Virus record (IMG/VR): IMGVR_UViG_3300034072_002211 | Location: 62,001-126,000 of that record | Source: a virus | DNA length: 64,000 bases | Direction: 5' to 3' (one strand) | Shown here: positions 1-64,000 of the stretch, piece after piece | Layout: each line of letters opens with the position of its first letter | Numbering within the stretch: position 1 is the stretch's first letter | The notes under the pieces: model-generated | Seen by the model: only the letters and a program-made list of their open reading frames with translations | The model's database searches: none | Told to the model about the DNA's origin: nothing | Made by a program: the position numbers and the translations under genes

Positions 1-1655
1 AACACAGTCTCCTTGAACTGCATTGCCTTACGCTGCGAATACCACTTGCTCAGCAGACCAGGGATAACAGCTTCCACATCAGTGCGGAAGATGGTTCCAT
101 TTGCTGTGATGCAATAGGGATTGCCCTGGAGGAAGATGTATTCGTAGAGCTGCTCGCCCGTGACTTCGATGGAAGAACCTTCCTCAAAATCAACGATCAT
201 CTTCTCCTGCGACTTGGTGATCACCAAGTCATATTCGAGAGTTGCGAAGAGACCTTCCCAACATTCTGGACCAGGAATGCCCTGCGCCAAGCGGCTGTCG
301 ATGAGCGCATTTGTGCGGTCAAGACGGATCTGACCAATGAGCGTCTCAGGACCCATGTTGAGGGCGCGCAGAGCCGACGGATACAGGGAGTTAATGTCGC
401 AGCACGCGATTTCCCTGTGGATACCAATCTTTGGCTTCGCAACGTAAGCACCAACAACCGGTCGCTTTCCGTCCGACTTGAATGGACGTGGGCCGTCATC
501 TTCTTCGTTCCAATCGTCATCTTCGTCCATGTCGACTTCCCAGTCTGGACGCTTGCGATTTGGAACGCACATTCCGCGCGAGTGCGCTTCGTTGATGATC
601 GACTGCTCAATCAGTGCCACCGAGCCCATGGTCGTTGGCAGCAACACGGTATTCGTGTGAGCAATCTGGTTGGCCAGTTCGATGAAACGCTTCTTCTGGT
701 CAATCTTGTAGAGCAGCGCGGTGTCCTGGCGGTTGTATTCCAGGAACAGCTTGAAGTCCCTCTTGTAGAGGTTGTCCAGAGTGCCACTATAGGCGACCTT
801 GTTCTCACCAACTTCAATCTCACCAACATAGTCAAGTCGGTAGCTGTGAAGTTCCTGAGGGTTATGCTTCCTGTAGAGCTCTAGGTAGTCCAAGTGGATA
901 CGACCAACTAGCTCGTAAGTTTCCTGTTCTTTCTTGAACTGGACAAACTTCTTCTTCTTGGGACGCTGGTTCCAGAGGCACATCCTCTTGGTGTAGTCCT
1001 TACCCATGATCCGCTCGATGCGGTTCACGATGTAGGGAATATCGAAGCCCTTTGAGTTCCAGCCCGAGAGAACGTCACAGTCCTCAATCAAGTCCAGGAA
1101 CATGGTGAGCAGCTGAGTCTCATCATTACACAGGAAGGTGTTGGGCAGCTCGTTACAGATCTTGTCTGCCATTTCCCACGTGAGATGGTCCTTGTCGACC
1201 ACTGGCAAGTTGGGCTTGAGGCAGAGGGTGATCAGTTCATTGTCGTGGCTGCGGTGAACAGAGACCGCCGTGATCGCGCTGAAGGGATCATCGGGTCGCG
1301 CAAAGCCGCGCTGAGGGTCAAAGTCCACCTCAATGTCGAAGAAGCCAATATTCAGAACTGGCGACTCAACATCTTTGTAATTCTCTTCGAGACAGCGGAA
1401 GATCGGATTCACATCCGATTCAAAAATCCTGCGCCCGCTCTGAAGCTTGAGCTCCTGCTGGAACTTCTTCTTGGACGTAAAGGTGCTCTTGGACACGGGG
1501 CGACCCCACATATCCTTGTAGCGACCACCGCGAGGATCATCATAGTAGAAGGAATAGGTAGCAGGGATCGTGTTGTAGACCCTCTGCCCATTGATGCGTT
1601 CTACGATGAGAATCTCGTCCGTCTCCTGGTTGTGCATGGCATCAACGTAGGACAT
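1..1655 (-). CDS. 43: DNA polymerase, family B (T4 gp43-like), 3' part outside window
   Basis: This is the replicative polymerase with proofreading exonuclease. The frame is open from ATG 1655 to the left edge, so about 550 N-terminal residues are seen and the C-terminal palm, motif C and thumb lie outside. Exo I is FDIEVD with the acidic pair near residues 107 and 109, close to T4 D112/E114. Exo II is GWNSKGFDIPYI, exo III is YNRQDT, and polymerase motif A is DINSLYPS near residue 410. The start has a clear AAGGAGA site 7 bases upstream. A late-type element, GGTAAATAC, lies 30-40 bases upstream. Family is secure; partner genes (clamp loader) are in the same window. Confidence 0.96.
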   Translation of the reverse strand, partial: MSYVDAMHNQETDEILIVERINGQRVYNTIPATYSFYYDDPRGGRYKDMWGRPVSKSTFTSKKKFQQELKLQSGRRIFESDVNPIFRCLEENYKDVESPVLNIGFFDIEVDFDPQRGFARPDDPFSAITAVSVHRSHDNELITLCLKPNLPVVDKDHLTWEMADKICNELPNTFLCNDETQLLTMFLDLIEDCDVLSGWNSKGFDIPYIVNRIERIMGKDYTKRMCLWNQRPKKKKFVQFKKEQETYELVGRIHLDYLELYRKHNPQELHSYRLDYVGEIEVGENKVAYSGTLDNLYKRDFKLFLEYNRQDTALLYKIDQKKRFIELANQIAHTNTVLLPTTMGSVALIEQSIINEAHSRGMCVPNRKRPDWEVDMDEDDDWNEEDDGPRPFKSDGKRPVVGAYVAKPKIGIHREIACCDINSLYPSALRALNMGPETLIGQIRLDRTNALIDSRLAQGIPGPECWEGLFATLEYDLVITKSQEKMIVDFEEGSSIEVTGEQLYEYIFLQGNPYCITANGTIFRTDVEAVIPGLLSKWYSQRKAMQFKETV

Positions 1656-1690
1656 CAGATTCTCCTTATCTTATGTTCTTGGGTGCGTAT

Positions 1691-1978
1691 TTACCTTAGC
1701 ACCAGGACGGTTAACCCTACAATATTCAGGATGGTATTGAAGCCCATAAGGACAAACATCCAGGATGCTTTCCTCATATAGGCACCAATCATGATCATCG
1801 CTGATCCAACGAGCCAGATGGAGTAGCAGAGAATCATGGGCGGCACGTTGGCCCAGATGCTCAAGATGGTCGTTGAAGTCACACTCAGAAGGGTGCCTAG
1901 GAATTCAAACCAGAACATTGTCCGGTTGTTCTCCCAGTCGTGCTTCCAGTGATTCCAAACGTCACGTAGAATATTCAT
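1691..1978 (-). CDS. small integral membrane protein
   Basis: A 95-residue protein with a charged, Trp-rich N-terminus (about residues 1-20) followed by three hydrophobic segments at roughly 22-42, 48-68 and 72-94. It ends 36 bases before the DNA polymerase start, on the same strand. It has no catalytic motif I recognise. The segment layout resembles small phage membrane proteins with three helices and no cleavable signal. The ribosome binding site is weak (GTGAG), so the start is less certain than the reading frame. Confidence 0.75.
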   Translation of the reverse strand: MNILRDVWNHWKHDWENNRTMFWFEFLGTLLSVTSTTILSIWANVPPMILCYSIWLVGSAMIMIGAYMRKASWMFVLMGFNTILNIVGLTVLVLR

Positions 1979-2025
1979 GAAGCACTCACAGGTATGGGGA
2001 GGGACGAATCCCTCCCCACCGGGAA

Positions 2026-2280
2026 TTAGGCGCGACCAACGGCAGCGAGGATTTCCTCAACTTCGTTGACAGCTTCCTTGTCGGCTTCCAGCGAGGCCTT
2101 GTGAGCGGCGCGGATTGCCTTGTTGATAGCAGCTGGCTTGAGGTTCAGTTCCTCGGCAACTGCCTTCACAACGTCACGGAACGAGCCCTTGAGGTCTTCG
2201 ACTTCCTGGGTGATCTTCAGACCCTCGTCGATGACGCGCTTGAGCTTCTTGGCGTCTTCTGCGGTAAGCGTGGTGCTCAT
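2026..2280 (-). CDS. dsbA: DsbA-like small double-stranded DNA-binding protein
   Basis: An 84-residue all-helical, charged protein. Size and pattern (central amphipathic helices, a KAVAEELNLKP segment, then a helix and acidic tail) match the T4 DsbA family of dsDNA-binding proteins that modulate late transcription. An ATG at 2292 is possible, but ATG 2280 has GGAG at the right distance and is preferred. The upstream region carries TTCGCTATGGTGA, a motif repeated before other genes in this window. The family call rests on pattern only and could be another small helical phage protein. Confidence 0.5.
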   Translation of the reverse strand: MSTTLTAEDAKKLKRVIDEGLKITQEVEDLKGSFRDVVKAVAEELNLKPAAINKAIRAAHKASLEADKEAVNEVEEILAAVGRA

Positions 2281-2351
2281 TTTGTTCTCCATGGTGAGCG
2301 TTTTGTTATGCTCACCATAGCGAACCAGGTTTCCCGCAGTCTATATTCTGG

Positions 2352-3113
2352 TTACTTCCAACGCTTGCTAACTTTGATCTGTCGAGCAGCAGGGTCTGTA
2401 AGGGGCTGCAGGTCGTCAGCTCGCACCTCACGATCCTTGCGTAGTGCGCTAAAGCTCATGGCACGCTCTACCCTCTCAGGGGCTGGCAGACCCGTTTCCT
2501 TGGCGTCTTTCTTGGCCTTCTTGTGCTCAGCGTCGGCCTTGGCAGTCTCAACGTCGTAATCCTCGTCCAATTCCTGACCACCACCGTTGACCAACACAGT
2601 CATCTTCTTGGAGCCAATGAAGTCTAGAACCTTCTGGTAATCCTCGAGATTGTCAAACTCAATCACAGCCACAGTGCGCTGATCGGCCGCAATGAAATCC
2701 CAACGACGGTCCAGAGCTTCTTTGGCCTTTGCGACATCAGTCGCGTTGTCAAAGACCAGAGCACCATTCTTGCGAGTATTCCAAGCGATACCCTTATACA
2801 TCAGAACACCAACTGCGGTCTCTAGATCTTCTGGGCTGTGGAAAACAATAGTGTTGGGTTCAACGTCGCTTGTCTCTTCCTCATCACCCAGACCGTCCAT
2901 GACGTCGTCCATGTCGACTTCGTCCTCAACGACTGGCTTGGGTTTGGGAGCCTTCTTGGCACGGACAGTGAGCTCAGCGGCTTCAGTCTTGTCCAGTTCC
3001 ATTTCGGTCACGACTTCGTGGATCGCTTCGTCGAGATCAACACCCTTGATGGTGCGCTCTGCGACACGAAACGATGCCTCAGCGAGCATGGTCTCGAAAA
3101 TCAGTTTGTTCAT
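2352..3113 (-). CDS. conserved-looking acidic hypothetical protein
   Basis: A 253-residue protein I do not recognise. Residues 1-50 look helical, about 52-85 form an acidic low-complexity linker rich in Asp, Glu and Lys-Pro, about 86-170 look like a mixed alpha/beta domain with two similar strand-helix units (IVFHSPEDLETAVGVL and AVIEFDNLEDYQKVLDFI), and the tail is charged. The paired units suggest a duplicated ferredoxin-like fold; this is inference. The start is supported by AGGAGGT. A GGTAAATAT late-type element lies at 3137-3145. Confidence 0.8.
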   Translation of the reverse strand: MNKLIFETMLAEASFRVAERTIKGVDLDEAIHEVVTEMELDKTEAAELTVRAKKAPKPKPVVEDEVDMDDVMDGLGDEEETSDVEPNTIVFHSPEDLETAVGVLMYKGIAWNTRKNGALVFDNATDVAKAKEALDRRWDFIAADQRTVAVIEFDNLEDYQKVLDFIGSKKMTVLVNGGGQELDEDYDVETAKADAEHKKAKKDAKETGLPAPERVERAMSFSALRKDREVRADDLQPLTDPAARQIKVSKRWK

Positions 3114-3140
3114 GGGTTACCTCCTATGGGTTTCCCATAT

Positions 3141-3395
3141 TTACCGTGAGAGTGGAATGCGTCCAGCCCAGGAAAGCTTGAAGAACATGGCATCTCGCCC
3201 ATTGGCGAACCAGACACCCTTCTCCCAAGGGTTACAGTCACCCTTGACATATTCTTTGATCCAAGGGTCCAGGTGTTCGTCCCAATAGTCAGCGAGGAAA
3301 TCTTCCTGCTCTCTGGTCATCTTGCGACGTTCTGGGAGACCTAGATCTTCCCAAAAGATTGTGATGCTAGGAAGGGTGACTTCGAGGATTTCCAT
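3141..3395 (-). CDS. FKLxWG-family small protein
   Basis: An 84-residue member of the small-protein family that recurs through this window. The C-terminal motif is RDAMFFKLSWAG, followed by six extra residues, unlike most members which stop right after WG. Upstream is an acidic helix with two Trp. Its ATG overlaps the stop of the next family member (TAATG at 3395), so the two are translationally coupled. Function unknown. Confidence 0.8.
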   Translation of the reverse strand: MEILEVTLPSITIFWEDLGLPERRKMTREQEDFLADYWDEHLDPWIKEYVKGDCNPWEKGVWFANGRDAMFFKLSWAGRIPLSR

Positions 3396-3880
3396 TAGCC
3401 CCAGGCCAGCTTGAACATGGCCGCGTCGCCTTTACGGAGGAAGCGATACTTGTAGGGGTTGATTCTAGCCCAGCGACTCTTGGTGCAACCCTCTACCCAC
3501 GCGAAAATCTCTTTCTGCATCGCGTAGCTACACTCGCCCTGCGCCTCGCGCTCGGCGATCTTGTCCTGATTGACCTTGATATCATGACCAAAGAATGGCT
3601 GCCACCAATTCAGGGGACTGCCGTATTTCATGAACATCGCGAGGGCCGAACTCGACGTCGCAATAAACCCAGGCACCAACATGCCGAGATTTGGTCCATC
3701 GCCAATCAGAAACAAAGCCGGTGAAATGCTGATCAGTAACAGGATGACCAGCAAAAGTGCCAGACTTCCTGGTCCCGTGTTAAGCAGCCAGCGTAGGGGC
3801 TTCCACGAAGGTCCCAAGCGATCGAGCTCGCTCGTAGAGTTGTCGTGACGCAATCTGCTTTCCCTTCGCCTCAACCTCAA
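3395..3880 (-). CDS. FKLxWG-family protein with two membrane segments
   Basis: Up to 161 residues. It ends in DAAMFKLAWG preceded by a helix containing EIFAWVEG and a short strand region, the family layout. Unlike the others it has hydrophobic stretches near residues 40-58 and 66-88, so the motif module would be membrane-tethered. The ATG at 3880 gives a 101-base overlap with the UV endonuclease gene upstream; an internal non-ATG start nearer 3780 is possible. The frame and C-terminus are secure; the N-terminus is not. Confidence 0.65.
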   Translation of the reverse strand: MRLRRRESRLRHDNSTSELDRLGPSWKPLRWLLNTGPGSLALLLVILLLISISPALFLIGDGPNLGMLVPGFIATSSSALAMFMKYGSPLNWWQPFFGHDIKVNQDKIAEREAQGECSYAMQKEIFAWVEGCTKSRWARINPYKYRFLRKGDAAMFKLAWG

Positions 3881-4838
3881 GATCGGTCCAGACCAAGTGG
3901 CTCAACGCCCAGTCATTGCTGCCTTGATTCCAGCAGCCATATGAATGCGCGCGAAGCTTGCTTGGCTTGTGACCTGCTTCGCTGAGCAGCTTAAAGTCAG
4001 GTTGGCCAACAGAGCAAGCCCCTTTCAGAAGCTCTTCCGATGAAGTGGAGAAATGCCCAAGGGGACGAACGCCCATCCAGCTGAGCTTGATCCAGTCGAT
4101 GCGAGGATCGTTGGGCTGAATATACTCACCCCCGCTCTCAACCCAATGGTGGTGAATGTCCAGCACAATGGGAACCACGTGATAGAGCTGGGCTGCGATC
4201 ATCTCGTCCAAGGAGCAGCCAAACTCGTCATTCTCAATGGTCAAGAGATTGCGAAGCGTGAGGCTCAGTTTGTTCTTGATCGTGTCCTTGAGCTGAACCA
4301 AGCCAGGATCGAGATTGTTGTTTGCGTGGATATTGATCGCAAACCCACCGGAATGCCAGCTCTCTCCATAACCCATGGACTCAGCCACATAGGCGTGATA
4401 GTTGAGATCCACGATGCTATTGGCGAGCACTTCGGGCTTCTGAGTGCAGAGCGTCGTGAACTGGCCGGGATGAGTGCAGAGCCTGATGCCATTTGTGTCC
4501 GCAAATGCCCTCACAGGGGCCAGACCGCCCTCGATTAGCTTGCGGGTGTCCAGGTCGCGATAAACCCACGCGAAGTCCTCTACGGTGTATGCGGGGAGGA
4601 AATCGCTGGTGATGCGGAACAGTCGCATCTCTCTGGGCTGCTCTGAGATCCACTTGAGCTGCCGCATGAGCGTTTCGATGTTGTGTTGGACCAGACCATA
4701 GAGCTTGGCATACTGGTCATCGCGCTTCATCTTGCGGAGCGCGGTCAGCGTCGTGGACGCTTGGTTCATGGACTTTGCGAGGGTCTTGTCAGACGTCTCG
4801 AACTTACAACAGAAGCCTACGCGGGGTGTGTCACTCAT
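3780..4838 (-). CDS. uvdE: UV damage endonuclease (UvdE/UVDE)
   Basis: A 352-residue TIM-barrel endonuclease of the UVDE family, which nicks DNA 5' to UV photoproducts and other lesions. The sequence starts with RVGFCCKF, has the family motif RLCTHPGQF around residue 115, then a metal-site-like segment with NIHANNN, IENDE and DIHHHW. Length fits the family (about 300-350). A metal-dependent repair enzyme is expected. CACTATATAGTG, a perfect palindrome, sits just before the start and could contain the -10 of its promoter; there is almost no leader and no clear ribosome binding site. Confidence 0.9.
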   Translation of the reverse strand: MSDTPRVGFCCKFETSDKTLAKSMNQASTTLTALRKMKRDDQYAKLYGLVQHNIETLMRQLKWISEQPREMRLFRITSDFLPAYTVEDFAWVYRDLDTRKLIEGGLAPVRAFADTNGIRLCTHPGQFTTLCTQKPEVLANSIVDLNYHAYVAESMGYGESWHSGGFAINIHANNNLDPGLVQLKDTIKNKLSLTLRNLLTIENDEFGCSLDEMIAAQLYHVVPIVLDIHHHWVESGGEYIQPNDPRIDWIKLSWMGVRPLGHFSTSSEELLKGACSVGQPDFKLLSEAGHKPSKLRAHSYGCWNQGSNDWALSHLVWTDLEVEAKGKQIASRQLYERARSLGTFVEAPTLAA

Positions 4839-4876
4839 ACCACTATATAGTGCTCGACCCTGCGAAAAGCAACGTG

Positions 4877-5026
4877 TTAGGGGAGATTTCCGCCACCAGC
4901 AAGGCCAGCGATGAACAACAGAATGATGTTGATCACTGGCCCCACTATCGACTCCTGATCGCGCACCTTGGTAATGATGTCAACGATCTGGAATGCGAAG
5001 AGAACGGCCAGGGCAATCCAGAACAT
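4877..5026 (-). CDS. 49-residue membrane protein
   Basis: Short gene read by eye. It begins MFWIALAVLFAFQIVDII (a membrane helix), has a charged turn KVRDQES, then a second hydrophobic stretch INIILLFIAGLAGG. The ATG overlaps the stop of the upstream gene by one base (TAATG at 5026), a pattern seen throughout this genome, which supports it being real. Two-helix hairpin topology is likely. Function unknown; a small holin-like or spanin-associated role cannot be excluded. Confidence 0.6.
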   Translation of the reverse strand: MFWIALAVLFAFQIVDIITKVRDQESIVGPVINIILLFIAGLAGGGNLP

Positions 5027-5430
5027 TACCACCGGGCGACTACCTGAATGTCGACGATCTCGCCGAACTCAGTGGTCACCTTGCCGACCATGTGCTTGCG
5101 GTTGTCCATCCAGAAGTCGTTTTCATACTCCCGGACTTCGCGGTTGGTACCGCCGAGGGAATTGCCCTCGTCATCGTGCGTGGGCCGATGGGTGGAAATA
5201 CGGGTCCAGTTCGTGGGATCCAGCAGCGCGGGCCAGTAAGTCGTGGTCATCTCACCCGACTGTTCCTTGCTGACGATATTGAACTGATTGCGGACGATCT
5301 CCGGCTCGGTCTGGATCTTGTCGATCAGCGCCTGGAGGCAATCCGAGGACGAGAATCGCTTCTCGCCCGGATCACGGAACGCAGGGGTCAGTCCGATGCC
5401 TGCGATGGGATTGAATCCGCCGTTGCTCAT
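5026..5430 (-). CDS. hypothetical protein downstream of DNA ligase
   Basis: A 134-residue soluble protein that I do not recognise. Start chosen at ATG 5430 because it overlaps the ligase stop (TAATG); a GTG at 5439 is in frame but less likely. The middle has a Trp/Thr-rich patch (TTTYWPALLDPTNWTRI) and the C-terminus reads like beta strands ending in VVARW. The close coupling with the ligase gene suggests co-expression. Confidence 0.75.
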   Translation of the reverse strand: MSNGGFNPIAGIGLTPAFRDPGEKRFSSSDCLQALIDKIQTEPEIVRNQFNIVSKEQSGEMTTTYWPALLDPTNWTRISTHRPTHDDEGNSLGGTNREVREYENDFWMDNRKHMVGKVTTEFGEIVDIQVVARW

Positions 5431-7400
5431 TAGCCCCACAACTCCTTTGCCTTGGTGATCGAGATCACGTTGTCTTCACCGATGAGCTGCCGGGCCTTGA
5501 CCAGCTTGCTCGAATTGCCCGTGGGATCCTTGGCCACGAGGTAAGTCGTGTCCTTGTTGACCGAGGAGCCGATGCGACCCGAGCGGGCCTCAATCTTAGC
5601 TTCCAGATCCTTGTCGCGGATGCCCGTGAATACCACCGTGACGCCCTCGAGGTCGCCGCCGGTGACCTTCTCCTTGGGAGCCACCAGCGTGTAGTGGCCG
5701 TCGATGGCCTTGAGGAAGTCGAGGAACTTGGGCAGGTTGTCCACGATCGTCTGCGCGGTCTTGCGCTCGAAGCCCTCAAGGGCTGCGATTTCCTGGACCG
5801 TGATCGTGCCCTCGAGGATGCGCTCGTTGGGGAACGCATCGCAGACCTTGGTCATCTTGCGCCGACCGATACCGCGGCCGAGCAGCGAGGTTGCGCCAGC
5901 GAGGATGCCGAGTTCCACGTTGCCCAGCTTGAGCTTCAGACCGTTGTAGATCTTCGTGCCCGCGCTGTCGCCGGCTGCGGCCTTCAGCGTCGCTTCGTCT
6001 GCGAGGATGATGTCCACCGGCGTCTTCAGGCCCGCATCATAGAGCTTCTCGATGCTGCCCTCGCGCAGGTGAGGAACGTCCAGGCCGGTCACGCCGAAGA
6101 TTGCGTTGATGACCTCGAGCTGAACCTGACGGTTGTTCTCGGGGTTCAGCATGACGAGGTCCACGTCGCCCTCGGTCCAGCCCATCAGGCCGAACTCAGT
6201 AACGTCCGGCATCTGCGCGCCCAGGGGAGCAATCTCGACCACCTTCTGGATGAAGGGGATCACGTCGCCCGAGCGGGTGATCTGGATCTTGGCGCCCGGC
6301 CCGATGATGTTGTCCCGGATGAACTTGGCGTTGAAGCCAGTGGCGTAGGTGATGGTCACGCCGACGAGGTCCACGGGGTCGATTTCCACGCGGGGCTTGA
6401 GGTAGCCGGCCTTGCTGGGGTTCCAGTGGACCTTCTTCACGGTCGCGATGGCCACGTTGTCCGCGCCGCCGACCTTGAACTTGCGCGAATACATAGGGTT
6501 GATGCTGCTGGAGTTGCGGCGCAGCGCAGCGCGCAGGTCAGCATTGTCGAGGTCGATAACGATGCCGTCGAGTGGGGTCGGGCTCTCCTTACGGCGCTTG
6601 TTCAGCAGCGCAGTCAGGAAATCGTCGGTCAATTGGTGGCCCTTGACCACCACGTAGGGAGTGACCTCATAGCCCATGTCCTCGAGCAGCTTGAATTGCT
6701 CTTGCTTGCCCATCTTGGGATCGACGATACTGGTCGCGACCAGCTTGACCGTGTTGTAGAAGAGGTCCGGTGACTCGCTGGCGTTCATGCGACCCGCAAC
6801 ATAGTTGCGCGAGTTCTTGTAGACGCGACCACCCTCGGCCTCTGCCTGGGCCTTCTGCGCCTGGAAGACAGCCTCTTCCATGATGACCTCGAGACGCACG
6901 GCCACGTTGCCCTTGGCGGTCGTCGGGCAACACTTGATCCGGCTCATATGCCGCGTGATGTCTGCGCCCTGGAAGCCGTTGCCGCGCGAATATGCGATCT
7001 TCAGCTTTCCGGCGGCGTGGACGTTGAGTGCGCTGGTGCCGTCCTGCTTGTCCGAGATCACGAAGTCCTCGTTCTCCCAGCCGTTCTTGCGGACCCACTC
7101 GATGGTCTCACCCTCGTAGCACTGGTCCAGGGAGCCCATGGGGTAGGGCAAGTCGATCTTGCCGCCGCGCACGTCGCTGCCGACCGTCGAGAGGAAAAGG
7201 TTCTTGGGATCGATGCTCTTCAGCATCTTCTCGAGCTCATCATACTGAGCGTCCGAGAGGAAGCTTTCGCCGTCGCCGTTGTGATACTGGTCCGATGCCT
7301 CGGTCAGGATGTGGACGAGCACCTCGGGGGTGGGTTCGGTTTCCCCACTGAGAATCTGCTGGGATGCTTCGACCGCATCGAAAAGCTGAACCGTTGTCAT
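5430..7400 (-). CDS. ligA: NAD-dependent DNA ligase (LigA-type)
   Basis: A 656-residue ligase. Residues 35-65 match the NAD-binding Ia domain (SDAQYDELE), followed by LPYPMGSLDQ. The adenylation motif is K118-QDG. An OB-fold follows, then helix-hairpin-helix repeats (about 470-560) and a C-terminal BRCT domain (about 580-656, VTVVFTGIRD). The four-cysteine zinc finger expected between the OB-fold and HhH region is absent: the stretch around WTEGDVDLVMLN has no cysteines. Length is close to bacterial LigA. AAGGAG precedes ATG 7400. Two TTCGATCTA repeats lie just upstream of the start. It presumably seals replication and repair nicks in place of a T4 gp30 ATP-dependent ligase. Confidence 0.95.
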   Translation of the reverse strand: MTTVQLFDAVEASQQILSGETEPTPEVLVHILTEASDQYHNGDGESFLSDAQYDELEKMLKSIDPKNLFLSTVGSDVRGGKIDLPYPMGSLDQCYEGETIEWVRKNGWENEDFVISDKQDGTSALNVHAAGKLKIAYSRGNGFQGADITRHMSRIKCCPTTAKGNVAVRLEVIMEEAVFQAQKAQAEAEGGRVYKNSRNYVAGRMNASESPDLFYNTVKLVATSIVDPKMGKQEQFKLLEDMGYEVTPYVVVKGHQLTDDFLTALLNKRRKESPTPLDGIVIDLDNADLRAALRRNSSSINPMYSRKFKVGGADNVAIATVKKVHWNPSKAGYLKPRVEIDPVDLVGVTITYATGFNAKFIRDNIIGPGAKIQITRSGDVIPFIQKVVEIAPLGAQMPDVTEFGLMGWTEGDVDLVMLNPENNRQVQLEVINAIFGVTGLDVPHLREGSIEKLYDAGLKTPVDIILADEATLKAAAGDSAGTKIYNGLKLKLGNVELGILAGATSLLGRGIGRRKMTKVCDAFPNERILEGTITVQEIAALEGFERKTAQTIVDNLPKFLDFLKAIDGHYTLVAPKEKVTGGDLEGVTVVFTGIRDKDLEAKIEARSGRIGSSVNKDTTYLVAKDPTGNSSKLVKARQLIGEDNVISITKAKELWG

Positions 7401-7442
7401 CTGGACTCCTTGTGTTTCGATCTACCTTCGATCTAACACAGG

Positions 7443-7844
7443 CTACTCAGAAGTCAAGCGGATAAGCTCTTTCTGGATCGTCTCCATTGGAAGGTGCTTG
7501 GCAAGCGATTTCAAGAGGATCCTGCGATACCAGAAGTTCCACTCCTTGGCATCAGCACGCAAAGCGGCTTCTTCTACAGCCGCTTGAGCTTCTGCGCCCA
7601 CTAGGTCTCCATGAGCTAGTTTCATAGCCAGATCGTAGAACTCATTGAACGTGAGAGTGCCGGGTTCTTCATCCTCTTCATCGAGCGCGGGAACGCGAGG
7701 CAGACCAAAGTTATAGTCTGCTGAAGTGCTCAAGCTAAGTCCAATCCAGAAATGTTCAACATCCTGGTCCCAAGCTTGTTCAATGATGGATCGGTGATCG
7801 CCTTGAGGATTCATGAGGGAGAGGACGATGTCAATGGGTTTCAT
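7443..7844 (-). CDS. orphan N-terminal domain resembling T4 gp30-type ATP-dependent DNA ligase
   Basis: A 133-residue protein. Its helices line up by eye with the first about 130 residues of T4 DNA ligase: an N-terminal helix MKPIDIVLSLM, a central LTFNEFYDLAMKLAHGDLVG like the T4 LTLTDMLDFIEF region, and WYRRILLKSLAKHLPMETIQ like the RRVMMRDLECGASVSIANK region. It stops where the catalytic KxDG domain should begin. It lies directly upstream of the NAD ligase gene with GAGGGGA before its ATG. This may be the DNA-binding domain left after replacement of the catalytic part. The similarity is remote and needs a profile test. Confidence 0.45.
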   Translation of the reverse strand: MKPIDIVLSLMNPQGDHRSIIEQAWDQDVEHFWIGLSLSTSADYNFGLPRVPALDEEDEEPGTLTFNEFYDLAMKLAHGDLVGAEAQAAVEEAALRADAKEWNFWYRRILLKSLAKHLPMETIQKELIRLTSE

Positions 7845-7851
7845 CGTCCCC

Positions 7852-8460
7852 TCACTTCTTCTTAGTGAGCCACTTGTTCAATTCGTCGCGAGCGACTACC
7901 ACGTAGCCCTGCTCTGCGAGCATATTCATGAATAGGTGTGGCAATTCGTAATCAACTCTGCGATATTGTTCTGGTAGATCTTCCCAGGGGCGCATAAGTG
8001 GATGTTGCTTACTCGATTCGTTAACACTTAGACCAAATGACCAACCGGACTTGGCACGTGCCTCATACCAGCGTTGGTGTTGGTGCTTTGCCAGCGTTTC
8101 ACAAAGGTTGTTGTAATCGTCCTCTTCCATTACAACTGCGTCAGCCGGCCCATGACGCGCGGATAACACTTCTTCAGAACTTGTTTCAATTTCGCCCTCG
8201 GGGTATGCTTCTTCAATAACCTCCGCTTCCTTCGCAGTAAGGTCGCGGGTCAGAGGAACTTCATAATAGTGGGTACCAGCTTTGGTCTCTTTGTGGACCA
8301 TGAAGACCACATCTGGGTCACCTTGAGGATTTGTTGTCTGCACGCTGCTCAGCACGCCGCTGGGCAGGTTGTTCTTTACACAATGATACCACGCGATCGC
8401 CTCTTCCTTGGAAAGAGGCGAGCTCGTCTTTAGTCGGATGAAGAGAGGAATCTCTGTCAT
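7852..8460 (-). CDS. RyR-domain protein
   Basis: A 202-residue protein. The C-terminal part, about residues 125-190, has the RyR-domain pattern: a helix HQRWYEARAKSGWSFG, then KQHPLMRPWEDLPEQYR and a closing helix. RyR domains occur in ryanodine receptors and in many bacterial and phage proteins and bind small ligands such as nucleotides in the cases studied. The N-terminal about 100 residues are a mixed alpha/beta region of unknown role. No membrane segment is present. The role in infection is unknown. Confidence 0.7.
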   Translation of the reverse strand: MTEIPLFIRLKTSSPLSKEEAIAWYHCVKNNLPSGVLSSVQTTNPQGDPDVVFMVHKETKAGTHYYEVPLTRDLTAKEAEVIEEAYPEGEIETSSEEVLSARHGPADAVVMEEDDYNNLCETLAKHQHQRWYEARAKSGWSFGLSVNESSKQHPLMRPWEDLPEQYRRVDYELPHLFMNMLAEQGYVVVARDELNKWLTKKK

Positions 8461-8461
8461 G

Positions 8462-8977
8462 TTAATACTTATCTGGCTCCACAGCTGGTAGATCAGGATT
8501 ATCTACAGCAGGAGGCGTCTGAACATTGACCTGAGTCACTGGAGTAGGCGCCGGAGTCTGCTGGCTGGGAATGTAATAGGTTGGAACCATTGTTGGCGTA
8601 TAGGGAGAACGCTCGCTTTCACCCTGCTGACGCAGAGCTTCAATCTGTGCGCTACCTCGGGTCCAAGCTGCCACACCCAGGATGGCACCAAATGCCACGT
8701 GGAAGAGACCGCTACCCTGCATAGTCAGTGGCTGCCAAGGCGTCTTGTTCTGGATCATCGCAATAGCAACCTGTGGATCGAGGTCCTTGATTGCTGCGGC
8801 CATCTGAGCCATGTTGGCTCCCTTGAAGCCCATGAACGCAGGAGCGATGATGAAGTCAAAGAGACAGATCATCAGATAAACCACTGCGGCCGCAGGACGC
8901 CAAGTCCTATTCAGCCAACTCTCACCACTGTTCAGAGGATCGAAGGGATCCTTCTTTACCTGCTTCTTTTGTGCCAT
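8462..8977 (-). CDS. holin-like membrane protein (GTA-holin 3TM type)
   Basis: A 171-residue protein. After a Lys-rich start it reads GESWLNRTWRPAAAVVYLMICLF, resembling the W(I/L)xRxWRP plus helix pattern of three-helix holins found in gene transfer agents and phages. Hydrophobic segments lie near residues 32-55 and 88-110 with a shorter one between. The C-terminal 55 residues are Pro/Thr/Gln rich and probably soluble. ATG 8977 is chosen over 8992 because GGGAG sits 9 bases upstream. A CATAAATAG late-type promoter is at 9005-9013. A role in lysis is inference. Confidence 0.55.
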   Translation of the reverse strand: MAQKKQVKKDPFDPLNSGESWLNRTWRPAAAVVYLMICLFDFIIAPAFMGFKGANMAQMAAAIKDLDPQVAIAMIQNKTPWQPLTMQGSGLFHVAFGAILGVAAWTRGSAQIEALRQQGESERSPYTPTMVPTYYIPSQQTPAPTPVTQVNVQTPPAVDNPDLPAVEPDKY

Positions 8978-9004
8978 TAGCCGATCTCCCATTGGGGTTA
9001 CCGG

Positions 9005-9013
9005 CTATTTATG
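9005..9013 (-). promoter_or_regulatory. late-type promoter of the holin-like gene
   Basis: CATAAATAG on the minus strand, 28 bases before the preferred start ATG 8977. Confidence 0.5.
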
Positions 9014-9022
9014 AGAAATCTG

Positions 9023-9532
9023 TTACTCTGGTTTGGTGAATATGCGAGCTTCGCCCCTTGCGTATGGTGTAGTGCTTTCAAACTCCCATGCTTTTCTCCA
9101 CGCAAGACCATTGTCTGAGTATTCTAGACGACCCAATTTTACAGATTGAGTTGAATAGCTATCATTGCGGGCTTTCCAAAGAATCTCATTGATTACGACA
9201 GGTGAGGTGAATTGATAAGAAACCCACCCTGTCACACTTGGATTATAGAAGTTGTCACCGGACCAGAGCGTGTTGTCGTTGTCATCGAAAGCATTTGTGA
9301 TTGGGTATCCTGGAAAAGTCGAGCTGGCAATTGGTGTACCACCTACCGCCATGTTAGGGCCACCAGAGGTCCCACGGAATTCAATTTTAATAGCAGAGTA
9401 TGAGTCGCCACTAGAATTGGTAGTATCAAAGTTTTCAATACAGAAGATTCGCCAATACAAATGAGGCTGGTTAGCCCCAAGCGAGTCAATTGGAGCTCTC
9501 GCCACCATTGCTGAGATAAGCTGATTGAACAT
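9023..9532 (-). CDS. virion adhesin with F5/8 type C (discoidin)-like domain
   Basis: A 169-residue beta-rich protein. From about residue 70 it reads like a galactose-binding F5/8C fold: NAFDDNDNTLWSG, then WVSYQF, INEILWKARND, LEYSDNGLAWRKAWEF. Such domains bind glycans and are common on phage tail fibres. The start at 9532 overlaps the stop of the upstream gene (TAATG). It closes the first adhesin island. Receptor binding is inference. Confidence 0.7.
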   Translation of the reverse strand: MFNQLISAMVARAPIDSLGANQPHLYWRIFCIENFDTTNSSGDSYSAIKIEFRGTSGGPNMAVGGTPIASSTFPGYPITNAFDDNDNTLWSGDNFYNPSVTGWVSYQFTSPVVINEILWKARNDSYSTQSVKLGRLEYSDNGLAWRKAWEFESTTPYARGEARIFTKPE

Positions 9533-9960
9533 TATGCGAGCTCTAGATCGCCCATTAGATCCCATTCGTCAGTTCCAACCTTTATTAAAGCAATAGACGA
9601 CGATTGGGTTCTAGTCTGTGGAAGAAAATCAGCTGAATAGTTAACGACAACCCCAGATGCGCCAGCAACTAGAGCCACACCAGTTCCTGCTTGGCGAATG
9701 TTGATCTGTGTTCCAATAGGAAACGTGACGTTGGCATTGGTTGGGATCGTGCAAATCTGCTGGACGGCGGCTGTGAACCTCAGATAAGACTGAGCATCAA
9801 TTAGGCGAAGGGTATAGTCGCTACTCTTATTTGCCACTACGATGGGGCCATTGACAGGTGCTACTTCAGACCAAGTGGAATCCTTACGAGCATATTGCTT
9901 GCCGTCTGCAGGTGCCTCAGAAATTACTTGGGCGTCAATGTCTGTGAGCTTGATCTTCAT
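9532..9960 (-). CDS. tail-fibre/structural protein, paralogue of 30695-31264
   Basis: A 142-residue protein. It opens MKIKLTDIDAQVI, followed by a W-anchored short repeat typical of phage fibre proteins. Residues about 45-140 share a pattern with the plus-strand protein at 30695-31264: YTLRLIDAQSYLRF, then FPIGTQINI, and ending LIKVGTDEWDLMGDL against MTKVAQNHWDIAGDM. The shared domain is beta-rich and probably trimerises. AAGGAG precedes the start. Confidence 0.7.
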   Translation of the reverse strand: MKIKLTDIDAQVISEAPADGKQYARKDSTWSEVAPVNGPIVVANKSSDYTLRLIDAQSYLRFTAAVQQICTIPTNANVTFPIGTQINIRQAGTGVALVAGASGVVVNYSADFLPQTRTQSSSIALIKVGTDEWDLMGDLELA

Positions 9961-9969
9961 GTTGACTCC

Positions 9970-10374
9970 TTAGCCGCAATTGGTGCCAATGCGGCGCCTA
10001 TCTTCAATTTCACCTGGGGGTCCAATGACCACATACTGGGATACCTTTGTTGTGTAGACAGGTGCCTCAGGACCTTCAATGATATACTGGGAAGATTTGG
10101 TGGTAGCCACTCGCTGTTCACCGGGGCCTTCAACAATATACACTCCTATTTTGCTAGTGTGAACACCTGGTTCTAGACCTTCAGCTACATAGAGACCAAG
10201 TTTACCTGTTTCTAGATTACTATCAGGACCTTCGAGAACATACTCACCTAGCTTGCTCGTTTGAATAGAACTGGCAGGACCTTCAGCGGTATATTGACCA
10301 ACTTTAGTGGTCTGGAGGGTACCACCTGTACCCTCCACTACCATTTCACTGGTCTTGTTGGTCGAAACAGTCAT
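9970..10374 (-). CDS. short tandem-repeat virion protein
   Basis: A 134-residue protein made almost wholly of seven copies of a 16-17 residue unit of the form TSKLGEYVLEGPxxxxx (variants TTKVSQYVVIGP, TSKIGVYIVEGP, TTKSSQYIIEGP). Regular short beta repeats suggest a solenoid or thread in the virion. It lies immediately downstream of a LamG-like gene, an order repeated at 56986-58376, where the small protein also carries tandem repeats. Function unknown. Confidence 0.75.
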   Translation of the reverse strand: MTVSTNKTSEMVVEGTGGTLQTTKVGQYTAEGPASSIQTSKLGEYVLEGPDSNLETGKLGLYVAEGLEPGVHTSKIGVYIVEGPGEQRVATTKSSQYIIEGPEAPVYTTKVSQYVVIGPPGEIEDRRRIGTNCG

Positions 10375-10377
10375 CTC

Positions 10378-11376
10378 TTAGTCCTTGGACACAACACCAA
10401 ACTCAGTGGCGTTCACATCGCCGATGTTTGCCCAAGCGGCACCGGTGGCTGGGTTGTTCTCCCAAAACGCAACACCACCCTTCCAACCAGGTCCAATTGG
10501 CGCATTAACTGGACCCTCATAGTCAGTGCCTGCTACGCGAAGAACAGGTCGCACGTTCTGTGGAAACTGTCCAGTGCCGTCATTCTTAGAGAATTCAGCG
10601 ACTGCCACTGCTTTGATTACATGACCCGCAGTAGTAGCCGGCAATGCCGCACCAGTAAAAGTAGACTTCGTGCCGCTTTGTGAGGTATAGATAACATCGG
10701 TACCAATAGTGGATGCAGGTGCGTCATCTACCTGCGAGAAGTCACCGACCCAACCGGTGTTAGTACCGTTAGCCGTTGGGTTACGGCGACGAATGGTATG
10801 ATTGATAGTGCTGTAGTCAGCGAGGATAAGCTGGTTCATGCGCGTTGCACCACCTCGTCCGTAGAAGCGAACTTTAGAAATATTTCCAATCGAAGTCGTA
10901 TCACCAGTCCAACGATTGACGAGAACACCTTCCTGGAAAGACTCAATAAGCCCCTCAACTCCAATCTTGATCCTCATGTCGATAACCTGCCACTCCTGAA
11001 ATGGAGAACCTAGACCAGTCACAGTGTCAACCCAGGCAGTTCCATTCCAGATTTGGATCTTATCACTCCACTGTGCCTCAGCGAATCTGCGGACTTTTTC
11101 AACTCCATCACTGTCGTAGAAGACAATACTTGCGCGACGTGATCCATAAGCGTCACCAGTATATCGGCGATAATGCAACCACAGGACATCGTTCGTAGCA
11201 GTCACATTGCCAGTTACAGAATCAGTCAGCGGAGCCTCAACATAATCAACGTCGTTGCTAGGAATTTCAACTGAACCCCTGCTAAACCCGCTGATAGCCC
11301 CAGAAGTAGATTCTGTGACACCAATGGTATAAGTGGAGTAGCATTCCAGCTCATCTCCGATGAAGAAAGTGGTCAT
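10378..11376 (-). CDS. virion protein with LamG-like fold
   Basis: A 332-residue protein. Residues about 20-190 read like a concanavalin/LamG jelly-roll: WLHYRRYTGD, an IQIWNG strand, FQEWQVIDMRIKI, then FQEGVLVNRWTGD. The segment MNQLILADYSTINHTIRRRNPTANG aligns with YDDMYVIDEATRIGERRIETLRPNGD in the protein at 57351-58376, so the two are paralogues. Its ATG overlaps the stop of the collagen-like gene upstream (TAATG). It is probably a glycan- or surface-binding fibre component. Confidence 0.7.
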   Translation of the reverse strand: MTTFFIGDELECYSTYTIGVTESTSGAISGFSRGSVEIPSNDVDYVEAPLTDSVTGNVTATNDVLWLHYRRYTGDAYGSRRASIVFYDSDGVEKVRRFAEAQWSDKIQIWNGTAWVDTVTGLGSPFQEWQVIDMRIKIGVEGLIESFQEGVLVNRWTGDTTSIGNISKVRFYGRGGATRMNQLILADYSTINHTIRRRNPTANGTNTGWVGDFSQVDDAPASTIGTDVIYTSQSGTKSTFTGAALPATTAGHVIKAVAVAEFSKNDGTGQFPQNVRPVLRVAGTDYEGPVNAPIGPGWKGGVAFWENNPATGAAWANIGDVNATEFGVVSKD

Positions 11377-12860
11377 TACTTGTTACCCCTCAAGATCCAA
11401 GTGAAGTTAGAAATGGTGTCCGAGACACCAGGTGCATGAATTGAAATTGAGTCACCGGCTACCAAGGTCTTGCCAGTGCCATCGGCTGTGGCAAAAGTCG
11501 CAACGCCATCAGTATTTACAGAGAGCGTGCCAATCTCAGTTGTAGAATTCTTACGAATACTCAGAACAAAGTTAGAACCTGGCTGCATGCCAATCAACTT
11601 TGCCTGGCTTCCGGAGAAGTTGGCTGGGAATGAGATATCAACATCCACAACGTAGATCATCAGGATCTCGTTAACTGCTGGACTGGTCGTGAAGAAGCCT
11701 GCCATCCTGTAATAAGGATCGGCGGATCCACCGCCGCCAGTGCCCGTCGGAGCATCAACCCACTCAACGCCATCTTCTGTGCTATTCACTGCTAGGATCT
11801 TAGCTGCATTGTTGTCATAGCTAGGAAGAGATATTCCCGAACCACCCGAACCAGTGCCTCCACTCGTGGAGCGAATCTCAATCGAGTCGCCGCTCGCATT
11901 ACTGGTTAGGGTGACTGTGTTATCAGAGACGCTATACTGGGAGATGGGCAGGTGGAGACCATTGACAAAGACATCAATGTCTCCCTTAGTTGACACCGTA
12001 GCAGGAAGAGTGATAGTCTGCGAAGAACCAGTACCTACTGCCGTTACCGGAGGCCAAGCAGGTCCACTTGGTTCGCTACCACTACCAGAGCCAGGCGTAA
12101 AGGAGGTCCACGCGCCATTCTGACGAGCGTAAAGAGCTCCATCCTCTGGAGCCTCTTCAATACCACCGGCCGGATCCTGCCAGATGGCGTCACCGTTGAA
12201 ATTGCTGTTCTTAGTCAGGACCTGACCCGTGGTGCCACCGTCTGGAATACCAGATCCACCTGTTGGATCAGCCCATTTGACGTCGCCGGTCGCCGCCGAA
12301 TTCTTGGTTAGAACCTGTCCCTCATTACCACCAATTGGAAGTTCAGGATCACCTGCGCCGCCGCTGGGCAGATCAAGCCATGTGAATGCGCCATCAGCAC
12401 CGGAAGTCTTACCGAGAAACTGGCCCTGGTTACCACCGAGTGGAACAGTATAGTCGCTCAGGTAGTCAGGAGTGACCCATGCGGTATCGTAGGGATTGGA
12501 AGAAATTTTGGTGAGAACTTGGCCCTGAGCACCACCGGCAGGAACACCTACACCATCGGCGCCATTATTGCCGTTGGTTCCATCAATACCGTCGTCGCCC
12601 TTGTCGCCCTTTTCGCCACGTTCACCTTGAAGACCCTGTGGTCCCTGGTCACCTTGGTCGCCTTTGGCGCCCTTAAGGCTCGCAATCCACTGGGCTTCGG
12701 TTCCAACAAAGCCATTCTCAATAGCGATCTCATAGGCAGATTTGCCGGGTTGGGAAGTCCTCTTGACAGCCCAAGCGACTCCATTCCAAGCCCACGTCTT
12801 GCCATTGACCGAGTGCTCTTGGCCAAGAGAGGGATTAGATGGGAAGTCAAGATTGGCCAT
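11376..12860 (-). CDS. collagen-like tail-fibre protein
   Basis: A 494-residue protein. It starts with a chaperone-like fibre tag (LDFPSNPSLGQEH, WAWNGVAW), then a helix SAYEIAIENGFVGTEAQWIASLKG and a collagen-like GxY tract at about residues 65-105 (GDQGDQGPQGLQ). Several GGNQGQVLTKNS-type units follow, each ending in a W-containing turn, and a beta-rich C-terminus. Collagen tracts form trimeric shafts. AGGAG precedes ATG and a GATAAGTAA element lies at 12882-12890. Confidence 0.85.
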   Translation of the reverse strand: MANLDFPSNPSLGQEHSVNGKTWAWNGVAWAVKRTSQPGKSAYEIAIENGFVGTEAQWIASLKGAKGDQGDQGPQGLQGERGEKGDKGDDGIDGTNGNNGADGVGVPAGGAQGQVLTKISSNPYDTAWVTPDYLSDYTVPLGGNQGQFLGKTSGADGAFTWLDLPSGGAGDPELPIGGNEGQVLTKNSAATGDVKWADPTGGSGIPDGGTTGQVLTKNSNFNGDAIWQDPAGGIEEAPEDGALYARQNGAWTSFTPGSGSGSEPSGPAWPPVTAVGTGSSQTITLPATVSTKGDIDVFVNGLHLPISQYSVSDNTVTLTSNASGDSIEIRSTSGGTGSGGSGISLPSYDNNAAKILAVNSTEDGVEWVDAPTGTGGGGSADPYYRMAGFFTTSPAVNEILMIYVVDVDISFPANFSGSQAKLIGMQPGSNFVLSIRKNSTTEIGTLSVNTDGVATFATADGTGKTLVAGDSISIHAPGVSDTISNFTWILRGNK

Positions 12861-12895
12861 GGTGCTCTCCTAAAATACCAGTTACTTATCTGGAG

Positions 12896-13078
12896 TCAGA
12901 TGATCTCTACCCAGGCTGAGCTGTTCTCACCAACCATATAGATGAACAGGGAAAGAGAAGAAGGCTCCAACCAGACTTCATTTTCAACTGGATTCTCGGG
13001 AGCAGTTTCAGAGACAGTGAATGGAGTTCTCAGGGCAGTTAGTAGTCCTGAAATCTGCTTCATTTGAAGATTCATCAT
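12896..13078 (-). CDS. 60-residue hypothetical protein in the fibre island
   Basis: A small acidic protein with a predicted helix in residues 1-20 and beta-like C-terminal half containing VWLEPSSLSLFIYMVG and a final AWVEII. The pattern of VWLEP followed by a strand resembles short carbohydrate-module or baseplate tags in fibre genes. GGAG precedes the ATG. It is the first gene after the promoter plus hairpin at 13099-13136. Function not recognised. Confidence 0.6.
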   Translation of the reverse strand: MMNLQMKQISGLLTALRTPFTVSETAPENPVENEVWLEPSSLSLFIYMVGENSSAWVEII

Positions 13079-13098
13079 TCTATCTCCAAGTCATGGCT

Positions 13099-13136
13099 AG
13101 AGCGTGGATGACCTAGCCATCCACGCTCTATTTACC
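13099..13136 (-). promoter_or_regulatory. late-type promoter followed at once by a hairpin
   Basis: GGTAAATAG (13136-13128, minus strand) overlaps by two bases a perfect 11-bp hairpin AGAGCGTGGAT/ATCCACGCTCT (13099-13129). The hairpin would form the 5' end of the mRNA for the gene at 12896-13078 or end the gene at 13152. Confidence 0.5.
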
Positions 13137-13151
13137 TTGGTTTGATCAGTA

Positions 13152-13937
13152 TTAGGAAGCGAATGCGTAACGACCTGAAACAATATCACCTGCTTCCAAG
13201 TCATATGGAAGAGTATCGAGGTTCAGAACCAAGTTACGACCTGAAACGCTATACTGGCTACTCTCGATGCGCTGACCGTTGACTTCGATGGTGATTGTTC
13301 CTGCCTGAGGAGCGAACTCGAAGAAGTTGATGAACGAGTAGGTGCCTTCCGAGAGAAGGTTACCTTCGTATTCAACTGCGGTATCACGCAGGTTGACACC
13401 AGCACCACCGATGCCGGTTGCGCCGATGTAGCGGTGACCGACCAAGTAGAGTGCGTTGGCGCCAGTTGCCGTAACGCCAGCTGGGAGAGTGTTGACGAAG
13501 CGCAGGACGCCTGCGTTATAGTCGAAAACCCACTCCTGGTTGTTAGTGCCACCGTTCAGCTTGACGCCACCAGCATTGGGGTTACCCCTGTAGACTTCGA
13601 CGAGGTAACCTGCGTCGATTGATGGTGGGATCCAGTTAGTGAGACGCGAAGTGAGGTCGCCCTGCGTCGCAGTAGCAACCCAAGCCAGGTTACCAGAAGC
13701 AGTTGGATCAACAGTCATCTGGATTGGCGTGGTTTTGCTGTAGAACTGAACAACAGATCCAGTTGCGTTTGGAGCAGGAACAGGAACGCTCTGCGACATG
13801 ATCGCATTGCCATAGACAGCCACATTGCTGCCGATGGTTTCCTCGAAACCCTGCTTGGTGGAACCACCAGTGTTGGCTACACCATAGATAGTCTTCTTCC
13901 AGAGGAAGTCGACCTTCTGGGTATCAGAAATTGCCAT
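13152..13937 (-). CDS. virion structural protein
   Basis: A 261-residue protein. The first about 35 residues (VDFLWKKTIYGVANT) look like an attachment tag. The rest is beta-rich, with QEWVFDYNAGVLRFVNTLP and a C-terminal ITIEVNGQRIESSQYSVSGRNLVLN, a strand pattern also seen in the ends of the proteins at 15727-17715 (VYMNGVKLKKAGYAVAG) and 11376-12860. These shared ends suggest a common capping domain. AAGGAGG precedes the start. Confidence 0.75.
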   Translation of the reverse strand: MAISDTQKVDFLWKKTIYGVANTGGSTKQGFEETIGSNVAVYGNAIMSQSVPVPAPNATGSVVQFYSKTTPIQMTVDPTASGNLAWVATATQGDLTSRLTNWIPPSIDAGYLVEVYRGNPNAGGVKLNGGTNNQEWVFDYNAGVLRFVNTLPAGVTATGANALYLVGHRYIGATGIGGAGVNLRDTAVEYEGNLLSEGTYSFINFFEFAPQAGTITIEVNGQRIESSQYSVSGRNLVLNLDTLPYDLEAGDIVSGRYAFAS

Positions 13938-13950
13938 TGGTCAATCCTCC

Positions 13951-15663
13951 TTATGCGAAGCTAATAGCAGAAATTGCCTGACCAGCATTCAAGCGGAAGC
14001 GGACCAGGATTTCATTTGCCGTGGAGTTGGACGAAGACTCAGTGCCGAAAGTCAGCGTGTAAGTCTGAGTGCCAGTGCGTGCTGGGAGAGTACCAGCCGC
14101 ACAACCCGCAGCGGTATCACCCGAACGACCTGGAACACCTGCGCCACTGTAGAGCGCCATACCATCCCACCAAGCATCGCCCAGAGCTTCTGGGCTCTTG
14201 GTCTGATTGGTCGAAACGCCTGGTAGGGCAACCCAAACACCCTGGTAGGTGCCAGTTACAGTCACAGCAACAGAGCTCTTGGAACCCTGCTTAATGCTGA
14301 AAGTGATATACTGAGCATCATCCTTGGTGCTGTAGTTGATACCAACTGGCAGATAACCAGTGGAGTAGTCGGTCTTGTCAGCGCGGATCTGACCACCAAC
14401 AATCACAGCTTCATGAGTGAAGCCAGCCACCGTGAGGTCCTGAGTGTTAGACCAAGCGGTGGTAGTGATGTTAGTTGGCGTATCACCGGTTGCTTCCATG
14501 TGGACACGAGCGGTAGTGCCTGGACCAGCAATGTTTGCTTCACGGACGCCGGAGGTGCCAGTGAGAACAATCAGGTTGGTTGCCGACTGAGCGTTACCCG
14601 AGCCATTTGGATTGGTTGCGGTGACCGTGATCTTCTGAGCACGATCGTTGATCGCACCACCAACAGTAAAGGTCTGAGCCGTCATGTCGAAGGTCAGCGT
14701 ATCCTTGTCCAGGATAGCAGGCAGACCACCCTGACCAGCTGCGAAGTTAACCGTAGTGCCAGGACCTGCGATAGACAGGATAGTACCAGTGGCGTAGGTT
14801 TCGCCGGCAAGATTGGTTGCGTTCGCACCAACAGTTAGCGTAGCACCAGCGGTGTAGTGCTCAATACCCGAAGAGAAAACGGCGTTCTTGGTTGCCTGGG
14901 CTACCGTGATTGCCGAGACCACTGGGTTAGCGGTCAAGCTGTCGCGCACAAAGTTCAGGACACCAGTGTTGCCCGAGAAGCTGTGACGAAGCTGTAGAGT
15001 GTTGAGACCAACAGCCGCGGACGAGCCAACAACCTGCGAGTCGAAGGACTGGAAGAAGCCATCAGGTGCCTGACCACCACCAACTGCGGTGCCGTTCCAT
15101 TTGTTGTCAGTGATACGGAGCAGCCCGGTGGTCTTGCTGTCACCAGTGCCTTCACTGAAGAGGAAGGACTCAGCTGCTTCAGCTGCGCCGTTCTTCCAAA
15201 GCTGGATCGTACCAGCAGCACCGTCACCGAGGTCCTGAAGGACAGTGGTGTCAACATTTGCAGCCGTGACGCGGACAACGTTCGCACCAGCAGCAGGGCC
15301 GCCAGTGATGCCGTTATCAGTGTAACCCTGTGCTGCCTTAGCAGTGGTGTTAGCAGTCGAGAGCGACAGCTCACCGGTGCTTAGTGGAGCAGGTGCTGTT
15401 GGGAGGAGAAGACCGAGGACTTCGTTGAGAGAGTCGATCGCGGTTGAAACCTTAGTGGTTGGCTCAAGGGCAACGGCTGGTGCCTTACTGCCAGTATAAC
15501 GGCCTTCAGTGTAGCTGCCATCTTCCGCGGGGCCGAGGTAAGTGCTGGATCCGGTACCGACTTCGGGAACAACCCAGTGGTTGTTGCCGTTGCCGTCCGT
15601 CATCAGGACTGCGCCTTCTGGCTGACCATCGGAGTGAATCTGCTTGATCTTAATCTTGGACAT
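13951..15663 (-). CDS. large beta-rich virion/fibre protein
   Basis: A 570-residue Gly/Thr/Ala-rich protein. It opens SKIKIKQIHSDGQPEGAVL, similar to the opening of the gene at 15727-17715 (RAKQIKLAN), then runs through Ig-like or beta-repeat modules with AGPGTTVNFAAG and AGPGTTARVHME. Start set at ATG 15663 rather than TTG 15666; AAGGAG is well placed. No enzymatic motif seen. It is probably a long fibre component or surface adhesin. Confidence 0.75.
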   Translation of the reverse strand: MSKIKIKQIHSDGQPEGAVLMTDGNGNNHWVVPEVGTGSSTYLGPAEDGSYTEGRYTGSKAPAVALEPTTKVSTAIDSLNEVLGLLLPTAPAPLSTGELSLSTANTTAKAAQGYTDNGITGGPAAGANVVRVTAANVDTTVLQDLGDGAAGTIQLWKNGAAEAAESFLFSEGTGDSKTTGLLRITDNKWNGTAVGGGQAPDGFFQSFDSQVVGSSAAVGLNTLQLRHSFSGNTGVLNFVRDSLTANPVVSAITVAQATKNAVFSSGIEHYTAGATLTVGANATNLAGETYATGTILSIAGPGTTVNFAAGQGGLPAILDKDTLTFDMTAQTFTVGGAINDRAQKITVTATNPNGSGNAQSATNLIVLTGTSGVREANIAGPGTTARVHMEATGDTPTNITTTAWSNTQDLTVAGFTHEAVIVGGQIRADKTDYSTGYLPVGINYSTKDDAQYITFSIKQGSKSSVAVTVTGTYQGVWVALPGVSTNQTKSPEALGDAWWDGMALYSGAGVPGRSGDTAAGCAAGTLPARTGTQTYTLTFGTESSSNSTANEILVRFRLNAGQAISAISFA

Positions 15664-15686
15664 CAAGAGCTCCTTATGGTGAGAAA

Positions 15687-15712
15687 GGGAGCGGGCCCAA
15701 AAGCCCGCTCCC
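15687..15712 (-). terminator. intrinsic terminator after the 662-residue fibre gene
   Basis: GGGAGCGGGC and GCCCGCTCCC form a perfect 10-bp stem with a six-base loop, followed on the minus strand by TTTCTC. It lies just downstream of the stop at 15727 and before the start at 15663. Confidence 0.85.
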
Positions 15713-15726
15713 CATCATTTGGTTAA

Positions 15727-17715
15727 TTAGGCAGCAGCCGTGTGGTAGCTGACCGACAGAGTGTCGCCTGCTTCATACGGATAGCCGTTTGCTGCGTCGT
15801 TCAAGGTAACGGTCGAACCAGCAACCGCATAACCTGCCTTCTTCAGCTTGACACCGTTCATGTAAACCGCAACATCACCGGTCGGTGCCGAGGTCAGAGT
15901 GAACGAGACGTTAGCTGCGGCAGCAGGAGCAAAGTCCTCCTCAACAGCAACAGTGGCACCCAGCTGAGCTGCGGTGACATATTCGATTGCCGTACCAGCA
16001 GCGTTCCAGCGAAGGAACTTGTTGGCTTCTGGGGTGCCAACCTCTGCAAGGCTCGAGAAAGCCACCTGCGAAGGATCAAAGCCAATAGCAAAGCCGTTGA
16101 CGACCGAACCAACCGCACCGGCACCAAGGGTGATAGCGCCACTGGACGAGGTCACATCCTCTAGAGCTGCCTTACCAGTACCACCGTTAGCAACTGGCAC
16201 AACGCCATCGAGCGAAACAGTGAAACCAGTGTCAGCCGTGCCAGAAACCGCGATGTTTGCGCCAGCTAGAACGTTGCTGTTGGTGTTGTCAATAATGTCA
16301 ACACCACCCTCAGTATTCCAAACCAGACCGTCATTCGCCTTCACAAAGAACGGAGTTCCAGCTTCGCCTACCTTGTAGTAACCATCGCTGGAAACCTTGT
16401 AGTAGTCACCGGCGTCCTTGTAGCCAGCTGCGAGACCGTCAAGATCAGTAGCTTCACCAGCGGTTGCGCCTGGTCCAAAGGAGATCAGGTTTAGATCGCT
16501 ACCGCCGAGAACACCAACATAGTTGAAAGCGTTACCAAGCGAATCAATACGAGCATCAAGTGCGTCGATATCGCCTTCAGCAATGGTCAGGGCAGCGTCG
16601 ATTGCCTCAACCGCAGCCTTGAAAGTGGTCTTACCTTCAGCCTTACCACCAGCTGCGAAAGCAGCAAGCGTGCCATCAGTATTCAGACCGACCGCAGATT
16701 CAATGGCATCGACTTCAGTCTGGAGAGCGGTCAGCGAGCCGCCGCCGCCACCAGTTACCGCATCAAGGTCAGTGCGAACAGCCTTGATTGCGGCATCGAG
16801 AAGCATGTCCGCACCCTTGAGGGTGGTTGCGCTATTGATGTAGTTCGAGGTGGTTTCAGCCTCGTAAGCACCAGTGACCGCTAGACCAGCACCTGCCTGG
16901 GTTGCGTCCAGTTCAGCCTGAACTGCGCCAACTGCGGCAACGCGCAGGAGCTCTTCAGACTTCAGAGCAGCGTCCAGTTTGCCAATAGCAACAGTGTGGT
17001 TATCAGGAGTAACCGCAGGAACTGCAGGGATCACGTTCTCAGGATCGCTTGCATCCTCTGGGATTTCAGCCGAACCACGAACGATATAGTTACCGTTTGC
17101 GTAGAAGTTTGGAGTACCGTCAGTCTTGGCACCAACAGTTGCTTCTAGTGCGTTGTGCTCACCCTCGAGAGCCAGGATAGCGTCCTCAGCCGCATCCAGA
17201 GCAGGTTCGATAACATCCAAACGAGCGTCCAGAGCCGAGTCAGCATTCTGATAAGCAGTAGTCAGCGCATCCAGATCAGTCTGGGTGGCAGCCGCATCAG
17301 CAGTAACCTTGACAGCCGACAGTGCGGTGTCCAGGGCTGCGAGGTCAGCCTTGACCGAAGCTTCACCAACGAACTCACCGCCGGCGATTGGAGTGTAAGT
17401 ACCGTCTGCGTTCAGACCAACTGCGGTCTCAACTGCGTCCAGTTCAGTCTGAACACCAGCAACACCAGTGCCGGCTAGTCCGGCAAGTTCGTGAATTGCT
17501 GCTTCAACCGTGGTAGCGGTTAGGGCGGTAGCACCCTTATCAAAGGTAGTGTCAGCGGCTGCGACCTTCTCGTAACCAAGTGCGCCACCAGTCAGGACCT
17601 TGAGGACCTGGCCTGCGGTGCCCTTGCTCAGGACAGTGCCGTTACCGTTGGCGCCACCAATCAGCAGGTCATGCTCATTTGCGAGCTTAATCTGCTTTGC
17701 GCGTAGCTGTGCCAT
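15727..17715 (-). CDS. long coiled-coil/beta fibre protein
   Basis: A 662-residue protein with a repeat-rich middle: units near TELDAVETAVGLNADGTYT recur at least four times between residues 80 and 370, in phase with helical stretches of Ala/Asp. This looks like a trimeric coiled-coil shaft with small insertions. The last 60 residues carry VAVYMNGVKLKKAGYAV, a cap shared with other proteins of the island. A strong intrinsic terminator of the upstream gene order follows at 15687-15712. AGGAG precedes ATG. Confidence 0.78.
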   Translation of the reverse strand: MAQLRAKQIKLANEHDLLIGGANGNGTVLSKGTAGQVLKVLTGGALGYEKVAAADTTFDKGATALTATTVEAAIHELAGLAGTGVAGVQTELDAVETAVGLNADGTYTPIAGGEFVGEASVKADLAALDTALSAVKVTADAAATQTDLDALTTAYQNADSALDARLDVIEPALDAAEDAILALEGEHNALEATVGAKTDGTPNFYANGNYIVRGSAEIPEDASDPENVIPAVPAVTPDNHTVAIGKLDAALKSEELLRVAAVGAVQAELDATQAGAGLAVTGAYEAETTSNYINSATTLKGADMLLDAAIKAVRTDLDAVTGGGGGSLTALQTEVDAIESAVGLNTDGTLAAFAAGGKAEGKTTFKAAVEAIDAALTIAEGDIDALDARIDSLGNAFNYVGVLGGSDLNLISFGPGATAGEATDLDGLAAGYKDAGDYYKVSSDGYYKVGEAGTPFFVKANDGLVWNTEGGVDIIDNTNSNVLAGANIAVSGTADTGFTVSLDGVVPVANGGTGKAALEDVTSSSGAITLGAGAVGSVVNGFAIGFDPSQVAFSSLAEVGTPEANKFLRWNAAGTAIEYVTAAQLGATVAVEEDFAPAAAANVSFTLTSAPTGDVAVYMNGVKLKKAGYAVAGSTVTLNDAANGYPYEAGDTLSVSYHTAAA

Positions 17716-17741
17716 ATTAGTTTTTCTCCTAGTTGATCAAC

Positions 17742-18827
17742 TTAGGTTTTGTAGATGAAGAAGACTTCATCATCTACATCAACCCCATAACCGGTTTCTA
17801 CAGGGTCGAACACGAGCACCTTCGTCGTAAGGTTGAAGGTGAAGTTTTCATTTTCGATGCCATTGATTGCCATGTAGAGAATCTCCTTGGCATCACTTGG
17901 CATCATGAATGTGGTCTGACCGGAGGTCACATTCTCGACGTCGTATTTATTCGTCTCAGATTCAGAGCTACCAGATCCGGAAATTTCTGAACCACGTTCA
18001 AGAAGAACTGCTTTTGTGGGCAATTCAAGCTGAAGGTAGACAGCAACTGACTTGCCCTCAGGCTTGACATTCGTCAGCGCGCCTGGCTCATTTGGATCCA
18101 GATAGAACACATCACCATGTTGGCCCCAAAGTGGCGGGTTGACATTCGTGATTAGCTTGCCCAGAGGTCGATATTTGAAGTAGGAGAGACCAGGAACACC
18201 AATCTCAGTAACAATACCAACAGCTCTATCAAAGTTCTGAGCAGTTACTTTCTTATACCCGAAATCGGTTTCAAAGTCAGCATAAATCACATCACCTGGG
18301 AAGAATCCATGATCGGGCTGATTGACCAGACTCTGATCCGTAAGGTCACGAGCAATAAAGCGAGCCATAAGGTCGTCCACTGCCTGAGTTGGCATGTAGA
18401 GCTCTTCAATAGGACCTAGAATCGGAAGACCGTTTTCAGCAATACGGAAGATGATGCCATTGGAAAATGGATCACAGAGTCCGTTACCCGTCTGGGCAGG
18501 GTCAGTGAACAGATTGTAACGTTCAATATCTTCAATGACGCAGTTGACGACGTAGGTGTCTTGCGACGTGATTTCGATAATCTGATTGGCTCTGCCGCCA
18601 GCACCAGACGCGAACCAGTCACCTACCTTGACATCTTTGCCAGTGTAGAACATTGGCTCCTGAGTGGTATGGTTGCTGTGAGCCTGTGGCTGAATATCGA
18701 TCTTCACAGTCCACCTGTAGGGACTACCAATGAAGATATCACCAGTGTTATCATCCAGAGACCAATACTCGGACTCCGAAAAGTCCGAGATCATGGCCTT
18801 GAGCTGTAGGTTAGGAGTTACTGGCAT
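17742..18827 (-). CDS. virion structural protein
   Basis: A 361-residue protein that I do not recognise. It is beta-rich with a middle section containing DLTDQSLVNQPDHGFFPGDVIYADF, a pattern seen in phage baseplate or fibre hub proteins that carry capsid-binding cradles. The C-terminus has KEILYMAINGIENENFTF, another version of the NG-capping strand pattern. AAGGAG precedes ATG 18827, and it starts 11 bases after the stop of the collagen-like gene. Confidence 0.75.
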   Translation of the reverse strand: MPVTPNLQLKAMISDFSESEYWSLDDNTGDIFIGSPYRWTVKIDIQPQAHSNHTTQEPMFYTGKDVKVGDWFASGAGGRANQIIEITSQDTYVVNCVIEDIERYNLFTDPAQTGNGLCDPFSNGIIFRIAENGLPILGPIEELYMPTQAVDDLMARFIARDLTDQSLVNQPDHGFFPGDVIYADFETDFGYKKVTAQNFDRAVGIVTEIGVPGLSYFKYRPLGKLITNVNPPLWGQHGDVFYLDPNEPGALTNVKPEGKSVAVYLQLELPTKAVLLERGSEISGSGSSESETNKYDVENVTSGQTTFMMPSDAKEILYMAINGIENENFTFNLTTKVLVFDPVETGYGVDVDDEVFFIYKT

Positions 18828-18837
18828 TCTTTACTCC

Positions 18838-21800
18838 TTAGCCAAACATCACATTGAAGACTGCCGTACCAGAAGCACCTGAACCAGCTGCGCTCGAAGA
18901 AGCGCCGATGATGTCAATGGAGCCAGCGTTGGTGTAACGAATACAGAAAGCACCAGTTGGGATCTTCATCGTCCTAACACCACCGATGGTGCCGTTATCA
19001 CCAAAGCAACCAAACGTGATTGGATGACCATAAGTGGGGTTGTAGGTGATAGTGATAGTAGTTCCCGAATAGGTCACCGTGAAATCACCGTTGGACACAT
19101 CAGAGATACCAGAGAGGTTACCACCAGTGTAAGAAGCAGTGAAACGAACCGAGTTGGCGTTACCGCCACCAGTGCCACCCGAACCACCGCCGGGGATGTT
19201 CACAGTAGCAACACCCGCGTTGTCAGTGACAGTTACACCAGCACCGGTGAAGTTGATTGCGCTTGGAGTTGCGGAGCGGACAGTGCCGTTCTGCTGAACT
19301 GCCACGATGTTACCATCCTGACCATCGGCACCGTCAGCACCATCCTGACCGGCAGGGCCCTGAGCACCATCAGCACCCTTGATTGGACCAATGGTCGAAT
19401 CGGCGCGGCCGTCAGTCCAAGTCAGAACCAGATAACCCTGTGCGTTGAGGGTTGCGGTAGCAATACCAGCACCGTCAATGCCATCCTCGCCATCGAGACC
19501 ATCAATACCAGGAGCACCGGCAGGGCCGCGAGCATTACCAGCGTTGATCGTGCTACCATCGCTCATTGCGAGGGTTAGGTCACCAGTGGTCTGGTTGATC
19601 GAAGCCGAGGTCACATTGCGACCAGCTGGACCAATATCACCAGTATCACCCTTATCACCTTTGACAAGGCCGGCATCGCTGGAGGTCGTGTCAGAATAGG
19701 TAACAATCAAATGACCCGAGCCATCGACCGTAACAGAGCTTACACCGCGACCTGGGTCACCAGTATCGCCCTTTGGACCGGTCGCACCAGTTGGGCCCTG
19801 CTCACCGGTGGCACCAGTGTCGCCCTTCGGACCCTGGGGGCCAGTGATATCACCAGCAACCACTTCAGTGGAGTCGCTCATTGCGAGGACCAGATTAGAA
19901 CCAACAACCGACGCGCTTACGACGTTGCGACCTGCTGGGCCAACTGGACCCTGTTCGCCGATTTCACCCTTTTCACCCTTTTCACCGGTGTCACCTTTTG
20001 GACCACGAACGCTGCCAGCAACGATCAGAGTCGAAGAATCGCTCATGGTGAGAGTCAGAGTATCACCGGAAACGGCTGCGCTGCTGATGTGACGGCCTTC
20101 TGGACCAATATCACCAGCGTCACCCTTTGGTCCCTGTGGACCTTGAGGACCACGAGCCTCGCCGGCATCAATGGTCGAGTTATCGGAGAGGGTCAGGATC
20201 AGACGACCAGCACCGTCAATGGTTGCGGTCTGAACTCCCTTGCCTTCAGCACCAGCTGGGCCCTGGAGACCAGTGTCGCCGCGATCACCCTTGTCACCCT
20301 TGAGGCTTGCCAGCCATGCGGATTCAGTGCCAGAGAAGCCATTCTGGACCGCCACATCATATGCGCTTGCGCCTGCGATGTCCGCGTTCAGAGCAATACG
20401 GGTGAAGACGTTACCGAACGATTCCTGCGTGCTGATCACGAAGTTGTCGTCAAACATCAGACCAGTCTGAGTTTCCCAGGTCTGATTGCCGTCGCTGTTC
20501 TTACCGCCGACTTCAAAACCGCGGAAGACTAGCTCTGCGGTATTAGTGTCATACTGCTGGAAGTCCAAGTGCTGACCAGGACGGATCTTGGTCACTGGGA
20601 AGTAGGACATAACTTCGCCGTGCTGACCAACCTCCAAGGAACCACCGCCCGAACCACCAACTGCGCTGATCTTAATGCGACGGCCATAAAACTCGTCCGC
20701 ATCGGTGATCTCGATGTTGATATTGTTGCCAGATTCAAAGGTGATGCGATTGTCTTCACCATAAGTGATTGGATAGCCGCCAACTTCCTGTGGTTGCCAC
20801 AGACCGAGAGTTGGGCCAGTGGCGCGCAGATAATCAATCTGCTGATCGTTCTCAGTCCACTCGCTTTCAATCTTTAGACCGTCACGGATGTGAAGCACAT
20901 CTGGAGAGAAGAAGCTTGGGATACCATCGCTGTTATACTGGACATAGCGAGCGCCACCGCCTAGGCCACCTTCAAACTCGATTAGGGCTTCGCCGATATT
21001 ACCGTTGCTGGAAACAATGAAACCAGGGCCGAAGGCCAGGTTGAACGCGCCCATGACATTGTTGCCCTGCTGGTCGTTCATGTAAACGCCGGAGATAACA
21101 ACAGTCTGATCTGGTTCATCGGGACTCTGCGACATCATTAGACCGCCGCCGAATACCAGCTTACCAGTTGGATTGAATTCGCCAATCTGAGGGATGATGA
21201 CATTGTCGCCAATGTCCTGGAAAGTCACGCTTGCGACTTCAAGACCTGGGATGTGAGCAATAGCCGTGCCAGCAGCACCGTCTTCAGTCAGAACCTCAAC
21301 GCCTGCGCCGGTGAAGGCCAGACGGGATGTAGGATTGATCGAAGGAGCATCAACGTAACCAGGACCCTCGGAGTCGTAAGTGCGCTCAGTGACGATGATC
21401 GAGCCACCAGTGCCAGCTGGTCCTTGTGGGCCCTGTGGACCCTGTGGACCCTGTGGACCGGTTGGGCCAGCGGGACCCTGAGGACCAGTTGGACCGGCCG
21501 GTCCCTGTGGACCGGTTGGCCCGGTGTCGCCCTTGTCGCCCTTGTCGCCCTTGTCGCCTTTATCGCCCTTAGCGCCCTTTGCTGCGGGCTCGGAAGGAAT
21601 CACAGGCGCCTTGGTTGGACCACCAGTGGCGGGCTTACTATTGCCAATGTACTGCTTACCGTCATTGTCATTTGGATTCAGACGAATGTCATTCGACGTA
21701 GAGCCAGATTCAGCAGTTGAAGAATTCTTGGTTGCGATCTTAGTCGCATTAGCCGCGTCATTGTTGAGCGGATCAGTATTTGTTGCTTGACCAGGGACTG

Positions 21801-21840
21801 GGAGGTAAGTGCCTGGCTTGTCGGGAGTTGGTCCGGCCAT
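18838..21840 (-). CDS. giant collagen-like tail-fibre protein
   Basis: A 1000-residue protein. After a Thr/Asn-rich N-terminus it has a first collagen-like tract at about residues 90-145 (GDKGDKGDTGPTGPQGPAG). A beta-rich body follows at about 150-500, then a helix SAYDVAVQNGFSGTESAWLASLKG like that of the 494-residue fibre protein. From about 510 to 850 there are seven short GxY tracts alternating with a 30-residue beta unit of the form VxSASVxGSxLxLxMSDSS. The C-terminus is beta-rich. Such alternation gives a long segmented fibre. GAGGAT precedes the ATG and GCTAAATAT is at 21869-21877. Confidence 0.88.
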   Translation of the reverse strand: MAGPTPDKPGTYLPVPGQATNTDPLNNDAANATKIATKNSSTAESGSTSNDIRLNPNDNDGKQYIGNSKPATGGPTKAPVIPSEPAAKGAKGDKGDKGDKGDKGDTGPTGPQGPAGPTGPQGPAGPTGPQGPQGPQGPQGPAGTGGSIIVTERTYDSEGPGYVDAPSINPTSRLAFTGAGVEVLTEDGAAGTAIAHIPGLEVASVTFQDIGDNVIIPQIGEFNPTGKLVFGGGLMMSQSPDEPDQTVVISGVYMNDQQGNNVMGAFNLAFGPGFIVSSNGNIGEALIEFEGGLGGGARYVQYNSDGIPSFFSPDVLHIRDGLKIESEWTENDQQIDYLRATGPTLGLWQPQEVGGYPITYGEDNRITFESGNNINIEITDADEFYGRRIKISAVGGSGGGSLEVGQHGEVMSYFPVTKIRPGQHLDFQQYDTNTAELVFRGFEVGGKNSDGNQTWETQTGLMFDDNFVISTQESFGNVFTRIALNADIAGASAYDVAVQNGFSGTESAWLASLKGDKGDRGDTGLQGPAGAEGKGVQTATIDGAGRLILTLSDNSTIDAGEARGPQGPQGPKGDAGDIGPEGRHISSAAVSGDTLTLTMSDSSTLIVAGSVRGPKGDTGEKGEKGEIGEQGPVGPAGRNVVSASVVGSNLVLAMSDSTEVVAGDITGPQGPKGDTGATGEQGPTGATGPKGDTGDPGRGVSSVTVDGSGHLIVTYSDTTSSDAGLVKGDKGDTGDIGPAGRNVTSASINQTTGDLTLAMSDGSTINAGNARGPAGAPGIDGLDGEDGIDGAGIATATLNAQGYLVLTWTDGRADSTIGPIKGADGAQGPAGQDGADGADGQDGNIVAVQQNGTVRSATPSAINFTGAGVTVTDNAGVATVNIPGGGSGGTGGGNANSVRFTASYTGGNLSGISDVSNGDFTVTYSGTTITITYNPTYGHPITFGCFGDNGTIGGVRTMKIPTGAFCIRYTNAGSIDIIGASSSAAGSGASGTAVFNVMFG

Positions 21841-21898
21841 AGTCGATCATCCTCTCTTAAGGGTTCAGATATTTAGCCCTTTTTCGGGCACTTACCCG

Positions 21899-22327
21899 TT
21901 AACGGGCCAAAGTGATCTTCACCACATTGCCGAGCAGAGCTAGAGCCTCAATATCCTCATCATAAAGGATTTCAGAGAGATAAGAACGGTCTAGGCGTGC
22001 CCTGATCCAAAGCGCGTTGATCTTGAAAGTTACACCAACAGTTGAAGTATCACCACCGCTGGTGTAGTCACCAGTTGGAGCAAATGGATTAATGGGGAAC
22101 TGAAGGTAAGGGGTGGTCTGAGTCAGCTTGATAGGAAACCAGTCGGCCTCAGTGGGTTCCATCTCCAGGGAAGCTTCGATGTGAATGCGTCCCGTGAAGT
22201 TGACCACCTGAACTACCACAGTGTGGAGACCGTCAACATGCCCAAACCAGCCGTCAGCCTTGACCGCCTCACCAGTTAGGTTTGCGATTTCCTGGGTGTT
22301 GCCCATCATGACTACGGTGCTTGGCAT
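21899..22327 (-). CDS. virion structural protein, first gene of fibre island
   Basis: A 142-residue beta-rich protein (VVVQVVNFTGRIHIEASLEM, WFPIKL, LWIRARLDRSYL). The pattern, strands around 'bioimage-like' IHIEASLE and IRARL, is common in small phage decoration or fibre-tip proteins. It is divergent from the plus-strand gene at 22398, so promoters lie between. AGGGGAG precedes ATG and GTTAAATAT is at 22348-22356. Function not known. Confidence 0.7.
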   Translation of the reverse strand: MPSTVVMMGNTQEIANLTGEAVKADGWFGHVDGLHTVVVQVVNFTGRIHIEASLEMEPTEADWFPIKLTQTTPYLQFPINPFAPTGDYTSGGDTSTVGVTFKINALWIRARLDRSYLSEILYDEDIEALALLGNVVKITLAR

Positions 22328-22397
22328 GGCATTCTCCCCTGTTTTCCATATTTAACGAATAATGACAACCTGGAGACACACCAGTTAATCAGGTGTC

Positions 22398-23207
22398 ATG
22401 AGCTTTTTCGCATCCCTCAAAGCATTGGTCATACCAGTGAACAACGTTCAGACCATCTTGTCAGATGACGATGAATATCTGAGTGCTCCTCAAGGAAGCA
22501 TCTTCTATGAGTGTGTTCCTATCCCAGACGGACCGGGCGTTGCTCAGATCAAGGGGATCTTGGAAGCTCTGCCTCCTTTGAGTCTCAAGTTTGGACCTTG
22601 GATCGCAGGTGGCGCACCACGTCGTCTACTCCAGGGATTGTCCCTAGAGGATGGTGATGTGGATCTCTTCTTCAAGGACAAGAAGTCTTGGGAGACGTTT
22701 ACCGCTGCGCTTGAGGGTTATGAACTGGTCATTGAGACCAAGCGAGCCAAAACCTTCTTGGTCAATGGCTTCAAGGTCCAGATGATCAATCGCAAGTTCT
22801 ATGATTGCTTGGAAACGGTATTCAAGGACTTTGACTTCAGTGTCTGTCAGGTAGCAACTGATGGTCAATTCATCGCGTGCACCAAGCAGGCTCACATTGA
22901 TGTTATGGATGGCTTGCTCCGATTTGCCCCTCAGGGCACCATTGCAAAGCGAACTCTCATCCAGCGGATGACCAAGTATGTTGGGCATGGGTTTGTGCCC
23001 GAGCCAGGGCTCTTTGAGCTTATAGTGAAGTCTGGCCTAGACTACGTGAGCGCCTATGACATCTTCGATCGCAACGACGTTTCGGTCTATGACATCAACG
23101 ATGGCGAAATGATTGAGGACGAAGAGTCCATTGCCACTGATCAGATGAACGAAGGCGTGATGCGGACGATTGCTCGCCGCCTTGGTTTGGAGAAGCAGAA
23201 TGTCTGA
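22398..23207 (+). CDS. putative nucleotidyltransferase-fold protein
   Basis: A 269-residue protein. Residues about 70-95 read WIAGGAPRRLLQGLSLEDGDVDLFF, fitting the nucleotidyltransferase pattern of a GG turn, a helix and a DxD pair (GDVDLFF) that binds metal. A third acidic strand (QMINRKFYD, or DFDFSVC) follows. Many T4-like phages carry such uncharacterised proteins. The target (RNA, nucleotide or protein) is unknown. Start ATG with AGGTG upstream. It overlaps the next gene by 8 bases. Confidence 0.65.
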   Translation: MSFFASLKALVIPVNNVQTILSDDDEYLSAPQGSIFYECVPIPDGPGVAQIKGILEALPPLSLKFGPWIAGGAPRRLLQGLSLEDGDVDLFFKDKKSWETFTAALEGYELVIETKRAKTFLVNGFKVQMINRKFYDCLETVFKDFDFSVCQVATDGQFIACTKQAHIDVMDGLLRFAPQGTIAKRTLIQRMTKYVGHGFVPEPGLFELIVKSGLDYVSAYDIFDRNDVSVYDINDGEMIEDEESIATDQMNEGVMRTIARRLGLEKQNV

Positions 23208-23634
23208 GCTGCGTGAATACATCAAGAAGATGTGCGTCTACAGCAAGCTGGCTGAGAAGCCCGTTGTGGGCCGTCACGGGGACCTCAAGCTAGTGTTTAT
23301 CCACGGCTTCCCCATGACCCTCAGAGGCTTTTATCTCATGGCCTCGAGGGCCATCTTTGGGGGAACGCTTCCCCTGTATAGCAAGCTGTGGAATGACATG
23401 AACGGTGAGACCAAGCTATTGTGCCAGGGTCTTGGTCATAAATTGGAGGAAGGGCGCGAAGCCCACTCGGTTATCGAGGGGATCCGCGCCGCATCAGGAT
23501 GGAACAAAGAATCGTCGACTAGAACTGTCGGCTATCAATGGGACCGTGACTTCCTCTTCAAGTGGGTTGAATCTGTTGAGGAACAGATTGCCCTACTCGA
23601 TGGGATTACTCTCCCAGGTCCACGACTTCAATAA
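23200..23634 (+). CDS. hypothetical protein
   Basis: A 144-residue soluble protein that I do not recognise. The start at ATG 23200 is preferred because GGAG lies 8 bases upstream inside the end of the previous gene. The N-terminal helix ELREYIKKMCVYSKL is followed by a strand-rich LKLVFIHGFPMTLRGFYL and a helical C-terminal half ending in FKWVESVEEQIALL. It overlaps the convergent minus-strand gene at 23606 by 29 bases. Confidence 0.75.
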   Translation: MSELREYIKKMCVYSKLAEKPVVGRHGDLKLVFIHGFPMTLRGFYLMASRAIFGGTLPLYSKLWNDMNGETKLLCQGLGHKLEEGREAHSVIEGIRAASGWNKESSTRTVGYQWDRDFLFKWVESVEEQIALLDGITLPGPRLQ

Positions 23635-23785
23635 GAAGCTTGGAACCTTCTTCACCGAGAAGCTGCTCAACCATCATGGTTAGTGCTTCTCGCATTTCGG
23701 CGCTCAGGATCAACTCCTGAGCTTCGCCGTCCTTGAGCAGCTTGCTGATCTTGAGGACGACAATCTCTTCGTGCAACTTTGCCAT
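23606..23785 (-). CDS. 59-residue helical protein
   Basis: Read by eye. The protein starts MAKLHEEIVVLKISKLLKDG and continues as amphipathic helices with two Met pairs, ending IEVVDLGE. GGAGG sits 7 bases before ATG 23785 and an ACTAAATAA late-type element at 23811-23820 gives a short leader. It looks like a small dimerising helical protein. It runs convergent into, and slightly over, the end of the gene at 23200-23634. Confidence 0.65.
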   Translation of the reverse strand: MAKLHEEIVVLKISKLLKDGEAQELILSAEMREALTMMVEQLLGEEGSKLLIEVVDLGE

Positions 23786-23819
23786 GGCTGGCCTCCAATT
23801 AACTGACTACTTTATTTAG

Positions 23820-24044
23820 TCAGTCAATTTTTGCTAGGAGGCTATCCAGATTGTTCATGATCACATTCATTTGGTCAATGTGACCTTTTAGCTGTTCCTT
23901 GAGATCCAGTGTCTGAAGGACCAGCATTTCCTTGACTGCCTTGACCGCTGCCAGCTCACTCTTGAGAGCTTTGAGCTCTTCGTCCTTGGCAGCGAGCATC
24001 TCGCGCATCTGGGCCGGAGTCTTGAAGTCGATGACGTTGCTCAT
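23820..24044 (-). CDS. small coiled-coil protein
   Basis: A 74-residue protein. After a short MSNVIDFKTPAQMREML start it is a continuous heptad-like coiled coil (LKALKSELAAVKAVKEML). The ATG overlaps the stop of the 36-residue gene upstream (TCATGA). Function unknown; it may be a structural tether or scaffolding piece. Confidence 0.75.
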   Translation of the reverse strand: MSNVIDFKTPAQMREMLAAKDEELKALKSELAAVKAVKEMLVLQTLDLKEQLKGHIDQMNVIMNNLDSLLAKID

Positions 24045-24151
24045 GAGAACACCTCAGAGAGTAAGCCAATCAATACCAAGAGGCATAAAAACCCGATGGT
24101 GAAGAACGCCACAGAAAACGTCCAGCAGATCAGCTTGATAAAAGCTTCCAC
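24041..24151 (-). CDS. 36-residue single-pass membrane peptide
   Basis: Read by eye. A GTG start at 24151 directly follows the stop of the AT-hook gene (TAAGTG), and the stop overlaps the ATG of the coiled-coil gene. The peptide has a short amphipathic start (VEAFIKLICWTF), then a hydrophobic core FFTIGFLCLLVLIGLL. Position between two coupled genes supports it. The ribosome binding site is weak. Confidence 0.5.
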   Translation of the reverse strand: MEAFIKLICWTFSVAFFTIGFLCLLVLIGLLSEVFS

Positions 24152-24505
24152 TTAGAAGTCTTCGACCACGCGATTCTTAGGCTTGCGACCACGACGCTTG
24201 CCGAGGATTGCCTTACCACCGTCTGCGGTGATGTTGTAGACGCTTGCGAAACGCACCGGATCCATGCCGTCGATTTCCTCAACGGCTTCAGCGAACACCG
24301 AAGTCGGTGCGCCAGAACGCAGGTCAGCCAGCTTGAACACCACCTTGCCATCTTCACGAACTGTAGCACCAACGACCGAGAAGTCATTGCTGACCACAAC
24401 ATTGTTCACCGAGCCAAGACCCATGGCCTTGTGCTTTGCGCGAACTTCAGTTCCTGCTGGGAGAACACCCTTGTTGACGAGGGCTTCTGCGAGCTTGTTA
24501 TCCAT
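24152..24505 (-). CDS. hypothetical protein with C-terminal AT-hook-like tail
   Basis: A 117-residue protein from ATG 24505 (GGAG about 12 bases upstream; ATG 24526 is also in frame). The body is beta-rich, with VVVSNDFSVVGATVREDGKVVFKL. The last 20 residues, LGKRRGRKPKNRVVEDF, contain a KRRGRKPK segment that matches an AT-hook, a DNA minor-groove binding peptide. Two copies of GATCGAA lie in the upstream region. DNA binding is inference. Confidence 0.65.
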   Translation of the reverse strand: MDNKLAEALVNKGVLPAGTEVRAKHKAMGLGSVNNVVVSNDFSVVGATVREDGKVVFKLADLRSGAPTSVFAEAVEEIDGMDPVRFASVYNITADGGKAILGKRRGRKPKNRVVEDF

Positions 24506-24645
24506 ATCCGAAACGACTCCAAACAACGGTCCGATCCAGGAGCGCCGCTTCGATCTCAGTGAGCGTTTCGATCTATGGGAAAGCGCAGTTTCCTGCGCTG
24601 TGTCATTGCTTTAGCAGAGTCTTAGGTTAATGCAACACCAAAGAA

Positions 24646-24678
24646 ACACCTGGTGCGAAAAAATCTCGCACCAGGTGT
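24646..24678 (-). terminator. intrinsic terminator of clpA
   Basis: ACACCTGGTGCGA and TCGCACCAGGTGT form a perfect 13-bp stem with a seven-base loop, followed on the minus strand by TTTCTTT. It lies 8 bases after the clpA stop. Confidence 0.85.
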
Positions 24679-24685
24679 AACTCAG

Positions 24686-27013
24686 TTAGTCGGCGATGAC
24701 CAGCTTGTCGTCTTCGACCTTCACAACCGCCGTGCCGCCGTTCTTGAGCGAACCGAAGAGCATCAGTCGGCTCAGTGGCTGAGCCAGCTCGTTCTGGATC
24801 ACGCGGCTCAGAGGACGCGCGCCCATCTTGGGATCGTAACCCTTGGTCGCCAGGTAGCTCTTGGCGTCGTCTGTGAGGGCAATAGTCACGCCCTTCTCCT
24901 GTGCCTGCTTGTTCAGCTGGGTCAGGAACTTCTCCACGATCATGAGCATGTTCTCGCTCTTGAGCGCGTTGAACTTCACGATTGCGTCAAGCCGGTTGCG
25001 GAACTCGGGAGCGAACATCTTCTCGATAACCTTGTCGTCATTGCCGGCCACGCTGTTGTCACCAAAGCCCAGGGTGTTCTTCTGGAGTTCGCTGGCGCCA
25101 GCGTTGCTGGTCATGATGAGGATCACGTTGCGGAAGTTCACCGTCTTGCCTGCGCTGTTGGTCAACTGGCCATTGTCCATGACCTGCAGGAAGATGTTGA
25201 AGATGTCCGGATGGGCCTTCTCGAGCTCGTCGATGAGCAGGACGCAATGCGGGCTGTTCTCGACCGCGTTGGTCAGGAGACCCGAACCCGAGGCACCATC
25301 GCCAAAGCCCACGTAGCCCGGAGGCGAACCGATGAACTTAGAGACACTGTGCTTCTCCATGTATTCCGACATATCGAAACGATGGAGCGGAATGCTCAGG
25401 GTAGCTGCGAGCTGCTTCGCCAACTCAGTCTTACCCACACCAGTCGGACCAGCGAACAGGTAGCTACCCTGCGGCTTGTTGGGATCGCGCAGACCAGCAC
25501 GGCTCAGGATAACCGCGTTCTCCACGACCTCGACCGCCTGGTCCTGGCCGAAGACTGCCTTGAGCAGATCGTCCTTGAGGTGAGCCAGCTTGGCGGTCTC
25601 GTCTTCCTTGACCGTCTTAGCTGGGATCTTCGCAATGCGCGCGACTTCTTCTTCGACCAGCTCAGTGGTGATCTCAGTCTTGCGCTCTGCCTCAGGAGCA
25701 ATCTTCTGACGAGCACCGGCCGCGTCGATGACGTCAATGGCCTTGTCAGGCAGCATCCGGTCAGTCACGTAGCGGGCAGTCAGTTCGACCGCAGCTTCCA
25801 GGGCCTCCTGAGTGTAGGAGATGCCGTGGTATTCAGCATAGACCTTGCTGAGACCTGCGAGGATGCGCTTGGCGTCTTCGACCGTCGGCTCCAAGACGTC
25901 CAGCTTCTGGAAGCGACGCAGGAGTGCCCGGTCCTTCTCGAAGTGCTTGCGGTATTCCTCGTAGGTCGTGCCACCGATGCAGCGCAGCTTGCCCTTGGCG
26001 AGAGCCGGCTTCAGCAGGTTGGCCACGTCCAGCGCACCGCTGCTACCAGCGCCAGCGCCCATCATGGTGTGGATCTCGTCGATGAAGAGGATCGGGAGAA
26101 TGCCCTTCTCTTCGCCAACCTTCTCCACCGCGTCCAGGATCTGCTTGACGCGCTCTTCCATGTCACCACGGAACTTGGTGCCAGCCATCAGCGCACCAAT
26201 CTCGAGCGAGTAAACGATGCTGCCCTTGATCGCTTCGGGAACCTGCTCCTCGGCGATCATCTTCGCGAGGCCTTCGACCACAGCCGTCTTACCAACGCCC
26301 GGCTCGCCGACGAGCACGACGTTGTTCTTGGTCCGGCGAGCAGTGGTCAGCACCAGCGAAGCGACCTCAGTCTCACGACCAATCAGCGGGTCAATCTTGC
26401 CGGCCAGTGCCTGCTCGTTGAGGTTGACGCAGAACTTCTCGAGCAGACGCTCGCTCTTGGACTTCTTGGGTCCCTTGTCCTCGCCTTCTTCCTCGGTCTC
26501 TTCGCCCGCGAGAGCAGGGTCAGAGCTCTTGGCCTTCAGCTTCTCGACCGTGTCGTCTTCGTCGTCGCCCAGCAGATCATCGTGAGCAACTGCGCTCTTG
26601 ATGTCAAAGGCTTCCACGTTGTTCTTGGCGAGGAAATAGACAGCGTGGCTGTCAGTGTCCGTCTCGGCCAGCAGCGCGAGCAGAATGTCCACAGCACGAA
26701 TGCTCTGGCGACCGCTGAACAGAGCCTGGGTCACAGTGCGCTGAACAACGCGGTTCAGCGGCAGCGTCTGACGGGGAGGAAGACCATTGGCTTTGCCCAG
26801 CGCACCCGACTTGAAGTGGGCCACCAGGTCAGCCGAGAGGTCCGAGAGGTTCACACCAATCTCAGTGAGAACCTCAATGACGCGCGCGTCCTCGAGAACC
26901 GCGGACAGCAGATGCTCGAGGGTCACATATTCGTGATCATTCCGCTCAGCGATCTGCGCGGCGCGATCGAAAATTTCCTGAGCCTTCGTTGGGTCAAAAC
27001 TGTCCAGCGACAT
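24686..27013 (-). CDS. clpA: ClpA-type AAA+ unfoldase
   Basis: A 775-residue two-ring unfoldase that feeds substrates to ClpP. Residues about 1-145 form the Clp N-domain (EHLLSAVLEDARV). The first AAA+ module has Walker A GEPGVGKTA and Walker B ILFIDEIH; the second has GPTGVGKTE and LLIDELEKAHPD, with sensor segment MTSNAGA. There is no long middle coiled coil, so it is ClpA- not ClpB-like. Where E. coli ClpA has the ClpP-docking IGL loop, this protein has NTLGFGD, an LGF triad. Length matches ClpA (about 758). The ClpP gene is 10 kb away at 37049. It overlaps the deformylase gene by one base. Confidence 0.95.
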   Translation of the reverse strand: MSLDSFDPTKAQEIFDRAAQIAERNDHEYVTLEHLLSAVLEDARVIEVLTEIGVNLSDLSADLVAHFKSGALGKANGLPPRQTLPLNRVVQRTVTQALFSGRQSIRAVDILLALLAETDTDSHAVYFLAKNNVEAFDIKSAVAHDDLLGDDEDDTVEKLKAKSSDPALAGEETEEEGEDKGPKKSKSERLLEKFCVNLNEQALAGKIDPLIGRETEVASLVLTTARRTKNNVVLVGEPGVGKTAVVEGLAKMIAEEQVPEAIKGSIVYSLEIGALMAGTKFRGDMEERVKQILDAVEKVGEEKGILPILFIDEIHTMMGAGAGSSGALDVANLLKPALAKGKLRCIGGTTYEEYRKHFEKDRALLRRFQKLDVLEPTVEDAKRILAGLSKVYAEYHGISYTQEALEAAVELTARYVTDRMLPDKAIDVIDAAGARQKIAPEAERKTEITTELVEEEVARIAKIPAKTVKEDETAKLAHLKDDLLKAVFGQDQAVEVVENAVILSRAGLRDPNKPQGSYLFAGPTGVGKTELAKQLAATLSIPLHRFDMSEYMEKHSVSKFIGSPPGYVGFGDGASGSGLLTNAVENSPHCVLLIDELEKAHPDIFNIFLQVMDNGQLTNSAGKTVNFRNVILIMTSNAGASELQKNTLGFGDNSVAGNDDKVIEKMFAPEFRNRLDAIVKFNALKSENMLMIVEKFLTQLNKQAQEKGVTIALTDDAKSYLATKGYDPKMGARPLSRVIQNELAQPLSRLMLFGSLKNGGTAVVKVEDDKLVIAD

Positions 27014-27528
27014 TACTTCTTCCTTTCGTTCTTAGCGCGCTTCTTCTTCGCCATGTCGAGAGTCAGCTTGCTAACACGATCTGTAAAACAGACACCATCC
27101 AGATGGTCCAGCTCATGCTGAAAGCACCTAGATGCCAGGCCGGTCAGTTCTTCCGTATGAACTACGCCATCCCGATCTTGGTAGCGGACGGTTACATTCT
27201 TGGGGCGCTTGACCTTGAGAAGTAATCCCGGAAAGCTAAGACATCCTTCCTCTACAGCGATGAGCTCTTCACCGCTTTCAATGACTTCCGGATTATAGTA
27301 GATCTTGGGTGTTCCACCAATATTCATGGCGAACACGCGGTAGAGAAAACCCATCTGATTGGCCGCGAAACCAACACCACCTTCCTCGGCCATCAGCCGA
27401 GTGAGTTCAGCTTCAATAACCGCTGAATCGGAGGGTGGATTCTGAAAGTCCCACGCGCAACTCGCGGCGTAGAGACTCTCGGCTCCATCGGTCTGTAGGG
27501 TGAACTTCACTGAGCAGTCGCCTCGCAT
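27013..27528 (-). CDS. def: peptide deformylase
   Basis: Removes the N-formyl group from new proteins. All three motifs are present: GVGFAANQMG (motif 1), EGCLSFPG (motif 2, metal Cys) and QHELDHLDG (motif 3, HExxH). Length 171 is normal. The N-terminus is uncertain: ATG 27528 gives a 116-base overlap with the upstream secreted-protein gene, and a GTG at 27510 preceded by GAGGCGA is also plausible. The C-terminal tail is very Lys-rich (AKKKRAKNERKK). Confidence 0.95.
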   Translation of the reverse strand: MRGDCSVKFTLQTDGAESLYAASCAWDFQNPPSDSAVIEAELTRLMAEEGGVGFAANQMGFLYRVFAMNIGGTPKIYYNPEVIESGEELIAVEEGCLSFPGLLLKVKRPKNVTVRYQDRDGVVHTEELTGLASRCFQHELDHLDGVCFTDRVSKLTLDMAKKKRAKNERKK

Positions 27529-27865
27529 ATTGTTCGATCTGGGCGCGAGCTTCTGCCGTTACATCACGACACATCTGGATTCTGTCTCTTGGGGAGAACT
27601 GTTCCCGTTGTGCCGTCTGAACATTCGTATGCACAAAATCACCAACCGACACAAGAGCAAAATTCACGTCCATGATGAGACTTGCGTCCACACGGCCGCC
27701 ACGGTCAGATGAGTTGCGCTCCAGGAGGCGACGGAAGTCTAGGGCCCAAGCTGAGTAAGCCTGAGAGATGCGATTACACTGGCGAATGCTGGGGTCGAGT
27801 CCACGCGGCGCTTGTGCGAACGCGGGAGTGCTTACCAAGAGCAAAGCAGCAATGGCTAGGCGCAT
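27413..27865 (-). CDS. secreted/periplasmic hypothetical protein
   Basis: A 150-residue protein with a clear cleavable signal: MRLAIAALLLVSTPAFA then QAPRG, predicted cut after AFA. The mature part is helical and charged with two cysteines (RQCNRI and QMCRDV) that could form one disulfide. The start at 27865 is supported by AGGAGG. The last 38 codons overlap the N-terminus of the deformylase gene in another frame, unusually long for this genome; the C-terminus may therefore be shorter-lived or the deformylase may start later. Function unknown. Confidence 0.65.
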   Translation of the reverse strand: MRLAIAALLLVSTPAFAQAPRGLDPSIRQCNRISQAYSAWALDFRRLLERNSSDRGGRVDASLIMDVNFALVSVGDFVHTNVQTAQREQFSPRDRIQMCRDVTAEARAQIEQYARRLLSEVHPTDRWSRESLRRELRVGLSESTLRFSGY

Positions 27866-27908
27866 CTGTCCTCCTTTCACTACCTAGATAGCAAAAGGAG
27901 GTGAGATG

Positions 27909-28751
27909 TCAAGCCCTCAGTTCACGAGCTTTTTCAATGAGCTCACGCTGTTCGTCGGTAAGCTTGCTGGGTTCAAAGACCACTTCGACCATCATGTCGC
28001 CGCGCTGGCCATTACCTAGTGGCATACCTTTACCTGATGCCCGGAGGCTCTGGCCTGGATGGATGCCGGCAGGAACGCGCATCTTGATCTTGCCACCCTC
28101 GATGGTGGGGATCTCTTTCTCAGTGCCCAGCATTGCGTCCAAGTAATCAATTGTCACGCTGGTAACGAGGTGATAGCCCATGCGTAGGAAGGTGTGGTGA
28201 GGAACCACGTTGATCTTCACATATAGGTCACCTGGGCTAACTCCCTGCATGGCGTCATCACCCTTGCCCTGGAAGCGCAACTTGATACCATCCTGAATAC
28301 CAGCTGGGATCTTGAACTGGATATTCTGTGCTTCTTTGCCAGGGAGGTTGTATTTGACGTCAGCATCCTTGCCCGAGAAGGCTTCCTCAAGCGTGATCGC
28401 ATAAGACAGCACAATGTCGCGGTTGCGAGCATCCTGGGGGTAGGGATTGCGGGAACGACGGATATCGCGGAGGATCTCATCCAGATCCATGAAGCCTTCG
28501 TCAGGACGATTGCTCCAGTGGAAAGTGTGACCGGGTCGGAAGCCACCAGTCCGCTGGGCGTCATATTGCGCCTTCTTCTGCGGATCCTTCAGGTGCTCAT
28601 AGGCCTCATTGATCTCTTTGAACTTGGCCTCTGCCTCAGGTGCCTTGTTGGTGTCAGGATGGAACTCTTTCGCAAGCTTGCGATAAGCACTCTTGATCGT
28701 GGCATCATCTGCCGTGGTGGGGACGCCGAGGACCTGATAGAAATCTTTCAT
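27909..28751 (-). CDS. dnaJ: DnaJ/CbpA-type J-domain co-chaperone
   Basis: A 280-residue Hsp40. The J domain is residues 1-65 (FYQVLGV, then HPDTNK with the HPD motif that stimulates DnaK). A Gly/Phe-poor linker follows, then two beta-rich C-terminal domains (IPAGIQDGIKLRFQGKG, IKMRVPAGIHPGQSLRASGKGMP). There are no zinc-finger cysteines, so it is type B, CbpA-like. It would work with host DnaK. A candidate TTGACA/TACAAA promoter ends only about 7 bases before the ATG. Divergent from the MazG gene. Confidence 0.93.
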   Translation of the reverse strand: MKDFYQVLGVPTTADDATIKSAYRKLAKEFHPDTNKAPEAEAKFKEINEAYEHLKDPQKKAQYDAQRTGGFRPGHTFHWSNRPDEGFMDLDEILRDIRRSRNPYPQDARNRDIVLSYAITLEEAFSGKDADVKYNLPGKEAQNIQFKIPAGIQDGIKLRFQGKGDDAMQGVSPGDLYVKINVVPHHTFLRMGYHLVTSVTIDYLDAMLGTEKEIPTIEGGKIKMRVPAGIHPGQSLRASGKGMPLGNGQRGDMMVEVVFEPSKLTDEQRELIEKARELRA

Positions 28752-28788
28752 ACTTTCTTTGTAAGCCTCACCTGGTGTTATGTCAAAA

Positions 28789-28817
28789 TTGACGCTGAAC
28801 TCTTCTGATAATTATCC
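28789..28817 (+). promoter_or_regulatory. sigma70-type promoter for the MazG operon
   Basis: TTGACG, a 17-base spacer, then TTATCC, with the MazG ATG about 20 bases further. The intergenic stretch also holds TTGACA and TACAAA on the other strand for dnaJ. The -10 is a poor match, so this is tentative. Confidence 0.4.
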
Positions 28818-28837
28818 ATGTAGTTAAAGGAGACAGC

Positions 28838-29176
28838 ATGACAGACATCATCGAAAAGGTTCACGGAGCCAACCGTGACCGCCGAATGGAAATCTTCGCG
28901 CGCAGGATGCTCAAGCTGGGTGAAGAGTATGGTGAAGCCAGTCAGGCCTATCTGAGCGTCTCCAGTGAGAAGAACGGCAAGAACAAGAGTTGGAGCGATG
29001 TCCGTGAGGAACTCATTGACGTCTTGGTCGTGACTCTCGATCTCTTGTGCCATGAACTACCCGATGGCAGTGGTGCTGATCTCGAGAGCGTCAAGGAAGC
29101 AATCAACAAGGAACTCGACCGCAAGCTAGCCAAGTGGGCTAAGAAGCAGGTCGGTGGAACCGATCAGAGCGTATAA
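28838..29176 (+). CDS. MazG-like nucleotide pyrophosphohydrolase
   Basis: A 112-residue all-alpha NTP pyrophosphatase. It has the metal-binding pattern KLGEEYGEASQAY (ExxE) on one helix and REELIDVLVVTLDLL (ExxxD) on another. Such phage enzymes hydrolyse (d)NTPs or lower alarmone levels. AAAGGAG precedes ATG. A second MazG-like gene lies at 56522-56929. The next gene starts in its stop (TAATG). Confidence 0.85.
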   Translation: MTDIIEKVHGANRDRRMEIFARRMLKLGEEYGEASQAYLSVSSEKNGKNKSWSDVREELIDVLVVTLDLLCHELPDGSGADLESVKEAINKELDRKLAKWAKKQVGGTDQSV

Positions 29177-29340
29177 TGGACGTTTCAGCATATCGCAGCG
29201 GTTGGTGGGATGGTGATGAAGGCTATGGCATCGCGGGTGGCTCAGAAGCTATCATGCGACGTCAGCGCGGCAATGCCTATACCGACTCCTACATGGTAGG
29301 GTATAGGGATGGTAAGAATCGTCGCCCACAACGCTATTGA
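29176..29340 (+). CDS. 54-residue hypothetical protein
   Basis: Read by eye. Coupled to the MazG gene by TAATG at 29176. The protein is rich in Gly, Tyr and Arg (WWDGDEGYG, MVGYRDGKNRRPQRY). No membrane segment. It may be a small nucleic-acid or protein-binding peptide; I do not recognise it. Confidence 0.6.
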   Translation: MDVSAYRSGWWDGDEGYGIAGGSEAIMRRQRGNAYTDSYMVGYRDGKNRRPQRY

Positions 29341-29343
29341 ATA

Positions 29344-30186
29344 ATGACTTTGTATTCCATGTGGTGCTTAACCGGCCGCATGGAATACACCTACCTCACA
29401 CCTCCCGAGAAGGCAAACGATGGCTGGATGGGTCATCGTATCAAACTCTTCTTGAAACAAGATCGCTTTGCTGAGTTTACGACCTTTCTCGAAACCTACT
29501 GCGGTGAGAAAGGCAAAGATTGGCGACTAGAATCTCGATCCAAGAAATCCTTTTGGATATGGGGTGATGAACCGGCCAAGATCCGTTTCAAGCACAAGAA
29601 GCACGCTGCCCTGCTGAAGCTTCAGTGGGTTGAGGATACTGATCCCATGGAAGACACATGGAATCAGCTGAAGAAGATGACGCTCAACTATCCCACGCTT
29701 GGGTCAATCCGACCAACTGGTAAGAGCATGGCCAGCCAGGCGATCGGCCGTGGTATCCGCAACACCCACGTGACCACAGTGGCTCCTCCCACAAATCCAA
29801 ACCCGCTTCCCTGGTATGGGTCGATCGGCGATCCCTTCTGGACCCTCTACCAAAGCAAAGCCCTCTCCCGTAAGTCATACAGCAAGATGATGGGTTTGGA
29901 CTATGACTCCATCTACCTCGACACCGAGGCCAGCATCAGTCCTTACTGGCTCAAGGAGAACCTTGAGGACAAGGGCCATACTGTCATGACCACTCAGGTT
30001 CTCAAGGAACGTCTCAATGGAACTGGATCAAAGTCAACCACCGTATGCTGGTCGCCAGAAACACTACGTCTACGGGATGAAGTTCTACCTGACTCCGAGC
30101 AGGCAAGCGGACTTAGAGAAGGTGCTGGAAACATTCCAGATCACCAAATACCGGCTGACGGTGGAGAGTCAGCTTCGGGGGACTGA
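29344..30186 (+). CDS. FKLxWG-family protein with long C-terminal extension
   Basis: A 280-residue protein. Residues about 30-105 form the family module: a helix with FAEFTTFLETY, strands around WRLESR and IRFKH, then HAALLKLQW. Unlike the others it continues for 175 residues, through a Pro/Thr-rich linker and a region with LDYDSIYLDTEASISPYWLKENL. The last 57 codons overlap the next gene in another frame by 170 bases, too long to be ordinary. Either the true end is earlier by frameshift or the overlap is real. A programmed or assembly frameshift near 30017 should be tested. Confidence 0.6.
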   Translation: MTLYSMWCLTGRMEYTYLTPPEKANDGWMGHRIKLFLKQDRFAEFTTFLETYCGEKGKDWRLESRSKKSFWIWGDEPAKIRFKHKKHAALLKLQWVEDTDPMEDTWNQLKKMTLNYPTLGSIRPTGKSMASQAIGRGIRNTHVTTVAPPTNPNPLPWYGSIGDPFWTLYQSKALSRKSYSKMMGLDYDSIYLDTEASISPYWLKENLEDKGHTVMTTQVLKERLNGTGSKSTTVCWSPETLRLRDEVLPDSEQASGLREGAGNIPDHQIPADGGESASGD

Positions 30187-30496
30187 TTTGCCTGAAAAGG
30201 CATTCATCAGCTTTCGTATCAAGAAGCAGGCAATGTTGTTCAAGATCGTGTGGATCCCGTGTGATCCACCGTCTCCTAGCGTCGTTCTGCCAATTATTCG
30301 ACGAGTCATGCCCAGCATCATCGCGCAGGATATCATCGGAGTTTCGCCCATGACCGGCCCAGTCAGCGACATCTTCACGCTGCGGGTCAAATACGCAGAT
30401 TCGCAGGACCAGGCTTCAACACCTGTATCTCCGTACGAAGTCCGCTCTGGCGATGAACCTGGTGAAGAGCCGGACGCGGACCGCACCTCTGAGTGA
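30017..30496 (+). CDS. FKLxWG-family protein
   Basis: A 159-residue protein. Residues about 20-85 are the family module: MKFYLTPSRQADLEKVLETF, strands TKYRLTVES and AFISFRIKK, then QAMLFKIVW. A 70-residue tail rich in Pro, Val and Ser follows. It overlaps the preceding family gene by 170 bases; an in-frame later ATG (MKFYL) would remove half of the overlap. Two adjacent family modules at this locus suggest tandem duplication. Confidence 0.65.
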   Translation: MELDQSQPPYAGRQKHYVYGMKFYLTPSRQADLEKVLETFQITKYRLTVESQLRGTDLPEKAFISFRIKKQAMLFKIVWIPCDPPSPSVVLPIIRRVMPSIIAQDIIGVSPMTGPVSDIFTLRVKYADSQDQASTPVSPYEVRSGDEPGEEPDADRTSE

Positions 30497-30524
30497 TTCT
30501 AAATTGCGATATGATGGTATTCAT

Positions 30525-30639
30525 GTTATCTGGGTTCTACCCGCTGGCGGGTAGCATCTAGCTAACACGCATAGCGTCATGTCTCAACTTAGGATCGCTC
30601 GGAGTGGCGATTATATGTACGGGAAATCACACAGATAAC
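30525..30639 (+). ncRNA. candidate structured RNA with a closed multi-hairpin junction
   Basis: Non-coding stretch between the FKLxWG gene and the fibre cassette. GTTATCTG (30525-30532) pairs with CAGATAAC (30632-30639), closing a loop that holds three hairpins: CTACCCG/CGGGTAG (30537-30554, four-base loop), ACGC/GCGT (30567-30577) and ATCGC/GCGAT (30594-30611). The order closing helix plus three hairpins is tRNA-like in plan but has no tRNA signature. It is transcribed only if upstream transcription reads through, because the late-type promoter is downstream at 30654. No coding potential seen. Confidence 0.4.
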
Positions 30640-30653
30640 CCAAAGAGACTCGT

Positions 30654-30662
30654 GGTAAATAT
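30654..30662 (+). promoter_or_regulatory. late-type promoter
   Basis: GGTAAATAT, one of the nTAAATA elements of this genome, 33 bases before the ATG at 30695, which has AAGGAA upstream. Confidence 0.5.
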
Positions 30663-30694
30663 GGTGTAATCCTTCTCTTGAATAAGGAAATCCC

Positions 30695-31264
30695 ATGACC
30701 ACTCAGCTTCAGCTACGTCGTGGCACTACCGCCGAGCATGCAACCTTTACGGGCGCTCAGGGCGAAGTCACGCAGAATACTACCACCAAGCGCCTTCACT
30801 CCCATGACGGATCGACTGCAGGTGGTCTTCCACTAGCTCTCTTGAGCGATCTACCAACCGGTGTCCCATCGGGTGGTTCACAGGGTCAGGTTTTGACCAA
30901 GAACTCTGCGACCAATGGAGATTTGGTTTGGGTCACTCCGACTCCTACTAACGTGACGACCATCCAGAATAGGACGGTTACCTCTGCCTATACTCTGCAG
31001 CTTGGTGACGCATATCTTCGTATGAGCTATAACAGTGGGACAGTTGTTATCAACATTCCAACTCATGCGGCTGTCCCATTTCCAATTGGCACTCAGATCA
31101 CAGCTATTTGGGTCGATTGTAATGCAATGAGCATCAGCTTTAGCAGCGGTGTGACTTATACCACTCCTGACTCGCTTAATCTGCGTAAGCCCGGTAGTTC
31201 TGTGACGATGACTAAAGTAGCTCAGAATCACTGGGATATTGCCGGTGATATGAGGGTAAGCTAA
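30695..31264 (+). CDS. tail-fibre protein, paralogue of 9532-9960
   Basis: A 189-residue protein. The start MTTQLQLRRGTTAEHATFTGAQGEV is a classic phage fibre module (RRGT..EH..FTGA.GE). A GGSQGQVLTKNSATNGDLVW unit follows, like those of the 494-residue fibre protein. Residues about 90-189 match the C-terminal domain at 9532-9960 (YTLQLGDAYLRM, FPIGTQI, MTKVAQNHWDIAGDM). The next gene starts in its stop (TAATG). It forms the first half of a two-gene adhesin cassette. Confidence 0.75.
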   Translation: MTTQLQLRRGTTAEHATFTGAQGEVTQNTTTKRLHSHDGSTAGGLPLALLSDLPTGVPSGGSQGQVLTKNSATNGDLVWVTPTPTNVTTIQNRTVTSAYTLQLGDAYLRMSYNSGTVVINIPTHAAVPFPIGTQITAIWVDCNAMSISFSSGVTYTTPDSLNLRKPGSSVTMTKVAQNHWDIAGDMRVS

Positions 31265-32112
31265 TGGCTGTTCGTCCGGGCGTAATTGGTGCTTCTAACA
31301 TTCTTCAGAAGCGCATCTCACTACCAGAATCTGCATTTACCCCTGCTAATGAGAATTCTGCGTATATTTTCAACACTAACGCCACTACAACCATTGGTAG
31401 TGGTGCTACGGCGGTTACTGTCACCAAAAGGACAGCTAATAACGATCCGGCTGGACAACCAAACCCTCAGAATCCTTGGGTTCCTCCTACATATGATTCG
31501 GTAACCCAGTCTATGACCTTTTCAGGAACCCAAAGTCTAGCCTATCTGGATACTGATACTCTTCATGTTTATCCGCCGTATTCATGTCAAGTTGATTTTA
31601 GGCCATCTGTTGTTAACAAGACTACAATGTATATTGTGAACAACGGACAAGGCGGTGGTATTGGCTGGGAAGAATTTGTCATTTATCTAAACAATGACAA
31701 TGCCATGATCTCGACCTGTGCTGCTAATAACGGCGAAGGCGGAAATGCTGCAAGTGGACCTCCATACACCGCTTATTATAACCTGGGAAAGGTTATGATC
31801 AATACTTGGAATCGGGTTGGTGTTATGTGGTATAATGTCGGTGGAACTCTTAATGAATCTACCGGCATTTATACAGGTGGGACCAATTATATGCGTGGCT
31901 ATTTGAATGACATTGAGATATTTACTCGTCCTTTGAATGGTCAAGCATGGACAGGCGCAGGTGGCACAAAGACGGCAGAATCTGGACGTCTACCCTGGAA
32001 TTCTCCAAATGGTATCTGTATTGGTAACGATAGCGCGAACTTTGGAACTACATTCTTTCAAGGATCTATCAGGAATTTCTTTATCGGTAGAACTCTATTT
32101 TGGCCTATCTAA
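31264..32112 (+). CDS. LamG-like adhesin, paralogue of 59384-59992
   Basis: A 282-residue protein of LamG/concanavalin type. It has strands around MTFSGTQSLAYLD, a middle Asn/Gly-rich glycan-binding-like loop region, WNRVGVMWYNVGG and a C-terminus FFQGSIRNFFIGRTLFWPI. This end matches QFRGRIRNFLLGKSAFWTV in the minus-strand protein at 59384-59992, and both share MNFTGTQN/MTFSGTQS. Probable receptor-binding tip, expressed late from the 30654 element. It differs from the other adhesins in being on the plus strand. Confidence 0.75.
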   Translation: MAVRPGVIGASNILQKRISLPESAFTPANENSAYIFNTNATTTIGSGATAVTVTKRTANNDPAGQPNPQNPWVPPTYDSVTQSMTFSGTQSLAYLDTDTLHVYPPYSCQVDFRPSVVNKTTMYIVNNGQGGGIGWEEFVIYLNNDNAMISTCAANNGEGGNAASGPPYTAYYNLGKVMINTWNRVGVMWYNVGGTLNESTGIYTGGTNYMRGYLNDIEIFTRPLNGQAWTGAGGTKTAESGRLPWNSPNGICIGNDSANFGTTFFQGSIRNFFIGRTLFWPI

Positions 32113-32177
32113 CATACTGACAACCTGATGTGTCCTGCCGTAGTCTGAGTAAGAAAACTAGACAGACAGGACACATT

Positions 32178-32642
32178 ATGCCGCACATCTTTTGCGATTT
32201 CGATGGTGTGCTCGTAGACTTCGAACGAGGGTTCGAAATGTTCTATGGCAAGAGGCACGACGAAGTGCCAGAGTTCGTGATGTGGAAGATCATCAAGAAC
32301 AACATGAGCCACTGGGAGCAACTCCCAGCTATGCCCGGCGCTCTACAGCTTTGGGCTTACATCGCTCCCCACAGCCCGACCATCCTCACGGGTTGCCCAA
32401 CCTCCGGTAAGCAGCAAGCCATCGACGGTAAGACGATCTGGAAGAACCGTGAGCTGGGTCTTCACGTTCCCATCATCGCTGACCTCAGCCGTCACAAGCC
32501 AAAGTATATGAAGGCTCCGGGCGACATTCTGATTGACGACATGGAAAAGAACATTACACGCTGGGTTGAAGCTGGCGGTGTGGGTGTTCTTCACACGGAT
32601 GCCGCAAGCACCATTGAGAAGCTGAAGGCGCTAGGGATCTGA
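32178..32642 (+). CDS. HAD-superfamily phosphatase (5'-nucleotidase-like)
   Basis: A 154-residue protein. Motif I is IFCDFDGVLVDF (nucleophile Asp plus second Asp), motif II is around TILTGCPTS and motif IV is ILIDDME. The size and DFDGVLVDF pattern resemble phage 5'(3')-deoxyribonucleotidases. Start ATG 32178 with CAGGACAC. Another HAD enzyme is at 45288. A substrate cannot be inferred. Confidence 0.8.
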   Translation: MPHIFCDFDGVLVDFERGFEMFYGKRHDEVPEFVMWKIIKNNMSHWEQLPAMPGALQLWAYIAPHSPTILTGCPTSGKQQAIDGKTIWKNRELGLHVPIIADLSRHKPKYMKAPGDILIDDMEKNITRWVEAGGVGVLHTDAASTIEKLKALGI

Positions 32643-32643
32643 T

Positions 32644-33171
32644 ATGGAACCGCTTGACTGGTTGGTAGTGGCTACGTTCCTTTTCGTTGGCTATTGCGCC
32701 TCTGGTCTCGCGGGCAAGCATCTCCACTGGCTTGTGAATCGTCGCCGCGTCGTTCATGGAGACATGGTCGGCGGCGACGTCGTTGGAAGGTATCACAACG
32801 TGGGCACAATCAACATCTCGGGCCGGTCGTTCTCCGGCAATAACATCACGATTATCAACGATCGCATCTATGTCGACGGCAAGGACATCACGGATGATGC
32901 TGGCGAAGGCGCCAAGGGTATCGTGAAGATTGAGATCACTGGCGACGTCAAGCTGGTCAACTGCGACCGCAGCGTCTCGATCAAGGGCAATGTCAACGGC
33001 GATGTGAAGTCGGGCGGTTCTCTGAACTGCGACAACATCACCGGCAACGCGGAATCCAACGGTTCCATGAACGCCGGCAACATCGGCGGCAATGCCCGTT
33101 CGGGTGGAAGCATGAACTGCGGCAAAGTCAGCGGATCCGTTACGGCAGGAGGAAGTGTTCGACATGGCTGA
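32644..33171 (+). CDS. membrane-anchored bactofilin/DUF-type beta-helix protein
   Basis: A 175-residue protein. Residues about 8-25 are a membrane helix. The remainder is a short-period beta-solenoid: Gly-Asn rungs (GDMVGGDVVGRYHNV), then units close to NGDVKSGGSLNCDNITG, SNGSMNAGNIGG and RSGGSMNCGKVSG. The rung spacing, about 15-17 residues, and NG/GG turns resemble bactofilins, which polymerise under the membrane. Here it is only a pattern match. The next gene overlaps by 8 bases. Confidence 0.6.
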   Translation: MEPLDWLVVATFLFVGYCASGLAGKHLHWLVNRRRVVHGDMVGGDVVGRYHNVGTINISGRSFSGNNITIINDRIYVDGKDITDDAGEGAKGIVKIEITGDVKLVNCDRSVSIKGNVNGDVKSGGSLNCDNITGNAESNGSMNAGNIGGNARSGGSMNCGKVSGSVTAGGSVRHG

Positions 33172-33400
33172 AAAGAAACCCTACGCATACCGCTTGGAGC
33201 GCATCGTTCCCAAGGACGGGTTCTTCATGGCAACGGCTGCGCTGATGACCTGCGCCGTTACTGGCAAGGTGCTGAGCACGTCTGGTGGTGGTGGTGAATA
33301 CATCAGCCCTGAGGTCCGACAGGTGATCCTCAAGGACCAGGAAGTCCAGGAACTCATCAAGCGCAAGATCGCAGAACTCGACGCGCATCCTATTGCTTGA
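33164..33400 (+). CDS. small protein with one hydrophobic segment
   Basis: A 78-residue protein starting at ATG 33164 (GGAGG about 12 bases upstream). Residues about 15-38 (GFFMATAALMTCAVTGKVL) form a weak membrane segment, followed by a Gly-rich hinge and a C-terminal helix. The TTGACA of a promoter for the downstream leader overlaps the stop codon. It may partner the beta-helix protein encoded just upstream. Confidence 0.6.
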   Translation: MAEKKPYAYRLERIVPKDGFFMATAALMTCAVTGKVLSTSGGGGEYISPEVRQVILKDQEVQELIKRKIAELDAHPIA

Positions 33401-33424
33401 CAAACAGGATCAGCCTGCTATAGG
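33397..33424 (+). promoter_or_regulatory. sigma70-type promoter for the 33431 leader
   Basis: TTGACA (33397-33402), a 16-base spacer and TATAGG (33419-33424), followed by the structured leader. It overlaps the end of the upstream gene. The GCTATAGGGTGA part resembles GCTATGGTGA upstream of other genes. Confidence 0.6.
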
Positions 33425-33430
33425 GTGATC

Positions 33431-33563
33431 TCGAGACAAAAAAAAGGAATTCGTCATGATTATATGGTGTCTAGATCGGAGCTCTGCAGGGCGCTAATCC
33501 ACGACACCATAGTTTTGGCGTAATGGACCACCCTGCGAGGTATTAACCTTTCAGGGTGGTTTT
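33431..33563 (+). promoter_or_regulatory. riboswitch-like leader RNA before the nucleotidyltransferase-like gene
   Basis: The leader has an A-tract, then hairpin 1 with stem ATGGTGTC (33464-33471) and GACACCAT (33503-33510). Hairpin 2 pairs ACCACCCTG (33527-33535) with CAGGGTGGT (33552-33560) and is followed by TTT, so it can act as a terminator. Its 3' arm also contains AGGGTGG, the only ribosome-binding-site-like sequence before ATG 33566. The loop of hairpin 1 holds GCAGGG (33486-33491), which can pair with CCCTGC (33531-33536), opening hairpin 2. The two structures are mutually exclusive. No known riboswitch family matches by eye. Confidence 0.5.
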
Positions 33564-33565
33564 CC

Positions 33566-34456
33566 ATGGGCGGAAATGCGTTTCCGGGCCTGCCAATGGT
33601 GCGGGTCCGAAGGGAGGATGTTGCCTCCACTGTAGATCATGTTGTTACCGTAATGAACATGCCGGGGTTCACTCGCGAGTATGCGATGAACAACCTCATG
33701 GGCAGCGCGGGCAAACAGGACGACTCGGGCGATCTCGACTTCGCAATGAACAACGCTCCGGCGAGGTTCGTTGGTGAGGAAGTGTTGCCAGTCTTTGACC
33801 TCAAGGTTTTTGCGGAGAGGGCACGAACTGTTCTGCCTCAGGGACACGTGAACACAAAGACCCTCAAGGGTGGTCAGTTTCAGACTGCCTTCCCAGTCGC
33901 GGGTGATCCCGCGAAGGGTTACGTTCAGGTCGACTTTGTTGCGGGAAATCCCGAGTGGCTGAAGTTCAGCCACTTCTCACCAGGTAAGGACTTCAGCCCT
34001 TACAAGGGTGTCTTGCTGTCAACGATGCTGGGTGTTCTGGCCAAGATGCGTAAGGATTTTGAGCTGGAAGACGAGCAGGGTCGTTACGCCAGGGTGGGCC
34101 TCCGCTTCGACTTGGAGAAGGGCCTCTACAGGCAGTGGAAGCTTCGCAAGCGCGATGGCCAGGGTATGAGTGTTGTGACCGCCGATGAATTTGAGACTGC
34201 GGTTGCAACTAGCCCGCGCTTCGTGCGTTTGTCGAGTGTCACGGTGCCTGAGGAGGTATTGAGACTGCTGTTTGGGACACCAGTGGACCCGGAGGAGGTC
34301 AACACCTTTGAGAAACTGGTGGCCAAAGTTCGTGAGGTTCTTCCTGAGCGTTTCGAAGAGGCACGAGAGCGTTTCCTCGAAGCATTCATGCGTAGTGCCG
34401 GTAAGAACGACTACACGTTGGAAGAGGTCGCCTCAGCCAGCGTATGGGAACAGTAA
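33566..34456 (+). CDS. putative nucleotidyltransferase-fold protein
   Basis: A 296-residue protein. The opening MGGNAFPG, then GDLDFAMNN near residue 52 and a later VQVDFVAGNPEW near residue 117, matches the pattern of phage MGGxAF-type nucleotidyltransferases: a Gly-Gly turn, GDxD pair and a third strand aspartate. The C-terminal half is helical. It is expressed behind the structured leader at 33431-33563, so translation is probably regulated. The substrate is unknown; tRNA, nucleotide or protein targets are all possible. Confidence 0.55.
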   Translation: MGGNAFPGLPMVRVRREDVASTVDHVVTVMNMPGFTREYAMNNLMGSAGKQDDSGDLDFAMNNAPARFVGEEVLPVFDLKVFAERARTVLPQGHVNTKTLKGGQFQTAFPVAGDPAKGYVQVDFVAGNPEWLKFSHFSPGKDFSPYKGVLLSTMLGVLAKMRKDFELEDEQGRYARVGLRFDLEKGLYRQWKLRKRDGQGMSVVTADEFETAVATSPRFVRLSSVTVPEEVLRLLFGTPVDPEEVNTFEKLVAKVREVLPERFEEARERFLEAFMRSAGKNDYTLEEVASASVWEQ

Positions 34457-34459
34457 TGG

Positions 34460-34517
34460 AATAACCGCGCCGTCGAGCATACGCAATGCCCCCCTGCCAG
34501 TCTCCGGCGCGGTTATT
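34460..34517 (+). terminator. long-stem hairpin after the nucleotidyltransferase-like gene
   Basis: AATAACCGCGCC and GGCGCGGTTATT form a perfect 12-bp stem around a 34-base loop. There is no T run after it, so terminator function is uncertain; the next ATG (34527) follows within 10 bases and lacks a usual ribosome binding site. Confidence 0.45.
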
Positions 34518-34526
34518 CTTGCCCAC

Positions 34527-34733
34527 ATGGATGTTGAAGAAATCAAAAGCTGGTGTGACGAATGTTGCGCTGGCCGCTGGTCGTACGAATCAACAGACTG
34601 GGCTCCTATTCAGCTTGGTACTCTGACTGTTCCTGTTTTCTGTTTCTACTTCACACATCGCGCGGATGTGTCGATGTTTGCCAAAGCATACGACCTGGAG
34701 ATGAAGCTTGCCCTTGAGGTGCTTCACGTATAA
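34527..34733 (+). CDS. diverged FKLxWG-family protein
   Basis: A 68-residue protein beginning MDVEEIKSWCDECC. It has the family order of helix, strands (TVPVFCFYFTH) and a helical end RADVSMFAKAYDLEM, but the terminal FKLxWG is lost and a further helix ALEVLHV is added. Membership is by position and weak pattern. The adjacent array from 34833 belongs to the same family. Confidence 0.5.
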   Translation: MDVEEIKSWCDECCAGRWSYESTDWAPIQLGTLTVPVFCFYFTHRADVSMFAKAYDLEMKLALEVLHV

Positions 34734-34773
34734 TCAGGTGTTGCGCTACTAAGTAGGTGGTGCTACAAAGTTT

Positions 34774-34810
34774 GAGCCTCGTTGGCAGATCGAACCATCT
34801 GCGAGGCTTC
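34774..34810 (+). promoter_or_regulatory. stem-loop upstream of the FKLxWG array
   Basis: GAGCCTC and GAGGCTT pair with one wobble, enclosing GCAGAT/ATCTGC with loop CGAACC. It lies 23 bases before ATG 34833. The loop contains GATCGAA, also present near the ligase and AT-hook genes. A control element or a processing site is possible. Confidence 0.35.
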
Positions 34811-34832
34811 TGTGACCCACAGCAAAGGTGTT

Positions 34833-35201
34833 ATGGCTTTCCTCGAGGAATGGCAGAAGGCCATCTTCGAGTCTTATACTGATGACAAACCTTTTGTGAA
34901 CCACTATGGGCGCAAGGGTTGGGAAAGCAAATACGATCCCAAGTTCACCAAGGGCACAGCATATCAGCCCCGTAGAACCCCTCCGGACGTCAGCTCGCTC
35001 CCAGAGCGGAAGTGGGTAGAGCCACGCTACCCCAGAGACGCCGAGGAATCTCTGGAGTTCTCTAGGGACATGAAAGCCTGGCTGGTGGACCGCAAGGTCA
35101 AATATCAGATTTGTGAAGTCATGTTGGACAAGCGTCCTGCCACGGTCTATCTGTTCAAGAAGGCCAATGATGCGTTGATGTTCAAACTGACTTGGGGATA
35201 A
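34833..35201 (+). CDS. FKLxWG-family protein, array member 1
   Basis: A 122-residue protein and a textbook member: SRDMKAWLVDRKVKY (helix with WL, then strand), ICEVMLDKRPATVYLFKK (second strand pair) and ANDALMFKLTWG stop. The N-terminal 60 residues are a variable, basic, Pro-rich region. Start ATG 34833 has AAAGG upstream; a TTG at 34782 inside the hairpin is rejected. First of five overlapping family genes. Confidence 0.8.
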   Translation: MAFLEEWQKAIFESYTDDKPFVNHYGRKGWESKYDPKFTKGTAYQPRRTPPDVSSLPERKWVEPRYPRDAEESLEFSRDMKAWLVDRKVKYQICEVMLDKRPATVYLFKKANDALMFKLTWG

Positions 35202-35202
35202 T

Positions 35203-35556
35203 ATGAGCCGCAGAAACAAGGCAAAGACAAAGTCTGCCCCATTTAAGAGTTTTCGCATTCGAGGACGCGGAACTCGGATCCGTCGAATTCCTCGTCGCTT
35301 CAGGAAGCCCAACTACTGGCATCAGCACGACGACCGGACCTACAGCAAAATTGCGATCCGCGATGTTGAGTTGCTCTGGCTTGATCAGTATGCTCCAACC
35401 GCAGTTGTATCGTGGGAGAAGGTTCCGGGTTGTGAAACCATGCCACTCTATAAGCAGGGCAAGTGGGACGGCATGGCCCACTTTGTGCGCTTTACCAAGG
35501 AAGATCTGAGCAACGCTATCATGTTCAGAATCGTGTGGTGGAATACCCGTGCGTAA
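35203..35556 (+). CDS. FKLxWG-family protein, array member 2
   Basis: A 117-residue very basic protein: the first 45 residues have 18 Arg or Lys in a patch that could bind nucleic acid. The module then runs VELLWLDQY, VVSWEKVPG, AHFVRFTK and ends SNAIMFRIVWWNTRA. It starts 1 base after the previous stop. Confidence 0.8.
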   Translation: MSRRNKAKTKSAPFKSFRIRGRGTRIRRIPRRFRKPNYWHQHDDRTYSKIAIRDVELLWLDQYAPTAVVSWEKVPGCETMPLYKQGKWDGMAHFVRFTKEDLSNAIMFRIVWWNTRA

Positions 35557-35836
35557 GAGTCCTATCAACGTCGAGTGTAAGATAGATGATCTGAGCCTCG
35601 ACGCACTGGAATGGCTCGACAGTGACGCACAGGATCTCTCTTGGATCCACCGTAACTGGCGCATTTGGGAAAGCCCTGCGACAGAGCATGAGCTCACCTA
35701 TGCTGAACTCATGGAACGCAAGCACTTCATGAAGAACTATGGCACGTGGCGTCATCCGGTCAGGAAAAGATCGGTTGACGTGATCCGCTTCGCCAGTAAT
35801 GCGGATGCTATGTATTTCAAACTGAAGTTCCTATGA
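35549..35836 (+). CDS. FKLxWG-family protein, array member 3
   Basis: A 95-residue protein with a GTG start overlapping the previous gene by 8 bases. Acidic N-terminus (DDLSLDALEWLDSD), a helix ELMERKHFMKNYG and the terminal strand-helix DVIRFASNADAMYFKLKFL. The final Trp and Gly of the family are replaced by Phe and Leu. Confidence 0.75.
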   Translation: MRKSPINVECKIDDLSLDALEWLDSDAQDLSWIHRNWRIWESPATEHELTYAELMERKHFMKNYGTWRHPVRKRSVDVIRFASNADAMYFKLKFL

Positions 35837-36069
35837 TCAAGCACACCGAGTCCATTCGCTCCGATCTCATCGTGAGCAAGAACCGTGCCCGTAAGGCAAT
35901 CTTGAGCGGTGTGGGAACCAGCACCACCGTAGTGCAGGAAGCGCGTGACTGGTTGCGGACTCAAGCCAAGCATCACTGGTATTTCTATGAGTGCCAGGAG
36001 ACTGGCAAGCTTCGCATTGCGTTTCATGACAAGAACGATGCGATGATGTGGAAGCTCGCATGGCACTGA
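35833..36069 (+). CDS. FKLxWG-family protein, array member 4
   Basis: A 78-residue minimal member: VQEARDWLRTQAKHHWYFY, then KLRIAFHDKNDAMMWKLAWH. The shortest clear version of the module, useful for defining its limits. ATG overlaps the previous stop (ATGA). Confidence 0.8.
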   Translation: MIKHTESIRSDLIVSKNRARKAILSGVGTSTTVVQEARDWLRTQAKHHWYFYECQETGKLRIAFHDKNDAMMWKLAWH

Positions 36070-36377
36070 TGAAGCCTGGCTTCTACATGCTGGCTAAACA
36101 TGGCCCATGGGAGAGGCACGTCAGAGTCAAAGGAACTGACGCTATGAACGAAGCCGTGATGTGGTTGGCTCGCCAGGGCAAGGCAGAGAACATTGACTTT
36201 GAGGTTTTGATCGAAAAGATCGAGCATAAGAACACTACGAAGACCGTTGTGCCAATCACAATGAAGAGGCCCAGCGGTCGAACTGCCACGATGAACCAGG
36301 CAGTTCAGTCCGTTGAACCCATCATGTTCTTCAATGACGCGACCCTGGCCAGCTATGTCAAGCTGACTTGGGGTTGA
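36069..36377 (+). CDS. FKLxWG-family protein, array member 5
   Basis: A 102-residue protein from ATG 36069 (TGATG overlap; ATG 36060 is in frame). The helix is NEAVMWLARQGKAE, strands follow (FEVLIEKIEHK, VVPITMK) and the end is MFFNDATLASYVKLTWG. It closes the array and faces the IF-1 gene tail to tail, with one base between them. Confidence 0.78.
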   Translation: MKPGFYMLAKHGPWERHVRVKGTDAMNEAVMWLARQGKAENIDFEVLIEKIEHKNTTKTVVPITMKRPSGRTATMNQAVQSVEPIMFFNDATLASYVKLTWG

Positions 36378-36596
36378 TCATTTGTAGCGGAAGGTGATGC
36401 GGCCTTTAGACAAGTCATAGGGCGTCATTTCTACCTCGACGGTATCAGCCACGATGACCTTGATGTTGTTCTTACGCATCTTGCCTGAGATGTGACCAAT
36501 GATCACCATCTTGTTCTCAAGCTCAATACGAAACAGTGCGCTGGGAAGAACCTCGATTACTCGGCCCTTCATCTTTAGTGTGCCTTCTTTTGACAT
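36378..36596 (-). CDS. infA: translation initiation factor IF-1
   Basis: A 72-residue protein that aligns over its full length with bacterial IF-1: [38 protein letters not shown] and [18 protein letters not shown] are near-identical to the E. coli blocks. IF-1 binds the 30S A site with IF-2 and IF-3. AAAGAGAG precedes the ATG and GCTAAATAG (36623-36631), within a perfect palindrome, is 27 bases upstream. Phage-encoded IF-1 may bias initiation to phage mRNAs; that is inference. Confidence 0.95.
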
Positions 36597-36614
36597 AACT
36601 CTCTTTGTTAGGAT

Positions 36615-36638
36615 ACTCAGGGCTATTTAGCCCTGAGT
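36615..36638 (-). promoter_or_regulatory. 24-base perfect palindrome containing a late-type promoter
   Basis: ACTCAGGGCTA, TT, TAGCCCTGAGT: an 11-bp inverted repeat whose centre is GCTAAATAG on the minus strand. It overlaps the end of the Nudix gene and precedes the IF-1 gene. It could serve as promoter, hairpin and operator. Confidence 0.55.
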
Positions 36639-37052
36639 CCTAATCGTCTGTTCTGCCAAGCTGTCATCGTTCAGCATGGGAACGATCCACCAGAGGTTGG
36701 GAATGACATTCTCAGGCATCGAGTATGCTTCCACAACTTCTACGATTTCGTCGGTCATCGTAGAGAGGTGGTGCATAGCCTCGGTGTTGTGACAAGAGAA
36801 CCAGTGAACCGCATAGTCATCACCTTCGAGGGTAAAGCGGTAGTTCCACTCAATGTCCACACCTGCTTCTTCGATGAACTCACGACGCATGGCGTCGTGA
36901 GCACTCTCGAACATCTCCACCTTGCCGCCAACCGCATTGTAGAGACCCGCCTGCCAGTCGGGACGGTTCTTGAGGATCAGAGTGACCCTCAAGCCGTCAT
37001 CGCTATACAGCAGACCCGCTACATAGTTGGTCTTGCCCAGGACGATATTCAC
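36627..37052 (-). CDS. Nudix hydrolase
   Basis: A 141-residue enzyme. The Nudix box is complete: GKVEMFESAHDAMRREFIEEAGV fits Gx5Ex7REUxEExGU. It would clean oxidised nucleotides or cut nucleoside diphosphate compounds. The GTG start overlaps the ClpP stop (GTGA). Confidence 0.92.
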   Translation of the reverse strand: MNIVLGKTNYVAGLLYSDDGLRVTLILKNRPDWQAGLYNAVGGKVEMFESAHDAMRREFIEEAGVDIEWNYRFTLEGDDYAVHWFSCHNTEAMHHLSTMTDEIVEVVEAYSMPENVIPNLWWIVPMLNDDSLAEQTIRTQG

Positions 37053-37696
37053 TTGGCGTTACCCTGGCCGAGGATCTTGATCTCGTCGCAAACGCCGAGG
37101 TCCTTGGCTTCCTGGGCCGACAGCCACACGTCGTGAGCCGGCAGAAGCTTCTCTTCAATCTGAGCCTTGCTCAGACCGGTGTGCTTGATGTAGTGGTTGA
37201 GCATACGAGTCTGCGTGAGCTCATATTCCTTGACTGTTGCGAAAAGCTCATGAGCCTTACCGCGATCACCCCACGACCACTGGTGCGACAGGATCGAGGT
37301 GTTCGGGGTCAGGATGCGATGACCCTTGGCGCCGGCGATGAACGTGAGGAAGCCGCACGAACCAATCATACCTAGGCCCATGGTATGGACGGGGATGGCC
37401 GAGCCTTCCATTGCGTCGATGATCGCGAACGCGCTGTTGACTTCACCGCCGGGCGAGTTGATGATCAACGTGAGGTGATCGAAATCATTCTTGGGTGCGA
37501 AGTTTGCCTCAAGGATCCAAGTGACAATCTTGCTTGCGGTTTCGCTGTTAAAACCACCGCTCAGGAAAAAGATACCCTTGTCCTTCAGCGAAGGTGCCGG
37601 GTTGACGGGGACGGTTGCCATAACCGTGGTTGCCTCTGGGGTCGTCTCGACCTTCACCTCGGCAACACCCTTTTCAGCACCAGTCTTCTTAGCCAT
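37049..37696 (-). CDS. clpP: ClpP serine protease
   Basis: A 215-residue protease from ATG 37696 (AGGAG upstream; the in-frame start at 37738 is less likely). The triad is intact: Ser in GMIGSCGF, His in ILSHQW and Asp in AHDVWLSAQEAKDLG, each at the normal spacing. A 35-residue Ala/Val/Thr-rich N-terminal extension is longer than usual. It should form the tetradecamer that works with the ClpA encoded at 24686; the phage thus encodes both halves. A promoter-like CTGACA/TATGGT lies near 37746-37717. Confidence 0.95.
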   Translation of the reverse strand: MAKKTGAEKGVAEVKVETTPEATTVMATVPVNPAPSLKDKGIFFLSGGFNSETASKIVTWILEANFAPKNDFDHLTLIINSPGGEVNSAFAIIDAMEGSAIPVHTMGLGMIGSCGFLTFIAGAKGHRILTPNTSILSHQWSWGDRGKAHELFATVKEYELTQTRMLNHYIKHTGLSKAQIEEKLLPAHDVWLSAQEAKDLGVCDEIKILGQGNAK

Positions 37697-37807
37697 ACTA
37701 ACTCCTATTGGCCCATCGTCGGGCAACAAGGACACCATATTGGTTAGCAGATTGGTTTGTCAGTATTCATTTTGATTCTCCGAAAATGTCCTGCTAGTCA
37801 GCGGCTT

Positions 37808-38179
37808 ATGGTAAAGAAATCAGTTTTGGTTGTGCAGGCCAAGGATACCGGCAGGTTCCTTCTCAAGAAGCGTGATGACGTCTGGGGGTTCGCCGCTCAG
37901 CATGACTTTGACCCAGAGGTCTCGATCCTGTTCAATCTCATCAAACAGGCCAACGTAGCCATGGGTTTAGCCGAAGATTCAGACGACTTCTGTTTGGATT
38001 ATGTGGACAACATCGGCAAGGTTCAGGTCTTCCACGCGCTTGTGGAATCCGAACTGATAAGTGATCCAGATGCCGAGTGGTGCCATCTGTTCACATTCCC
38101 AGAAAACTTTGATCCTATCTTCGATAAGCTGTTCCAGGACAATGCCTTTTTGGCTAAAATAGTTCAACCTGAAATATAG
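37808..38179 (+). CDS. hypothetical protein with Nudix-like fold but no Nudix box
   Basis: A 123-residue protein from ATG 37808. It starts VKKSVLVVQAKDTGRFLLKKRDDVWGF, like the first strands of Nudix enzymes, but the helix that should carry the box reads PEVSILFNLIKQANVAMG without the REUxEE residues. It may be an inactive relative or a coincidental pattern. Ribosome binding site poor. Confidence 0.55.
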   Translation: MVKKSVLVVQAKDTGRFLLKKRDDVWGFAAQHDFDPEVSILFNLIKQANVAMGLAEDSDDFCLDYVDNIGKVQVFHALVESELISDPDAEWCHLFTFPENFDPIFDKLFQDNAFLAKIVQPEI

Positions 38180-38212
38180 ACATAAGAATGCTCACCTCTT
38201 TACATCTGGAGG

Positions 38213-38686
38213 GTGACCCCAATTGAAGACTACATCCAGAAGCCACAGGTAGAGCGTCAAGCTCATCTCAAGCTCACTGAACCTTGCATTGAGCGGGGTG
38301 GGATGAGCTCCTACTGCAAGGGTCTGCTGGCTCACATCCTCAATACCACTATTCCTTCAGGGAAGAAGGTTCACGTCTGCCATGTTTGCCACAACGGCAA
38401 GTGCTCTAACCCCAATCATCTCTACTGGGGAACTCCTAAAGAGAATCGAGCAGACGCGTTAGCCAATGGCAAGGCTCCCTCTCCTTACCATGCCCGTTTG
38501 CGAAAAATGAGTGTTGAAGAAGCAAACGCTCTGCAAGGCCGAAAGGGAAACACCAACGGTTCTGGCAATCGAGGAGGAAGCAAATCTCCTGAGCATAGGG
38601 CTAAGATTGCTGAAGCTATTAGACGTAAGCATGATAGCGGAGATTACGACGGCGTTGACTTGGGCCGTAAAAAGAAGTTGCGGTAA
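38213..38686 (+). CDS. HNH homing endonuclease with NUMOD-like tail
   Basis: A 157-residue protein. The zinc-binding core VHVCHVCHNGKCSNPNHLYWGT is of the HNH_3 homing type. The C-terminal GSKSPEHRAKIAEAIRRKH matches a NUMOD3-type DNA-binding motif. Such mobile endonucleases insert near conserved genes; it lies 32 bases before tRNA-Leu. The GTG at 38213 directly follows GGAGG with almost no spacer; an ATT at 38222 would have better spacing. Confidence 0.82.
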   Translation: MTPIEDYIQKPQVERQAHLKLTEPCIERGGMSSYCKGLLAHILNTTIPSGKKVHVCHVCHNGKCSNPNHLYWGTPKENRADALANGKAPSPYHARLRKMSVEEANALQGRKGNTNGSGNRGGSKSPEHRAKIAEAIRRKHDSGDYDGVDLGRKKKLR

Positions 38687-38717
38687 TAGTTCTAAGGTCT
38701 TAAAGTGTAAGAACAAT

Positions 38718-38803
38718 GCGGGTGTGGCGGAACAGGCAGACGCGTCGGATTTAGGTTCCGATACCCAAAAGGTGTGCAGGTTCGATTCCTGTCACCCGCA
38801 CCA
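38718..38803 (+). tRNA. tRNA-Leu (anticodon UAG)
   Basis: Acceptor GCGGGTG/CACCCGC, anticodon stem TCGGA/TCCGA with loop TTTAGGT giving anticodon TAG, a long variable arm as in class II tRNAs, a GGTTCGATTCC T arm and encoded CCA. Reads CUN Leu codons. Confidence 0.95.
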
Positions 38804-39019
38804 CACGTAATTTATGTTGGGAACTGCCTAGTCGGGCGACGGTTCGACGAAGACGACGGTCATGGTAGTTGGTGCTTTGTGGACTTGTATTCAGTGGTGA
38901 CACTGGGTGTTGTGATGATAAGTTCGTCAGGTGACGTCATCGCTCCTATTAGCCTGTTCGGACAGCTACGGCCCTCCGGTATGAAGAGTCCGGTGCTAGG
39001 GTGAGGAACCTAGCCCCAA
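38804..39019 (+). other. intergenic stretch after tRNA-Leu
   Basis: About 215 bases without a convincing gene. It holds a CTAGG/CCTAG hairpin near 38995-39012. A 76-codon reading frame runs through it but begins inside the tRNA and has no ribosome binding site. Confidence 0.4.
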
Positions 39020-39028
39020 CATAAATAG
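39020..39028 (+). promoter_or_regulatory. late-type promoter close to the start codon
   Basis: CATAAATAG lies only 5 bases before ATG 39033. With T4-like spacing the transcript would start at or near the ATG, so the mRNA may be leaderless. Confidence 0.45.
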
Positions 39029-39032
39029 TGGC

Positions 39033-39581
39033 ATGCGCTATTATGAAATCTTTGAGCGAGACAATCGCAAGATCATTTCCAGCCTCAGGGCTTTGATTGA
39101 CCATCCAAATACTGAGCCCGCTCTTCGTGATGTGGCTCAGCGTAAGTTGGACAAACTGCTGGGTTCGGAAGAAGATCGTCAGGCCGATATCCTGGCTACT
39201 CGTAAGGCCAAAGCAGCCGCCGAGGAAGAAGCAGCTCGCAAGGCTGCGGCAGAGAAGAAAGCTGCCGCGGAAGCGCAGGCAAAGGCTGACCGTGCTGCTC
39301 GTGAAAAGCAGCTTGCGGACAAGGCCGAAAGGGATTTGAATCAGCGTCGTGCTCAAGCACAAGCTGATCGTGAACAAGAAGAACTCCGCGCTGCTTATGA
39401 CCGTAAGCGTTCAGCGGCAGAACTGAAGAACACGAAGCCAACTGGGAAATATACGTTCAAGCCATTGGACACTGACCCAGAGAATGAAGGTGACTTTGAT
39501 CCGGGTGCGCCAGCAGATAAGGCTGGTTTCAAGCCCAACGACAAGTTCAAGCCACAGCCATTCAAGCCAACGAGTTTCTGA
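39033..39581 (+). CDS. Ala/Lys-rich coiled-coil protein
   Basis: A 182-residue protein. It begins MRYYEIFE, then a helical domain to residue 50 and a long single helix rich in Ala, Lys, Glu and Arg (about 55-130). The tail is KxFKPxxF-rich ([18 protein letters not shown]). The start motif resembles MRLWELF of the protein at 42580, and both follow nTAAATAG elements. A scaffold or spacer role in the virion is a guess. Confidence 0.7.
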
Positions 39582-39588
39582 TCGAAAC

Positions 39589-39665
39589 GGCCCCGTAGCT
39601 CAGCTGGATAGAGCGTCTGCCTCCTAAGCAGAAGGTCACTGGTTCGAATCCAGTCGGGGTCGCCA
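39589..39665 (+). tRNA. tRNA-Arg (anticodon CCU)
   Basis: Acceptor GGCCCCG/CGGGGTC with one G-U pair, D loop AGCTGGAT, anticodon stem TCTGC/GCAGA with loop CTCCTAA giving CCT (AGG codons), GGTTCGAATCC T arm and encoded CCA. Confidence 0.95.
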
Positions 39666-39671
39666 GATCGG

Positions 39672-40481
39672 ATGATCTACAATTCAGGCCTCAAGAGCAA
39701 ATGGCATCGCAATCCCAAGAAGCGCACGCTTCTTGAGAAGATCGCACGCCGTTTTACATTTCCCAAATACAATGACATGGCGCTGACCTGGGATGCTTGG
39801 GACAAGCGCAATGAGCGTCTCAAGCGCAACTTTCCTGTGCGCTGGTTCATCAACGAGACCATCCCTGATCTTTGGCGTGATTATGTGATGTCGCCTGCCC
39901 GCAAGGTTCGGCAGTTCTTCCGCTATCGCTTCAAAGAACGTCTCCACATCATTGAACTTGATCTCAAGCCAGGCTATTATGATCCAGACACTCGACTGAT
40001 CCATGGTGCGTTTCAGATGCTGGTTGATTATGTGGAGATCCAGCTTGCGGCAATGCATCATGCTGCCGAGGAAGCTGAGAAGAGCCCTGGCGAGCCACGC
40101 AAGCGTTATGACCTCAGGATTCGCCGTATGAAACGCAAGCATGGTCGTGATCCCGAGGCTGGTCTCGCTTATCTGGATTGGCAGATCAATGAGTCGCAAC
40201 TACCTGGTGTTCCTATGCTAGGTGGCATCACTCAGAGTGAATATGCCAAGGAAAAGAAATTCCTCTATGAGTGGTGGACTGTTTACCGCAAGCAACGAGC
40301 CAATCTCCACAATGATCCTCTGATCTGGGATCACAACGATTATGACCCCAAGGTGAGTATCTTTTCGCAAAATACCCGTTATCAACATCATCTCATGCAT
40401 CAGCTAGAAGTGTTCTACGAGGATGAAGACACTGAGATGCTTCATCGTCTAATCAACATCAGAAGCAGAATGTGGGTGTAA
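39672..40481 (+). CDS. hypothetical protein, basic and helical
   Basis: A 269-residue protein that I do not recognise. It is rich in Trp, Arg and Tyr with several helices ([41 protein letters not shown]) and a basic segment [13 protein letters not shown]. It starts 6 bases after the tRNA-Arg and has no clear ribosome binding site, so a later start is possible. No membrane segment. Confidence 0.7.
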
Positions 40482-40511
40482 AAAGTTCTTGCTTTCCGAG
40501 GACGTTTTGCG

Positions 40512-40519
40512 TATAAATA
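40512..40519 (+). promoter_or_regulatory. T4-type late promoter (TATAAATA)
   Basis: Perfect TATAAATA, 37 bases before the tRNA-Pro. A TTGCTT sits 17 bases upstream of it, so a sigma70 reading is also possible. Confidence 0.6.
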
Positions 40520-40556
40520 GATTACCAGCAGCGAGAAGCAATTCTCGCTAGAACAT

Positions 40557-40658
<102 letters not shown>

Positions 40659-40660
40659 CC

Positions 40661-40688
40661 TTGACTTCTGTTCCTGTCCTGTTACATT
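40661..40688 (+). promoter_or_regulatory. sigma70-type promoter for the FKLxWG gene at 40695
   Basis: TTGACT, a 16-base spacer and TACATT ending 7 bases before ATG 40695. The transcript would begin at or next to the start codon. Confidence 0.45.
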
Positions 40689-40694
40689 CCTGGA

Positions 40695-40991
40695 ATGCAC
40701 TATTATGTGGGCAATGAAGGGCATCACATTCTCGAGCTCACCCGAGCCGAGACGGATGAACTCTTTGACCCCTTTGATCCCATGGATGCGGACCTTCCCA
40801 GTCACCTACATCATCAGCGACATCGGTTTATCAAGCAATCAACCTACGACTGGTTGGTAGCCAACGTGAGCGAGCCGGACCAAGGGTGGCGGACCAGCTC
40901 TGTGTTGCCAGTGTCGAGGGATCAGAAGCTGCTAGTCTTTGATAGCAAGGAAAAGGCCATGCTATTCAAGCTGACCTTTGGTGGAGTATAA
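40695..40991 (+). CDS. FKLxWG-family protein
   Basis: A 98-residue member with an acidic N-terminus (DELFDPFDPMDAD), helix IKQSTYDWLVANV, strands TSSVLPVS and KLLVFDSK and the end EKAMLFKLTFGGV. The next gene begins directly after its stop. Confidence 0.8.
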   Translation: MHYYVGNEGHHILELTRAETDELFDPFDPMDADLPSHLHHQRHRFIKQSTYDWLVANVSEPDQGWRTSSVLPVSRDQKLLVFDSKEKAMLFKLTFGGV

Positions 40992-41201
40992 ATGGATCAG
41001 GTTCTATCATTCGCCGCTGACAATCCCATCACAGCGGTCATCCTCGCGCTGATTATTGCCAGCGTGCTCACGTCGCCATTTCGTTATGGCTTCAGAGCCT
41101 ACAATCGGCGCCTTCGTTCTCTGAATATCAGGGAGCGCGGATGGCCCCCTGAGCACCTCGATGCAGATGGTGATTTCAAGCCGGAGCCTGAAGAGGATTA
41201 A
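40992..41201 (+). CDS. single-pass membrane protein
   Basis: A 69-residue protein with a membrane helix at about 12-30 (ITAVILALIIASVLTS), then a basic segment (RYGFRAYNRRLRSL) and an acidic tail, so N-out, C-in by the positive-inside rule. It ends tail to tail with the next gene, stops overlapping. Confidence 0.7.
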   Translation: MDQVLSFAADNPITAVILALIIASVLTSPFRYGFRAYNRRLRSLNIRERGWPPEHLDADGDFKPEPEED

Positions 41202-41938
41202 AGCCTGAAAAGGGCAACAGTTTCGCTGAGTGGGTTGGTAACCAGTACATGGTTACCCCTCTGCTCAGCAAACCAGAAGTCTCCCAGCATACGCTGAATC
41301 CTACGGCAGTTGGCATTTGCGGTCTCGTCTAGACGGGTCGCAGAGCCCATAGCAGCGTTGTTCTCATTGACAGCTTCCATGCTGTCCAGGTCCACGTATT
41401 GAAGCTCTACGGTTACTCCACGGGCTTCCATGGTAACCTTCTTGCCCTCTACAACCAAGTTGTCGAGATCACTGGCACGGAAGAACTCCGTGAGACCTTC
41501 TTCGACTTCATCTTCATGTCCGGCATGGTCAACTTCGCTGACCAGACGAACGTGGCGACGAATCACTTCATCAGTTGCTGGAAGAACACCCTCAACGTCA
41601 TACATCTGAGCCTTCCAGTTCTGAATACCCGTGAGTCCCGACAGGCTCTCTAGAGTATTCATGAGCTTCTTAGGCATGTTCTCGTCGCGGAGCAATTCCA
41701 CGAACACCATGTAATAACCATCCTCATTGGGAGCAGGGCTGACATCCGTGTCCAAGATCGCCGATGCACCCTTCTGAACAAAGCGGTTCAGATCTTGCGC
41801 TGGATCGCGATCCATGACATAGAAAGCAACCACGACGCTGTCGTCGTCCAGCTTGCTTTCATATTCGTCTACGCTGATCAGAGGGAGGACGAGATCTTCA
41901 AGATCACCTTCCTTGAGACCTTCAAATAGGTTTTCCAT
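41198..41938 (-). CDS. conserved-looking hypothetical protein
   Basis: A 246-residue acidic alpha/beta protein. The opening FEGLKEGDLEDLVLPLISVDEYESK and VVAFYVMDRDPAQDLNRFV look like a structured N-terminal domain; the C-terminal half contains VTMEARGVTVELQYV. Coupled to the upstream gene by TAATG. I believe similar proteins occur in T4-like phages, but I cannot name one. Confidence 0.75.
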   Translation of the reverse strand: MENLFEGLKEGDLEDLVLPLISVDEYESKLDDDSVVVAFYVMDRDPAQDLNRFVQKGASAILDTDVSPAPNEDGYYMVFVELLRDENMPKKLMNTLESLSGLTGIQNWKAQMYDVEGVLPATDEVIRRHVRLVSEVDHAGHEDEVEEGLTEFFRASDLDNLVVEGKKVTMEARGVTVELQYVDLDSMEAVNENNAAMGSATRLDETANANCRRIQRMLGDFWFAEQRGNHVLVTNPLSETVALFRL

Positions 41939-42498
41939 TATAGACCTCCAGTGTCCTCGTCGGACTCTTCCTCATCAGCGCCAGCATCGTCAGCAGGATC
42001 ACCGTCCTGCTCAAATGCGTCCTTGTCGTCGATGTTCTCGTCGCGAGCATCGCTGACGTCCTCGACGTCCACAATCTCATCATCGACGTGCATCTCTAGA
42101 TCACTGTCGTCGAGTTCTTCAATGAAGCGACGTGGGATCTGGATCTCAATGAGCCAGATCTCTTCCTGCTTCATCTTGGGCTTGTTATTGGATTCAAGAT
42201 CATCAGGAGTCTCAACGTCAACGCTGGACTCTTCCTTGGCCTTGCGGTAGAAAACCTTGACACCATGACGGATCAGTCGCTCAGCACCAGCAGGATCGGG
42301 CATCTCCTGGTAAGCATACTTGAGGGTCATCGAAACCCAATAGCGACGGATCTTTGGTCCATCGACGATCTCACCCTCAAACCAGTTCTTGAAGACGTAA
42401 AGGTCCAGGGAATCCATGAAGTCTTCCATCTGGATCAAGACGTCCGTGAGACTGTCCGAGTCACTGAGTCGCTTGAATAGCTGTGGGTTGGCGGGCAT
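41938..42498 (-). CDS. hypothetical protein with acidic tail
   Basis: A 186-residue protein. Residues 1-140 form a folded domain (FMDSLDLYVFKNWFEGEIVDG, IRRYWVSMTLKYAYQEMPDP, IWLIEIQIPRRFI). The last 45 residues are almost all Asp and Glu. GATAAGTAA, a variant of the late element, is at 42518-42526. It is probably part of the virion or its assembly; unknown. Confidence 0.7.
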   Translation of the reverse strand: MPANPQLFKRLSDSDSLTDVLIQMEDFMDSLDLYVFKNWFEGEIVDGPKIRRYWVSMTLKYAYQEMPDPAGAERLIRHGVKVFYRKAKEESSVDVETPDDLESNNKPKMKQEEIWLIEIQIPRRFIEELDDSDLEMHVDDEIVDVEDVSDARDENIDDKDAFEQDGDPADDAGADEEESDEDTGGL

Positions 42499-42541
42499 AG
42501 GTCACTCCTTGTTCCCATTACTTATCAAGGAACCCATGTTT

Positions 42542-42550
42542 GCTAAATAG
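42542..42550 (+). promoter_or_regulatory. late-type promoter (GCTAAATAG)
   Basis: GCTAAATAG 30 bases before ATG 42580, with GGAG between. Confidence 0.55.
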
Positions 42551-42579
42551 GAGTTAGATTATCAGACTGGAGAACAGCC

Positions 42580-43035
42580 ATGCGTCTGTGGGAACTATTC
42601 AGCGACCTTGATGAAAAGAGCCTGAGTGCGGTTGAGAGGGATCTCGACGCGCAGGATTATCAGCCTGCGGAAAAGGTCAAGACTCAGAAGCTACCAGTTA
42701 TTGATCTGGATCTCTCTAGCCCGCATGTGGCGCAACGTCTCGTTCAGAGGAGCAAGACAGCTGGCATCAGCCCAGAAGAGATCGAAGACCTGTTTCATCG
42801 TGGTCGCGAAAAGTTCAAAGTAGAGATTGGTCAGGCTAGCCGCGCAGATGTTGCTGGCCAGCACATTGACTTCTACGATCCAGAGAGCAAGCTGCTCGTT
42901 CCAACTATCGTCCAGCCAAACCCTAACTGCAAGCCCAACAGCCGCGGCAAGGTTGTGTGCCAGACTACCTCGGGTCCAGCGCCCAAGAACAGCCTGGTAG
43001 CAAAGACTGTGGTTCGCAAGGGCGTCGAGGACTAA
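42580..43035 (+). CDS. possible EndoU/ColE5-like nuclease-fold protein
   Basis: A 151-residue protein. It opens MRLWELFSDLDE, like the protein at 39033. From about residue 45: SPHVAQRLVQRSKTAGISPEEIEDLFHRG, then strands with HIDFYDPESKLLVPTIV and a final SLVAKTVVRKG. This order, an H..R helix, an ISPEE helix, a Gly-Asp loop and a KTVVRK end, resembles phage polymorphic-toxin nucleases of the EndoU/ColE5/RelE-like group. Remote pattern only. The start is supported by GGAG. Confidence 0.4.
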   Translation: MRLWELFSDLDEKSLSAVERDLDAQDYQPAEKVKTQKLPVIDLDLSSPHVAQRLVQRSKTAGISPEEIEDLFHRGREKFKVEIGQASRADVAGQHIDFYDPESKLLVPTIVQPNPNCKPNSRGKVVCQTTSGPAPKNSLVAKTVVRKGVED

Positions 43036-43055
43036 ACTGTCTCATTTTAAGACAG

Positions 43056-43766
43056 TTAAGCAGATTCACCCAACTTGGTGACAGTGGGCTTTTTGATAAA
43101 GCCACCCGAAGGTTCATTGTTGAGGTTGTGGATAACCTCGTTCATGTCCTCGATGTAGACGTCTTGATATAGATCCCAATTGATAGAGATCACCCTCTCG
43201 TCGTCGATCTTGGCGACACCCAGTCTTGCGAGCTCTTTGAGGAACGCTACATCGCGTTCAGCCATGCTCTCGAAGTAGGCGTTGTCTTCAACCAACTTGG
43301 CGATGCTCTTTCCCAGACGTCCCCAGCGAGTCCGAATGGTATTCCGGACGTCAGACCAGGACTTTTCCAGCTGATTGATCTTGTTGGTGTATTCGCGTAG
43401 CCTGGACTGGTAGGAAGCTTCGCGCTTGTTCTTTTCCTCGCTCTGCCGCCGCTCATGCTGGCGAGACTTCTCGAGCTCATCCTCGAGGACCAGCTTGGCG
43501 GCCATGAGAAACCGCTTGTAATAATGCTGGAGGATGGTATGTTCTTTCATCTTCTCCATAGCGGCTTCCTGAAGGACTTTGAACTCAAAGCCCCTCATGC
43601 CATATTCAGCCGCTATGTTGTCGAGAGGATGGGTGGGATAGGTCCAGGGCTTGGGCTCAGGCTTGCTGAACTTGCGCTTGGCTTCCTCGATATCGCTGGC
43701 ACCAAAGCGAAGACGTCCAGCAATTTCCTGGAGGACATCATCGCCAAGGTAGCTGTCACGCGGCAT
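43056..43766 (-). CDS. coiled-coil hypothetical protein
   Basis: A 236-residue protein. Residues about 85-160 form a charged coiled coil (EDELEKSRQHERRQSEEKNKREAS). The C-terminal third is alpha/beta (RVISINWDLYQDVYIEDMNEV). Overlaps the next gene upstream by 11 bases. Function unknown; recombination-mediator-like shape is only a guess. Confidence 0.72.
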   Translation of the reverse strand: MPRDSYLGDDVLQEIAGRLRFGASDIEEAKRKFSKPEPKPWTYPTHPLDNIAAEYGMRGFEFKVLQEAAMEKMKEHTILQHYYKRFLMAAKLVLEDELEKSRQHERRQSEEKNKREASYQSRLREYTNKINQLEKSWSDVRNTIRTRWGRLGKSIAKLVEDNAYFESMAERDVAFLKELARLGVAKIDDERVISINWDLYQDVYIEDMNEVIHNLNNEPSGGFIKKPTVTKLGESA

Positions 43767-44265
43767 CGGTCATCCCGTAGATGATTTCGCCCTTCTTCTG
43801 CCCGCGCAGCTTGAAGTAGACGAGCTCGCTCCGGAGGTCCTTGAGCTCATCGGTCTTGGTCTCAATGAGCAGGTCCACGAAGCGCATTTCGATTTGGCCC
43901 TTCTCCATCATGGCACGATAGTAGGCCTTGGTCTCGTCATAGTCGGCACGGGCTTCCGTGATGTGCCAGAGAATGCCGGCCTTGAGAGCCTGGAAAGCCT
44001 CATCGCCGCGCTGGTTCAGGAACTTCTTGATCACCCACTGGTCGGTGACGAACTCGGGCTTCTCCACTGCCACGTAGAGCTTGAAGCTGCCCTGGCTTGC
44101 GAGTTCCGCCTCGTAGATCTCCTGCGCGATATCCTCGGCGGAGTCCCCATCGACGAGCTCAGCAATTTTGTTCATGTCCACCGCAATGTCCTTTCGGCCA
44201 TTCGCGATGTCCTCGAGCATCTTGTGTTCCCGCCGATACGGGTAGAAGTGGATTTCGTTTGCCAT
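43756..44265 (-). CDS. hypothetical protein
   Basis: A 169-residue, mainly helical protein (DIAQEIYEAELASQG, KAGILWHITEARADYDETKAYYRAMM). A beta pair near residue 65 (FKLYVAVEKPEFV) includes FKL but lacks the family end. I do not recognise it. It precedes the coiled-coil gene in the same unit. Confidence 0.7.
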   Translation of the reverse strand: MANEIHFYPYRREHKMLEDIANGRKDIAVDMNKIAELVDGDSAEDIAQEIYEAELASQGSFKLYVAVEKPEFVTDQWVIKKFLNQRGDEAFQALKAGILWHITEARADYDETKAYYRAMMEKGQIEMRFVDLLIETKTDELKDLRSELVYFKLRGQKKGEIIYGMTDAA

Positions 44266-44309
44266 GCCGCATTTGTAGCAAGACAGATGCGTTTGTCAAC
44301 CAAAAGAAA

Positions 44310-44334
44310 CGGCCCCAGGAAAACCCCAGGGCCG
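44310..44334 (-). terminator. intrinsic terminator of phoH
   Basis: CGGCCC and GGGCCG stem with partly paired interior (CAGG/CCTG), followed on the minus strand by TTTCTTTT. It lies between the phoH stop at 44358 and the next gene. Confidence 0.75.
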
Positions 44335-44357
44335 CTCCATTCTTGACAGTAATGCTC

Positions 44358-45158
44358 TTAGAGGTTGCCGTTGAAACCCTTGTAGATACCGAGGAGTTCC
44401 TTGACAACAGGGTGACGCTCAACGTCCTGACGTGCGAACTTGATCACGTCGATGTGCTTCGAACCTTCGAAGCGGTTGAGGAAGTCCGCGAGACCATTCT
44501 CCTGACCACGATCGCTCTGTGCGAGGTCACCGGTAACAACCATCTGCGAACCTTCACCAATACGGGTGAGGATCGAGAGCAGGGAGTTAGGAGTGGTGCC
44601 CTGAGCCTCATCAACGAGGATGTAGGCGTTCTTGAAGGTTCGACCACGGATGAATGCGATAGGCACCATCTCAATAATGTTCTCCTCCAGCATGACCTGG
44701 ATCTCTGCCTGAGTGTAATACTCAGCGAACACATCCAGAACTGGCATCATCCAAGGAGTCATCTTCTTGAGAATGTCGCCTGGGAGATAACCAATGTCCT
44801 TGTCGTCAACTGCGACGTTTGGACGGGTGATAACAATCTTCTCAACGAGACCTGCCTTGAAGCACTTGATAGCGTGCAGGGTTGCGAGAAGAGTCTTACC
44901 AGTACCTGCTGGGCCAACTGCGAACGTGACGTACTTGTTTGGATCCTCGAGGCTTGCCACCAGGTTCTCCTGGGACAGGTTACGAGGCACGATGTCAACG
45001 CGCTGCTTCTTTGGCTTCTGAGGGAAGTTTAGCTCAATAACATTCGAAGTGCGATCCTGCTGGTAGCGGCCGCCACGAGCGCCTGGGGTTGCGCCGATGT
45101 TACGGTCTGCACGAGGATTAGCGCGGTTAGCGCCCTTAGCACGGGGTTGTTTAGCCAC
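44358..45158 (-). CDS. phoH: PhoH-like ATPase
   Basis: A 266-residue P-loop protein. Walker A VGPAGTGKTLLA, then ITRPNVAVDDKDIGYLPGD, Walker B AYILVDEAQGTTP and MVVTGDLAQSD are the PhoH signatures. It is common in large phages and in phosphate-starvation regulons; RNA helicase-nuclease partner roles are proposed. A basic Arg/Asn/Gly-rich N-terminal tail of about 40 residues may bind RNA. CTTAAATAC is at 45204-45212. Confidence 0.93.
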   Translation of the reverse strand: MAKQPRAKGANRANPRADRNIGATPGARGGRYQQDRTSNVIELNFPQKPKKQRVDIVPRNLSQENLVASLEDPNKYVTFAVGPAGTGKTLLATLHAIKCFKAGLVEKIVITRPNVAVDDKDIGYLPGDILKKMTPWMMPVLDVFAEYYTQAEIQVMLEENIIEMVPIAFIRGRTFKNAYILVDEAQGTTPNSLLSILTRIGEGSQMVVTGDLAQSDRGQENGLADFLNRFEGSKHIDVIKFARQDVERHPVVKELLGIYKGFNGNL

Positions 45159-45252
45159 TTTCGACCTCCATGTTGGAGTTGTTAAAACATGGGCTGCTCG
45201 AAAGTATTTAAGCCTAGAGGAGGTGTTAAACCTGCTACTTAAAGGTGGCTGA

Positions 45253-45277
45253 AGCGGCCACTAAATAGTGAACCGCT
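45253..45277 (-). terminator. candidate hairpin after the HAD gene
   Basis: AGCGG, CACTA and TAGTG, CCGCT form two stacked short stems around TT. No strong T run, so a terminator or processing site is only possible. Confidence 0.35.
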
Positions 45278-45287
45278 CCAGTATATC

Positions 45288-45890
45288 TCACCGAAGAACC
45301 GGACTGTCTGTCCTGATGTGTTCGTAGATATCTCCCCAATCATCAACGCGCGTCACACGAGCATCATGGTATTGCTCGTTGTGCTTATAGTTGATCAGGA
45401 AGCTCTTGTGGCCAACGTCAGCACCGGCGCTGGCGTGCTTCATCTTGTCCTCAACCCAATAGGTGGGCTGGTAACGTGCCAGATGATTGCGCTTGCCTTC
45501 AGCCAGACCCACGCAATGTAGGCCATCAAAGACGCCAAAGCCAAACACCTCATTGAGGTTGTGCCAACGACCTTCCCAGGTATCCCGGTCAGTCGCACAC
45601 GCCGTAATGGCAATGAACTTGAAGCCTTCATCGTGAAGCTGACGAACGGCTCCCACGACGCCAGGCAGCGGCTGGAAGTTGCGCCAATACTCAGGATTGC
45701 CGTTGAACTCGCGAATCAAGTCTCGCGAGTGCTCAAGCTCACAACCCAGCCATGCTTCAACATGCCAGAAGTCCTGTAGCTTGCCAGGAGCATCACGATG
45801 CTGAGAGAAGTTCTCACGAACCCAAGCTTCAAAGGGAGAAGCCCAGTCGAAGAGAACCTCGTCGCAATCAGTTAGAATCACCTTCGCCAT
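45288..45890 (-). CDS. HAD-superfamily phosphatase
   Basis: A 200-residue protein from ATG 45890 (AAGGAG upstream). Motif I is ILTDCDEVLFDW, motif II IAITAC, and the lysine and acidic end motif around TYWVEDKMKHA. It differs from the smaller HAD enzyme at 32178. The CDEVLFDW pattern is seen in phage nucleotide phosphatases. Overlaps the upstream gene by 23 bases. Confidence 0.85.
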   Translation of the reverse strand: MAKVILTDCDEVLFDWASPFEAWVRENFSQHRDAPGKLQDFWHVEAWLGCELEHSRDLIREFNGNPEYWRNFQPLPGVVGAVRQLHDEGFKFIAITACATDRDTWEGRWHNLNEVFGFGVFDGLHCVGLAEGKRNHLARYQPTYWVEDKMKHASAGADVGHKSFLINYKHNEQYHDARVTRVDDWGDIYEHIRTDSPVLR

Positions 45891-46260
45891 CAGCGGTCTC
45901 CTTGGGCTTGAAGCGGTCAATGAAAGCCTGAACCTTCTCGAGGTTCGTTGGATCATTTGCGATCCACTTTGCGAGAGCCGCCTTGACCTCACCATAGTGG
46001 CGAGACACGAAAGTGTTGATCAGGTGGTCATGATCCAGATCGGCATCACGGCACTTGACAACCTTGTTCTCAAAGAGATCGATGATCAGTTCAGCGGAAA
46101 CTTCCTGCTTGCTAGAGACACGATCAACGATGACCATGTTCTCAACTGGCTCCCACTGGGCGGTTTCCATGAAGCCCTTGCTCTGGCTCTTCTGGCCAGC
46201 CGCTAGGACAAAGCTGTAGCTGACGACCATGAACGGGCGACCGCGTAGATACTTAGACAT
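45868..46260 (-). CDS. hypothetical protein
   Basis: A 130-residue protein. N-terminal strands (MVVSYSFVLA), an EVSAELIIDLFENKVVK helix region, and a C-terminal helix AALAKWIANDPTNLEKVQAFIDRF with an acidic tail. It lies between the dCMP deaminase and HAD genes in a nucleotide-metabolism unit. I cannot identify it; it is not recognisably gp62. Confidence 0.7.
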   Translation of the reverse strand: MSKYLRGRPFMVVSYSFVLAAGQKSQSKGFMETAQWEPVENMVIVDRVSSKQEVSAELIIDLFENKVVKCRDADLDHDHLINTFVSRHYGEVKAALAKWIANDPTNLEKVQAFIDRFKPKETADGEGDSN

Positions 46261-46717
46261 TTGGTTCCTCGAATTTCTCGTAGGGGATCTCGACCCACTC
46301 TACGCCTGCTTCCTCGAAGCGCCGCTTGCTCTCCGAGAGAATTGGTTCCCAGCGATCAGCCTTGTCAGGTGGGCAGCTGGGCGCCACAACCCTGGTAATC
46401 CCTGCCTGGATCATATGCACCGCACAACGATCACAGGATAGGAAGGGCCACGTATAGAGAGTGTTGCCACGCACATTGTCATGTGCGCTCAACACCGCGT
46501 TCATTTCGCAGTGGACGATGAAGCTGTATTTGGTCTCTCTGTCTTCATACCTCTCAGGAAGATCTTCAATCCCTCGAGGAAAACCATTGTATCCAATGCT
46601 GGCCACCGAATTATCTGGGCGAACAATCACCGCGCCCGTTTGAGTGCTAGGATCCTTGGACCAGCCCGCAACCAAGCGAGCTAGTTCAACATACCTGATA
46701 TCCCATTTCTCGCTCAC
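46253..46717 (-). CDS. cd: dCMP deaminase
   Basis: A 154-residue zinc deaminase that converts dCMP to dUMP for dTTP synthesis. The active site is HCEMNAV with the catalytic Glu and the second site SCDRCA, where the usual PCxxC proline is Ser. SKDPSTQTGAVIV is the family start. GTG start overlapping the clamp-loader stop. Confidence 0.88.
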   Translation of the reverse strand: MSEKWDIRYVELARLVAGWSKDPSTQTGAVIVRPDNSVASIGYNGFPRGIEDLPERYEDRETKYSFIVHCEMNAVLSAHDNVRGNTLYTWPFLSCDRCAVHMIQAGITRVVAPSCPPDKADRWEPILSESKRRFEEAGVEWVEIPYEKFEEPNV

Positions 46718-47652
46718 AGCTGACTGAGCTCCACTAGGGTAGCAGCCAGATTGATCTCAGCATCAGCGCAGATTGCGTGATTGCGAAGACCCTTGGCGAT
46801 GATCACAATAGCCAGGCTCTGCGTCATATCATCAGCACCAAAGAGGTGGAGATTCTTGTAGAGGAACTTGTAGATTTCCTCATAGTCATTGACGTCAGCA
46901 TTGGACACAATGGTCTTGCGAGCATCGGTGAAACGCTTGGCCTTGAACATCTCGACCACTTCGCCCATGTAATTGAGCGAGGTTGCGCTGGCTTCCTGAA
47001 GCGGGCTCAACTGACCACCAGTGGTGTGCTGGTCCAGCAGGTTGATGCACTTACGCAGGTCTGGATAGCTGTTGTTGACGTAAGCTTCCAGGCTGTCGAT
47101 TTCGTAAGCGACGTTCTCGAGAGCCAGGATCTCCATCACGCGACCAAAGAAGCTTTCCATGTCGAGCGCGTCGAAGTGGAAGCTCTGCATGCGCGAGTGG
47201 AGCGCGCTCATGATCTTGTGAGGCAGGTTACAGGTGATGATGAAGCGAACGCTATCAGCAAACCGCTCCATTTCATTGCGGAGGATTGCCTGCGCGTTCT
47301 GGCTCAGGTAATCGCCCTCGTCGATGAGAACAACCTTGTAGTCACCATTGGGGAAAGTGGAACAGAAGCCAACAATCTTGTCACGCACGGTGTCCACGCT
47401 GTTTTCACGCGAACCGTTGAGCTCCAGGATATCATACTTGTTCACGCCCAGCTCATTCAGCAGAAGCTTGGCTAGGGTCGTCTTACCAACACCTGGCGAA
47501 CCACTCAGCAGCAGGTGAGGAAAGGGAATGGTCTTCTGTTCGGGGTTCTTGACCCACTCTTCAATTTGCGCGCGGACGTGATCATTCTTGAACACATAGC
47601 CCTCGAGCGTGTGGGGTCGATACTTCTCAACCCAAAGATCTGGGGTGGCCAC
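46714..47652 (-). CDS. 44: sliding-clamp loader ATPase (T4 gp44-like)
   Basis: A 312-residue AAA+ protein. Walker A GSPGVGKTTLAK near residue 50, Walker B VVLIDEGDYLS, a central PHLLLSGSPG strand and an arginine-finger-like LPHKIMSALHSR. The C-terminal helical collar follows. It opens the sliding clamp for the gp43 polymerase. GTG start with AGGAG 9 bases upstream. The small loader subunit gp62 is not recognised in the window. Confidence 0.92.
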   Translation of the reverse strand: MATPDLWVEKYRPHTLEGYVFKNDHVRAQIEEWVKNPEQKTIPFPHLLLSGSPGVGKTTLAKLLLNELGVNKYDILELNGSRENSVDTVRDKIVGFCSTFPNGDYKVVLIDEGDYLSQNAQAILRNEMERFADSVRFIITCNLPHKIMSALHSRMQSFHFDALDMESFFGRVMEILALENVAYEIDSLEAYVNNSYPDLRKCINLLDQHTTGGQLSPLQEASATSLNYMGEVVEMFKAKRFTDARKTIVSNADVNDYEEIYKFLYKNLHLFGADDMTQSLAIVIIAKGLRNHAICADAEINLAATLVELSQL

Positions 47653-47663
47653 GTTTGGCTTCT

Positions 47664-47712
47664 CCTATTGCGGTGTCTAACCACAATAGGTGAAAGACCG
47701 GTGAAACGTCAA
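47664..47712 (-). promoter_or_regulatory. promoter and dyad upstream of the clamp loader
   Basis: TTGACG (47712-47707), an 18-base spacer and TATTGT (47688-47683), with CCTATTG/CAATAGG (47664-47690) forming a dyad across the -10 and the predicted start. The dyad ends against the AGGAG site. Confidence 0.4.
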
Positions 47713-47866
47713 TTTACACGTGGTGTCGTGGCCCTCTAATATAAGGGCGCATCAGGGCACAAAAGTCGTAAAGCGTCCACGGCACACAAGCATGTAGAAT
47801 GATCCTCAGTGACGCTCGCTGGGCGTCTGAGAGCACATATCAGCCTGTGGACAACTCAGTGGATAA
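47713..47866 (-). other. intergenic stretch
   Basis: About 150 bases between the clamp-loader promoter and the FKLxWG gene. It holds GGACAACTC and GTGGATAA near 47850, weakly like DnaA boxes (TTATCCAC read on the minus strand). No gene seen. Confidence 0.3.
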
Positions 47867-48136
47867 CTAGCCCCAACGCAGAAGAAAAAGCATTGCTTGC
47901 CGACGGGTGTGGAAGAAAAAGGCAAAGCTGGTATTGACTTGCCAAACACGACATCGCCAAGGGCGTTCTTCAGAGACATCTTCGATGCCATATTCCCGCT
48001 TGCCAATAGCAAAGCGCAGCCAGCGGTAAACCTCAGGCTGTAGAAGACTTGTGGCTTTTCCGCTTTCGTTATACTGGAACAGGGGACCTTTGTGGGGAAC
48101 AAATACCATCCATTCCCCACGCGGATTTTGGATCAC
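47867..48136 (-). CDS. FKLxWG-family protein
   Basis: An 89-residue member: IQNPRGEWMVFVPHKG, EVYRWLRFAIGKREYG (helix with WL) and the end AFFFHTRRQAMLFLLRWG. FKL is FLL here. Its ATG overlaps the upstream stop. Confidence 0.8.
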   Translation of the reverse strand: MIQNPRGEWMVFVPHKGPLFQYNESGKATSLLQPEVYRWLRFAIGKREYGIEDVSEERPWRCRVWQVNTSFAFFFHTRRQAMLFLLRWG

Positions 48137-48417
48137 TCTCCACCCCAGGCAAGCTTGAACGCCATAGCGTCTTTCTTGCTCTTGAAGTAAAAGTTACCAG
48201 TCCAGGCATACTTGTCAAAGACAGCGAAGCGGCCGTGGATCATGGGACCATTGCACCAGTCAACAGCCTGGTTCCGGCGCTCCACAAAGCCACTGCGGTC
48301 AGCGATCATACGACCCCACTGATTTTGAACCATGGCCGTGTCGCTATCCCGCATAGGGAAAGCAACCTTGTGCCATTCGGCTTCCATCTTAGGGTTGTAT
48401 TCTCTCAACTGTCCCAT
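48133..48417 (-). CDS. FKLxWG-family protein
   Basis: A 94-residue member. It has a long N-terminal helical part (EAEWHKVAFPMR, DWCNGPMIHGR), strands FAVFDKYAW and NFYFKSK, and the end KDAMAFKLAWGGE. Coupled to both neighbours by short overlaps. Confidence 0.8.
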   Translation of the reverse strand: MGQLREYNPKMEAEWHKVAFPMRDSDTAMVQNQWGRMIADRSGFVERRNQAVDWCNGPMIHGRFAVFDKYAWTGNFYFKSKKDAMAFKLAWGGE

Positions 48418-48730
48418 CTGACCAACGCAATCTATATACCAAAGAGTCCGCCGTGTTGGTGAACTCTACGAATAGCCTATAGACTCTGGGCTTGGTTTGT
48501 TCAATATCCTGCTCGACGGATTCGTAGCGGAGATTGTGGGGGATCTTGGCCTCGGTGAGCCAGGCCATGCGCTCTTTGAGAATGGCTGAGAATCGCTCAC
48601 CTTCACAGATATAGTTGTGGAGGTCAGTCCAGTCACAGGGTCGGAAAGTTTGGACCAAGACAACAGGATATTTGAGGCGGCTGAACCAGCCGCGTTCAGA
48701 TACGTCTGGTTCTATAGCTTCTGCGTGCAT
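48389..48730 (-). CDS. FKLxWG-family protein, diverged end
   Basis: A 113-residue member. The helix is SAILKERMAWLTEAKIPHN and strands YRLFVEFTN follow. The end is ADSLVYRLRWSDGTVERIQP, with FKL replaced by YRL and an extra 8-residue tail. It overlaps the next gene by 29 bases. Confidence 0.75.
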   Translation of the reverse strand: MHAEAIEPDVSERGWFSRLKYPVVLVQTFRPCDWTDLHNYICEGERFSAILKERMAWLTEAKIPHNLRYESVEQDIEQTKPRVYRLFVEFTNTADSLVYRLRWSDGTVERIQP

Positions 48731-48736
48731 GTGAGT

Positions 48737-48952
48737 TTAGCCGTGCGCCAGCTTGAAGAGCAGCGCGTCGTTGAGGTTGAAGAACTCGATGGTAACATGA
48801 CTATCCACGGGGTCACCGATATAGCCATGATACCATTCAAAGTCTTTTACTTTGTGGCGATGAAAACAGACAAAGTCGTTCATGCGCTCAAAGTGATCGT
48901 GATCTCTAACAAAGATCACCAACCTCAGAGGGTTAGAGGAGAGGACACTCAT
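48737..48952 (-). CDS. FKLxWG-family protein
   Basis: A 71-residue member: DHDHFERMNDFVCFHRHKV, a strand pair (YHGYIGD, HVTIEFFNL) and the end NDALLFKLAHG. The Trp is replaced by His. It follows the GroES-like gene with a 20-base overlap. Confidence 0.75.
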   Translation of the reverse strand: MSVLSSNPLRLVIFVRDHDHFERMNDFVCFHRHKVKDFEWYHGYIGDPVDSHVTIEFFNLNDALLFKLAHG

Positions 48953-49280
48953 CGGTTACCATCAGGACGCCCTTGAGGTCCACGCGCTGAACGTAGAAAG
49001 CCTCATCGTCACTGCCTTCTGGAATGGCAGTCTCGATACCATAGGTCCAACGGCCGTGCTCCACTAGGATCCACTGACCGGGCTTGAGATCGGACTGTTC
49101 TGGACCAACGCGCCACACCTGGCACCAACGTGGACGAATACCACGATCCTTGCCGTTGTCGTCGAGAACGATGATACCACCCTTTGAGATGGTCTCGCCC
49201 TGCTCCATGTTGACCACAAGAACGTGGTCCTTGATGGGACGGATGTCGCCGCTGATCTTGTTATAAACGGTTGCTGGCAT
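48933..49280 (-). CDS. 31: GroES/gp31-like co-chaperonin
   Basis: A 115-residue protein. After 11 extra residues it matches GroES: IRPIKDHVLVVNMEQGETISKGGIIVLDD, where the middle is the mobile-loop region with GGIIV, then VWRVGPEQSDLKPGQWILVEHG. T4 gp31 replaces GroES to let GroEL fold the capsid protein; a similar role is likely. The C-terminus is longer than GroES. GGAGA precedes ATG. Confidence 0.85.
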   Translation of the reverse strand: MPATVYNKISGDIRPIKDHVLVVNMEQGETISKGGIIVLDDNGKDRGIRPRWCQVWRVGPEQSDLKPGQWILVEHGRWTYGIETAIPEGSDDEAFYVQRVDLKGVLMVTDECPLL

Positions 49281-49309
49281 TGCTTGTCTCCGGTTTGCTA
49301 CCGAAGTCC

Positions 49310-49678
49310 TTAGTCGTTGCCGTTATCCACAAGCCTACGACCCTTCTTTGGTGCGAGGCCCTGAGGCATATCGGTTTCAGCCTTTGGCTCTGCCTTGCCG
49401 GTGAGGCGGGCAACAGCCTGATCAGGCGTCTCGAACACATCAGGAACTGCTGGCTTCAGCGAAACCTGCTGAGCAGCACCAGGGTTGCGGTTGTAATAAT
49501 CGCGAGCAATCTGTTCCCTGCGGACTTCGATCTGGCCATTCTGACCCAAGATATCCCCGCGGGCGTTCATCTTCGCGTTGCCAAGTGCGCGCGACTCTTC
49601 ATTCGCAGCACGCATAGCGTCCATGTCAATGACGACACCACGCATAGAAACTTGGGGCTTTCGAAAGTTGCGAGCCAT
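49310..49678 (-). CDS. conserved T4-like hypothetical protein
   Basis: A 122-residue protein. The N-terminal MRGVVIDMDAMRAANEESRALGNAKMNARGDILGQNG is a pattern I recall in other T4-like phages, with the NARGD turn. The rest is linker-like, with Pro/Ala-rich and basic residues. AAGGAGGAG precedes ATG and CATAAATAG is at 49706-49714, so it is a late gene. A virion or assembly role is inference. Confidence 0.7.
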   Translation of the reverse strand: MARNFRKPQVSMRGVVIDMDAMRAANEESRALGNAKMNARGDILGQNGQIEVRREQIARDYYNRNPGAAQQVSLKPAVPDVFETPDQAVARLTGKAEPKAETDMPQGLAPKKGRRLVDNGND

Positions 49679-49705
49679 TTGCTCCTCCTTAAACGACCTA
49701 TGCTT

Positions 49706-49714
49706 CTATTTATG
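49706..49714 (-). promoter_or_regulatory. late-type promoter (CATAAATAG)
   Basis: CATAAATAG 28 bases before ATG 49678 on the minus strand, with an excellent AAGGAGGAG in the short leader. Confidence 0.6.
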
Positions 49715-49732
49715 CGTAGTTAAACCAGGGGT

Positions 49733-50266
49733 TTATTTGAGGAACTCGCGCACATCTAAATCAAAAGCCAAGCTATCCACACGATGAACGCCAATCTTGT
49801 AAAGGATGTAGGAAGCCACACTGGAACCACGTCCCACACCCCAGACAATTCCGCGCTCACGGAAGTTGTCAACAAGGTAGATAAGACAGCGGAGAACAGG
49901 AATCATCTCCCGCTCTTCAAAGAGCACCCACTCTTCTGCGATGCGCTGGATCTCCGGTTCGGAAGCACAACGCTCCACAAGCCATTCCAGAACATCCAAA
50001 CTCGCATATGGCTCTGGGGTAAACCATTGCGCTTGGTGTTGAGCATCATTCTCTTCCACGGAGATCGTGGGCTTTTCGTAGATGCTCACTTGATCTTCAG
50101 GGTGGTCTAGTTCTCGGCAAAGCGCGTTGAACTTGGACACACCCTCGTTCTCGAGAGCCGTGAGTTCCTTGGAGAGTTCAGCACCCCGCATCAGATGGTC
50201 AATCAGACCATCTGAATCAAAGAGCACATTGCCCCACTCGTCAGTCTTGCGACCCTTGAGATCCAT
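49733..50266 (-). CDS. DNA polymerase III alpha (DnaE)-like fragment
   Basis: A 177-residue protein. Its last 70 residues, AEEWVLFEEREMIPVLRCLIYLV, then GIVWGVGRGSSVASYILYKIGVHRVDSLAFDL and VREFLK, match the DnaE palm entry (the GPGRGSAAGSLVAYxLxIT region through FERFL). The protein stops where the catalytic PDFD aspartates should follow, so it cannot be a polymerase on its own. Coupled to the upstream gene by TAATG. It may bind nucleotide, DNA or the host clamp; unknown. Confidence 0.75.
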   Translation of the reverse strand: MDLKGRKTDEWGNVLFDSDGLIDHLMRGAELSKELTALENEGVSKFNALCRELDHPEDQVSIYEKPTISVEENDAQHQAQWFTPEPYASLDVLEWLVERCASEPEIQRIAEEWVLFEEREMIPVLRCLIYLVDNFRERGIVWGVGRGSSVASYILYKIGVHRVDSLAFDLDVREFLK

Positions 50267-50973
50267 TAGTCGACCTTACCGCCTTCGATTACCTTGGGGC
50301 GAAACTCTGGGCGAACAACCACAGTGTCAGGCTTGCTGTTTGGCTCAACCATCTGTTCCGCAATGAAACCCAGGCTGTAAGCCCACTGAGGCGGAGTATT
50401 GAGATCATCCTCATCGCTTGGGATCTGATCCAGCGTGCTCGCATCAGCACGGTTCCACCAAGCCTTGCTGAACCAGTTGCGTTCAGTCAACCACTCTTCC
50501 GCAGTTGGGAAGGACTCACCGGGAGTGCCACCTACAAAGAGGAAGCTCATGCCACGGGCATCGGTAGATTCAACTTCGATGCTGTGAAAATCAAAGGCAC
50601 CCTGAGTGATTGCCTTAAGCTTGACTAGTAGGAGTTCGCAAAGAAGCGCATCAGTTGGCTCTTCTGGACAAAGCATCACGTTGTTGGAGGTTTCCGGGCC
50701 ATTGTCGCCCAGGAATGCCATAGCAGCCCACTCATTCTCACCGTTGATGATCACGCTGTTATCGACGACCTTCTCGAAGAAATAGGCCATCTTTGCCAGC
50801 GCGATTTCCATGCGAACCGCATAGTCATCGGTGTCAACATCCAAAGTGCTGATGTCGCACTTGACCTTGATATTAGTGGGGGAAAGACGTTGCCCAATAA
50901 CCCGTGTGGCCTTGAATTCATGGCGCAGGCTAATGAAGAGATGATTGGGCAGAATTTCGTTATCTTCGTCCAT
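50266..50973 (-). CDS. hypothetical protein
   Basis: A 235-residue acidic alpha/beta protein from ATG 50973 (an upstream in-frame start to 51051 is rejected because the 36-residue gene ends at 50973 with TAATG). The middle has IALAKMAYFFEKVVDNSVI and a VGGTPGESFPTAEEWLTERNWF loop. I do not recognise it; it travels with the DnaE-like gene. Confidence 0.7.
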   Translation of the reverse strand: MDEDNEILPNHLFISLRHEFKATRVIGQRLSPTNIKVKCDISTLDVDTDDYAVRMEIALAKMAYFFEKVVDNSVIINGENEWAAMAFLGDNGPETSNNVMLCPEEPTDALLCELLLVKLKAITQGAFDFHSIEVESTDARGMSFLFVGGTPGESFPTAEEWLTERNWFSKAWWNRADASTLDQIPSDEDDLNTPPQWAYSLGFIAEQMVEPNSKPDTVVVRPEFRPKVIEGGKVD

Positions 50974-51083
50974 TATAATCCCCAGTGTGGGACATAGGAC
51001 TCTAGCCGCTTGAAGCGCGGCATGTAGGAATTGCTGGGCCCAGCAACACAACTACAAGATTTGAGCAGCCCTTTGTTGAGCAT
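50973..51083 (-). CDS. 36-residue peptide
   Basis: Read by eye: MLNKGLLKSCSCVAGPSNSY then a basic, aromatic end with KRLESYVPHW. Its stop overlaps the next start (TAATG). A GCTAAATAC element at 51100-51108 is close upstream. The ribosome binding site is poor. CSC could bind metal or lipid. Confidence 0.35.
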   Translation of the reverse strand: MLNKGLLKSCSCVAGPSNSYMPRFKRLESYVPHWGL

Positions 51084-51146
51084 CCTGTCGTCGTTCGTTG
51101 TATTTAGCGAAAGGGTTGCTAAACCGACCCTCTCTGAACCCGCTTC

Positions 51147-51196
51147 CTAACCAGTTCCCTATGCCTTATTCTTTGTCAACATAGCGAACTGGTTAG
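51147..51196 (-). repeat. long inverted repeat downstream of the 1232-residue adhesin
   Basis: CTAACCAGTTC, one mismatch, CTATG, a 16-base loop, CATAG, one mismatch, GAACTGGTTAG. A 17-bp stem with a single C-C mismatch. No T run. TTGACA lies in the loop on the minus strand. Confidence 0.7.
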
Positions 51197-51206
51197 CAGG
51201 GAGTCA

Positions 51207-54200
51207 TTATGTGAATAGCCAAGGACGGTAGTTGTCACCCAGCTGGGGCTCAGGACCATCTGCGCGAGTTGGTGATCGAGCATCGTCAGCGGTGATCAAG
51301 AACGAAACCGCTGCGAACGTTGCGTCTGCGTAGGTTTCCGACCTTGCCTTGAACGCGAACTTGACGAATCGCTGTGGGATGACCAATGCCTTATCAGACT
51401 TTGTCTCAGATCGAGCACCGGGTTCCAAGCCCACCAGACCAAATCCGGTGATCGCCGGACGGTCAGCAATCGTCCTGCTTCTCGTCGCAGAAATAAAGCT
51501 TGGCCTCTCGATACCATACCACTGATACTGAGGTTCAGGTGGTTCCTCACCAGAGAAGATATAAGAGTGCGTTCTGGTGGTCACATCATCCGCGCGAGTC
51601 TCGCTGCGTCCAATGAACCCTTCCTCGACCGTGCTTGGCTCATGCCATTCGTCAGCACGGGTCTCACTGTTGGCCTTGTTGACAATCACAATGTCAACGG
51701 TGACCACTGCCCTATCAGCGCGAGTATAGGAAACTGCCTCTGGCTGAATTTCAGGAACATCTGCGAGAGTCTCAGACCTGCCCGTTACTGGGGTACAGAA
51801 CTGCTCAAACTTTGGCTTGATTTCATCTCGGTCCTGATAGGTAGCCGACCTAGCCTTGAAGCCGCGGGGACGTGCCACATCATCTGGTTTGATGGTATCA
51901 GGATCGTCAGTGTAGGTTGGCGAACGATTACCATTGATGTTGAGAACCGTTCCCGGAATGAGGGTCAGGCCGGCCTGGTAGTTATCCGCGAAATCAATAG
52001 CCGCAATGTCATTGATTCGACCCACACCCGAACGAGTGCTCGTCTTGAGCAATGGGGTAGAATCTGGCAGCTTGTAACCAGAGCTGCTACCAATAGACTG
52101 AATTGGATTTAGATCAGAAGTGGTGGTGCTCCTGTAGGCATACATATAGTTGCCTCGGGCCTCAAGCCTCAAGCGCAACGGTAGCGTGAGCTGATTCTTG
52201 TTGACCCTAGTGAACTCAACGGTGGTCGTCGCATAACGGTAGCCAAAGACTAGGCTATCATTCTCAAACCAGATACCCACAAAGTGCTCCGAACTAGCAG
52301 CCCTTATGATGAGTGGCATCTCAAGGTTAACAACTGGGTAAGAGTATAGAGTACACTCAATCCAGTGGTTGAGGTTCAGCGTTGGCTTAGTCCAGATAGC
52401 CGAGGACTTGGTGCCGCTGAGCAAGCTCAATCGTCCATTTGCACTGACAACCGCCTTCTTGGGATCGCCCTGAAACTCAGTTGTCATGAAGTCGAAGCCC
52501 AGATCCACCAGAGGCGTTCCTGCCGGAGCATCAAAGAATTCGCTCCACACGATGTCTACGCGAGGAACAACATCCGAGCGAGTTTCTGAACGGGCATCAA
52601 CGGCAACAGGGAAGAAGCGAGGCGGACCAATGTTGTCACCTGATTCATAGTTGTCCGCAACACCATACGCATAAGCAGAGCTGGTGTTACCAACCTCATC
52701 CATGAAACCCCAACCGGTTTCAGTTGCTGTCAAGAAACCATCATATAGGTTAGAGCTGGCTGTGTATTCGTGCAAGAAGGTCTTGGCATCCCTGACCTTC
52801 ATTGGGCCAGTGAATACCTGAATCTTGTTGTCCTGGACTTCAATACGGAGGCGACCCTGGTAGGAAGCAGAACCAATATCGCGCTTAAATCGTCCTGGAG
52901 AGTAGAGGAACATCCTACCAGAGCTACTAGAGACTGGTTCCACCAAGATGCCCACAAAGTTCGAGTCACTCATAACTCGAACAGCACCTGCGATGACCGA
53001 AGAACTTCGAAAGTTAGTAGAACCTAACCAGTCAAATTCGATGTAGTGGCGAGGTGTCTCAACTGGCTTAACCCAGAATTTTGGATAAGTCTTCTGGCCT
53101 TCTTGGACCAGTTCAGTAACAGAGGCGCCATACTCTGCCTGGAAGCCCCATGCGACCACATCACCACTGTTGAGTGTGGAGTTCTGAACCAAAGCGGCAT
53201 GCCAACCCATTGCGCCTTGAATACCAGATTGGGTCGCAGTGAAGTTTATACGCTTTGGTGTTTCATCGACAGTGATGTCATCGGAGTATTGGGTGGTGTA
53301 GTTACCGTCTCTTGCAATCGCACCAAGCCTGACTGTGGTCGTTCCAGAAACACTGGCGACATAACAGGAAAATGTATTTCTAACGGTGCCGCCGCTACCG
53401 AAACCAGGAACGTCAGGAATTGGGGTGCTCCTGATACCAGACATGGCTCCTGGAGCGAACCTCACGATTGTTCCGTCCGGACGTCCATTGAATAGCGGTG
53501 TTGAGGCATAGCCAAGTTTCTGAGCACCACCGATAATCGTCCAAGCAGACGTCATCAAGTCATTGCTCTGAGGGAGAGTATTCGCACTTAGGCTTTGGAG
53601 TGTGAGTCGGTTAGCCCAAGCTGAATAGTTGTCCCTTGAATAAGAACCAGAACCCTTGGTAGTGAAGTTGCGGTTGACAAGTTCACCCAGATTGGATTCA
53701 AATGGCTCAACCCAGCGAGGTACGTTATGGGAGTCAGGAGCCGGCAAAATACTGATTGGATCAGAACCGTCAGTTTCTGAGCGACCCTTGATTGGAGTCA
53801 TATAAGCGGGACTAAACCCTGCTTCATAGTTGTCCAATGTTGCGGTAGCGGCACCAGCCCAGGCATAATAACCAAAACCTACCTTGGTGGAGTTCACATC
53901 CCAAAGAGAACTGCTGATAACCAGGCCACCTGGGATCAAAGAATGGGTAGGCTTTGAACCCACTGGACCAACAAATAGGAACAGACGATCATCAGCAACT
54001 TCTGCTCGAACTCGACAAGGTGGACTACTCAGCCCCGCAGGCCAAGCAGCAGGAGAGATTTCCATGAGGGCGTTCGCATTCATAGGTCCAATACGGAGGC
54101 GCCCATTTACATATCGAACACCGATGCTTTTGCTATAAGAGTCAGCGCGGAGCAAAATAGGAAAGTGCTGGTCTAGCACTGTGCCTAGGAAGTCCACTTC

Positions 54201-54905
54201 AACATAGTGATTCCTTGTCCCAACATCATAGTTCCAAACCTGAATAACAGTCTGGCTGGTACCGGGCCTGTATGGCGTCAGAACTGGGCTGCGTTCCAAC
54301 TGAGCACCCCAGAGGACCATTTGAGGAGTAGCGCCATTAGCTGCCTGGGCAAAGCCAACCGTACTTGACGAGGTGGTATTACCAGAACCTGGAATCGTGA
54401 ATGTCCACGAAACCCTAGTTGGCGTTGTGGTGAGCTGAATCTCTGGTCCGGTTACCGTAGTGCTTGGGCTATCAAAGTAATAGGGACGGAAGCTACCAGT
54501 GCCACTTGGAACACTAGCCCAAACCGAAATAGTATAAGGAACACCGCGAGATAGACTCATGGTCCTCATGATACCAGACCATGATCCTGGGCCACCGGTA
54601 CAGAAGTTGAAAATGTAACCGTTGGTTGACCCGTCAGGCATAACCTGAGCGGACTTAGGACCTTGTGATGCCGCTACGCCTCCCGGAAGGCTTCCGGTCG
54701 ATGGGAAGAAGCTGAAAATCTGCCAATAGCCACTGGCAGTGGACATAAACTCAGTCTGTTCGTAGAGATTATAGCGACCACCGGCCATCTGAAGCTGACC
54801 TGCGCCGTTAATTGTCGCCACGCCAGAGTTCTCAGTGGACTTGAAGCCCAACTGGGAAATATCAGTGCCAGCAGGCTGGCTAAAGTCCAGGTTCAAAATC
54901 GCCAT
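51207..54905 (-). CDS. giant multi-domain adhesin with RSET repeats
   Basis: A 1232-residue protein. Three related beta-rich LamG/concanavalin-type domains at about 1-340, 375-715 and 750-980 each contain the pattern HYVEVDFLG then IRAD/RLRIEV strands, and are joined by linkers with a RSETxxD core. From about 985 to 1225 there are ten or more copies of a 20-25 residue unit around ARSETRADxxxx (GRSETLADV, ARSETYADA, ARSPTRADG). It looks like a long tail fibre or surface adhesin. GGGTGA precedes ATG. No cysteines are needed. Confidence 0.82.
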   Translation of the reverse strand: MAILNLDFSQPAGTDISQLGFKSTENSGVATINGAGQLQMAGGRYNLYEQTEFMSTASGYWQIFSFFPSTGSLPGGVAASQGPKSAQVMPDGSTNGYIFNFCTGGPGSWSGIMRTMSLSRGVPYTISVWASVPSGTGSFRPYYFDSPSTTVTGPEIQLTTTPTRVSWTFTIPGSGNTTSSSTVGFAQAANGATPQMVLWGAQLERSPVLTPYRPGTSQTVIQVWNYDVGTRNHYVEVDFLGTVLDQHFPILLRADSYSKSIGVRYVNGRLRIGPMNANALMEISPAAWPAGLSSPPCRVRAEVADDRLFLFVGPVGSKPTHSLIPGGLVISSSLWDVNSTKVGFGYYAWAGAATATLDNYEAGFSPAYMTPIKGRSETDGSDPISILPAPDSHNVPRWVEPFESNLGELVNRNFTTKGSGSYSRDNYSAWANRLTLQSLSANTLPQSNDLMTSAWTIIGGAQKLGYASTPLFNGRPDGTIVRFAPGAMSGIRSTPIPDVPGFGSGGTVRNTFSCYVASVSGTTTVRLGAIARDGNYTTQYSDDITVDETPKRINFTATQSGIQGAMGWHAALVQNSTLNSGDVVAWGFQAEYGASVTELVQEGQKTYPKFWVKPVETPRHYIEFDWLGSTNFRSSSVIAGAVRVMSDSNFVGILVEPVSSSSGRMFLYSPGRFKRDIGSASYQGRLRIEVQDNKIQVFTGPMKVRDAKTFLHEYTASSNLYDGFLTATETGWGFMDEVGNTSSAYAYGVADNYESGDNIGPPRFFPVAVDARSETRSDVVPRVDIVWSEFFDAPAGTPLVDLGFDFMTTEFQGDPKKAVVSANGRLSLLSGTKSSAIWTKPTLNLNHWIECTLYSYPVVNLEMPLIIRAASSEHFVGIWFENDSLVFGYRYATTTVEFTRVNKNQLTLPLRLRLEARGNYMYAYRSTTTSDLNPIQSIGSSSGYKLPDSTPLLKTSTRSGVGRINDIAAIDFADNYQAGLTLIPGTVLNINGNRSPTYTDDPDTIKPDDVARPRGFKARSATYQDRDEIKPKFEQFCTPVTGRSETLADVPEIQPEAVSYTRADRAVVTVDIVIVNKANSETRADEWHEPSTVEEGFIGRSETRADDVTTRTHSYIFSGEEPPEPQYQWYGIERPSFISATRSRTIADRPAITGFGLVGLEPGARSETKSDKALVIPQRFVKFAFKARSETYADATFAAVSFLITADDARSPTRADGPEPQLGDNYRPWLFT

Positions 54906-54923
54906 GAATCACCCACAGAAAAG

Positions 54924-54951
54924 AATGGGTAGGCCCGAGAGCCTACCCATT
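54924..54951 (-). terminator. intrinsic terminator before the giant adhesin
   Basis: AATGGGTAGGC and GCCTACCCATT form an 11-bp stem with a six-base loop, followed on the minus strand by CTTTTCT. It ends the gene at 54975. Confidence 0.88.
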
Positions 54952-54974
54952 ACTTATTAGGACAGGAAACCCTC

Positions 54975-55355
54975 TTAACGTGGGTTACCAACTTCCCAGA
55001 TGTCGAACGCATTAACAGTCACCTGGCCCTGGTCAGCAACCTGGGTGGTGGTGATGTTGTTCACGAACTCAACGGTCTGATCGGCCTGGTTTACGAACAC
55101 CGCACAAGTGACCGAAGTCTGCGAGTTCGCAATACCAGTTGCGCCAGCAAAGCGCAGCTTGCGACCGTCGATGTCGCCGTTTGCGAGGGTCAGGTCAGCC
55201 TGGTTAATCGCGACTTCAACGACCTTGGTGGTGTTGCCAGTTGCGAAGTCAGCTGGAATGGTTGGGCAAAGCCACATATGAGTGATGCGTGCCTTGAGGC
55301 TGTTGAGAGCCGCATCCTGGTGCGCGGCATCAACATATGGAGAAGTAATAGCCAT
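54975..55355 (-). CDS. virion structural protein
   Basis: A 126-residue Ala/Thr/Val-rich protein, beta-sandwich-like (VVEVAINQADLTLANGDIDG, VTCAVFVNQADQTVEF). Twin -NQADQT- motifs hint at a small internal repeat. CGGAGA precedes ATG. It is probably a head or fibre accessory protein. Confidence 0.7.
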   Translation of the reverse strand: MAITSPYVDAAHQDAALNSLKARITHMWLCPTIPADFATGNTTKVVEVAINQADLTLANGDIDGRKLRFAGATGIANSQTSVTCAVFVNQADQTVEFVNNITTTQVADQGQVTVNAFDIWEVGNPR

Positions 55356-55369
55356 GGTGTGTCTCCGTG

Positions 55370-56101
55370 TTAGACGGGCAGCTTGACGCGCTTACCGGTC
55401 ATTGTGAATGAAATGTTGCGGACCTCATCGTCAGTTTCAACAACGGTGAAGGCCAGGATTTCGCCAGTGCGAACAACCAGTTCCAGAGCGCCTAGGTTAA
55501 TAGGATCTGGGGTAAAGGCGAACACGCCCTGACGGTTGATCGTAATGGTTCCAAGAACCCTATTGTTCTTGTCCTTGATGCTGAACTTCGCACCATTAAT
55601 GGGAGGGATCATTGCGTTCCCCTTACCATTGAATGGATTACCAAAGTTCACATCAACACCAGCAGTCCAAACAAGCGTGGAGTTCACTGGTGGCTTTTCA
55701 GGGAAGAAGCAAGAAACAGTCTCCTTCTCCGCATATTCAGGCAAGGAAACCCTGATACGACCACCCGAGAGCTTCTCAATGATCAGATCATCATCAAAGA
55801 TGATTTCGGTAACATCCTGACCAAGAACCTTGAGGGCTCCACCAACATCACCCTTGTCGCCCTTAGGACCTTGAGGACCAATAGGCCCAATGTCGCCTTG
55901 ATCACCCTTATCACCCTTTGGTCCTTCTGGTCCTGGGGGACCAGCACGACCGGGAGCAAACGGTGCATCAATGCTATTGCCTAGGCTTCCACCCGAGTTA
56001 CGGCGCTTGCTGAAGTTGCCAGTTCCAGGCTGAACCTGGATACCGTCGGTACCACCAATGCCCTCGGATGAGCCGTCAAGATTACCAATAGATCGTGACA
56101 T
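55370..56101 (-). CDS. collagen-like virion protein
   Basis: A 243-residue protein. The start MSRSIGNLDGSSEGIGGTDGIQ is shared with SRRSIGNLDGTSYGMGGTDTVR in the 320-residue protein at 58376, so the two share an N-terminal tag. A collagen tract runs from about 50 to 82 (GPPGPEGPKGDKGDQG). A beta-rich C-terminal domain has GTITINRQGVFAFTP. GGAGGGG precedes ATG. The late promoter TATAAATAG is upstream. Confidence 0.82.
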   Translation of the reverse strand: MSRSIGNLDGSSEGIGGTDGIQVQPGTGNFSKRRNSGGSLGNSIDAPFAPGRAGPPGPEGPKGDKGDQGDIGPIGPQGPKGDKGDVGGALKVLGQDVTEIIFDDDLIIEKLSGGRIRVSLPEYAEKETVSCFFPEKPPVNSTLVWTAGVDVNFGNPFNGKGNAMIPPINGAKFSIKDKNNRVLGTITINRQGVFAFTPDPINLGALELVVRTGEILAFTVVETDDEVRNISFTMTGKRVKLPV

Positions 56102-56124
56102 CAGACCCCTCCAAAAATACTCAC

Positions 56125-56132
56125 TATTTATA
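56125..56132 (-). promoter_or_regulatory. T4-type late promoter (TATAAATA)
   Basis: Perfect TATAAATA on the minus strand, 24 bases before ATG 56101. The best match in this half of the window. Confidence 0.75.
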
Positions 56133-56150
56133 GGAGGGGCCCGATGTATA

Positions 56151-56525
56151 TTATTGGGACTTCTTGCCTGCTTCCGTATATTCCTTGTTGAAGCTAGGAA
56201 CGGGCAGATTGGAGGTCTTCTTGGCCTGAGCTGGCTTTACGACCTTGGCATTTGCGTCTTCAGTCTCAGCCTTGCTCTTTGCGAACTCTGGGTCAGATTC
56301 AACAACCTCAGGAAACATTCCCTGGATTGCTTCAAAGGTCTGCTTCTTCAATCGCTCCTCTTTCTCCTCCTCAATCATCTCAAGCATCCACTGAAGCTGA
56401 GAGATCAGATCCCGGCTGGATCCCCACATATACGCCTTGTTGATGCGCTTGTGGATTTCGCTGGTCTTCTCGAGCAACTCGTCGTCGCTCAAGTTCTTGA
56501 AGGAGAGAAAAGGATGGTCAATCAA
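56151..56525 (-). CDS. hypothetical helical protein
   Basis: A 124-residue protein with helices SDDELLEKTSEIHKRINKAY and LQWMLEMIEEEKEERLKKQ, and a Lys/Ala/Pro tail. The layout is like small phage scaffold or tape-associated proteins. ATGA overlap with the MazG-like gene. Function not known. Confidence 0.7.
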   Translation of the reverse strand: MIDHPFLSFKNLSDDELLEKTSEIHKRINKAYMWGSSRDLISQLQWMLEMIEEEKEERLKKQTFEAIQGMFPEVVESDPEFAKSKAETEDANAKVVKPAQAKKTSNLPVPSFNKEYTEAGKKSQ

Positions 56526-56929
56526 AGGTCACCGGCCTTTCGGTTTTCGCTACGGTCAATGGAGAACTTTCCACCTGGGAAACGGCTCTCCAGCTTCTTG
56601 ATGTTCTCGTCTAGGACGTCATAGGGATTGAGACCCAGCGCCATGACGCCGTTGATCCAATACCACATCACGTCGCCCAGCTCACGCATCATGTGATACT
56701 GGTTGGCTTCGTCGAATGGCTTGCCCTGGAAGATGATCTTCTTGACAATTTCCATGAACTCGCCGGATTCGGCCGAGAGACCGCACGCGGCAGTCAGGAG
56801 ACGCTCAACATTGCAGCCCTGGACATACAGCTCACCCAGGCGATCAGTGAACGCTTCTGCGTCCTTGCTGGGCTCGCTGGTGACGCCGTCCACGAAGCGG
56901 CCATACTCGTTAAGATAGTTTTCGGACAT
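56522..56929 (-). CDS. MazG-like nucleotide pyrophosphohydrolase, second copy
   Basis: A 135-residue protein from ATG 56929 (GGAGAG upstream). The metal motif is LSAESGEFMEIVKKI (ExxE) with HMMRELGDVMWYWI (ExxD). It is unlike the shorter copy at 28838. TTTGCTATGGTGA, a repeat of the promoter-like motif, is upstream at 56950-56970. Confidence 0.87.
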   Translation of the reverse strand: MSENYLNEYGRFVDGVTSEPSKDAEAFTDRLGELYVQGCNVERLLTAACGLSAESGEFMEIVKKIIFQGKPFDEANQYHMMRELGDVMWYWINGVMALGLNPYDVLDENIKKLESRFPGGKFSIDRSENRKAGDL

Positions 56930-56985
56930 TATGCTCTCCAATTGGAACTTAGGATCACCATAGCAAACTGGTGACCCAGAAATCA

Positions 56986-57351
56986 TTAATTGGCTACCAC
57001 AACCACGTGGGGACGGCGCTTCTTCTCGGTGATGCTACGGAGTACTTCAACGTAAGCACCACATACAGCCACGTCAGTATGTTGGATTGGCATAGGATGG
57101 AGGACCTCGACCTGAGAGCCATGTGCTCGAACGGCCCCAGGAGGCTCTACCTGAAGACTTTCAATCTGAGCACCATGGGTCTTGATCATCTGAGGAGGCT
57201 GGACGCCTACCACTTCCACTTGTGAGCTGTTGACGCGAACAGGTGGATTGGGAGAGACGTTGGAAATCTCGACCAAGGTTGAGATAACCTTGGCTTGTGA
57301 TTCATTTCTGTTGAGGGCTTCGACCTGAACGGCCGTAACTTGGACAGTCAT
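56986..57351 (-). CDS. short tandem-repeat virion protein, counterpart of 9970-10374
   Basis: A 121-residue protein with about five units of 17-18 residues such as KTHGAQIESLQVEPPGAV, RAHGSQVEVLHPMPIQ and RVNSSQVEVVGVQPPQ. The unit HGxQVEVLxxxPPG is similar in length and hydrophobic phase to the TSKLGEYVLEGP units at 9970. It lies directly downstream of a LamG-like gene, as at 9970-11376. Stop-start coupled (TAATG). Confidence 0.7.
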   Translation of the reverse strand: MTVQVTAVQVEALNRNESQAKVISTLVEISNVSPNPPVRVNSSQVEVVGVQPPQMIKTHGAQIESLQVEPPGAVRAHGSQVEVLHPMPIQHTDVAVCGAYVEVLRSITEKKRRPHVVVVAN

Positions 57352-58376
57352 TATTTCGTGATCTTATAGCCTGCCTGGACCGCATTGACTCCAGCTGGAG
57401 TCCAAGGTTCGTTGGTTGCTGGATCCTTGTTCTCAATGCGGTTCATGTTCAAGTGGTTGGTAGGTAGATTGTAATCCCCACTCTCGGTTTCAACGGAGCC
57501 GCTCTTAACCAGTGTCCTCATCTGACGGGTTTCAGCATCGGTCTTGGTCGCCCAGACGTTGAGCTGGATTGCGTCAATCTTGTTTGGAGTAGTGGTCAAA
57601 TTGGTGAAGTTGAACAGGTCCTTGGCGCCTAGAGCAGTTGCGCTCACAAAGTCATCCACACTCACGAACTCATCATCAAGCATGTTGAAACCAGTGGAAC
57701 CAGTGCTTGGTAGAAACTGATTACCCGAGATGTCACCATTTGGACGAAGAGTCTCAATACGGCGTTCACCAATACGGGTTGCTTCGTCAATCACGTACAT
57801 GTCATCATAGCAGAACGAAGACACGTTACCGCCATTCAGATGGAGACCATTGAAGCCATATGGAGCAGAAGCCTGGGTGTTGCCTCGGAAGTCGATGATT
57901 TCCACACCATCGAGATAAACGGTGGCGCGACCCGCAGTGGTGTGACCCACATATTCCATTTCAAGATAGTGCCAATCCTGAGTCTTAATAATGTTTGGAG
58001 CACTTGCCGCAACCATGGTATTTCCACGCCAGATTTTAACTTCACCAATGTCACTGATGCTCATACCGAACTGAGCAGACTCACCATGCATCAAGCGAAT
58101 GAACTGACCATGGCCAGAAGCATTAGGAACATAATAAGGGAACAGAGCAAAGGCAATAGTTGCGGTCTGGAGGTAGAGATTGTCATTGAAGTAGGTGCGA
58201 ACGAATGGACTCCAGACGCTGTCACCGAGACGAAAAGCCTGACCGCCATAACGACCCGCGACACCGCCGGTATCACGCATGTTGCCCAACCACTTGGTGT
58301 GAAAGCCAGGAAGCGTGGTATTGCTCTTGCTGAAGTCGTAGGCGTCAAAGCCATCCATGAAAACAACATTAGCCAT
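57351..58376 (-). CDS. virion protein with LamG-like fold, paralogue of 10378-11376
   Basis: A 341-residue beta-rich protein. MDGFDAYD and FRLGDSVWSPFV open it; a LamG-like domain follows (FQIRLMHG-type strands, WHYLEMEYVGHTTAG, ATVYLDGVEI) and then YDDMYVIDEATRIGERRIETLRPNGD, shared with the 332-residue protein. The C-terminus has a small unique domain. Start coupled to the next gene. Confidence 0.72.
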   Translation of the reverse strand: MANVVFMDGFDAYDFSKSNTTLPGFHTKWLGNMRDTGGVAGRYGGQAFRLGDSVWSPFVRTYFNDNLYLQTATIAFALFPYYVPNASGHGQFIRLMHGESAQFGMSISDIGEVKIWRGNTMVAASAPNIIKTQDWHYLEMEYVGHTTAGRATVYLDGVEIIDFRGNTQASAPYGFNGLHLNGGNVSSFCYDDMYVIDEATRIGERRIETLRPNGDISGNQFLPSTGSTGFNMLDDEFVSVDDFVSATALGAKDLFNFTNLTTTPNKIDAIQLNVWATKTDAETRQMRTLVKSGSVETESGDYNLPTNHLNMNRIENKDPATNEPWTPAGVNAVQAGYKITK

Positions 58377-59338
58377 TAGTAACGCTCTCCCTTGAAGCTG
58401 ATCACCAGATCAGCAATCGTCGCATCAGTCTGCGCTGGTGCCACAATCTTGATCTCTACGTTTGCGGGAACATCAATTGCTCCACCGCTATTACTTACCA
58501 TGGTCGCAGCGCCGGCCTGATTGATAGTCCAGACACCCGCCATCTGACCGTTGATGAATATATCGCAAGCAAAGGGCTGGCTTGGGTTAACGCCACAAGT
58601 AAACAAGCATCCCTCGAAGTTAGGGAAAAGCGTGTGAGCTCTAGGAGCACGCCAACGATAGATCGTTTCTAGAGGACCGGGTTGTCCATCATAGAAAGCA
58701 CCATAGTCATAGGCAAACTGCTCTTGTGGAATTGCGGCTGGCTCGCTTGCGCCACTCTCAACCCACTGGCCAGAGTTGGCGTCCCTGTAGAAGAGAAAGA
58801 AGGAACCGTCAGTGGTGTTCCACCATCCATCGCCCTGTATAGCAGAGTCGGGTGGAGTAGGCCCGAAATGGATGCGATTGGCCGTCTGAGGGGCATCAAT
58901 GAAGATCAGGCGGTTGTTGGCCTCATCCACAGCAAGGATCTTCCCACCCTGACCCACGTAGGTCGATGGAGCGTCCTTGAGCTTGATGAACTGATCTGCG
59001 CCATTGGCACCAGTGATCAGAATAGTATCACCGGTCTCAATGACCGAAACGCCTTCGCCACCTAGGATTCTGCGGAAGCTATACGTGACACCATCGGGTT
59101 CCCTCTTGGCAAAGGAACCAGAGCCACGACCAATGTTCTGGATCTTGATTTCAACTTGCTGTTGGGGCTTGGCACTCACATAGGAGTTGTCCTTGACCGT
59201 TGGTGCGGCCTGGAGAAAGTCACCTGATCCGCTTTGGATGCGGACAGTATCTGTGCCTCCCATACCATAGGAGGTGCCATCAAGATTACCAATACTGCGC
59301 CTAGAAGTGTTCTTAGGCGGTTCCCTGTAGACAGTCAT
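58376..59338 (-). CDS. virion structural protein
   Basis: A 320-residue protein with the SRRSIGNLDGTSYGMGGTD tag, then beta-rich segments (GVSVIETGDTILITG) and WWNTTDGSFFLFYRDANSGQWVE, a chitin-binding-like or fibre tag. The C-terminal third resembles the small virion protein ends (CDIFINGQMAGVWTINQAG). It is probably another fibre component. GGAGG precedes ATG. AATAAATAT is at 59360-59368. Confidence 0.72.
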   Translation of the reverse strand: MTVYREPPKNTSRRSIGNLDGTSYGMGGTDTVRIQSGSGDFLQAAPTVKDNSYVSAKPQQQVEIKIQNIGRGSGSFAKREPDGVTYSFRRILGGEGVSVIETGDTILITGANGADQFIKLKDAPSTYVGQGGKILAVDEANNRLIFIDAPQTANRIHFGPTPPDSAIQGDGWWNTTDGSFFLFYRDANSGQWVESGASEPAAIPQEQFAYDYGAFYDGQPGPLETIYRWRAPRAHTLFPNFEGCLFTCGVNPSQPFACDIFINGQMAGVWTINQAGAATMVSNSGGAIDVPANVEIKIVAPAQTDATIADLVISFKGERY

Positions 59339-59383
59339 GGAAGCCCTCCGATCTCTTTGATATTTATTGGAGAGCTAGGTGAC

Positions 59384-59992
59384 TTAAACTGTCCAGAAAG
59401 CACTCTTCCCTAGGAGGAAGTTGCGGATACGTCCTCTGAACTGACGCTGGGCATATTTGGAGTAATCGCCACCAATTGCTAGACCAGCCGCAGCGTTATA
59501 GGGCTCAGCTGCTTCAACGTCAAAGACCTGAACTTCATTCACAAAGCCATACACCCGGCCGTTCAAGAACATGAAGCCAATGCGATACCACTGCTTGGCA
59601 TTTAGGCCGTTCACGAAAACACCAGAACTTGTAAGGCCGTTGTTGGTTGTAGATGAACCAAAGCTTAGAACATTGCCCTCACGAGCAATGCGCCATTCAG
59701 GCCAACCAGCACCGAAACCTTCACCCACGGTAGCAACCCAGCTATTACCGGTTAGATCCTCAAAGTAGACTTCGAGGGACACGCTATAGGGAGAGGTAAC
59801 ATGCCAGAGCTCTTTATCAGAGAAACGAATGTTCTGAGTGCCGGTGAAGTTCATGTAGTCGCTAACCGTTGTTGGTTTGGTATCAGCGGCTAGAGCGGTT
59901 GACGTGGCAGTTTGGTCCACAGGACTGTTGGTGAGGCTCAAGACTACATTGTTGCGAGCCAGAACATCATATTGATAAAAACCCATCAGCAT
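59384..59992 (-). CDS. LamG-like adhesin, paralogue of 31264-32112
   Basis: A 202-residue protein. MNFTGTQNIRFS, WYRIGFMFLNGRVYGFV and the end RGRIRNFLLGKSAFWTV match the plus-strand protein at 31264. This copy lacks the long glycan-binding-like insertion. No clear ribosome binding site; CATAAATAC is just before the start, so a leaderless mRNA or ATG 59986 is possible. Confidence 0.7.
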   Translation of the reverse strand: MLMGFYQYDVLARNNVVLSLTNSPVDQTATSTALAADTKPTTVSDYMNFTGTQNIRFSDKELWHVTSPYSVSLEVYFEDLTGNSWVATVGEGFGAGWPEWRIAREGNVLSFGSSTTNNGLTSSGVFVNGLNAKQWYRIGFMFLNGRVYGFVNEVQVFDVEAAEPYNAAAGLAIGGDYSKYAQRQFRGRIRNFLLGKSAFWTV

Positions 59993-60000
59993 ATGGGTAT

Positions 60001-60648
60001 TTATGGCTCCACAGGTGGTTCAGGATCGGTTGGCTTCTTTGGGTCACCGACCTTGACATAAACACACTTGGGATCAGCCAGCTGTCCGCGATCAGTGATC
60101 ACTGAATAGCTGAAAGCATCATAGCCCTCAAAGCCACTGTTGGGCACATAGACTAGATCCAAATGATCATCTGTGAGCTTCACATAACCGTTGGTTGGCA
60201 AAGTGAGGATCAGTGGTTCGCAGAAATAGGCCGCAAAGAGATCGCCCGGATTGCTGGCAATGGTCTTGGCTCCCTGAACATTCGAGACCCTGATGTAGTT
60301 GGCTTCGGGCATCACGTAGGTCCAAGGTCTATCGGCAATGATATCAATGCGACCTCCTACTGGTTCCTTGAACGTGATCTTCTGTCCTACAATCTCATAG
60401 GCTTCATAGGAGTCACCAAAATCCAGCGTAGCATTGTGGAGACGGAAACCATCCACGTAGACTTCCACCCACTGAGGATGGGTGGGTAGAGCAGGAAGAG
60501 TCAGTTCAGTTACCGGCTCATTGACCTGAACATCAAACCCTACTTCATAGGCACCACGTGGAATTGGAGTAGTGAGGCTCTTGACAGCCATGTTCTGAAC
60601 TTGAACAAATGGTTGAACCGCACGGCTATTTAGAACAGTCATAACCAT
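60001..60648 (-). CDS. virion structural protein
   Basis: A 215-residue protein from ATG 60648 (GGAGGTGG upstream and TAATG coupling). N-terminal hydrophobic VMTVLNSRAVQPFVQVQ, then beta strands and a C-terminal VPNSGFEGYDAFSYSVITDRGQLADP, an Ig/cadherin-like pattern (YDAFSYSV) seen in bacterial adhesins. The tail is Pro-rich. It is likely displayed on the particle. Confidence 0.72.
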   Translation of the reverse strand: MVMTVLNSRAVQPFVQVQNMAVKSLTTPIPRGAYEVGFDVQVNEPVTELTLPALPTHPQWVEVYVDGFRLHNATLDFGDSYEAYEIVGQKITFKEPVGGRIDIIADRPWTYVMPEANYIRVSNVQGAKTIASNPGDLFAAYFCEPLILTLPTNGYVKLTDDHLDLVYVPNSGFEGYDAFSYSVITDRGQLADPKCVYVKVGDPKKPTDPEPPVEP

Positions 60649-63600
60649 TAGCCACCTCCCAACAGCCATGCCTTGGCCACTAGACCAGTTGGCTGGATCT
60701 CACAAACCAGAGTGGTTTCCCTCTTCACAATATAGCTGAAGGTTCCCTCCGGCTGCTGATAAGTCTCAACCTCCAGACCCCTTGCTGCTTCCTCACCGGC
60801 TTCTTCGGCCTCTTCTTCAGTCTCGAAACCACCAGGATTTGTAGGTACGCTATCCCACTGAAGATCAGCAGCATGCCAACCACTTGCGCCTTCGGCAGCA
60901 AACGAGTTGTTCCTAGTGGCACTTGGTTCGTTTATACCATACACCAAAGTAGACGTTTTACCAATGCTTGGGTTCTGAACTCCAAGATATGGCACCTTAG
61001 AACCCAAGAAGACTGGTTCAGACGTGATGTATTCATCGTGGTGACGATGAAGGTAAGCATAAAGGGTCTTGATATCCACTGATACCCTGCGCTGGTCACT
61101 GATGCTATACCAGACTGGTTCAAACATTGTGCCAAGGTTGCGTGGAGCAATTCTCCAATCGGGGCTGAACTTCTCGAACGTTGGACGAACAAGAGTGGTC
61201 CACTGCCTTGAGAATTGATACAGAGGTGCCCTCTTCATCTCGGCCCAAGTTGGACTAAAGGAATAGTCCCTCAAGTTGCCCCTGTAGAGGCAGGCAGGCG
61301 TGAAGTAAGACAGCGCAACATCCTTGAGAGGAAGCCAATATCCCTCCACTGCTCTGAAGATCACATAGTGACCACGCGAAGGATCATAGTTCTCCGAAAT
61401 GTCAACGCCATTGTAGGTATGACGTGGAGGTTCAACAGTCAACGTAGAAGTCTTGGCATTTGGACGATTTGGAGAAGACAGCCAAGCACTCTTGCTTGTT
61501 GGTGTCTTGACTTCCAATGAAGCCCTCTGCCAATCACCAACTGACTGAAGAGCGCCAGCTTCCCTTGGAGCAGATCGCCATTCACCAACTGACTGAAGCG
61601 TGCCAGCTTCGCGAGGTGCTGGTCGCCATTCTCCCACTGAAGCGTTTGTGAAAGCAATCCTGTTGGTAGGAGCAAACTCACCAATAGAGGCATTGCTTCC
61701 TAGTTCATGACCAATATGACGGAATGGAACACTCATCTGGGTTCCAGTTGAATGCTCCTGTTCAAACTCAACCCAGTTGGTTGGCATGTAGAGGTTCTCT
61801 ACACCGGGAACATTGAACTCACCCTTGGCCGGATCGATGTTCACAGAACCGAACTCATATACTTCGCCAGACAACAAATTGGTCTTGACAAACATCTCTT
61901 CAAAGAGATTCTTAACCGTATAGAATGCCTGAATCTGATCGCCGTTCTTGACCTTTGGACGCGCTACTGGTTCAGCACCATTGACACTGAAGACCATGCG
62001 TTCGTGATAGATTTCAATAGCGTATCCATCACTCAATCCGTCCATGACAGCCGTCTTGTCAGTTGGGAATGAGAAATCTGGAATACCATCATGGACAATA
62101 CCAAAGTCCAGATCCACTGGCAAATCATCGACCTCAGTGGTTCCCTTAACGATATAGTTGGTTCCTGGACCCAAGAGAATGGTGTCACGCTCATCAAGCC
62201 ACCAGTTGGACATCTTGGTGTGAGTGATCTCAACCGTGTCGTCAGTGTTGAGGGTGGTAGGGAAGGTCAAAAGTTGACCATCCTTCCTCACAGATCCATG
62301 AGTATAGTTGGGGAAATCGTAGATACCGGTCTCTTTGACAACTACCGTGCTCTTGGTTGTGAGGCTACCATAGGGCTGGAACCTCTGAGTATCAGAGAGG
62401 AACGTGGTCGCCGTGTTGACAACCAGAGCATATTGTGAATCAGCAATACTCAGAACACTATAGAAGTGTGGAGCATTCGCTGGAGGCCTCAGAGTAATAT
62501 CGAGGATATCTCCCTCCGAAACAACCGACTGTCCATTGTAGGGAGCACCGTTGCGCTGAATGTTGCCATGGCTCAAAGCAATGTAGGAGAAAGGAGTCTT
62601 GGGAGGAACAATAACCCTGAAGGTCACGCTTGGTTCCATGAACTTGGGTAGGATCTCCACATAGGTAGCCTTGGCATCGGAAGGAATGCCCTGAACCACG
62701 AAGTCAAAGGCATAATGCCCCAACTGGATTGCGGTGGATCGCTTACCCTGGCTGGAACGCATGATTGCTGTCACGAAGTCGTTGTTCTTGACCGTGGTGA
62801 TTGCTGAGCTGTTGATGAGCAACTTGGCATTTGGTGCCACACTAGCAGTCGAAGATTCAGCAAGACTGGTGATCTGAATATCACCGGATCCGGCATCTAC
62901 ATCAATAGGCGTATAGCGTAGATTTGGAGCAAACCCAGAAACTAGAGGATTGGCCGGAACCAGCACGTCATAGGCATCTAGGGCCACGTCGCCATAGTAG
63001 ATGTTAGGACTCTGAACACACGCCCAGGTGATGTTCCTCATGAACGTTACCTTGGTAGGTGCGGTTGCGAGATCAGTGAAGACAAAAATGTCACGAGATT
63101 CGTGGCAGGACACGGTGAAGTTGTTTCTGCCTGCAATACCTGCGAAGGGCATGTAGTCGCCCATGTCAATCTCAGAATGGAAGCTGAGATCCATATTAAG
63201 GATGCGAAGTTTGTATTCCAGAGGAACTGGAATTACAAACTTGTTTTTGAATACCGCAGGTACACCAAGCATTTCAGCACTGAATACCTCAGTGAGTGTG
63301 CCGTTGTTGAGCTTCAACAGCTTACCAGATTTGGTAGCCACAATAGCCGTAGGACCAAGTCCACAACCACCTATGATAGTTTCGGTTGTTGGATAGTTGA
63401 CTCCGATTGTATTGAGATCACTCAAGCTGTAGAGGATCTGATCACCGCCTACAAAAAGTGTTGTGCCGTCTGAAAAAATCGTTCTAGCACCTGGATAATA
63501 ACGAGAACTAGAAGCTTGTGAACGATCCCAATAAACCTTTCCAATCTGATTATTATTGAACAGAAAACACATCTCTCGACGATTCTGAGATGAATTCCAA

Positions 63601-64000
63601 AGCCATGTATAGCTCACAGCATTTAGACGATTAGAACCTTCAGTGAAGATACTATAATCGTACTGCCCGTTGGTGCCTAGATAGCTCACATAGTTGTTTC
63701 CTCGGGAAAGGCTAACAACTAGATCTCTGTTATAAGTTCCATTAGTCCAGGTATTAGTTCCTTCAGAATATTCTTGACTTCCTGATTTATAGAAAACCGA
63801 GCGGTTGATATTGCCGTAATCGTACCACTGGAGGTTCTTATACTGAGAACGCATCTGTGGGCGAGTGGTGCCCTGATTGCTTACAACGGCAAAGTAGCAC
63901 TCATTGCCATTGTAGAACCACTTGATATATTTGGTCTGATTGGCCGCCGGAGCAACGACACTGACTTCAATTGAGTCATTGAAGGCTAGGGCAACTGGAC
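60648..64000 (-). CDS. giant adhesin/tail protein, N-terminus outside window
   Basis: The frame is open from 60648 to the right edge and 49 more codons are open beyond Met 63854, so the true start is outside; at least 1117 residues are seen. The N-terminal 330 residues read like a beta-propeller (repeated LFNNNQIGKVYWD, TIFSDGTTLFVGGDQ strands). Then come Ig-like beta modules and, at about 740-830 counted from Met 63854, four repeats SVGEWRPAPREAGTLQ. The end has a Tyr/Trp-rich cap. No enzyme motif. It probably forms a long side fibre. Confidence 0.75.
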   Translation of the reverse strand, partial: PVALAFNDSIEVSVVAPAANQTKYIKWFYNGNECYFAVVSNQGTTRPQMRSQYKNLQWYDYGNINRSVFYKSGSQEYSEGTNTWTNGTYNRDLVVSLSRGNNYVSYLGTNGQYDYSIFTEGSNRLNAVSYTWLWNSSQNRREMCFLFNNNQIGKVYWDRSQASSSRYYPGARTIFSDGTTLFVGGDQILYSLSDLNTIGVNYPTTETIIGGCGLGPTAIVATKSGKLLKLNNGTLTEVFSAEMLGVPAVFKNKFVIPVPLEYKLRILNMDLSFHSEIDMGDYMPFAGIAGRNNFTVSCHESRDIFVFTDLATAPTKVTFMRNITWACVQSPNIYYGDVALDAYDVLVPANPLVSGFAPNLRYTPIDVDAGSGDIQITSLAESSTASVAPNAKLLINSSAITTVKNNDFVTAIMRSSQGKRSTAIQLGHYAFDFVVQGIPSDAKATYVEILPKFMEPSVTFRVIVPPKTPFSYIALSHGNIQRNGAPYNGQSVVSEGDILDITLRPPANAPHFYSVLSIADSQYALVVNTATTFLSDTQRFQPYGSLTTKSTVVVKETGIYDFPNYTHGSVRKDGQLLTFPTTLNTDDTVEITHTKMSNWWLDERDTILLGPGTNYIVKGTTEVDDLPVDLDFGIVHDGIPDFSFPTDKTAVMDGLSDGYAIEIYHERMVFSVNGAEPVARPKVKNGDQIQAFYTVKNLFEEMFVKTNLLSGEVYEFGSVNIDPAKGEFNVPGVENLYMPTNWVEFEQEHSTGTQMSVPFRHIGHELGSNASIGEFAPTNRIAFTNASVGEWRPAPREAGTLQSVGEWRSAPREAGALQSVGDWQRASLEVKTPTSKSAWLSSPNRPNAKTSTLTVEPPRHTYNGVDISENYDPSRGHYVIFRAVEGYWLPLKDVALSYFTPACLYRGNLRDYSFSPTWAEMKRAPLYQFSRQWTTLVRPTFEKFSPDWRIAPRNLGTMFEPVWYSISDQRRVSVDIKTLYAYLHRHHDEYITSEPVFLGSKVPYLGVQNPSIGKTSTLVYGINEPSATRNNSFAAEGASGWHAADLQWDSVPTNPGGFETEEEAEEAGEEAARGLEVETYQQPEGTFSYIVKRETTLVCEIQPTGLVAKAWLLGGG

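Follow-up and report, generated by a model that had tools for sequence, protein, structure and literature searches.

A conserved leader with a mini-ORF and a buried ribosome-binding site, possibly a translational attenuator, precedes a nucleotidyltransferase-like gene in giant phages

Most known attenuators that are read through a leader peptide control amino acid operons or genes for antibiotic resistance. In the case of plasmid repZ, the leader ORF ends within the stem that covers the Shine-Dalgarno (SD) sequence, so that a translating ribosome melts this stem. Attenuators of the erm/cat type, such as that of ermB, combine a mini-ORF, a hairpin covering the SD or the start and an alternative helix that has one strand in common with it; for the full-length ermB leader the repressing hairpin is the sole fold in silico, and only truncated transcripts reveal the other helix (PMC11264731). 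The repY/repZ region of the IncI plasmid ColIb-P9 (Asano and Mizobuchi 1998, to the extent that it is summarized in PMC8383071) carries a mini-ORF and a loop whose sequence is complementary to the strand masking the downstream initiation site. An antisense RNA competing for the loop is part of this type of switch. The leader that we describe here shares these parts with both systems, apart from the competing antisense RNA, which is not known here. It differs from the erm/cat examples in being located in a phage before a nucleotidyltransferase-like gene, with no sequence relation shown, in keeping codons 1-5 of its mini-ORF whereas the C-terminus is not kept, and in possessing a separate large hairpin (hairpin 1) that hides one strand of the alternative helix (strand A).

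The window, a stretch of 64 kb out of a 277-kb virus record, carries this leader between a small ORF ending at position 33400 and the ATG of a 296-aa ORF (Table 1). With its conservation, its structure, its buried SD and its mutually exclusive pairing, it does look like the regulated leader that an original prediction from the sequence had proposed. It is present in all eight close relatives found, which are IMG/VR contigs of jumbo or giant soil phages, the largest 465 kb long; these contigs (L002-L007, L010 and L011) form our comparison set and provide seven distinct sequences, the leaders of L010 and L011 being identical. Pairwise identity among leaders is 70-89%. Covariance model and pattern searches place one copy in each genome, only upstream of the nucleotidyltransferase-like gene, and candidates for second copies in the same genomes came down to antisense matches to the hairpin 2 palindrome and matches by chance. 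When the leader was sought elsewhere, one sequence pattern returned the same eight contigs only, and a looser pattern returned 12 further contigs with no credible covariance-model match, just a 16-nt fragment (E = 2.9). A search of the literature found no paper on such a leader.

Table 1. Positions in the window of the leader elements and of the gene downstream
Feature	Positions	Strand	Remarks
Promoter-like TTGACA-16-TATAGG	33398..33425	+	Read from sequence; directly upstream of leader
SD of mini-ORF, AAGGAA	33444..33449	+	AAGGA-like in nearly all relatives
Hairpin 1 (P1)	33452..33520	+	MFE; outer helix 33452-33456/33516-33520, main 33463-33471/33503-33511, apical 33481-33484/33489-33492
Mini-ORF (putative leader peptide), MIIWCLDRSSAGR and stop	33456..33497	+	ATG invariant in 8 relatives
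Strand A, GCAGGG, hairpin 1 apex	33486..33491	+	Invariant in window and 8 relatives
Hairpin 2, SD-sequestering, CCACCCTG/CAGGGTGG plus inner helix	33528..33559	+	-21.0 kcal/mol; main helix 33528-33535/33552-33559; kept in all relatives
Strand B, CCCTGC, in 5' arm of hairpin 2, complementary to A	33531..33536	+	Invariant
Buried ribosome-binding site of main gene, AGGGTGG	33553..33559	+	Invariant in relatives
296-aa Pol-beta-superfamily nucleotidyltransferase-like protein	33566..34456	+	GSAGKQ..SGDLDFA; D56, D58, D123 invariant

For the 171-nt leader region, the folding energy is -65.2 kcal/mol, compared with -48.2 +/- 4.2 kcal/mol for shuffled sequences (z = -4.1); none of the 200 shuffles folds as well. 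For the structure as a whole, 91.7% of cells pair, against 33-50% in slid controls. Hairpin 1 is located where it had been predicted, with an outer helix in addition to the main helix of the MFE structure, and shows compensatory changes at four P1-helix pairs (10 cells with both sides changed, versus 3.1 in shuffles). Hairpin 2 likewise occupies its predicted place, and AGGGTGG is indeed the only ribosome-binding-site-like sequence before the main ATG. Seven of its pairs never vary among relatives; since this hairpin hardly varies at all, it is supported by conservation and not by covariation. In the fold, the unpaired probability of the main-gene SD is approximately 0, and the duplex of AGGGTGG with the anti-SD amounts to -7.2 to -8.0 kcal/mol. 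The complementarity between GCAGGG and CCCTGC is found exactly where it was claimed. Invariant across relatives are the mini-ORF ATG, GCAGGG, CCACCCTGC, AGGGTGG and the main ATG, and the final C of CCCTGC is also invariant, even though several members leave it unpaired in hairpin 2.

The promoter reported by the original prediction is present as read, and a TTGACA/TATAGA-like pair is found at the same place in L002, L003, L004, L010, L011 and the named phage Phosso, but is absent in L005-L007. A consensus promoter scan does not pass this sequence because it requires T as the sixth base of the -10 hexamer. After the promoter-like pair comes AAAAAAAAGGAATTCGTCATG, whose ATG opens a mini-ORF that the prediction had overlooked. 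The SD of this mini-ORF lies 6-7 nt before the ATG, 6 nt in the window, is weaker in L002 and forms anti-SD duplexes of -4.0 to -7.3 kcal/mol. The mini-ORF spans the 5' half of hairpin 1; its early codons are kept as MIIWC (MIYWC in L010) and the rest diverges, up to a stop that is UGA when it falls at codon 8 and UAA when it falls at codon 14. In L002, L003 and L010, strand A lies past the stop and is hence non-coding. The apical letters GATCGGCAGGGTC are kept under both stop positions, and are therefore conserved as RNA rather than as peptide; the window keeps just GCAGGG and part of the remainder.

Our favored interpretation, to which we assign a probability of about 0.52, is translational attenuation, the leader being read by ribosomes that translate the mini-ORF. 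The parts of such a device would be a translatable mini-ORF with its SD, as read from the sequence, a hairpin burying the main-gene SD, and a mutually exclusive helix chosen by ribosome position, the latter as computed for truncated transcripts. The locus had been called riboswitch-like. However, because a conserved mini-ORF stretches over hairpin 1, the position of the ribosome is a likelier input than a ligand, and a riboswitch in the ligand-sensing sense, which explains fewer of the parts than a mini-ORF attenuator does, is the less likely reading.

In the window alone, the 6-nt match between the apex and the 5' arm is unremarkable (p ~0.12 by length, 0.016 by energy), and it becomes significant because it is invariant in 8 of 8 relatives. 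The original prediction was to be abandoned if related phages lacked GCAGGG/CCCTGC, and both strands are retained in all eight relatives of the comparison set. The A:B duplex is worth -12.9 kcal/mol in the window (-14.0 in L002 and L004), whereas hairpin 2 holds strand B at -19 to -21 kcal/mol. If ribosomes are placed on the mini-ORF and folding is computed at equilibrium, hairpin 2 prevails in nearly all states, and the switch must therefore be kinetic: A:B can have an effect only as long as the 3' arm of hairpin 2 has not been made, or if a ribosome or factor holds A and B together. The earlier proposal that loop pairing frees the binding site is upheld as far as mutually exclusive pairing is concerned, but at equilibrium a duplex of about -13 kcal/mol cannot open the site against a hairpin of about -21 kcal/mol, so that a further step, kinetic or driven by a ribosome, is needed that the prediction did not include.

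To scan ribosome positions, we placed a ribosome at each codon and folded the nascent RNA, taking the edge of the ribosome to lie 16 nt from the start of the P codon, the value for E. coli. In transcripts that are still without the 3' arm of hairpin 2, the partition function gives a probability of A:B pairing of 0.94-1.0 with codons 2-6 in the ribosomal A site, in 8 of 8 sequences, and this value drops at codon 7-8. With a ribosome at the mini-ORF stop, the probability is at most 0.04 or strand A is sterically covered; with no ribosome it ranges from 0 to 0.64 and is below 0.5 in 7 of the 8 sequences. As for ermB (PMC11264731), folding in silico shows the alternative helix only in the absence of the last strand.

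Strand B can pair with A and, alternatively, with the main ribosome-binding site within hairpin 2. If the leader is an attenuator, a ribosome translating the mini-ORF to its stop would cover or displace A, and on an empty mini-ORF hairpin 1 would hide A; in both of these off states B would fold with the ribosome-binding site. In the on state, a ribosome dwelling at codons 2-6, which include the conserved UGG-UGU/UGC (Trp-Cys), would open hairpin 1 and expose A, which could then pair with B during transcription and leave the ribosome-binding site free. Slow decoding of the first mini-ORF codons would thus lead to synthesis of the nucleotidyltransferase, and candidates for slowing the ribosome include a shortage of amino acid or tRNA, a drug, the nascent peptide or a phage factor. 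The Trp-Cys codons also form helix P1b and are therefore no proof of amino acid sensing; because of this overlap, their conservation may be structural.

The nearest rival to this attenuator is a pseudoknot activation like that of repZ in IncI plasmids, in which the apical loop of a folded hairpin 1 would pair with B and open the ribosome-binding site, with the mini-ORF or an antisense RNA modulating the process. The two arrangements have in common the mini-ORF, hairpin 1 with its conserved loop, and the complementarity between this loop and the 5' arm of the stem that covers the SD. Nevertheless, we consider a switch of this kind unlikely. The phage mini-ORF does not end inside the SD-covering stem, but ~30-50 nt ahead of hairpin 2 (33497 compared with a stem beginning at 33528 in the window, and earlier in L002, L003 and L010), and half of A sits in the apical stem, so that just 3-5 nt are free for loop pairing; both features set the leader apart from ColIb-P9.

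Alternatively, translation might be constitutive and low, with hairpin 2 acting as a static brake that is lifted when ribosomes from the mini-ORF reinitiate or when translation is coupled to it, and with no real switch. The dominance of hairpin 2 in computed equilibria is in keeping with this idea, as is contig L009, which has no full leader and merely a hairpin-2-like CACCCTG/CAGGGTG. We find this quite improbable, since it accounts neither for the conserved hairpin 1 nor for the invariance of A outside the coding sequence in L002, L003 and L010. It is also conceivable that the apex of hairpin 1 binds a protein, for example the nucleotidyltransferase itself, or a small molecule, which would amount to feedback control or a ligand riboswitch. 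The 15-nt apex (GAGAUCGGCAGGGUC in relatives) is invariant in 7 of the 8 distinct leaders, which exceeds what A:B pairing needs, but the window deviates at several apex positions outside GCAGGG and the conserved mini-ORF would go unexplained. Moreover, an Rfam search of the leader found no family at gathering score and nothing credible with permissive filters, in agreement with the earlier remark that no known riboswitch class is evident, and we give apex binding little credence.

A T-box leader was considered and rejected. The T-box motif AGGGUGGNACCGCG starts with AGGGTGG too, a likeness that is probably a coincidence; the leader is far too short for this class, contains no ACCGCG, has no Rfam match and continues after AGGGTGG with TTTTCC and not as in AGGGUGGNACCGCG. 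That hairpin 2 is an intrinsic terminator, making the leader a short RNA or a transcription attenuator, is hardly credible: its strong GC stem is followed here by the TTTT of the predicted T run, but this falls short of the ~5 or more T of such terminators, is TTTA in half of the relatives and comprises just three or four T's in most members, the hairpin is not picked up by a terminator scan, and the conserved main ATG lies only 6-7 nt downstream.

Sinorhizobium phage Phosso (469 kb) is the only named kin that matches clearly, and its gene 181 encodes a homologue of the nucleotidyltransferase with 59% protein identity. The leader of this gene has TTGACA/TATATG, AAAGGAAACGGTCATG and, at the same place, a mini-ORF encoding MWRIYGITLHL followed by a stop. 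Its hairpin 1 is a perfect stem in different letters (GGUC..UGGCGC/GCGCCA..GACC), and its SD-covering hairpin is formed by CCUGUU/AACAGG. Because Phosso keeps the SD, the mini-ORF and both hairpins in other letters, the layout is preserved while the sequence is mostly different. The leader covariance model gave no match to Phosso, whose leader is too diverged, and the candidate A:B counterpart GGGUGG/CCACCC is not above chance. Contig L008 (the same as L072), which is nearest to Phosso by protein (78%), is without the leader and has an open AAGGA instead. In L009, all that separates the stop codon of the upstream gene from the ATG of the nucleotidyltransferase homologue (L009:4940-5004) is the hairpin-2-like element, and the end of the upstream gene may stand in for hairpin 1.

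The nucleotidyltransferase-like character of the product, as originally proposed, is borne out by a catalytic motif and a Pol-beta-like predicted fold. Foldseek searches with the predicted structure (pLDDT 84) show a likeness to Pol beta/mu with probabilities mostly of 0.9-1.00 and E ~1e-3, at TM scores of just 0.3-0.37, and an uncharacterised Atu_ph07 protein reaches a TM of 0.76 to the model. A GS motif, a DxD and a third Asp in a fold modeled as Pol-beta-like would place the protein in this superfamily. Pfam, PHROGs and NCBIfam profiles and a PDB sequence search gave nothing useful for the 296-aa protein, which seems to represent a distinct family of the superfamily without a Pfam, PHROG or NCBIfam model match. 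In this it differs from RlaP and the CCA-adding enzyme of jumbo phages (PMC7824862), with which it shares the GS..SGDLD motif, the Pol-beta-like fold and the jumbo phage setting. It has been proposed that jumbo-phage enzymes of this superfamily repair damaged RNA by restoring bases (PMC7824862), and by analogy our guess is that the 296-aa protein might do the same. A second, diverged nucleotidyltransferase paralogue (MGG.AF start) occurs in Phosso (L059) and three large relatives (L069-L071), with a homologue in Atu_ph07 (L058); all of these start directly after other sequence, without the leader described here.

Several neighboring genes were also noted. A repetitive protein matching phrog_3163 is encoded at 32644-33171 (+), and in Phosso a gene annotated as a polymer-forming cytoskeletal protein precedes the corresponding nucleotidyltransferase gene at a distance of a few genes. 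A 72-aa ORF at 36378-36596 (-) resembles translation initiation factor IF-1; the neighboring Phosso gene XYS97333.1 is annotated as IF-1, and one gene of Atu_ph07 as translation initiation factor 3. A run of small ORFs with similar C-termini (MFKLTWG, MMWKLAWH, MYFKLKFL, YVKLTWG), at 30017-30496 and 34782-36377 (+), apparently forms a tandem paralogue family.

One speculative extension of the attenuator reading, to which we would give only slim odds, is that the leader serves as a sensor of translation stress for the phage. Host defence would deplete or destroy tRNAs, the resulting pause would flip the leader, and an RNA-repairing nucleotidyltransferase would be made. If true, the gene would serve counter-defence and be switched on by the very damage that it mends. 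The leader offers defined strands (A, B and C) and codons for mutation. If it is a conserved attenuator guarding a single nucleotidyltransferase in giant phages, ribosome pausing would be an input that phages use, and if the enzyme repairs RNA, the leader would tie translation stress to repair.
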